A stretch of 23,318 bases of DNA, taken from a virus. The stretch spans positions 1 to 23,318 of the IMG/VR virus record IMGVR_UViG_3300034061_005615. One strand, written 5' to 3'. The notes beneath the pieces are model-generated. The model saw only the letters and a program-made list of their open reading frames with translations, had not been told where the DNA came from and ran no database searches. The translations under genes were made by a program, and so were the position numbers. Below, in pieces: positions 1 to 23,318 of this stretch; positions within the stretch are counted from its first letter, which is position 1, and every line of letters begins with the position of its first letter.

Positions 1-80
1 ACTGTCTCAACCGTATTTGGGTCAACAGCCTGTTCTTGTCCTCTAAACAAGTTTTTAATAAATTCAATAAGTTTTTTCAT
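1..80 (-). CDS. Partial unknown protein, N-terminus only
   Basis: An ATG at 78-80 on the minus strand opens a frame that stays open for 26 codons to the window edge, so the gene continues outside. The visible N-terminus (MKKLIEFIKNLFRGQEQ) is a short basic amphipathic helix followed by a polar stretch. It lacks the conserved L(T/S)E element of the virion-leader proteins nearby, so it is not counted with them. A strong terminator at 121-144 separates it from the upstream gene and an AT-rich TATTTAT box lies at about 98-105, so it probably starts its own transcription unit. Function unknown; the frame is judged real from the start context and the position right after a terminator. Confidence 0.6.
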   Translation of the reverse strand, partial: MKKLIEFIKNLFRGQEQAVDPNTVET

Positions 81-97
81 AATATATAATTTTATAA

Positions 98-105
98 ATA
101 AATAC
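98..105 (-). promoter_or_regulatory. AT-rich promoter-like box
   Basis: Minus-strand GTATTTAT lies about 17 bases before the ATG of the partial gene and directly after a terminator. It resembles the TATATTTR boxes seen before other genes here. In a genome this AT-rich the match alone is weak; position is the main argument. Confidence 0.3.
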
Positions 106-110
106 TTCTT

Positions 111-144
111 AAAAACAAAAAACCCTCACATTTCTGTGAGGGTT
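111..144 (-). terminator. Rho-independent terminator
   Basis: Bases 121-130 (AACCCTCACA) pair perfectly with 135-144 around a 4-base loop. On the minus strand the hairpin is followed by a T-rich run (TTTTTTGTTTTT). It sits between the end of the gene at 164-649 and the partial gene at the left edge, so it ends the upstream transcription unit. Confidence 0.9.
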
Positions 145-163
145 CCTTTATAGTAGGTCTATA

Positions 164-649
164 TTATTTAATTTTTGTTCTTGCTACGTTAGAAATTAAA
201 CCACCCGCAATTGTTGCTGTACCAGCAGCCATAGCAATCGCCATTTGAATAATATCTTCAGCTCCAAGACCACCTGCCATTGGTATTGCCATGATTGCTC
301 CTGCAATTGCTCCAAGACCCATAGTAGTTAATTTTCTTCTTAAATACTCATTTCTACTGATGTCTTTTGGTTGAGCATCAGTATAATCTTTATATTCATA
401 TTCTTCGTTCAAACCACCCTCAAGTTCAGCTTCAACTTCTTGTGCCACATCAGGATTCTTTTCAAAAAATCTAACAAGTCTTCTAAAGTTTCTGTTATGT
501 GCAATTTCAGCAGGTACTTCCATTTTAGAAAAATCTGTTTCATCTTCCATTTCTCGTGAGTCTGCAACCCATTGTTCCTCATCTTCTTTGATGATTCTTC
601 TTACCAAGTTGATAAGTTCTGATTCTGTTAATCTTATAGTTTTTTTCAT
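164..649 (-). CDS. Leader-bearing membrane-helix protein, possible capsid cargo
   Basis: A 161-aa protein of no recognised family. Residues 1-22 hold the leader shared with four other proteins in the window (IRLTESELINLVRRIIKE), ending in IIKE, which fits the (I/L)xE cleavage rule of T4-type prohead proteases. Residues 23-95 are strongly acidic (runs of D and E). Residues about 111-155 are rich in Gly, Ala, Ile and Met and could form two membrane-spanning or hairpin-inserting helices (GLGAIAGAIMAIPMAGG, then a second around AIAMAAGTATIAGG), followed by a basic tail. The gene lies 26 bases after the CxxC-repeat gene and before a strong terminator. A packaged protein that inserts into membrane on injection would fit, but that is inference; a simple unknown structural protein is the alternative. 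Confidence 0.75.
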   Translation of the reverse strand: MKKTIRLTESELINLVRRIIKEDEEQWVADSREMEDETDFSKMEVPAEIAHNRNFRRLVRFFEKNPDVAQEVEAELEGGLNEEYEYKDYTDAQPKDISRNEYLRRKLTTMGLGAIAGAIMAIPMAGGLGAEDIIQMAIAMAAGTATIAGGLISNVARTKIK

Positions 650-675
650 TTTTTATCTTTTTTTATATAAATACT

Positions 676-1587
676 TTATACTTTAAAAACATCGCCAAAT
701 TTTACAAAAGGTTCGTCAAAATCTTCCATATTATATCTATCTTCCTCGTCAATATCATCCATATCACTATAATTTGCAACTGTTAATTCATATGTAAAAA
801 TCTTATCGTTCATATTTAATGCTTCATATTCTCTTAAAGTCATTTTGGTATTTTCAAACTTTAATATTTTAGAACCAACTACAACGATAGCCATGTAACC
901 AATTTCAAAATACTCTTCACTGGTTTCCTCAGTACCAGTACCATAACAATATTCGCACTCAGTTTGACCGTGTCCTCCACACTCACGACAGTCTTCTTCA
1001 CCATCACCTTCACAAGTTGAGCAATCGATTTCTCTTTCTCCGTCGCAATATCTACAATTTACTTTTCCTGAACCAACACATTCATCGCATTGAACTTCTA
1101 CCTCGTCACCTTCATCATCATATTCTTCAACTTTTCCGTCACCATCACAATCACCACAAGCTTCAGTACCTGAACCATCACAATCAAAACATTCTTCTTT
1201 ACCTGTCCCATCACAACTTCTACATTCGATTTGACCATCGCCATCACATGAATCACATCGATCTTCACCACTACCCCCACAATATGTACAATCAACCTCT
1301 TTTCTACTAGTGTCATCAAAAATTTCAATATCGTATTTATAAAGATTATTTATAATTTTAGAAAGAACCTCTACAGAAATGTCAGGTCTCATTATCATAA
1401 AATAGGTTGCAAAAATAGCCTTTATTCGTTGGTTGCCGTTTTGTAATTTAGAAAATAAGATACTCACTAAATGGTCACTCTCTGACAAGTACATTAAATT
1501 GTTCAAGGTTTTTTTACCACCTTCACTTTCAATATAGTTTTTGAAGGCTCTTGCAACTGATAGTATGGTTTTTGATTCTTGGTCCAT
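676..1587 (-). CDS. Protein with ten DnaJ-type CxxC zinc-knuckle repeats
   Basis: A 303-aa protein. The first 95 residues are helical with no J domain (no HPD motif). Residues 100-218 carry ten CxxC motifs, most in the DnaJ form CxxCxGxG, starting at residues 100, 111, 122, 133, 144, 167, 178, 189, 200 and 211. That is two blocks of five with a strict 11-residue period, separated by an acidic insert (DDEGDEVEVQ). DnaJ has four such motifs with unequal spacing, so this is an expanded, differently arranged zinc-binding module. The C-terminal 85 residues are acidic with a hydrophobic core segment (YMAIVVVGSKILKF). It is the second gene downstream of the dnaK group (separated by a terminator), so a co-chaperone or substrate-holding role is tempting but unproven. 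Its own terminator-flanked start suggests separate transcription. Confidence 0.85.
   Translation of the reverse strand: MDQESKTILSVARAFKNYIESEGGKKTLNNLMYLSESDHLVSILFSKLQNGNQRIKAIFATYFMIMRPDISVEVLSKIINNLYKYDIEIFDDTSRKEVDCTYCGGSGEDRCDSCDGDGQIECRSCDGTGKEECFDCDGSGTEACGDCDGDGKVEEYDDEGDEVEVQCDECVGSGKVNCRYCDGEREIDCSTCEGDGEEDCRECGGHGQTECEYCYGTGTEETSEEYFEIGYMAIVVVGSKILKFENTKMTLREYEALNMNDKIFTYELTVANYSDMDDIDEEDRYNMEDFDEPFVKFGDVFKV
934..1290 (-). repeat. 33-base periodic coding repeat (CxxCxGxG units)
   Basis: Ten coding units of 33 bases, in two blocks of five, each encoding one CxxC knuckle plus an acidic linker. The units are degenerate in DNA but periodic in protein, pointing to growth by tandem duplication. 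Confidence 0.85.
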
Positions 1588-1593
1588 GTTAAA

Positions 1594-1601
1594 TAAATAT
1601 A
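1594..1601 (-). promoter_or_regulatory. Promoter-like box TATATTTA
   Basis: Minus-strand TATATTTA, one base off the Bacteroidota -7 consensus TAnnTTTG, lies 6 bases before the ATG of the CxxC-repeat gene and just after the terminator at 1614-1637. The order terminator, box, ATG recurs in the window. Confidence 0.4.
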
Positions 1602-1607
1602 TTGATA

Positions 1608-1637
1608 AATAAAAACCCCTCTTTTAAGGGAGGGGTT
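1608..1637 (-). terminator. Rho-independent terminator
   Basis: AACCCCTC (1614-1621) pairs with GAGGGGTT (1630-1637). On the minus strand the stem is followed by TTTTTATTTAT. It lies downstream of the dnaK-lipoprotein-DIP1984-like group and just before the next gene start. Confidence 0.8.
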
Positions 1638-1817
1638 CTTTATATAATTTGCTTCAAGAATTAAAATTATGTAAACGAGAGTTTTAAATTTTAATCAAAT
1701 GACTTTTGAGTCTTTGAATTATGAGTTTGGGACCATTACATTATCACTATCAATTATCAGACTATTCAGTCTCCAAGTATAGAACACATATCATTTTGAC
1801 CCTATCCACAAACTATA
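1638..1817. other. Non-coding gap with small hairpins
   Basis: One of the longest unassigned stretches in the window, 180 bases between the stop of the DIP1984-like gene and the terminator. It holds small inverted repeats: GACT/AGTC at 1701-1712 and AGACT/AGTCT at 1759-1772. No tRNA shape was found and no convincing ORF. It could be a 3' untranslated region, a small RNA or a remnant; nothing decides between these. Confidence 0.35.
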
Positions 1818-2252
1818 TTAGATTTTGGTGGTTGCGTTGAATATATCCAAACCATCTTGGATTGCCTCAATTCGACCTTCCAACTCTTTAATGGTTTCAT
1901 TTCGTTTAACCAAAGAAATCTCTGAGGTTTTAATTACTTCACTTTCCAATCGGTATCGGTCTCTATTTGACTTACCTTCGGTACAATCCATTTTTTTAAG
2001 TGATTGAGCCATGGATTTCAACTCTGACATCAAAAAGATGTTTTCCAACACTGGTGTATTTGCAATGTGAATTTTTGCCTTCAACTTCGCCAACTCTTTT
2101 GTGTCTTCAGAGATTTGAGCCAATAGTTCAACCGAACTATATGGTCTTTCGTTACCAACTTCAACAGAGTTGTACTCTTGCATCAGCTTTGTGTTCTCAC
2201 CAATCGTTTTGATTAGTTTGTTTTTTTGTTTAAGTGCTTGTTTAATTGTCAT
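1818..2252 (-). CDS. DIP1984/septicolysin-like helical protein
   Basis: A 144-aa, almost wholly helical, charged protein. It resembles the DIP1984 (septicolysin-like) family by layout: an N-terminal helix (TIKQALKQKNKLIKTI), a leucine/lysine-rich coiled coil with a short turn containing HIANTP where the family has a TN motif, a central SRDRY/RDR-like stretch (SNRDRYRLES), and a closing helix ending IQDGLDIFNATTKI, similar to the family's IQ..NW..L ending. The biochemical role of this family is not known to me. It follows the lipoprotein gene by 37 bases and precedes the terminator at 1614-1637, so it is probably the last gene of the dnaK unit, although an ATTATTTATA box about 30 bases upstream could give it a separate start. 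Family assignment is tentative; the gene itself is secure. Confidence 0.75.
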   Translation of the reverse strand: MTIKQALKQKNKLIKTIGENTKLMQEYNSVEVGNERPYSSVELLAQISEDTKELAKLKAKIHIANTPVLENIFLMSELKSMAQSLKKMDCTEGKSNRDRYRLESEVIKTSEISLVKRNETIKELEGRIEAIQDGLDIFNATTKI

Positions 2253-2289
2253 TTTTTTGTTTTTGTTTTGAAAGTATAAATAATCTTTT

Positions 2290-2451
2290 TTACTTCGTCA
2301 AGCGAATCGTATCAACAGAATAGTAACAATAACTCTCTTCGTCAATATGACAGTGCTCTACTTTGATTTCATAAGAATATGCATCACAGTTAGTTTTTGA
2401 TGTTTTACAACTTAATAAGAAAAGAGGTAAAAGTAATAAAAATTTTTTCAT
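2290..2451 (-). CDS. Small lipoprotein
   Basis: A 53-aa secreted lipoprotein. The start chosen is the ATG at 2449-2451, which lies one base after the dnaK stop and gives a textbook type II signal peptide: MKKFLLLLPLFLLSC, with the lipobox LLSC and the lipidated Cys at residue 15. A longer open frame extends upstream but overlaps the dnaK 3' end and would bury the signal, so it is rejected. The mature part is only about 38 residues and has five further Cys/His-rich positions (NCDAYSYE, EHCHID, SYCYYS), so disulphides or metal binding are possible. Phage lipoproteins are sometimes superinfection-exclusion factors that coat the host surface; that role is a guess from type and size only. Confidence 0.75.
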   Translation of the reverse strand: MKKFLLLLPLFLLSCKTSKTNCDAYSYEIKVEHCHIDEESYCYYSVDTIRLTK

Positions 2452-2452
2452 G

Positions 2453-4315
2453 TTATTTAACTTCTTCAAATTCAACATCGGCTGATTTATCTTCATTTTG
2501 TTCAGTTGTTTGTTCAGTTGTTTGTTCATATAATTTCTGACTAATTTTTTGGAAAACCGATGTTAATTCTTCCGTGTTCTTTTTTGAACTTTCAACATCT
2601 TTTTTATCATAAGCTGATTTCAGGTTGTCAAGTGCCAATTGAACTTCTTTTTTATCGTCATCTGATATTTTATCTTCCAAATCCTTCAAAGATTTTTCAG
2701 TTTGGAAAATGGTTGAGTCGGCCATGTTCAAGATTTCAACATCTTCTTTTAGTTTTTTGTCCGCTTCAGCGTTTACTTCGGCTTCTTGTTTCATTCTTTC
2801 AATATCTTCTTTAGATAAACCTGATGAAGACTCTATTCGAATGGACTGTTGTTTGTTGGTTCCTTTATCAATTGCTGACACATTAATAATTCCATTTGCA
2901 TCAATATCAAATGTTACTTCAATTTGTGGAACACCTCTCATTGCGGGTGGTAAACCATCTAAATGGAATCTACCAATTGTTTTATTGTCTTTTGCCATTG
3001 CTCGTTCACCTTGTAAGACATGGATTTCAACAGATGGTTGATTATCTACTGCCGTTGAGAATGTTTGTGATTTTTTAGTTGGGATCGTTGTGTTCGCATC
3101 AATTAATTTTGTCATAACACCACCCATAGTTTCAATTCCTAAAGACAATGGGGTTACATCCAACAATAACACATCTTTAACATCACCAGCTAAAACACCT
3201 CCTTGAATTGCAGCTCCCAAAGCAACCACCTCATCAGGATTAACACCTTTAGATGGTTCCTTACCAAAGAATTTCTTAACCGCTTCTTGAATTGCAGGAA
3301 TACGGGTTGTACCACCAACTAAAATAATTTCATCAATTTCACCTATTGTAAGATTTGCATTCGATATTGCAGTCTTACATGGTTCGATTGTTCTTTCTAC
3401 TAATTTTTCAACAAGTTGTTCAAATTTAGATTTACTGAGTGATCTGACCAAGTGTTTTGGAATACCGTCAACAGGCATTAAATACGGTAAATTAATTTCA
3501 GTTGAAGAAGTTGAAGATAGTTCTACCTTCGCCTTTTCAGCCGCCTCTTTCAATCTTTGTAACGCCATTGCATCTTTATTAAGATCAATTCCATTCTCAG
3601 CCTTAAACTCCTCAACCAACCAATCAATAATTGCCTGATCAAAATCATCACCACCTAAATGTGTGTCACCATCTGTTGACAAAACCTCGAACACTCCGTC
3701 ACCCAATTCTAATATTGACACATCATGTGTACCACCACCACAATCAAAAACGACAACTTTCATGTCTTTTGACATTTTATCTAAACCGTATGCTAATGCT
3801 GCTGCTGTTGGTTCATTAATAATTCTTCTTACTGTCAATCCTGCAATTTCACCAGCCTCTTTTGTAGCTTGTCTTTGAGCGTCGTTAAAATATGCCGGAA
3901 CTGTAATAACAGCTTCAGTAACTTTTTCACCTAAATAATCTTCCGCAGTTTGTTTCATCTTCTGAAGAACTATTGCGGAAATTTCTTGTGGTGAATATTT
4001 TCTACCTTCAATTTCAACTCTTGGTGAATTATTTTCATTTAAGATCTTGTATGCCACTTTTTTTAGTTCACCATTAGATTCATCAAAAGTGGATCCCATA
4101 AATCTTTTAATTGAAGAAATTGTTTTTTCAGGGTTAGTAACCGCTTGTCTTTTTGCAGGATCACCAACTTTTCTTTCACCGTCTTTTATAAATCCAATTA
4201 CAGATGGGGTTGTTCGTTTACCCTCGTTGTTTGTTATTACTACAGGTTCATTCCCTTCCATTACCGCCACACATGAATTTGTGGTTCCTAAATCAATTCC
4301 AATTATTTTTGCCAT
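2453..4315 (-). CDS. dnaK: Hsp70 chaperone DnaK, full length
   Basis: A 620-aa Hsp70 (E. coli DnaK is 638 aa). The ATPase domain opens with [14 protein letters not shown] (residues 5-18), keeps [11 protein letters not shown] (141-151), [11 protein letters not shown] (167-177), HLGGDDFD and VGGTTRIPA; the linker [19 protein letters not shown] leads to the substrate-binding domain ([32 protein letters not shown]) and a helical lid ending in DVEFEEVK, the usual Bacteroidota ending. The phosphate-2 loop reads DCGGGTHD (191-198) instead of the near-universal DLGGGTFD, an unusual double change beside the catalytic Thr196. A TTEQTTEQ stretch near the C-terminus comes from a 12-base repeat. Acquired from a host-like donor, it may help fold phage proteins or serve replication. 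No grpE or true dnaJ is visible here. Transcription probably starts at the promoter at 4364-4392 and continues into the lipoprotein gene. Confidence 0.97.
2500..2528. repeat. 12-base tandem repeat in the dnaK 3' end
   Basis: GTTCAGTTGTTT occurs twice in a row (2500-2511, 2512-2523) followed by GTTCA. In the coding direction it encodes the TTEQ repeats in the flexible DnaK tail, a site prone to slippage. Confidence 0.8.
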
Positions 4316-4363
4316 TTTATTTTTTTATTTTTTTATGAATTTTATTCGTGCTGTTCTTTTCAA

Positions 4364-4392
4364 AAAATATACCTTTTATAAAAACATGTCAA
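4364..4392 (-). promoter_or_regulatory. Predicted dnaK promoter (Bacteroidota type)
   Basis: On the minus strand TTGACA (4387-4392) is followed, 18 bases after its TTG, by TATATTTT (4364-4371). This approximates the Bacteroidota pattern TTG, about 19-20 bases, TAnnTTTG. It lies about 50 bases before the dnaK start, in the only sizeable gap upstream of it. Confidence 0.45.
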
Positions 4393-4424
4393 TTTGTCAG
4401 TATTATTTTTTTTGTTCTGACAAA
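4393..4424. repeat. Inverted repeat upstream of dnaK
   Basis: TTTGTCAG (4393-4400) and CTGACAAA (4417-4424) are perfect 8-base inverted arms around a 16-base loop, spanning the stop of the preceding gene and abutting the dnaK -33 element. It could be a weak terminator or an operator. Confidence 0.35.
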
Positions 4425-4585
4425 ATTTCATCTTTTATAACCATTTTAAGTGACCATGGGTCAAATGTAATAAGTGATTTACATTGTTTAACTTTATTAA
4501 CCATAAAGTCATAGTAATATTCACCAGCAACAATTGGTTTTTTTATCACCACATCATAAGTATTTCCTTCGTATTCTATAATCAT
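4403..4585 (-). CDS. Unknown small soluble protein
   Basis: A 60-aa protein (MIIEYEGNTYDVVIKK...) with a beta-strand-rich first half, a KVKQCKSL segment and a WSLKMVIKDE stretch suggesting a small beta domain. No family recognised. Its ATG overlaps the stop of the upstream membrane-protein gene as ATGA, which supports the frame and suggests coupled translation. It is the last gene before dnaK, and the inverted repeat at 4393-4424 covers its stop codon. Confidence 0.6.
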   Translation of the reverse strand: MIIEYEGNTYDVVIKKPIVAGEYYYDFMVNKVKQCKSLITFDPWSLKMVIKDEILSEQKK

Positions 4586-4734
4586 TTTATAAATCTTAAA
4601 TAATAAACCTCACCTAATAACAACATAGATAATGTTGATGTGGCAAAACTCAAATAATCACCACAATAAAATGTTCCAACCATTGTAAAAAATATAATCA
4701 AAAACAACGGTACATAATAAATTCCTTTTTTCAT
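4582..4734 (-). CDS. Small membrane protein
   Basis: A 50-aa protein from the ATG at 4732-4734 (MKKGIYYVPLFLIIFFTM...), with two predicted membrane helices (about residues 5-22 and 25-43). The open frame extends ten codons further upstream, but that would run into the preceding gene, while the chosen ATG comes one base after its stop. The pair of adjacent small membrane proteins here (this and 4736-4888) suggests action at the host envelope. No family recognised. Confidence 0.6.
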   Translation of the reverse strand: MKKGIYYVPLFLIIFFTMVGTFYCGDYLSFATSTLSMLLLGEVYYLRFIK

Positions 4735-4735
4735 T

Positions 4736-4888
4736 TTAAACCTCCTCGTCTTCTTTTTTACCACTATAGTTTATTGTTGGTAATAAAACCAAAGACCATA
4801 ATGTGTGTGGATTTTTTGTAATATACAAGGCTAAACCAACTAAACTAAAAAACCCTAAATAAATTAATGCAAAACTTAAATACTTCAT
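4736..4888 (-). CDS. Small membrane protein
   Basis: A 50-aa protein from the ATG at 4886-4888 (MKYLSFALIYLGFFSLVGLALYI...), with one clear hydrophobic helix at residues 3-23, a likely second one (LWSLVLLPTI) and a charged tail KKEDEEV. A start ten codons upstream is open but overlaps the 3' end of the AAA ATPase gene and adds a polar stretch before the helix, so the later start is preferred. Function unknown; holins and exclusion proteins share this build but nothing specific is seen. Confidence 0.6.
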   Translation of the reverse strand: MKYLSFALIYLGFFSLVGLALYITKNPHTLWSLVLLPTINYSGKKEDEEV

Positions 4889-4901
4889 ATAAAAACTTTT
4901 T

Positions 4902-5891
4902 TTATTTCCCAAAACCAACTCTACCCGAACCTTTAATTGATGGTGCTTTTTTTAATCCTTCGAGGTTATCCATTACTTCCTCAAATTCTCTACCCATAAC
5001 GATAGTTGAAATTACAACTTCTTTCAAGTGTGAAAGCGACATTCCTTCGGTTCTTTCAACCCACATATCAACATCAACATTTTTAAGATCATTTTCAGTC
5101 AATTTATGAAGAATGTATGCTCGTCTAATATCTTTATTTGGTAGTTCTACTTTGTATCTTCTATCAAAACGAGATGGTCTGTTTGTGATACGATCTTGTA
5201 GTTTCTCAGGGTAGTTGGTTGTTGCAATATATACAACATCTTCAATTTGTTTTACACCATCCAAGATGTTTAACAATCTACTTGTTGAGTGGCTGTTTTC
5301 CCCAGCAATTGAGTCGATGTCTTCCAATAAAACAATTAATGGTCTGTGAGCTTCAATTTTTCTAAATGTCGTAATAAATTCCATAAAGTGATCAACATCA
5401 TCTTGGTCTTTAATGTTTATGATAATACCATCATTTTCAATCAATTGTTTTGAGATCAACTGGATTATACCTGACTTACCACAACCTGGTTCACCATACA
5501 TTAGAATACCACGCTTATGGACAAAACTATATTCTTTATACTTGTCTTTACGATCCCAAAAGTTTTGAATGTCTTTAAGTATGTCTTGGATCTCATAAGA
5601 AGGTAGTTGATATAACTCGTCTGTCTTAAATGGTTGTTTCTTTAATGTATGTTGAGATAGTGATCTGTTCCAAATGATTTCATAAATACCAGCAGGCACT
5701 TTATCTACCGATTTGAATGCCGACACAAACTCTTCATCTTGTAATGTTCCCCAACATGTCGGAGTTGCTGAAGTTGTGTTTTCAGGTTTAATCTCTCTGT
5801 TGAGAGGTAACTCATCATACTGATCTTCCGTCATCATTTCCATGTCTTCCATCTCCAATCTTGCTTTTAATTCTTCTATTGCTCTATTCAT
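4902..5891 (-). CDS. AAA-family ATPase
   Basis: A 329-aa ATPase with one classical AAA module. Walker A is GEPGCGKS (residues 133-140), Walker B is IVLLEDID (187-193), sensor 1 is the N of ATTN (223-226), and RPSRFDRR (238-245) supplies arginine-finger residues, as in Bcs1/FtsH/proteasomal AAA proteins. The first 125 residues are acidic then helical and match no domain I know, so the substrate-recognition part is undefined. The C-terminal part is the usual helical lid. AAA proteins of this type act as hexameric unfoldases or remodelling motors; the target here is unknown. The nearby dnaK suggests, but does not show, a role in protein remodelling. Start at 5891 overlaps the upstream gene by 8 bases. 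Confidence 0.9.
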   Translation of the reverse strand: MNRAIEELKARLEMEDMEMMTEDQYDELPLNREIKPENTTSATPTCWGTLQDEEFVSAFKSVDKVPAGIYEIIWNRSLSQHTLKKQPFKTDELYQLPSYEIQDILKDIQNFWDRKDKYKEYSFVHKRGILMYGEPGCGKSGIIQLISKQLIENDGIIINIKDQDDVDHFMEFITTFRKIEAHRPLIVLLEDIDSIAGENSHSTSRLLNILDGVKQIEDVVYIATTNYPEKLQDRITNRPSRFDRRYKVELPNKDIRRAYILHKLTENDLKNVDVDMWVERTEGMSLSHLKEVVISTIVMGREFEEVMDNLEGLKKAPSIKGSGRVGFGK

Positions 5892-6075
5892 TTTTTTTAA
5901 TTTTTTTTTGTAATTCGTCCCACTCTTCTCTTCTTACCGCCACTCTCACACCATCAATAGTAAAAAAAACTTCTTTGGGGAACAATAGTGGGGTTTCAAT
6001 TTTGTTGGTGTTTATTGTAATATTTTTACGATATACACCTTCGTTTGCAAATCTTACTAATAATTCAGTTTTCAT
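5884..6075 (-). CDS. Unknown 63-aa protein
   Basis: A small basic protein (MKTELLVRFANEGVYRK...) with alternating hydrophobic residues consistent with a beta sheet (ELLVRF, VFFTIDGVRVAV) followed by a charged helix (REEWDELQKKIKKNE). It begins three bases after the upstream stop and overlaps the AAA ATPase start by 8 bases, so it is probably co-translated with it. No family recognised. Confidence 0.65.
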   Translation of the reverse strand: MKTELLVRFANEGVYRKNITINTNKIETPLLFPKEVFFTIDGVRVAVRREEWDELQKKIKKNE

Positions 6076-6078
6076 TTT

Positions 6079-6345
6079 TTAGAACTTACTTGCAATTTTT
6101 TTTATCATCTCCTCTTCTTCGTTCGATAATTGATAATGTGCATTCCATAACTTTAAAAGATTATCTCTGAGTTCGGCCTCACTTGATGATTCTTCTTTAC
6201 CTCTCACCAATGTTCTAATTTCTTGGTTCGAATGTGTTCCTAAAATACCGTCATCATACAACCATTCGGCCATATTTTGCTTATCTCTTCTATCCATATC
6301 GTCATAGATATCATCTAAATCTACATGTACATTTATATAAGGCAT
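6079..6345 (-). CDS. Unknown acidic 88-aa protein
   Basis: A small acidic protein (MPYINVHVDLDDIYDDMD...) with a short strand INVHVDL, then helical charged segments. It is the first gene after the RNA-ligase terminator (6371-6402), only about 26 bases downstream, so it should open a new transcription unit, although no clear TAnnTTTG box is seen in that short gap. Similar short proteins beginning with this INVHVDL-type strand are common in phages, but I cannot name a family. Function unknown. Confidence 0.65.
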   Translation of the reverse strand: MPYINVHVDLDDIYDDMDRRDKQNMAEWLYDDGILGTHSNQEIRTLVRGKEESSSEAELRDNLLKLWNAHYQLSNEEEEMIKKIASKF

Positions 6346-6370
6346 AATTTTTTGTTTTTTTAATGATAAT

Positions 6371-6402
6371 AAAAAAAGGTGACTCCATCAATGGGAGTCA
6401 CC
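6371..6402 (-). terminator. Terminator overlapping the RNA ligase stop
   Basis: GGTGACTCC (6378-6386) pairs with GGAGTCACC (6394-6402), a perfect 9-base stem with a 7-base loop, followed on the minus strand by seven Ts. The upstream arm encodes the last codons of the RNA ligase and the stop codon lies in the loop, so translation to the end could disturb folding of the hairpin. Confidence 0.9.
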
Positions 6403-7521
6403 AACATTATTTTTCTCCCCGTAAATTAAGTAATCAGGATTAATAACTTTCGCAACTTTGTGGCGTTCACCACTTAAACATTTGATGACAATACCTTCAT
6501 GTGGTACTTTAGTTCCTTCAATAAAATTATTAAAAACAAATTTATCTTGAGTGTCTTTGTTCCATAAACCACTGTATAATAATTCAACTCTTGGTAGATC
6601 TAATGTTTTAAAAATACCTCGTTCATCAAAAAAGGGTTGGTAGGTTCCATTAATTTCAACATCAAACCCTGCGAACTTTATATCCTGTAAACCATATTCG
6701 TAGTTCTTTTGAATTCCATGTCCATAGATCTCACCATAAATCACAACTCCACTCCCTAAAAGTTGTGGTGTGTAATATTTTTTAACATATCCCCACAACT
6801 TCTCTTTGATCTTATATTCATTAGCAATAGTTCTCCAAACATCAGTAGAATAGAATCCTTGAGACTCGGATCCTTTCTCAACATTGTGGGATCCGTAAAC
6901 ATATTCAAAGTAGACCCAATGGTTTCCGAAGAATTTTCTAATGCGATCCCATAAAGAAAGTTTTTTCTTTTTCACAATACCATAACGAGCGTTGGTTCCG
7001 TGAAGTTTACGAGTAATTGACACTCTATCTTCTTCACTGAATAACTCAGGCACATTCTTTAAGTTAGGAAACTTGTGGTAAACATGGAAGTTAGGGTTTT
7101 GGTGATATTTGAACTTTCTACCTCCAACACTCATCTCAACCATCTTAACTGGTGGTTCGTACTTAGTAACACCCAAGATACCCATCATATCGTGACCTTC
7201 ACTTACATTGTTCTCCAAAGATTTTGGTGCTAAATATTTGAATGGTATTAGTAAACACTCAGAGTAAACTCCACGTAATTTCACAGTTCTAACTCTCTGC
7301 CCTTTTCTCAAGTATCCAGTCACTCCCATTAAATCAGATAACTCAACAGGGATTACCGCATCAGTAGTTGCAACAACAACCTTATCACCTACACTGTATT
7401 CACCTTTCTTGGTGATTGCTTGCCAACCACCAACCATAGCAAGTTCGATGTTATCTGCCCCTTCTATTGGTCTGATCTCTCCGATTACACCAACATAACA
7501 TACACTATTTAAATTTTCCAT
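6388..7521 (-). CDS. RNA ligase, DraRnl (DRB0094/Rnl5) type
   Basis: A 377-aa ATP-dependent RNA ligase that joins 3'-OH and 5'-phosphate ends through an enzyme-AMP intermediate. An N-terminal OB-like region (about 1-130, with GEIRPIEGADNIELAMVGGW) precedes the nucleotidyltransferase domain, the order seen in the Deinococcus DRB0094 ligase. Visible motifs: I, KLHGTN with nucleophile Lys172; III/IIIa, VIYGEIYGHGIQK (260-272) and FAGFDV; IV, HEGIVIK (341-347); V, around HKVAKVIN (354-361). All catalytic positions look intact. It sits two genes downstream of the cREC protein, a partner seen with RNA repair ligases, and a kinase and a phosphoesterase are encoded at 14183-15255. Likely role: repair of tRNA or other RNA cut by host defence nucleases; sealing of nicked RNA/DNA hybrids is possible. 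Confidence 0.93.
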   Translation of the reverse strand: MENLNSVCYVGVIGEIRPIEGADNIELAMVGGWQAITKKGEYSVGDKVVVATTDAVIPVELSDLMGVTGYLRKGQRVRTVKLRGVYSECLLIPFKYLAPKSLENNVSEGHDMMGILGVTKYEPPVKMVEMSVGGRKFKYHQNPNFHVYHKFPNLKNVPELFSEEDRVSITRKLHGTNARYGIVKKKKLSLWDRIRKFFGNHWVYFEYVYGSHNVEKGSESQGFYSTDVWRTIANEYKIKEKLWGYVKKYYTPQLLGSGVVIYGEIYGHGIQKNYEYGLQDIKFAGFDVEINGTYQPFFDERGIFKTLDLPRVELLYSGLWNKDTQDKFVFNNFIEGTKVPHEGIVIKCLSGERHKVAKVINPDYLIYGEKNNVGDSH

Positions 7522-7524
7522 TTT

Positions 7525-7788
7525 CTATACTTTTTCAAATTCTTCTTTTACCAATTCTATTTGACTATTCAACCTTTCAAGTTCTTTAGATATCATTTCT
7601 TTAATGGCATCTTTGTTATAAACACTAACCTCATCTTTTCTTGAGAGAAATGCCTTTGATGGGTTAAATTCAATTGTCACACCTAAAGAACAAGATTCTA
7701 ACGCAGATTCTAATTTATGTTTCTGTCTTTCCAATCTATCAAGGTTTTCTTTAACTTTTTTTGCTTGTTCAAATTTTTCTAATTCCAT
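7525..7788 (-). CDS. Unknown coiled-coil protein
   Basis: An 87-aa protein from the ATG at 7786-7788 (MELEKFEQAKKVKENL...), preceded by an A-rich stretch. The frame is open a further 14 codons upstream, but that would overlap the cREC gene by 32 bases. Residues 1-35 and 65-87 are heptad-like charged helices flanking a short strand region (GVTIEFNPSKAF), suggesting a helical hairpin with a small beta element. It lies between the cREC and RNA ligase genes (3 bases before the ligase start), so it may be co-expressed with the repair enzymes. No family recognised. Confidence 0.65.
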   Translation of the reverse strand: MELEKFEQAKKVKENLDRLERQKHKLESALESCSLGVTIEFNPSKAFLSRKDEVSVYNKDAIKEMISKELERLNSQIELVKEEFEKV

Positions 7789-7798
7789 AACTATTTTT

Positions 7799-8236
7799 TT
7801 ATATTGTGTGTTCCCAAAATATCCTATCACAATTTTGTGGTAATCTGTTGATGTGTCGATAATTGTTAATATATCCCATCATATTAGCGGCACCAACAGC
7901 ATTTGCTGAGTGAACAACAACTCTAACAACAGGTTTTCCGTCCATCCACTGATTAACCAACCACTTGGTACAATCCATACCAGTCTTTTCGGTTATGTTA
8001 TCGTAGTTAATTTCATAGTTTTTTACAACACCATGCAACCATTCTTTCATTGCACTATCACCTAAGTCGTGGTCCAAAGAAATTAGTTCAATATTTTCTA
8101 AACCAATCTCAGTTACCTTACTCACAAACTCGTCATAAGAACGAACTACTGTCCATTCAGGGATTCCTTCAACCCGCTCATTATTAGGACTCACAGGAGT
8201 TCTAACATCATCTAAATAAATTCTTGCTTTTTCCAT
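7799..8236 (-). CDS. Cyclic-phosphate processing receiver-domain protein (cREC)
   Basis: A 145-aa single-domain protein. It matches the cREC family: YLDDVRTP at residues 7-14 (Asp pair of the receiver fold), EW.VVRSYDEF (27-37), ISLDHDLGD (52-60) and HSAN..GA.NM (109-119). cREC domains are receiver-like folds without the phospho-Asp signalling role, predicted from comparative genomics to process 2',3'-cyclic phosphate RNA ends, often beside RNA ligases. The RNA ligase is two genes downstream, which fits. The HDxD and HSAN residues proposed as the active site are present. A TATATTTG box lies 14 bases before the ATG. Family call is fairly firm; the biochemical function is a prediction. Confidence 0.8.
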   Translation of the reverse strand: MEKARIYLDDVRTPVSPNNERVEGIPEWTVVRSYDEFVSKVTEIGLENIELISLDHDLGDSAMKEWLHGVVKNYEINYDNITEKTGMDCTKWLVNQWMDGKPVVRVVVHSANAVGAANMMGYINNYRHINRLPQNCDRIFWEHTI

Positions 8237-8242
8237 AATTTT

Positions 8243-8884
8243 TTATTTTTCAAATATACTAATAATATCACAACCATTCCATCCATTTAATGGATTAAAT
8301 TGTATACTAGTTTGAGATACTATTTTCATATTGTTATTTTCAACAAATAATTTAAATTGTTCTGACGACATATTAGACCTACCGGCAGTATTTTCAAATG
8401 AATTTTCACTTCCCCCATATAACCAAGAGTGGTGTATAAATCCTCTACCACCTGGTTTTAAAACTCTATACATTTCTTTTACATACTCTTCAATTACATT
8501 TGCGTGCATGTGAACAAAAGAATCAAATGAAAAAACCAAGTCTTGAGAATTATCTTTAACACCACTTAGGGATTTACCGTCATTGACAAGGTACTCCGAA
8601 ACATGATGCCCTAATTTTTCTTTTGTTTTTTCAATACATAAAGGATTTAAATCAATAACAATTAATTCAGACGCTAATATTGATAAAAATTGTGTTATTC
8701 TTCCAAATCCTGGTGCAATTTCTAATATTTTTTTATCTCTAAAATCTTTTATAAAATCAAAAATTTCGTTATTCCATAAATTTTCTGTTGTACCAAAACG
8801 GCCTGACCATTCGTGACCATTATCTGACCAACTACTCCGGTTATTCCATAATCTTTGTTCGTCTATGTTATAAAATTTTTCCAT
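8243..8884 (-). CDS. Class I SAM-dependent methyltransferase
   Basis: A 213-aa Rossmann-fold methyltransferase of the Methyltransf_11 kind. Motif I is LEIAPGFGR (54-62), the acidic residue binding the SAM ribose is in VIDLNP (76-81), and DLVFSFDSFVHM with YRVLKPGGRGFIHH gives motifs IV to VI. The N-terminal 35 residues (MEKFYNIDEQRLWNN...) form an aromatic-rich cap. The substrate cannot be read from the sequence: small molecules, sugars, proteins or RNA are possible. The gene lies 6 bases upstream of the cREC gene and has a TATATTTG box 8 bases before its ATG. No DNA-methylase SPPY/DPPY motif is present, so it is distinct from the methylase at 18939-19790. Confidence 0.88.
   Translation of the reverse strand: MEKFYNIDEQRLWNNRSSWSDNGHEWSGRFGTTENLWNNEIFDFIKDFRDKKILEIAPGFGRITQFLSILASELIVIDLNPLCIEKTKEKLGHHVSEYLVNDGKSLSGVKDNSQDLVFSFDSFVHMHANVIEEYVKEMYRVLKPGGRGFIHHSWLYGGSENSFENTAGRSNMSSEQFKLFVENNNMKIVSQTSIQFNPLNGWNGCDIISIFEK
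8251..8258 (-). promoter_or_regulatory. TATATTTG box before cREC
   Basis: An exact match to the Bacteroidota -7 consensus TAnnTTTG on the minus strand, 14 bases before the cREC ATG and inside the 3' end of the methyltransferase gene. No clear -33 TTG at the usual distance. Confidence 0.45.
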
Positions 8885-8889
8885 AATTT

Positions 8890-9288
8890 TTACAAATATA
8901 ATAATTTTTCTACATTCAATTCTTTTCCTGTCATCACAAAATACGCATTTTGTAATTCGTGAACATATTTCATAGGTTTAATACCACTTAACCCTTCAAT
9001 ACCATACAAACCTTTATGTATGTGTGTGAGTGATGTATCATCTGTCTCCCACCACTCAAACTCACCAATACCAGGTGCGGTGTTTTTCATTTTAACAAAA
9101 TGAAGTAACTCCAAAACCTCATCGGTTATTTCAACCGGTTTGAAGTCATCGATGTGAAGAGGTAAACCATCTTTGGTTCCAATATAAAGTCCGTTAAAGG
9201 CAATCGCTTTAACATTAGTTGGTGTTCCGAAAAGTGGGTGGGTCACAATACTACCCACCCTTAACTCATTCAATGTCATACAATCCAT
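8890..9288 (-). CDS. Bacteroidota phage-type conserved protein (ELRVG...YVHELQN family)
   Basis: A 132-aa protein of unknown function. It has the layout of a short protein seen often in Bacteroidota phages and prophages: an N-terminal ELRVGSIV strand with a small beta barrel (TNVKAIAFNGLYI), a PVEITDEVLELLHF helix, a divergent middle (EFEWWETDD), and a closing YVHELQNAYFVMTGKEL helix. I know of no assigned role. Start: the ATG at 9288 follows an A-rich stretch; an ATG three codons later (9279) would place the conserved ELR element nearer the N-terminus and is an alternative. The gene overlaps its upstream neighbour by about 23 bases. Confidence 0.75.
   Translation of the reverse strand: MDCMTLNELRVGSIVTHPLFGTPTNVKAIAFNGLYIGTKDGLPLHIDDFKPVEITDEVLELLHFVKMKNTAPGIGEFEWWETDDTSLTHIHKGLYGIEGLSGIKPMKYVHELQNAYFVMTGKELNVEKLLYL
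8893..8900 (-). promoter_or_regulatory. TATATTTG box before the methyltransferase
   Basis: Exact TAnnTTTG match on the minus strand, 8 bases before the methyltransferase ATG, within the last codons of the upstream gene. It would give a very short 5' leader. Confidence 0.45.
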
Positions 9289-9628
9289 CTTTTTCAGAAT
9301 CCCTCATCATTTTCACTAAAAGAGCTTCTCTGTTATACTTTCGTATTAGTTTGAAGGTCTCGGGAATATCAGTAAACTCTGATGGTGGGCTATCGATTCT
9401 ACCTGGTAAGAATATCAAAGTAAATCCGTGATTTCCATATAACCTCTCTTTCACTTTAATACCACAGATTTCATCAATATAAACCCAAGGGAAGTTACCC
9501 TGAAGTTTAATTTCAATTCCAATTTTTTTCAATCTTTCTACAAAGACCTTGATTTTATCACCAGTCAATTTTGTAGAGTCATCTTCTCTTTCCATATAGG
9601 TTCCAAATTTAGTTTCTATTATTTTCAT
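9266..9628 (-). CDS. Unknown 120-aa protein
   Basis: A soluble protein starting at the ATG at 9626-9628 (MKIIETKFGTYM...), which overlaps the upstream stop as ATGA. The frame is open 30 codons further upstream, but that part runs through the membrane-protein gene in another frame. Features: KLTGDKIKVFVERLKKIGIEI helix-strand, WVYIDEICGIKVKER, FTLIFLPGR, then a helical C-terminus ending DGLYDIE. No family recognised. Confidence 0.65.
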   Translation of the reverse strand: MKIIETKFGTYMEREDDSTKLTGDKIKVFVERLKKIGIEIKLQGNFPWVYIDEICGIKVKERLYGNHGFTLIFLPGRIDSPPSEFTDIPETFKLIRKYNREALLVKMMRDSEKDGLYDIE

Positions 9629-9888
9629 TTCATTAACTCTAAAAATATTATTACAACAACGGACCCAAACAAATATCCAAGTCCCGAACATAATGCCAAT
9701 ATTATTCTTTCCTCCCAAGTTTTTGACTCAACCATAAACCCCACGAAAGGTAATGATAAGAATGGTCCGATGAATGCAAAAAATAACATTCCAGTATAGT
9801 TTTTGTCGGCCACTACAGTAATGTAAAATGTACTTCCAATCTCTAATATAAGTGCCGAGAAAAAAACAATCAAATATTTTTTAATCAT
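9625..9888 (-). CDS. Small membrane protein with three predicted helices
   Basis: An 87-aa very hydrophobic protein (MIKKYLIVFFSALILEIGSTF...). Predicted helices at about residues 4-25, 33-52 and 62-84, with a charged loop VESKTWEER between the second and third. ATGA overlaps with both neighbours (9885-9888 and 9625-9628) make this a translationally coupled cluster. No family recognised; position among unknown small genes gives no further clue. Confidence 0.7.
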   Translation of the reverse strand: MIKKYLIVFFSALILEIGSTFYITVVADKNYTGMLFFAFIGPFLSLPFVGFMVESKTWEERIILALCSGLGYLFGSVVVIIFLELMK

Positions 9889-10106
9889 CTAAGAACATAT
9901 GAATGAATTACTACTACTAATTTACCGCCCATCAAAGCCCTGTCAGATTGTATTTGTATATCTAACCAACCCAAGTCTTCTTTGAGTCTATTTGCCTGAA
10001 TTTCAACTTCGTGTTCAGCATCTTCTTTTGTTTTGAAGAAACCGAAGTAAGAATCACAACTTCCTGTCTTATCACACACTCCGTAAATTATCTCTCTTTG
10101 AGCCAT
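9885..10106 (-). CDS. Unknown 73-aa protein
   Basis: A small soluble protein (MAQREIIYGVCDKTGSCDSYFG...) built like a short alpha/beta unit: strand IIYGVCD, strand SYFGFF, a long charged helix (KTKEDAEHEVEIQANRLKEDLG), then strand KLVVVIHSYVL. The pattern of two strands, a helix and a strand resembles small phage proteins that modulate host factors, but no family is recognised. It overlaps the upstream zinc-binding gene by 35 bases and the downstream membrane gene by ATGA. Confidence 0.65.
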   Translation of the reverse strand: MAQREIIYGVCDKTGSCDSYFGFFKTKEDAEHEVEIQANRLKEDLGWLDIQIQSDRALMGGKLVVVIHSYVLR

Positions 10107-10263
10107 AACATTCTAATTTTTTGTCTTTAACATTCCACAAATCTTTCACCCCTTCGGTCATATGACAATTATGTTGTTTACCAGTCCTACGACCAAACTC
10201 AACAATCATATCATTATGACGATTACGAATAGAGTGTGGACACTCTTTACAAGGTTTTTTCAT
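10072..10263 (-). CDS. Small zinc-binding protein, DUF6283-like
   Basis: A 63-aa protein with PCKECPHS at residues 4-11, NCHMTEG at 32-38 and ECYGSKR at 51-57. The set CxxC, CH and C looks like a zinc site and matches the PCxxCP...CH...CxG pattern of DUF6283 proteins, common in phages and actinobacteria; their role is unknown to me. The start overlaps the upstream stop as ATGA (10260-10263). Family call moderate. Confidence 0.65.
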   Translation of the reverse strand: MKKPCKECPHSIRNRHNDMIVEFGRRTGKQHNCHMTEGVKDLWNVKDKKLECYGSKRDNLRSV

Positions 10264-10487
10264 TTTAATTTTGAGTCAATAAATTCTTTTGCATCCTTCA
10301 ACTTGTCGAAATCATATTTAATACCATCAAATGTTACTTCGTAGGAATGCCACTTGGTGAACTTACTATCTCCACTTTGAAATGTTCTTGGGTCTTTTTT
10401 TCTAAAAGAGTCCTTCATCTTGGAACCTTCATACTTGACGATCTCAACGCCACAATATTCTCTTTTAGTTTCTTTAGTTGTCCACAT
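10260..10487 (-). CDS. Unknown basic 75-aa protein, first gene of its unit
   Basis: A basic, soluble protein (MWTTKETKREYCGVEIVKYEG...) with strand-rich segments (YCGVEIVKYEG, HSYEVTFDGIKYDF) and a C-terminal helix (KLKDAKEFIDSKLK). No family recognised. It opens a run of four overlapping small genes (10487-9625). Its ATG follows a TATCTTTG box by only four bases, implying a leaderless or nearly leaderless mRNA, the same arrangement as the kinase gene at 15255. Confidence 0.65.
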   Translation of the reverse strand: MWTTKETKREYCGVEIVKYEGSKMKDSFRKKDPRTFQSGDSKFTKWHSYEVTFDGIKYDFDKLKDAKEFIDSKLK

Positions 10488-10491
10488 GGAA

Positions 10492-10499
10492 CAAAGATA
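10492..10499 (-). promoter_or_regulatory. TATCTTTG box, four bases before ATG
   Basis: Exact Bacteroidota -7 consensus (TAnnTTTG) on the minus strand, then TTCC and ATG. With the usual -7 spacing, transcription would start at or next to the A of ATG. Confidence 0.6.
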
Positions 10500-10522
10500 A
10501 GAAATTAATTTGGATATAGAAA

Positions 10523-12388
10523 TTATTTTATTGTTCTTTTTATAGATCCGTCACTATAAATTTCAATAACAACTCCTGTGGTGTTTTCATTAACTTCTTG
10601 TCCTGCTAAGTTAATTCTTTTTATTACGGTAATTACTTTATCAGTATTATTGATCTGAATTGGCCCGTAAGTTTGATTCATCCCGTCTATATCATATTGT
10701 TTAAGACGATAATAATTGTATAATTGTTTTACATTTTGATCAATTAAATTGTATTTAATTTCTTGAGTGGAGTTTTGTGAAGCCTGAACTTCACCTATTG
10801 AATTCCATTCATGTCCATCTTCACTTTTTTCAACAATAAAATGACTGGTATTATGTTCAGTCGCAGTTGCCCATCTTATTAAATTATAATTACTTTCTTT
10901 ATTACCTTCAAGATATAATAACTCAATAGGTAATGCAGATATTCTTGACATTGCAACATCCCTACAACTTGATTGGATGTCACAATAAGCATTTGTGTTA
11001 ACATGAATAAATATTGTTCCTGTGGCGTTTGGTGTGAAATTAACAACTGCCGTTCCTGTTGCAAGAACCGTACCATTGTAAGTCCCTTGTCTAACCGTAA
11101 TCCAATCTGTTCCAACTGAAGAAGTTGCAACATAAGGTGTATTTGAAATTGCATTATACCATGTTGAGTATTCTCCAGCGTATTGACAATAAATAGATTC
11201 ATATGGTGCTCCACCTAACACAGGCATAAATTGAGCTCCATAATTTATTGTGTTTGTACATGGTCCTGGTGTTGGTGGATTAACACAATTTAAAGACACG
11301 GAAAACGCAGAGTTTGATGAATAACCATGAACTAAAATCCAATATGTTGTCCCATTAACCGAGTTCCAAGAGTATGATGCTGAAGTTCCCCCACAACCAG
11401 GTCCGTTATCATCATTACCACCAACACATGTAAGTGAATAACAGGTTCCTGAAAAAACAGAAATCTTACTATCCCATGCGGTAACACAAAGTGATGCCGT
11501 CATAATCTGTCCATTTCCTATTATCTTATACCAAACACCGGGATATGACTGAACAATACCACAAGACCCCAATTCTCCATAACCTGATGTTGTTGCATTA
11601 ACCGTAGTCCCTGCAATCGTCTGACCACAAGATATTGTTGTTGCATTACAAACTAAATCATTTGATGGTGGTGGTGGTGGTAAACAAGTTATACAAGAAA
11701 TAGATGATGTTCCGCAGTTCATAGCGGTACCACAAGTATTATTTGTGTTGTAATGAACGAAATATGTTCCTGAGGACGGACAAACCCAATTTAATGGGGC
11801 GTTTCCGCTGGCGACTACAGTACCATTAAATGTTCCTGATCTAACCGTTATGAATCCACCTAAATTGTAAGCTGATTGATATGTTTGTCCTGCAATACAA
11901 GAATAAATTGGACTATATTCTCCTTGAAATTGACAAGTACTAATGATTACAGTTGTTGGTGTTGATGGTGCGATTGCAGACCCATATAAAGTTGTATTAG
12001 TGCATGGACCTGCAACAGCTCCCGCACAACTTGCTAATACGGTTTGTCCTCCCGTAGTTGCGGTTCCAGCAACCGGTTGAATAGTATTGATTATGGTGGT
12101 TCCCGCACCATTGAGAACTCGTATGCGCATTTCTGTAGGATAAAGTCCTGCAGTGGTTCGGAATACTCTAATTGTTGACCCTACTGCCGCCATAAATGTA
12201 GAACTAGTAGGTCCGTACCCCACACAACTTAAATTAGATAAAACGGTTACACCATTAACAGAAACGGATACCGCTCCTCCATTCCAACCATCACCCCATG
12301 TGTCAGTTCGTTGAATAGTGTGAAGACATGATTGAGAAAATAAAAAAGATGAAAATAGGACAAAAAATACAATCAATATATTCTTCAT
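10523..12388 (-). CDS. Large secreted flavobacterial-type surface protein with T9SS-like C-terminus
   Basis: A 621-aa secreted protein from the ATG at 12386-12388, which yields a clean signal peptide (MKNILIVFFVLFSSFLFSQ). A start 23 codons upstream is open but would bury the signal. After it: a DTWGDGWNGG domain (about 25-130); two copies of a Cys-rich module of about 110 residues (GEYSPIY...FITVRSGTFNG...FVHYNTN and GEYSTWY...WITVRQGTYNG...FIHVNTN); between them a PPPPPSNDLVCNA linker and a beta-sandwich module with SKISVFSGTC and WILVHGY; then a fibronectin-like stretch (LIRWATATEHNTSHF) and a last segment, INLAGQEVNENTTGVVIEIY..., like short C-terminal signals on flavobacterial exported proteins. 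Such modules belong to host surface adhesins. In a phage it could be a moron changing the host surface, or a virion adhesin; a host-derived origin is likely. Confidence 0.88.
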   Translation of the reverse strand: MKNILIVFFVLFSSFLFSQSCLHTIQRTDTWGDGWNGGAVSVSVNGVTVLSNLSCVGYGPTSSTFMAAVGSTIRVFRTTAGLYPTEMRIRVLNGAGTTIINTIQPVAGTATTGGQTVLASCAGAVAGPCTNTTLYGSAIAPSTPTTVIISTCQFQGEYSPIYSCIAGQTYQSAYNLGGFITVRSGTFNGTVVASGNAPLNWVCPSSGTYFVHYNTNNTCGTAMNCGTSSISCITCLPPPPPSNDLVCNATTISCGQTIAGTTVNATTSGYGELGSCGIVQSYPGVWYKIIGNGQIMTASLCVTAWDSKISVFSGTCYSLTCVGGNDDNGPGCGGTSASYSWNSVNGTTYWILVHGYSSNSAFSVSLNCVNPPTPGPCTNTINYGAQFMPVLGGAPYESIYCQYAGEYSTWYNAISNTPYVATSSVGTDWITVRQGTYNGTVLATGTAVVNFTPNATGTIFIHVNTNAYCDIQSSCRDVAMSRISALPIELLYLEGNKESNYNLIRWATATEHNTSHFIVEKSEDGHEWNSIGEVQASQNSTQEIKYNLIDQNVKQLYNYYRLKQYDIDGMNQTYGPIQINNTDKVITVIKRINLAGQEVNENTTGVVIEIYSDGSIKRTIK

Positions 12389-12547
12389 AGTAAAAATAAA
12401 TAAAATAAAATTATTTACTCTCTTGAAGAATCTTTTTAGGAAACCCCCATATTCCACGGGCAGGTTGAGTTCACAAATAAATACTAATATAATTGAGATT
12501 AGTTGTTAATAGACCCCATATATTGAGCAAACTATAACTTTAGATTA
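12389..12547. other. Upstream region of the secreted protein
   Basis: About 160 bases without a gene if the 12388 start is right. On the minus strand it holds AGTATTTATTTG at about 12470-12481 and TTTATTTATTTTT just before the ATG, both promoter-like but not exact consensus matches. No terminator was found after the RlpA-like gene. Confidence 0.3.
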
Positions 12548-12940
12548 TTATTTAACAATTTTTACGGTATCAACAGGAATTAAAATTACAGGTATCACTC
12601 CTCTTTTAAGAAAATTTAATTTTTTTGCCGTTCCGTAACTTAGATCAATAATAAACTTAGAACTTTTTGGTAATCTATCATTCACCTTAACATAACAAAC
12701 TGAGTCATTAATTGTGTTAGTAACTTTTAAAATTGTTCCGAACTTGAGATACTTGTGGGCTGCGGTTAAACTATCGGCATAAAATCTTTCTCCTGAGGAT
12801 GTTAATCTTCCTGTCAAATGTTGGCCATAATAAGATGCGGTTCCTCTGTATTCGGGGGTTGTTAAAATAAACGATAATAATATTAAAGGTATAAAAACCA
12901 ATAGTTTATTTAAGATTCCAATTTTTGTATTTTGTTTCAA
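12548..12940 (-). CDS. RlpA-like double-psi beta-barrel protein
   Basis: A 130-aa exported protein. A hydrophobic signal or anchor spans residues 8-27 (ILNKLLVFIPLILLSFIL), followed by one RlpA-like barrel: GTASYYG (33-39), TGRLTSSGERF (43-53), LTAAHKYLKFGT (58-69), VKVNDRLP (84-91) and FIIDLS (96-101). The usual NDRGP is NDRLP here, but the catalytic-type Asp (NDR) is present. RlpA proteins bind denuded peptidoglycan and some are lytic transglycosylases; there is no SPOR domain, so this is the minimal form. In a phage it could loosen the cell wall during entry or lysis. It overlaps the zinc-protease gene by 35 bases. Confidence 0.85.
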   Translation of the reverse strand: MKQNTKIGILNKLLVFIPLILLSFILTTPEYRGTASYYGQHLTGRLTSSGERFYADSLTAAHKYLKFGTILKVTNTINDSVCYVKVNDRLPKSSKFIIDLSYGTAKKLNFLKRGVIPVILIPVDTVKIVK

Positions 12941-14156
12941 TTTTTCTTTTACCGTATTTTTTTTCCATGATTTGTTGGTGTAGATCCCAATTTAGAATTG
13001 ATTCACTAACTTGTTCGTCATCTTTAGCCATAGCATATAGTTTAGATATTTTCTTTAACATTTTGTTTGCAACATATTGAAATCTCTCAAATTCATTTTC
13101 AAAAAACTTGGTTGGGTTTTTTTGATATTTAATTGTTTGAGATAAAAACTTATTTCTAATCTTGTCTGTCTTTTCAAGTTGTTTGACTTTTTCTTCCGCA
13201 TTACTAGGCAACAACCCTAGTTGCGAACCAAATCTTAAAAAGTCATCCATAGCATGCTCCGTCATAATTGTAAACAATTCCATTCTGTTGTTTACTAAAT
13301 CAATATAAGTAATTTCCAACACTCTGTTTATTTTTTCATCAATAGTCATGTTTGATGGATCCTCATTAACATGTTCAATAAGTTTGTCTAATCTTTCTTC
13401 TTGTTCTTTTAACTGTGTAATAAAATCATCAAATGAAAAGTTTTTAATTTCTAACAACTCTGTATAAACTCTATTATTTTCTAAAAATTCTTTAAATTGT
13501 GATTTTGTAATATTTTTTCTTTTCATTGAGTAAGCAACCTCTGTTGGTCTAACAAGATTTTCAATCGCATGAATGTAATACATGTATCTGTAGAACACTC
13601 TATCAATTACCGGTATTCCAAGATTACCTCTTCTTTGTGTCGCCTGATAGTCAGCATCAGGTCCTATTAAACCAAATTGTTTTGACTGCTTATCGTATTT
13701 GTGTTTGATCTCATGAGCCAAAGATGAAACATGTTCATCTCTTTCCTCCTCCATTTTTTGAATCAGTTGTTCAGGTCTCCAATTTTCACCAACAGCAAAA
13801 GTTATACTGAGCTCCAAAGTTGTTGAAGGTTCTGTTTCTTTCATATAAACATCTCTATTAAATCCAAAACCACCTCCCATTCCCATAGAAATAATATCTA
13901 AGACACCTTCTTGGTCTTCAATTTCTTCAATATTAACTTTAAGTTCATATGAATCAATTTTGACTTTTTTCTTATCACCTAACTCAAATTCAATATCACC
14001 ATCAAATTCATATTCATCTTCGACACTATCTATTGATTTTATGTCTTTTTCAACAATATCGTATAACATGTCGGCGGCGTCCAAAATATTTTCAGGAACC
14101 CCTAAAGCTTCTGTAATTAATTTTAATTGATTTTCGGTGATAACAATATTTCTCAT
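12906..14156 (-). CDS. Predicted zinc metalloprotease with virion-type leader
   Basis: A 416-aa protein. Residues 1-16 (MRNIVITENQLKLITE) match the leader shared with four other proteins here and end in an (I/L)xE site. The core has LAHEIKHKYD (147-155), a HExxH zinc site at 148-152, and a downstream ENLVRPTEVAYS (199-210) whose Glu206 is the likely third zinc ligand, as in phage zincins with an RPxEixA motif. Between leader and core lies an acidic region (20-110), and after the core a long helical tail with KKISKLYAMAKDDEQV. Likely a peptidase acting on prohead or host proteins, perhaps carried in the capsid; the substrate is unknown. A CATATTTA box lies five bases before the ATG. Confidence 0.8.
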   Translation of the reverse strand: MRNIVITENQLKLITEALGVPENILDAADMLYDIVEKDIKSIDSVEDEYEFDGDIEFELGDKKKVKIDSYELKVNIEEIEDQEGVLDIISMGMGGGFGFNRDVYMKETEPSTTLELSITFAVGENWRPEQLIQKMEEERDEHVSSLAHEIKHKYDKQSKQFGLIGPDADYQATQRRGNLGIPVIDRVFYRYMYYIHAIENLVRPTEVAYSMKRKNITKSQFKEFLENNRVYTELLEIKNFSFDDFITQLKEQEERLDKLIEHVNEDPSNMTIDEKINRVLEITYIDLVNNRMELFTIMTEHAMDDFLRFGSQLGLLPSNAEEKVKQLEKTDKIRNKFLSQTIKYQKNPTKFFENEFERFQYVANKMLKKISKLYAMAKDDEQVSESILNWDLHQQIMEKKYGKRKIETKYKNWNLK

Positions 14157-14161
14157 AACAA

Positions 14162-14169
14162 TAAATATG
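14162..14169 (-). promoter_or_regulatory. CATATTTA box before the zinc-protease gene
   Basis: Minus-strand CATATTTA, two mismatches from TAnnTTTG, five bases before ATG in the 26-base gap after the phosphoesterase gene. Weak on its own. Confidence 0.25.
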
Positions 14170-14182
14170 TTGGAGTTATAGT

Positions 14183-14839
14183 TTATCCTACAACTCCAAC
14201 TAAATCATCAAGGTGGTGATCGTTACTCAAATCAGACCCAATCTCACGACGATCCATCATGTGAACTATCTCAGTTATTTTGTATGGATACATACTGTTA
14301 CCATCCATACCAACATCCAATCGTTTTCCGTTACCCCATTTATTTTGAGCAGATAAATGGACATGTCCGTGAAGATGGATCACACCTTTGTTTAATCCGT
14401 TCCAACTTTGGAGTGGGTAGTGACATAAAACAAAATCAACATCATCGATTCTAGTCTCAAGGTAATGTTGTACAGATAAGAACTTATCTTGGATATCCTC
14501 TCTATTTTTTAAAATGTGTTGATCATGGTTACCTAAAACTAAATGAATGTTTTTACAAACAAGTCGATCTAAGAACTGACCAATCATTTCGAATCCACCA
14601 AAAGCAGCATCACCCAAATGTATTAAAGTATCATTTGGTCCAACTTTTTGGTTTATATTATTTACGATCACAGAATCCATTTCATCAAGGTCTTGAAAAT
14701 TCCTTGTTGAGTGTGTTGGTATTTTACCGTCTTGAGTTCTCCAATTAGTAACTCCTCGACATATGTTTTTGTGATGGTAGTGAGTATCGGATGTAATCCA
14801 AACCGTACCACTCGTTAATAATTTATCAAATTTCATCAT
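14183..14839 (-). CDS. Calcineurin-like metallophosphoesterase
   Basis: A 218-aa two-metal phosphoesterase with all motifs in order: SDTHYHHKN (17-25; D18, H20), LIHLGDAAFGG (72-82; D77), LVLGNHDQH (100-108; N104, H105), LCHYP (138-142; H140) and HLHGHVH (155-161). The start at 14839 (MMKF) or the next ATG at 14836 overlaps the kinase stop in ATGATGA, so the two are translationally coupled. In bacterial Pnkp a kinase and a phosphoesterase of this fold are fused, the latter removing 2',3'-cyclic phosphate and 3'-phosphate from RNA. The same job is a reasonable inference here, but phosphoesterases of this fold also act on nucleotides and on small signalling molecules. Confidence 0.9.
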   Translation of the reverse strand: MMKFDKLLTSGTVWITSDTHYHHKNICRGVTNWRTQDGKIPTHSTRNFQDLDEMDSVIVNNINQKVGPNDTLIHLGDAAFGGFEMIGQFLDRLVCKNIHLVLGNHDQHILKNREDIQDKFLSVQHYLETRIDDVDFVLCHYPLQSWNGLNKGVIHLHGHVHLSAQNKWGNGKRLDVGMDGNSMYPYKITEIVHMMDRREIGSDLSNDHHLDDLVGVVG

Positions 14840-15255
14840 AATTTTATTTCAAAACGCTCACGCATTTTAGTTAATACTTCATCAGGAACTGAATGTTGGT
14901 TTACTCCTCCGTGTCTGTTTTCAACGATGATTGAAAATGTCTTGTACCCATATGTCTTTGCTAATTCAAGGTAAGGTTCCATCTCCCATTCTTGAGTGAA
15001 TGTGTTTGATACTGCAATCTCTCTATAGAATTGGTCATTGACTAATGAGTCCTTCATATATGTCTCAACTGTATCTTGACAGAATTTGTGGGCTTCCTTG
15101 ATTTTAGTAAAATCAAAATTATATTCTCCTGTTTCCTTATCTATAAAGTATTTGTCCGCCTCACAAACTAGAAAGTCTTCACCCACTAACATTTTAGCCA
15201 TTGTTGATTTACCACTACCTGGTATTCCTCTGACGATATATAATACTTTTTCCAT
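14836..15255 (-). CDS. P-loop kinase, polynucleotide 5'-kinase-like (N4BP2/AAA_33)
   Basis: A 139-aa kinase. The P-loop is RGIPGSGKSTMA (9-20), the lid/substrate region has CEADKYF (31-37), and the body has VSNTFTQEWEMEPYLELAKTYGY (82-104) followed by NQHSVPDEVLTKMRERFE (119-136), the signature of N4BP2-like kinases related to T4 polynucleotide kinase. The Asp in EADKYF is the expected general base. Expected reaction: transfer of the ATP gamma phosphate to a 5'-OH end of RNA or DNA. Overlap with the phosphoesterase gene makes a two-gene end-healing unit; the RNA ligase at 6388-7521 could do the sealing. Transcription likely starts at the TATCTTTG box four bases upstream, after the terminator at 15284-15310. 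Confidence 0.87.
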   Translation of the reverse strand: MEKVLYIVRGIPGSGKSTMAKMLVGEDFLVCEADKYFIDKETGEYNFDFTKIKEAHKFCQDTVETYMKDSLVNDQFYREIAVSNTFTQEWEMEPYLELAKTYGYKTFSIIVENRHGGVNQHSVPDEVLTKMRERFEIKL

Positions 15256-15259
15256 ACCA

Positions 15260-15267
15260 CAAAGATA
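15260..15267 (-). promoter_or_regulatory. TATCTTTG box, four bases before ATG
   Basis: Same octamer and same four-base spacing to ATG as at 10492-10499. It lies between a terminator and the kinase start, so it is the probable promoter of the kinase-phosphoesterase unit and predicts a leaderless mRNA. Confidence 0.65.
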
Positions 15268-15283
15268 AGAAAATAATTAACAT

Positions 15284-15310
15284 AAAAAAAGGGAGTCAAA
15301 CTCCCTTTTT
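15284..15310 (-). terminator. Rho-independent terminator, usable on both strands
   Basis: GGGAGT (15291-15296) pairs with ACTCCC (15300-15305) around CAA, extended by five A-T pairs, with T runs on both sides. It ends the paralogue unit before the kinase promoter. Confidence 0.85.
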
Positions 15311-15381
15311 AAAATTTAATCCATTGTCCATTGATAGAAGTCATCTTTTGTTACAGTTGGTTTTTGTATTACAACAGGAGC
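15306..15381 (-). repeat. 76-base exact direct repeat, copy 1
   Basis: Identical to 16151-16226. It covers the last codons of the first paralogue (ending FYQWTMD), its stop codon and about ten bases beyond. Third-position identity across this stretch contrasts with silent differences elsewhere in the paralogues, which suggests recent duplication or gene conversion. Confidence 0.9.
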
Positions 15382-16149
15382 ACCAACACCACTTGTACCT
15401 TGAGTTCCACTAGTTCCTTGTACTCCACTCGTTACTGAAGTACCTGCTTGATCGCTTGTTCCACTTCTTGGACATTTACCTGTATCGTCAATTGCCTTCA
15501 TTATTGTCTCAAAATCAAATGAGTATCTAGTTCCACTTGTTCCGGCAGCAAGAAATGTATTTTTTTTGTTTTCTTTTTTACATTTCCATCCAGATGCTTG
15601 ATAATCTTTCCAAGTTTTATGTCCACATGCTTTAGCCTTTTCTTTTTTTTCATCATCCGTTTTAGGTTTTACCACAACCTCAGGTTTTACCGTCTCAACA
15701 GCATTTAAACACAAGTTATCTAAGGACCTCATATTCTTAGCATCATATGTCCAATTTGTTTTTTTATAATCAAACTCATCTATTTTTGTATTTTGGACGG
15801 TATACATTCTTTTTGTCTTACAATTATAAACCACAAAAGCCTTATTATTAAGTCCGGAAGCACCAGCAGTAGAATTAAACATACCATACACATAATCAAT
15901 TCTTACTTGTCTATCTGTGACTAAAGAATTTTTTATATTTGGTGATGGTTTAAATGTTGTACCTCTATAAAGTCTAAGAGTGTAATCCTCGCTATTACTA
16001 CTTGATGGTTTAAAATCTGTATTAACTTTTAGAGAAAATGTTTGTTCTTCATTCAATACTTGATAATTATTTTCTTTTAAAATAGCTTGTTTGTGTAAGC
16101 CCAATATTCTTTGGACTTCCCCTTCTTTTAAATTTAATTTATTTCTCAT
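15316..16149 (-). CDS. Leader-bearing paralogue with Gly-Thr-Ser repeats, copy 1
   Basis: A 277-aa protein from the ATG at 16147-16149 (MRNKLNLKEGEVQRIL...). The frame is open nine codons further upstream inside the neighbouring gene's tail, but this ATG matches the paralogue's start exactly. Layout: leader (1-36) with (I/L)xE sites at AILKE and VLNE; a beta-rich region (FKPSSSNSEDYTLRLYRGT...); conserved AFVVYNCKTK and LDNLC; AKACGHKTWKDYQASGWKCKK; FDFETIMKAIDDTGKCPR; a G-x-y repeat (units GTS, GVQ, GTQ); and the tail PTVTKDDFYQWTMD. Conserved Cys residues suggest disulphides or a metal site. Probably a virion or capsid-internal protein of unknown role. It is separated from its twin by 11 bases. 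Confidence 0.8.
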   Translation of the reverse strand: MRNKLNLKEGEVQRILGLHKQAILKENNYQVLNEEQTFSLKVNTDFKPSSSNSEDYTLRLYRGTTFKPSPNIKNSLVTDRQVRIDYVYGMFNSTAGASGLNNKAFVVYNCKTKRMYTVQNTKIDEFDYKKTNWTYDAKNMRSLDNLCLNAVETVKPEVVVKPKTDDEKKEKAKACGHKTWKDYQASGWKCKKENKKNTFLAAGTSGTRYSFDFETIMKAIDDTGKCPRSGTSDQAGTSVTSGVQGTSGTQGTSGVGAPVVIQKPTVTKDDFYQWTMD

Positions 16150-16150
16150 T

Positions 16151-16226
16151 TTTTTAAAATTTAATCCATTGTCCATTGATAGAAGTCATCTTTTGTTACA
16201 GTTGGTTTTTGTATTACAACAGGAGC
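16151..16226 (-). repeat. 76-base exact direct repeat, copy 2
   Basis: Second copy of the repeat at 15306-15381, offset 845 bases, covering the end of the upstream paralogue and the start-proximal gap before copy 1. Confidence 0.9.
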
Positions 16227-17009
16227 CCCAACATTACTTGTACCTTGAGTTCCTTGTACTCCACTCGTTCCTGAAGTACCTGCTTGATCGCTTGTTCCAC
16301 TTCTTGGGCATTTACCTGTATCGTCAATGGCTTTCATAATTGTTTCGAAATCGAATGTGTATCTGTTACTACTAGTCCCATTTCTTAAATCTCCAGTTTC
16401 TCCTCCTTGGTTTTCTTTTTTACATTTCCATCCTGATGCTTGATAATCTTCCCAAGTTTTATGTCCACATGCTTTAGCCTTTTTAATTTTTTCATCATCT
16501 GTTAGTTTCTTCTGTTCTGGTTTGATAACCTCTTGATTTTTAACAACCGATTCTTCACACAATTTATCTAAAGATTGCATACTTCCTCCAGTTTTCCAAG
16601 TAGCCTTTTTATTAGAGTTAATGTCATAGTCTTCTTTAGCTCCTTCATTTGTAGATCCAATTAAATAAATATTTTTTGTTTTACAGTTATATACAACAAA
16701 AGCCCTATTATCTTCATAACTTGTAGAAAGGTATCCAGAAGCATAAGAAGGAAAATTTGCAAGAACTTTTCTTGTGGATACTAATGAATTTTTAATTTTT
16801 GTGGATACTTTGAACTTAGTTCCTTGGTATAACCTTATTTTGTTAGAAGACGGATTCGTTTCGCTAGGTTTGAATTTTACATCTGATTTTAAAGTAAAAG
16901 TACTTTCCTCATTCAAAATGTTTTTACCACTCTCTTTTAATATAGCATTTTTATGTAATGATAAGATTCTTTGGACTTCTCCTTCTTTTAAATTTAATTT
17001 ATTTCTCAT
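16161..17009 (-). CDS. Leader-bearing paralogue with Gly-Thr-Ser repeats, copy 2
   Basis: A 282-aa twin of the protein at 15316-16149. The leader is the same up to EGEVQRIL, then SLHKNAILKE and ILNE provide the (I/L)xE sites. The shared blocks AFVVYNCKTK, AKACGHKTWEDYQASGWKCKK, FDFETIMKAIDDTGKCPRSGTSD and the C-terminal tail are nearly unchanged, whereas the middle (residues about 40-150) has drifted. The Gly-rich repeat is shorter by one unit and carries an SNVG variant. It is preceded by the peptidoglycan-binding leader protein (11-base gap), so the three are probably one transcript starting at 17305-17312. Function unknown; a duplicated virion decoration or cargo protein is the best guess. 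Confidence 0.82.
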   Translation of the reverse strand: MRNKLNLKEGEVQRILSLHKNAILKESGKNILNEESTFTLKSDVKFKPSETNPSSNKIRLYQGTKFKVSTKIKNSLVSTRKVLANFPSYASGYLSTSYEDNRAFVVYNCKTKNIYLIGSTNEGAKEDYDINSNKKATWKTGGSMQSLDKLCEESVVKNQEVIKPEQKKLTDDEKIKKAKACGHKTWEDYQASGWKCKKENQGGETGDLRNGTSSNRYTFDFETIMKAIDDTGKCPRSGTSDQAGTSGTSGVQGTQGTSNVGAPVVIQKPTVTKDDFYQWTMD

Positions 17010-17020
17010 TTTTATATTTT

Positions 17021-17287
17021 TTACAATTGTGATCCTTCATCAGATTTAATTGTATCAAAACGGTATGCGGTATATGTTTCAATAGCATTTTTTGTTCTGT
17101 CTCCAGCAACACCATCAACACCATCCTTATTAGGCCCTGATTTACCAAGTTGCGCATTAAAACAATCCTTTAACCTTTGTTGAATTTGCATAACTTCACT
17201 TTTTGATTGCTCATTTAAAATTTCTCTTTCAATAATAATATTTTGGAGTTTTTTATATTGTTTCTCACTTAAGATTAATTTTTTCAT
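17021..17287 (-). CDS. Leader-bearing peptidoglycan-binding-like protein
   Basis: An 88-aa protein. Residues 1-26 form the shared leader (KLILSEKQYKKLQNIIIE) with (I/L)xE sites at IIIE and ILNE. Residues about 30-78 resemble a PG_binding_1 domain: VMQIQQRLKDCFNAQLG, then DGVDGVAGDRTKNAIETYTAYRF, matching the family's lQ..L, dG..G..T..A and final helix, although the closing helix lacks the usual FQ. The domain binds peptidoglycan in lysins and wall hydrolases; here no catalytic part is attached. It opens the transcription unit after the terminator at 17321-17349. A capsid-borne wall-binding protein or a short fragment of a longer lysin are both possible. Confidence 0.72.
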   Translation of the reverse strand: MKKLILSEKQYKKLQNIIIEREILNEQSKSEVMQIQQRLKDCFNAQLGKSGPNKDGVDGVAGDRTKNAIETYTAYRFDTIKSDEGSQL

Positions 17288-17304
17288 ATCTTATTTTTTC
17301 TTTA

Positions 17305-17312
17305 TAAATATA
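17305..17312 (-). promoter_or_regulatory. TATATTTA box before the leader-protein unit
   Basis: Minus-strand TATATTTA, one mismatch from TAnnTTTG, 17 bases before ATG and just after a terminator; probable promoter for 17287-15316. Confidence 0.45.
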
Positions 17313-17320
17313 CCGAAAAC

Positions 17321-17349
17321 AAAAAAAGGTGAGAATAAATCTCACCTTT
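17321..17349 (-). terminator. Rho-independent terminator
   Basis: AAAGGTGAGA (17325-17334) pairs with TCTCACCTTT (17340-17349), loop of five, followed on the minus strand by a run of Ts. It ends the lipoprotein unit (17413-18121). Confidence 0.9.
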
Positions 17350-17412
17350 CAAGAGGTCGACATCGGAATGTCTTTTAACTCCACCACTTTGTTTTTTATT
17401 AGAACAAAGAAA

Positions 17413-17844
17413 CTACACTTTATACATCCAAACCTTCACAACATTCTGACCTGTAAAGTAGTTCTTGAATTGACTATTTTCAATCACGCCTTGTGTCAAA
17501 TTAAATTCAAAAACATTACCACTTATATGTCCCCAAACAGTATTGTTCAAAGTTAAAGTAAATCCTGTGTTGTTAGGGTAAAGATTGTATGTTGATTGAA
17601 CTCCGTTAAAAGAATAAACATTATTTGATATAAAGACAAGTGTGTCCGATCTAAAATCTTCATTCATGTCAGTGTTTAATACTTTTGTAATCACCCAAGT
17701 TGTATTTTTTAAACTAACCGTTGAGTCAACAAAAGTCGTGTCAGTTATTATTGGTTGTGGTGCTAAAGGTTCTTGAGGTTTTATTTCAACTTTCTTACAG
17801 GATAACAAAACCAAACCTAAAATTGATAAAATAAAATATCTCAT
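17413..17844 (-). CDS. Lipoprotein of unknown function
   Basis: A 143-aa lipoprotein. The signal peptide MRYFILSILGLVLLSC has the lipobox LLSC with the lipidated Cys at residue 16, followed by a charged, Pro-rich tether (KKVEIKPQEPLAPQP). The rest is beta-strand-rich with LKNTTWVITKVLN, SDTLVFISNNVYSFNG and NNTGFTLTLNNTVWGHI, the pattern of a small lipocalin-like barrel often found in Bacteroidota lipoproteins. Sorting to the outer membrane is likely. In a phage such a protein may alter receptor access on the infected cell (superinfection exclusion), a guess from type only. It starts one base after the upstream stop. Confidence 0.78.
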   Translation of the reverse strand: MRYFILSILGLVLLSCKKVEIKPQEPLAPQPIITDTTFVDSTVSLKNTTWVITKVLNTDMNEDFRSDTLVFISNNVYSFNGVQSTYNLYPNNTGFTLTLNNTVWGHISGNVFEFNLTQGVIENSQFKNYFTGQNVVKVWMYKV

Positions 17845-17845
17845 A

Positions 17846-18121
17846 TTACACTAATGTTTCTAATTTATTTCTAACTTGTTCTCCAATATTTATAGGAGTC
17901 ATACTAGTAAGTATGATTGACTCTTTCAATATTTTATGAGGAATGTGTACCAAAAACATATTACCATCATAAAATGAAAGATCTTCTTTAAGGTTCAAAG
18001 CTCCGTCAACCATCTTCAAAAAGATTTTGAATTGAATAGGATCAACAAAAGATTCAGAAAGGATTGTACCGAATTTTTCGTTGAGAATATTAATGTTATG
18101 GTTTACGGTGTTTTTTATCAT
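17846..18121 (-). CDS. Unknown 91-aa protein
   Basis: A soluble helical protein (MIKNTVNHNINILNEKFG...) with a central block KEDLSFYDGNMFLVHIPHKIL and a C-terminal helix (NIGEQVRNKLETLV). No family recognised. It is followed with one base between by the lipoprotein gene, so the two are probably co-transcribed from the TATATTTG box at 18138-18145. Confidence 0.65.
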   Translation of the reverse strand: MIKNTVNHNINILNEKFGTILSESFVDPIQFKIFLKMVDGALNLKEDLSFYDGNMFLVHIPHKILKESIILTSMTPINIGEQVRNKLETLV

Positions 18122-18137
18122 GTCTTAATTATTTCTA

Positions 18138-18145
18138 CAAATATA
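18138..18145 (-). promoter_or_regulatory. TATATTTG promoter box
   Basis: Exact TAnnTTTG match on the minus strand in a 48-base gap, 16 bases before ATG. A TTTG (18161-18164) lies 15 bases upstream, a little closer than the usual -33 distance. Confidence 0.55.
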
Positions 18146-18169
18146 CTAAAACTTTTGATTCAAAAAAAC

Positions 18170-18586
18170 TTACTTCAAAACTTTTTTTAAAATTCCTAAA
18201 AGTTGTTCGTTTTGTTTCTGATTAGGAATTTCTTCTTTTTTAAAGTACTTACATTTTGTGTGTTCGTGACCGTGAGTTGCACTTTCCAAATCAGGTTCTT
18301 TTTTTTCATCAATGTTTTGAAGAAAAACAAACATCATCCCTCTTTTTGTTCCGTCGTCGTTGAAATTGTCAATGATCCCAACAAGATCTAAATCGGTAGT
18401 AATCTCAACATTGGTTTCTTCATGGAATTCCCTTATTGCCGCTTGTCCTGGTGATTCACCATTTTCTATACCACCACCCGGTATTGACCAAATGTTAGGT
18501 AATGTTTCTTTTGGTCCTCTTTTACAAAGTAAAACCTCATCATTATGTTTAAGAATAACACCAGCACTTTTTCTAAACTTCTTCAT
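18170..18586 (-). CDS. NUDIX hydrolase
   Basis: A 138-aa NUDIX-fold pyrophosphohydrolase. The Nudix box runs from residue 38 to 60: GGIENGE, seven residues, REFHEE, T, N, V. It keeps REUxEE but has Asn where the canonical Gly follows, a tolerated change. The N-terminal SAGVILKHNDEVLLCKRG is typical of MutT-like and (di)nucleotide-polyphosphate hydrolases. The substrate (oxidised dNTP, ADP-ribose, ApnA or mRNA cap-like ends) cannot be told from sequence. Its start faces the DUF192 gene across a palindromic AT-rich site (18589-18602). Confidence 0.92.
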   Translation of the reverse strand: MKKFRKSAGVILKHNDEVLLCKRGPKETLPNIWSIPGGGIENGESPGQAAIREFHEETNVEITTDLDLVGIIDNFNDDGTKRGMMFVFLQNIDEKKEPDLESATHGHEHTKCKYFKKEEIPNQKQNEQLLGILKKVLK

Positions 18587-18587
18587 A

Positions 18588-18603
18588 GATATTTATAAAT
18601 ATG
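18588..18603. promoter_or_regulatory. Palindromic divergent promoter candidate
   Basis: ATATTTATAAATAT (18589-18602) is a perfect 14-base palindrome between two divergent genes only 14 bases apart. Each strand reads (G/C)ATATTTA just before its ATG, so one element may serve both. It overlaps the plus-strand ATG, which would make the plus transcript leaderless. Confidence 0.45.
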
Positions 18604-18942
18604 AAAGTAAAAATAAATAATAATCTTTTCGATGTTAAAACTGTATTAACCTCTAAAGATGCCCAACAAGGTATGATGGGTAAAAAGTTTGACGGATTCG
18701 ATGGTATGTTGTTTTTCATGAAAAATGAACCACACTCATTTTGGATGAAAAATTGTGTAGTTCATTTAGATATAATATTTATAGATGATAATAAGATCGT
18801 AAAAATTCATCACAACTGCAAACCTTGTTTTGAGGAAGAATGCGAAAACTACCGTGGTGATGGCGATTTAGTACTTGAACTTCCTGGTGGGTCTTGTAAA
18901 AAATACAAGATTAAAGAAGGTGATGAAGTAAATCTACTTTAA
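18601..18942 (+). CDS. DUF192 family protein
   Basis: A 113-aa protein and the only plus-strand gene in the window. It matches DUF192: QQGMMGKKFDGFDGMLFFM (22-40), the family's GLMfR..l.....GMLF stretch; HSFWMKNCVVHLDIIFID (45-62), its fWMknT.ipLDiiFid signature; and LVLELPGGSCKKYKIKEGDEV near the end, its vLElpaG....i..Gd. Its biological role is not settled; members are usually exported or periplasmic, but this one has no signal peptide and is the short single-domain form. The DUF192 signature Cys/Asn variants differ (KNC for KNT). Its stop overlaps the DNA methylase stop on the opposite strand (18939-18942). Confidence 0.9.
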   Translation: MKVKINNNLFDVKTVLTSKDAQQGMMGKKFDGFDGMLFFMKNEPHSFWMKNCVVHLDIIFIDDNKIVKIHHNCKPCFEEECENYRGDGDLVLELPGGSCKKYKIKEGDEVNLL

Positions 18943-19790
18943 ATTAACTCTATTTTAACTTGTTTCTTTTCATCGACAAAGGTTTGAACTCGTCCTCTTG
19001 CAACATCACAATAGTTTGGGCTTAATTCAATACCTAACCATCTACGATCTAATATTTCGGCTGCCACTACGGATGTACCACTACCACAGAACGGATCTAA
19101 GACTACATCGTTCTTGTAGGACAATATCTTGATCGCTTTGGTTGGTATGTCCATCGAGAAAGTTGCCTTGGTGAGTGATTTAGTATCTGCAAAGTAATTC
19201 CACTGACCAAACACAAGTTCCATAAATTCTTTCTTATCATTCTCGTCATAGACCATTTTATTTCTTTTTGATCCATCTTCTTTTTCAATTTCAGTTGATT
19301 CTCCAGTCCATTGTGGTTGACCTTTGATTTTTTTGATGTGTTGTTTTTTGTATGCCAAAATTACACACTCCTTAGGGTTATAGATATAAGGACTTGACGG
19401 ACTCATCCAAGATCCCCAAGCTGTTGTCTTACTTCTATGTGGTGATTGTTCTTCTAAATCCACAATACCGAAGAACCCAAATCCTATTTGTTTCATGATC
19501 TGCCACATCTCTGATACAAAGAAAATACGACCACCTTTTTTTTGTCTGTTAATTTCGTAAGGGATATTCAAAGCAATACGACCATCATCTTTTAATAATC
19601 GGTATACCTCAGATAACCAAGACTTTGCAAATTCAAGGTATTCGGTAAACTCAACATCGTCCTCATGAACATCGTAATCAATTCCTACTCCGTATGGTGG
19701 TGATGTGACCACTAAATCCACAGATCCCTCAGGTAAAGTTTTCATTACCTCAATACAGTCTCCGTTAATAATTTTTCCTGTTTCTATCAT
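18939..19790 (-). CDS. DNA methyltransferase, TSPPY type
   Basis: A 283-aa DNA methyltransferase with motif IV first (TSPPYG, 29-34) and motif I last (DPFCGSGTS, 232-240, then GIELSPNY), the beta-class order. TSPPY is most common in N4-cytosine methylases, though some N6-adenine enzymes share it, so the modified base is open. The target region (about 120-200) contains no motif that names the site. No partner endonuclease is encoded nearby, so it is an orphan, probably protecting phage DNA from host restriction. It begins 3 bases after the upstream stop and converges with the DUF192 gene by a 4-base overlap. Confidence 0.93.
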   Translation of the reverse strand: MIETGKIINGDCIEVMKTLPEGSVDLVVTSPPYGVGIDYDVHEDDVEFTEYLEFAKSWLSEVYRLLKDDGRIALNIPYEINRQKKGGRIFFVSEMWQIMKQIGFGFFGIVDLEEQSPHRSKTTAWGSWMSPSSPYIYNPKECVILAYKKQHIKKIKGQPQWTGESTEIEKEDGSKRNKMVYDENDKKEFMELVFGQWNYFADTKSLTKATFSMDIPTKAIKILSYKNDVVLDPFCGSGTSVVAAEILDRRWLGIELSPNYCDVARGRVQTFVDEKKQVKIELI

Positions 19791-19793
19791 TTT

Positions 19794-20324
19794 TTAAATT
19801 CCCGCTGTTAAATGGTAGTAGTATCCCTTACTGGATGTATCACCAAATGATTTATATATTTCATACTCTTTATCTTCATATAGAATACCACTTACTACTT
19901 CTACACGACACCCAATGTCGTCGGTTTTGAATCTTAATTTATCTATGTCGAAATCCTCATCCAAAGGAATATCGTAAACAAGATGTTCTCCTTTACAATA
20001 GTCTTCTATGATAAGATATGCAACCTCACCACAATATTTTTCTTCGTAATCACTTTTTTCGTTGTCAAACTGTTCATTCTGATAAACCGTATTACCCTCT
20101 TCATCTTCAACTCTTACAAAGAATGCGTTAGGGTAAGGTCCCATAATAGATTCGTTTGGTGAATCAAAAAAAGTATCAACTCCTAAAATTTTACAGATCT
20201 GATCGTGATCCAATTCATCCTGCTCAACACCACCATCTCGTAGAGCTTCATATTGTTCTGTGTTCAATTGGAAAGGGTAAACCTCAGCACCTTTACCACC
20301 GATTGTTATTTTGTAGTATTTCAT
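19794..20324 (-). CDS. Unknown acidic 176-aa protein
   Basis: A highly acidic protein (MKYYKITIGGKGAEVYPFQLN...). The N-terminal YKITIGGKGAEVYPFQL and later VEVVSGILYEDKEYEI stretches suggest beta-rich domains, with a middle acidic segment (NEQFDNEKSDYEEKYCGEV). The net negative charge resembles DNA mimics and other phage anti-host proteins, but that is a weak hint. No family recognised. It is 3 bases upstream of the DNA methylase and probably co-transcribed with it; a TATATTTT box lies 7 bases before its ATG. Confidence 0.72.
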   Translation of the reverse strand: MKYYKITIGGKGAEVYPFQLNTEQYEALRDGGVEQDELDHDQICKILGVDTFFDSPNESIMGPYPNAFFVRVEDEEGNTVYQNEQFDNEKSDYEEKYCGEVAYLIIEDYCKGEHLVYDIPLDEDFDIDKLRFKTDDIGCRVEVVSGILYEDKEYEIYKSFGDTSSKGYYYHLTAGI

Positions 20325-20327
20325 AGA

Positions 20328-20477
20328 TTAGAAAATATAATTAATTAAACCGTATAAAACAAGACCTGTACCCACTAACCAACTTAAAACTAAAAAAATC
20401 GCAAAAACCCTATAGTTTCTTTCTACTTGATCTTTTGACCTTCCTTGAAAGTCATTTGGGTCCCAATCTTTTTCCAT
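20328..20477 (-). CDS. Short single-helix membrane protein (49 aa)
   Basis: An ORF below common length cut-offs, from the ATG at 20475-20477 to the TAA at 20328-20330. It encodes a charged N-terminus (MEKDWDPNDFQGRSKDQVER) and a single hydrophobic helix (FAIFLVLSWLVGTGLVLYGL) followed by INYIF. It exactly fills the 150-base gap between two genes (2 bases after the upstream stop, 3 before the next ATG), which supports it. No family recognised; the charged head, helix and short tail are typical of small phage membrane proteins. Confidence 0.65.
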   Translation of the reverse strand: MEKDWDPNDFQGRSKDQVERNYRVFAIFLVLSWLVGTGLVLYGLINYIF

Positions 20478-20479
20478 TT

Positions 20480-20875
20480 TTAAATAAAATTTGAGATCAT
20501 TTGAGCTAATTTATATCCTGTGAATGCCCCTGCCGCTGCGGACCCAGGAAGAACAATGAACTTACCTAACATCGTTTCATATTTTTTTCTATTCACAATA
20601 TAAGAAATCATTATGTAATAAACAATATAATTAATCAGGACTAAAAAGTCCAGTTCTTTTGCTGCGAACACTACAATAGAGTTCCCCAAAAACCCCCACA
20701 TAAAGTTAATAAGGGTCTCTCTTAATAATTCGTTTGGTGTTGTGAGAGCATCCCAAACATTAATCTCTTTATCTAACCCCGTTTTATTTTTCGAGTGTTT
20801 CGATGTGGTGTTGGAGGTACCACAGGGCTTTTCTGAGGTCCTCAAGTTCTTTGTCTTTTCCTTTCTTTCCTGCAC
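20480..20875 (-). CDS. Membrane protein with two predicted helices; start uncertain
   Basis: A frame of up to 131 aa with a basic N-terminal part (residues 1-40), an amphipathic LTTPNELLRETLINF helix, a hydrophobic stretch (FLVLINYIVYYIMISYIV) and a Gly/Ala-rich C-terminal helix (LPGSAAAGAFTGYKLA). The ATG at 20875 overlaps the DUF3310 gene by 92 bases, unusually long here. The next ATG (20701, MWGF) would give 73 aa and drop a plausible segment; no intermediate ATG exists, so a non-ATG start near 20784 is possible. The hydrophobic core is supported in either case. Confidence 0.6.
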   Translation of the reverse strand: MQERKEKTKNLRTSEKPCGTSNTTSKHSKNKTGLDKEINVWDALTTPNELLRETLINFMWGFLGNSIVVFAAKELDFLVLINYIVYYIMISYIVNRKKYETMLGKFIVLPGSAAAGAFTGYKLAQMISNFI

Positions 20876-21053
20876 GGCTTATATATTTTACTGTATTTCC
20901 TAAACTAAATCCTAAATCCCAAGCGTCAATAACTTTGATCGCCTCGTAAGGATTATTTTCTCCACCATAATGTTGTGGATGATTTACTTGCTCTACTTTA
21001 ATTGGTGGACAATGACAAGGTCCTGTTCCACCACATACACATTCTTTTCCCAT
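20784..21053 (-). CDS. DUF3310 family protein (T7 gp1.7-like)
   Basis: An 89-aa protein. After a Cys-rich N-terminus (CVCGGTGPCHCPP, residues 5-17) comes the DUF3310 core: NHPQHYGGENNPYEAIKVID (24-43), FSLGNTVKYISRAGKKG (49-65) and ELEDLRKALWYLQHHIETL. In T7 the related gp1.7 has been reported to act as a nucleotide kinase on dTMP and dGMP. The Cys-rich leader with a CxC...CxC pattern is an addition I do not associate with the family and may bind zinc. The ATG overlaps the glutamine synthetase stop by one base (TAATG). Confidence 0.9.
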   Translation of the reverse strand: MGKECVCGGTGPCHCPPIKVEQVNHPQHYGGENNPYEAIKVIDAWDLGFSLGNTVKYISRAGKKGKDKELEDLRKALWYLQHHIETLEK

Positions 21054-22186
21054 TATTCTTCTTCTCTATATTCTTTTAATAACTCATCGTTAGACATTGT
21101 ACCGTATTTTCCAGTAAGACCATCCATATCTACAAATGAGGTCATCATATTTTTTGTATCATAAAGAAGTTGAGCAACATAAAGGGAATTAACAATCTCA
21201 CGAATGATTTTGTATGGATCGGCATTTGAACCTGGTCTACGATCTTCAACATATCCTTTCCATTCTTTTGCCGTGTCCTGAGGAACTCTAATTGACGCTC
21301 CACGATCAGATACACCCCAACTAAACTTATCAATTGCTTGAGTTTCATATTCACCTGTCAATCGTAAGTGATTGTTTGATCCGTAAGCTTTGATATGATC
21401 TTCATGTCTTGATTCAAATGCATTAAATAATGCCATGAAATATTGTTCATTCCCTTCAAGTCTCATTATATCTGTTGAGAAGTTTGTGTGAAGACCTGAA
21501 CCATTCCACTCTCCGTGTGTGATTGGTTTTGGGTGAAGTTCAATATGGTAACCATACTTTTCAGCAATCTTTAATAAGAAATATCTCGTTATCCAAAGAT
21601 CGTCTCCACCTTTTAATTTACCTTGAGAGAACACTTGATATTCCCATTGACCCAAAGCAACCTCAGCATTAATACCAGTGATATCAATCCCATAGTTCAA
21701 ACACATATTTAAATGTTCGTCAACAAACTCACGACCAACAACATTGTGTCCAACACCACAGTAATATTCACCCTGACCTTTAAGGATGTTTCTCTTGTGT
21801 CCCAAAATGTTTCCATTAACTTCTTCACGAATGAAATACTCTTGTTCAAATCCAAACCAAAGATCTTCAAAATTTTCACCAATACCAGCTCTTTTATTTG
21901 ATTCGTGTGGAGTTCCGTCAGGGTTTAATACCTCACACAAAACATACACGGTATTATTTTCTAATGGGAATGTCGAAGGCATGTAATGTCTTACAGGTTT
22001 TAAAAGACGATCTGAGTTTCCTGTTTCTGCCTGTGAAGTTGATGATCCATCAAAGTTCCACATTGGGAATTTACCATCAAGAAACGCATTCTTAATGGAT
22101 TCATATGTTACAATCTTAACTTTACTTCTTAGGTTTGGTTCAGGTTTATATCCGTCTAACCAAACATATTCCAACTTAATTTTCAT
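21053..22186 (-). CDS. Glutamine synthetase, type II
   Basis: A 377-aa GSII enzyme that makes glutamine from glutamate, ammonia and ATP. Visible blocks: beta-grasp start EYVWLDGYKPEPNLRSK (6-22), WNFDGSSTSQAETG (43-56), LWFGFEQEYFI (109-119; metal-binding Glu), GQGEYYCGVG (137-146), GINAEVALGQWEYQ (171-184), WNGSGLHTNFST (227-238), LRLTGEYETQ (274-283) and EDRRPGSNADPY (314-325). All catalytic and metal ligands seem present. GSII is found in eukaryotes and some bacteria including Bacteroidota, so a host-like donor is likely. In a phage it would be an auxiliary metabolic gene, possibly supporting nucleotide synthesis, which consumes glutamine, during infection. It overlaps the upstream gene by ATGA and the DUF3310 start by one base. 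Confidence 0.95.
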   Translation of the reverse strand: MKIKLEYVWLDGYKPEPNLRSKVKIVTYESIKNAFLDGKFPMWNFDGSSTSQAETGNSDRLLKPVRHYMPSTFPLENNTVYVLCEVLNPDGTPHESNKRAGIGENFEDLWFGFEQEYFIREEVNGNILGHKRNILKGQGEYYCGVGHNVVGREFVDEHLNMCLNYGIDITGINAEVALGQWEYQVFSQGKLKGGDDLWITRYFLLKIAEKYGYHIELHPKPITHGEWNGSGLHTNFSTDIMRLEGNEQYFMALFNAFESRHEDHIKAYGSNNHLRLTGEYETQAIDKFSWGVSDRGASIRVPQDTAKEWKGYVEDRRPGSNADPYKIIREIVNSLYVAQLLYDTKNMMTSFVDMDGLTGKYGTMSNDELLKEYREEE

Positions 22187-22365
22187 TTAATTTTATTTAT
22201 TATATTTATTATTTCTTCTTCACTAAAACCTTCGGTAAATAACCTATAAACTTTGCGTGAAAAATCGTCGGTACAAATAATTGCATCGGCGTTTAAATAG
22301 GTCATAAGTTTTGGAAGATTATTTAGAATGTTTTCTTTCTTTAAAATTCTCTTGTTGAATCCCAT
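22183..22365 (-). CDS. Unknown 60-aa protein
   Basis: A small basic protein (MGFNKRILKKENILNNLPKL...) with a central MTYLNADAIICTDDFSRKVY and a C-terminal helix (SEEEIINIINKIK). Overlaps the glutamine synthetase start by ATGA, so the two are translationally coupled. No family recognised. It is small and basic enough to be a regulatory peptide for the next enzyme, but nothing shows that. Confidence 0.6.
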   Translation of the reverse strand: MGFNKRILKKENILNNLPKLMTYLNADAIICTDDFSRKVYRLFTEGFSEEEIINIINKIK

Positions 22366-22366
22366 T

Positions 22367-22501
22367 TTATTTAGATTTGATTTTTGAGTCCTTTTTTAAG
22401 TAATACTTTCGTATTTCTTTTCCCAACTCTTGATCGTTTGGGTATTTTAATATCATTTCTTTTAAGAAATCTAACAATTCTATTTTTTCTTTATCACTCA
22501 T
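22367..22501 (-). CDS. Unknown 44-aa helical protein
   Basis: A short ORF from the ATG at 22499-22501 to the TAA at 22367-22369, encoding a charged helical peptide (MSDKEKIELLDFLKEMILKY, then PNDQELGKEIRKYYLKK and a lysine-rich tail). The ATG overlaps the upstream stop by 8 bases and the stop lies one base before the next ATG, so it fills the gap as a real gene in this compact region would. No family recognised. Confidence 0.6.
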   Translation of the reverse strand: MSDKEKIELLDFLKEMILKYPNDQELGKEIRKYYLKKDSKIKSK

Positions 22502-23261
22502 TGTTTTGATTTAATTTTTCAAATTTTTTGGTTTGTGAAATATGTCCTGCAATTCTTCTTTTGAACATCGGTAGTAATGTTTCTTCAATTGGGAAAACTC
22601 CACTCGATGTCATATGAAAAATTGGTCCAACCTTTTTGTCTATTGGGTCGAATGAAGAAAAGTTATTTATAATTTTCGATATTGTCAAATCATTAAGAGG
22701 ACTATCATAAATTAATTTTACATTAGTCATTTGTTGAGGATTTGATTTGGTTTCTTTTTTAATTACATACTCCCAAACATAGTGAGTTTTTTCATGATCA
22801 ATAAAATAAAAGTATCCTTTTGGGTTTAGAATGTTTTTTTTGTTCCTTTTAATTTTCATATCCAAAGAATCAAAAACTATTGTCCATACTGATTTGGCAA
22901 TATTGAAGTACTCCATCATTCTTGGTGCTGAATAGATCAGTATCTGTCTAAATTCTTTGGATTCATCGTCTGACATTTCAGGAAGTTCTCTCACTTTGAG
23001 GTCTTTCACCATAATTTCGTCATCAATGTTTGTGAGTTTTTTATCGGTGTATACAATCTTATGATCTCTCATAAGTGCTTGTACATTCATTAGATGTAAT
23101 GATAATTCAATAAAACCAGGATATAACTCTAATTTATCAAGTTTATCACCCATTTTTTGAAAATAAGAAAGTAGTTTGTATTCTTTGTATTCTCTATCAA
23201 TAGGTTTTTCGAACATCCAATCGGTGTTCATTAAAAATTCTATTTTTTTTCTTCGTGCCAT
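22494..23261 (-). CDS. Unknown 255-aa protein
   Basis: A soluble basic protein (MARRKKIEFLMNTDWMFEK...). The first 100 residues are helical (DREYKEYKLLSYFQKMGDKLDKLELYPGF), followed by a DDEIMVKDLKVRELPEM segment, a YFYFIDHEKTHYVWEYVIKK strand region and a basic C-terminus (MFKRRIAGHISQTKKFEKL). The overall layout (DNA- or RNA-friendly charge, alternating helical blocks) suggests a structural or nucleic-acid-associated protein, but no family is recognised. The start has an AT-rich upstream region with CATATTTTTATT. The gene upstream lies outside the window. Confidence 0.78.
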   Translation of the reverse strand: MARRKKIEFLMNTDWMFEKPIDREYKEYKLLSYFQKMGDKLDKLELYPGFIELSLHLMNVQALMRDHKIVYTDKKLTNIDDEIMVKDLKVRELPEMSDDESKEFRQILIYSAPRMMEYFNIAKSVWTIVFDSLDMKIKRNKKNILNPKGYFYFIDHEKTHYVWEYVIKKETKSNPQQMTNVKLIYDSPLNDLTISKIINNFSSFDPIDKKVGPIFHMTSSGVFPIEETLLPMFKRRIAGHISQTKKFEKLNQNNE

Positions 23262-23318
23262 TCATAATAAAAATATGATATATTGTTCAACAAATAAAGA
23301 CCTAACTAGCCCTCATCA
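23262..23318. other. Edge region without a recognisable gene
   Basis: 57 bases before the first complete gene on the minus strand. They hold an AT-rich stretch with CATATTTT, but no complete gene; the upstream neighbour is outside the window. Confidence 0.3.

Follow-up and report, generated by a model that had tools for sequence, protein, structure and literature searches.

How ten CxxC motifs at an even 11-residue spacing might be organized into metal sites, and what a protein built in this way might do for a virus that also encodes DnaK, are the questions raised by a gene in the window, by which we mean the whole 23.3-kb virus record analysed here. Genes for DnaK, for a glutamine synthetase of the GlnII type and for an RNA ligase are present in the window; the gene in question, and its product, are referred to below as the ladder gene and the ladder protein.

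The cysteine array of the ladder protein

The ladder gene is an ORF on the minus strand (676-1587; ATG start, stop codon at 676-678) with conserved homologues, and it encodes a protein of 303 residues. The CxxC motifs start at positions 100, 111, 122, 133 and 144, and again at 167, 178, 189, 200 and 211, so that the positions and the exact 11-residue period given in the first-pass annotation are confirmed; the array occupies residues 100-218 (window 934-1290), and the start positions of mirrored partners always add up to 314. All 20 of the cysteines in the protein lie within these motifs, most of which take the form CxxCxGxG. When the array's own 119 residues were shuffled 20,000 times, the longest run of 11-spaced CxxC motifs was three, and a run of five, of which the real array contains two, did not occur once. 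Moreover, across 20 aligned relatives having five motifs on either side of the hinge (n = 5), none of the 20 cysteines varies. The shuffling and the conservation together exclude a chance origin.

In Pfam searches, the ladder protein gave only sub-threshold matches, to PF00684 (DnaJ_CXXCXGXG; 29.1 bits, E 1.2e-6, cut-off 32.7) and to PF25436 (BSD2_CRD; 24.9 bits, cut-off 27). There was no match to the J domain (PF00226), in agreement with the earlier reading of the protein as lacking one, and PHROGs and NCBIfam yielded no useful family.

The protein can be divided into six segments, all encoded on the minus strand. AlphaFold2 predicts an N-terminal five-helix domain (residues 1-80; 1348-1587), followed by a long strand into the ladder (residues 82-99; 1291-1344) whose predicted partner is formed by residues 219-237. 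The left rail (residues 100-151; 1135-1290), delineated by sequence and conservation, bears motifs 1-5 at 11-residue spacing. The acidic hinge (residues 152-166; 1090-1134) is predicted in both AlphaFold2 runs to turn between strands 152-156 and 162-166. It is followed by the right rail (residues 167-218; 934-1089), which bears motifs 6-10 and is assigned from the mirror statistics, the strand register and the trees described below, and by a C-terminal alpha/beta domain (residues 219-303; 679-933), which AlphaFold2 packs at the base of the ladder.

Relatives in phages, bacteria and archaea

Relatives were gathered by pattern scans for 11-spaced CxxC motifs with subsequent manual filtering; a first, loose scan of viral sequences returned many low-complexity false arrays, and CxxCxGxG was required as a filter. 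This gave 246 distinct arrays, 125 from phages and 121 from bacteria or archaea. At E values up to 0.01, PF00684 matches 47 of 53 relatives, and some relatives score far above the window protein against PF25436 (best E 2.1e-10).

The phage proteins fall mainly into two families. Family A, to which the window protein belongs, comprises proteins of 270-330 residues with about 100 residues either side of the array, and family B comprises proteins of about 480-580 residues with the array at the extreme C-terminus. Some phages have several ladder genes per genome. The body domains of the phage ladder proteins matched no family in Pfam; a C-terminal amidoligase domain (PF12224, E 2e-11) is present in a phage ladder with four motifs per side (L150), and the C-terminal domain of a 5+5 phage ladder (L220) resembles it by eye. 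The isolated Cellulophaga phage Calle_2 encodes the family-B N-terminal domain with no ladder attached (L396, 2183-3508), which indicates that the N-terminal part and the ladder are separable.

The cellular ladders come from Bacteroidota, Spirochaetes, Planctomycetota, Proteobacteria, Asgard archaea, one haloarchaeon and others. The archaeal examples (L233, L237, L260, L287, L289 and L306 from Asgard archaea, and L252 from the haloarchaeon) include 7+7 arrays with mirrored spacings of 16-17 residues. Four Bacteroidota proteins (L275, L338, L339 and L340) have 6-7 rungs each, the outer spacings, of 13, recurring symmetrically at the two ends, and begin with a lipoprotein signal (lipobox); they are apparently exported zinc ladders.

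The N-termini of the family-B proteins (L019, L132, L163, L171, L192, L228, L379 and others) nearly all begin M..(K)Y.(D/E)F(L/I/V)..ES, followed by LLLE(A/S). We take this leader to resemble a T4-type capsid targeting sequence that includes a prohead-protease site, the cleavage motif being (L/I)xE (PMC9026906). Judging from these sequences, family-B ladder proteins may be packaged in the virion. Within the window itself, five otherwise unrelated proteins (164-649, 12906-14156, 15316-16176, 16161-17009 and 17021-17287) have a similar N-terminal stretch (MKKTIRLTESELINLVRRIIKE, MRNIVITENQLKLITEAL, MRNKLNLKEGEVQRIL.LHK.AILKE, MKKLILSEKQYKKLQNIIIE), which is possibly a targeting leader. Those at 15316-16176 and 16161-17009 are adjacent paralogues: their N-termini are almost identical, both contain low-complexity TSGTSG tracts, and they share the C-terminal sequence GAPVVIQKPTVTKDDFYQWTMD. 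Additionally, the 644-residue product of 10523-12457, which is unusual for this neighbourhood, looks secreted, contains repeated domains and gave no match in Pfam.

Symmetry and mirrored spacings

Most of the arrays share one layout, in which n motifs are followed by a hinge and a further n motifs, with n ranging from 3 to 9. Among non-redundant complete arrays having one unique largest spacing, the motif numbers on the two sides of the hinge are equal in 61 of 66 from phages and in 56 of 79 from cells, against 8.2 and 7.1, respectively, expected for a randomly placed hinge. The total number of motifs is likewise mostly even (even:odd 67:3 in phages, or 67/70, and 77:21 in cells, or 77/98). 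The phage exceptions are mostly arrays whose final motif is cut by a stop codon or whose hinge does not exceed the repeat, and the other 23 of these 79 cellular arrays were scored as asymmetric by a simple parser.

Spacings of at least 13 residues are matched in mirror register in 32 of 45 cases (2,000 shuffles gave a mean of 9 and a maximum of 18), with the qualification that many of the mirrored cellular cases are related Bacteroidota proteins, which lowers the effective number of independent cases; visibly different proteins among them are L252, L260, L272, L306, L330 and L340. The pattern is illustrated by the spacings of L281 (13,13,11,11,11,11,11, then a hinge of 15, then 11,11,11,11,11,13,13), of L260 (16,11,11,11,11,17, hinge 14, 16,11,11,10,11,17) and of L340 (13,20,11,11,10, hinge 22, 11,11,11,22,13). 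The mirror rule holds across phages, bacteria and archaea, and the motif spacings of the phage-encoded DnaJs of ladder phages are mirror-symmetric too (13 or 14, 26, 14).

An n + n layout would also be expected of a tandem duplication, in which two parallel n-motif zinc domains are joined by a linker instead of forming one hairpin. Such an arrangement is scarcely credible here: in parallel register, only 4 of 73 long spacings are matched, as against 32 of 45 in the mirrored one; an odd n leaves one motif unpaired in each domain; and the predicted strand pairing (see below) crosses the hinge. Parallel pairing of duplicated domains was rejected on the spacing register, and the odd values of n (3, 5 and 7) exclude pairing between neighbours inside one block.

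Rungs are gained and lost in pairs

Trees were built from the flanking sequence alone (71 rows for family A, 25 for family B). On these, the number of rungs changes at least 5 times within family A (n = 4 or 5) and about 11 times within family B (n = 3 to 7), and yet symmetry is kept in nearly every present-day array of both families, from which it follows that motifs were gained or lost in pairs. This is the behaviour expected if each metal site takes one motif from each rail. Coupling between residues of facing motifs was also considered and set aside as too weak to serve as independent proof of the pairing: for n = 5 it is suggestive (296 of 20,000 random matchings were as good), and for n = 4 it is absent (4,375 of 20,000).

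Predicted structure and pairing of the motifs

AlphaFold2, a method that takes no account of bound metal, gave a model with a mean pLDDT of 83.8 from a 53-row alignment. The N-terminal domain consists of helices 3-22, 28-37, 39-45, 51-66 and 72-79 (pLDDT mostly about 90 or more, and the same in a second run), and its predicted five-helix fold differs from that of a J domain. The output lists strands and not their partners, and pairing was therefore read from a common register: one antiparallel register accommodates 82-99 with 219-237, 108-110 with 208-210, 130-132 with 186-188, 141-143 with 175-177, and 152-156 with 162-166. Confidence in this run is low for the middle rungs, where pLDDT is 49-63 (near residues 111-130 and 181-210). 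In the second run, for which only the 20 n = 5 relatives were used, the hinge and the base are reproduced and the region between them is unreliable, with pLDDT values of 25-41 over much of the array; strands 82-99 and 219-237 recur, slightly broken, the hinge turn is present, although its pLDDT drops from 88 to 52-59, and the C-terminal domain is well defined in both (75-96 and 81-95, respectively). A profile search of PDB sequences placed DnaJ and BSD2 first, and the top Foldseek matches were to DnaJA2 (E 1.6e-3) and to BSD2 (PDB code 6ekb), the latter ranking highest of the solved structures when the score is normalized by target (TM 0.71).

The equal motif counts on the two sides, the mirrored spacings and the AlphaFold2 register together indicate that the pairing rule of DnaJ, first motif with last and second with second-last around a hinge, has been extended from two rungs to five, and we infer the same nested pairing for the window protein as is characteristic of PF00684. 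The chain would leave the helical N-terminal body via the long strand and run outwards along five CxxCxGxG knuckles; it would then be turned by the acidic hinge and return, antiparallel, along five more knuckles into the C-terminal domain. Facing knuckles (1/10, 2/9, 3/8, 4/7 and 5/6) would each contribute two cysteines to one Cys4 site, the metal most likely being Zn2+, and the three-residue linkers would form short antiparallel strands between the rungs. The outcome would be a stiff arm holding up to five metal ions. As a purely structural reading, we regard it as very probable that the window protein is a J-domain-less zinc hairpin of the DnaJ/BSD2 type lengthened to five rungs.

Comparison with known zinc hairpins

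The closest structural parallels are BSD2 and ZnJ2, the chloroplast Rubisco-assembly chaperones (PF25436; PDB codes 6ekb, 6ekc and 8ilb), which, like the window protein, have CxxCxGxG knuckles and no J domain. The motif spacings of BSD2, as counted in the profile-search alignment, are 11, 24 and 11, such that the exact 11-residue spacing occurs on both sides of the hinge, as in the window protein; an exact 11-residue period is therefore compatible with the DnaJ fold. Both this spacing and the Foldseek match place the window protein with the J-domain-less zinc hairpins of the BSD2 type, although BSD2 is a small free-standing domain of two rungs, whereas the window protein has five, together with N- and C-terminal domains. 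This bears on the first-pass annotation, which had taken the even spacing to imply either a solenoid or some architecture other than the crosswise pairing of DnaJ. The elongated, rod-like shape and the capacity for up to five zinc ions are probably right; the kind of architecture is not new, since BSD2 is already 11-spaced and the symmetry, the mirroring and the predicted register point to a lengthened form of the nested pairing that DnaJ and BSD2 have in common.

The central zinc domain of DnaJ (PF00684; E. coli DnaJ, PDB code 1exk; phage DnaJs L385 and L386) shares the knuckle and the nested pairing, but it has two rungs, longer linkers and an attached J domain, and is near-neutral or slightly basic, whereas the window ladder is strongly acidic and lacks a J domain. 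The norm for PF00684 is four motifs and two zinc sites, as against ten motifs in the window protein. Of the other proteins with related knuckles, the DNA polymerases of HMO-2011-type phages that contain part of a DnaJ domain (PMC9038755) likewise have CxxCxGxG without a J domain, but only two motifs, within a polymerase; and Anti-TRAP (PF15777; PDB codes 2bx9 and 3lcz), a weak match to a single stretch, has a DnaJ-like zinc knuckle but is an oligomeric protein of about 53 residues without a long array. Proteins of uncultured phages and of moraphages that are annotated as 'DnaJ cysteine-rich', a name carried by the BFVD match A0A6J5L6F2, probably belong in part to the same family as the ladder. 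We found no description of a form extended beyond two rungs in the literature searched, which lacked most subscription journals.

Gene neighbourhood

The gene was described in the first-pass annotation as lying near dnaK, which is true of the window (dnaK, 2453-4315, is 0.9 kb away) but is not general among ladder phages. Between the two genes lie two small ORFs and a hairpin resembling a terminator. The hairpin is an inverted repeat (1614-1637), recognized by consensus match only, which is situated upstream of the ladder gene and parts that gene from the upstream genes containing dnaK. Directly downstream, a 161-residue ORF (164-649, minus strand) is probably co-transcribed with the ladder gene, which it also neighbours in relatives, for example, L001, L138 and L140. 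A near-identical end of the gene was found on a 78.6-kb contig (L001). Comparison of the window with known phages by megablast found nothing. The gene mix of the window fits the moraphages, a recently described group of large phages from aquatic habitats that infect Bacteroidota and carry genes for DnaK and glutamine synthetase (PMC12619734), an assignment that we infer from dnaK, glutamine synthetase and Bacteroidota hosts as common features. The same paper treats DnaJ solely as a heat-shock chaperone, and cysteines and zinc are unmentioned (PMC12619734).

Function

The function that we favour, tentatively, is that of a DnaK-independent holding or assembly factor, in which the anionic arm would bind a partner. 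We are led to this by the closest functional precedent, the J-domain-less ZnJ2/BSD2 proteins, whose clients, unfolded or being assembled, are held independently of DnaK: ZnJ2 has four motifs, lacks a J domain, binds zinc and acts as a holding factor that shows no synergy with DnaK (PMC5818400). Its holding activity persisted after loss of the cysteines (PMC5818400), and the metal need not, therefore, be the active part. Taken as a whole, a five-rung ladder with a DnaK-independent holding or assembly role is a likely explanation of the gene.

Charge supplies the argument for the main rival, which we consider somewhat unlikely, namely, that the protein is a nucleic-acid mimic or decoy, an anionic phage rod to which basic proteins (of the nucleoid, of restriction or of other defences) bind in place of DNA or RNA. 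The median net charge per motif is -2.5 for phage arrays, as against +0.6 for cellular ones; the window array, at -2.9 per motif (-29 in 119 residues), makes the ladder the most acidic protein encoded in the window, and each ZnCys4 site, if metallated, would contribute -2 more. The DnaJ zinc domains encoded by ladder phages mostly carry +0.25 to +0.75 per motif. However, no known DNA-mimic family matches, the acidity may instead aid solubility or metal uptake, and the cellular ladders have the fold without the charge. It is distinctly unlikely that phages have made the adjustable, mirror-built hairpin into a stiff anionic rod of 3-7 rungs that serves as a ruler or as an imitation of nucleic acid, the number of rungs being set by selection on length; in that event, host proteins that bind DNA or act in defence might be disarmed by such rods, and those of family B might enter the cell within the virion.

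The DnaJ zinc domain contributes to substrate transfer, and a detached version of it might serve the phage DnaK as a co-chaperone. Such a partnership with the neighbouring DnaK, as was implied in the first-pass annotation, appears improbable. In addition to the window, dnaK lies near the ladder in L148, L172, L128, L154, L199 and L231 (about seven loci), but HSP70 was found in only 8 of the 28 ladder phage records searched, some of which may be fragments, and in G002, G014 and G022 the two genes are tens of kilobases apart. Furthermore, 18 of the 28 records encode J-domain proteins, several of which are full DnaJs with a four-motif zinc domain of their own, and the J-domain protein and HSP70 genes are far from the ladder in the ladder phages checked; the ladder protein lacks a J domain, as does ZnJ2, which acts without DnaK synergy (PMC5818400). 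An explanation in terms of a J-domain/DnaK operon was rejected on the absence of a J domain, the hairpin between the genes and a gene order that is not kept. Two further alternatives concern the cysteines themselves. With up to five sites per chain, and several ladder genes in some phages, the array could be a metal store that buffers zinc or another thiophilic metal, or starves host enzymes of it, the hairpin being incidental; this is very unlikely, as a defined fold is implied both by the mirror symmetry and by the conservation of the body domains, and metallothionein-like stores need no mirrored spacing. A disulphide-bonded or disordered cysteine-rich tail might account for the low confidence of the middle of the array in AlphaFold2, and DnaJ zinc domains can act on disulphides, but the window protein has no apparent export signal, its cysteines are all invariant among the 20 n = 5 relatives, and its sequence and fold match the zinc-binding domains of DnaJ and BSD2, making this highly improbable.

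On the reading preferred here, a lengthened hairpin of the DnaJ/BSD2 type, DnaJ, with its two-zinc hairpin, would seem to be the shortest of the common forms of an architecture that is open-ended and changes its rungs two motifs at a time, much as the stem of an RNA hairpin is lengthened. If this is confirmed, the metal pairing could be read from the number and spacing of the motifs alone in hundreds of proteins of phages, bacteria and archaea that are so far unannotated, the 'DnaJ' labels on such genes in large phages would need correcting, and the strongly acidic phage rods would constitute a concrete, testable class of phage factor.
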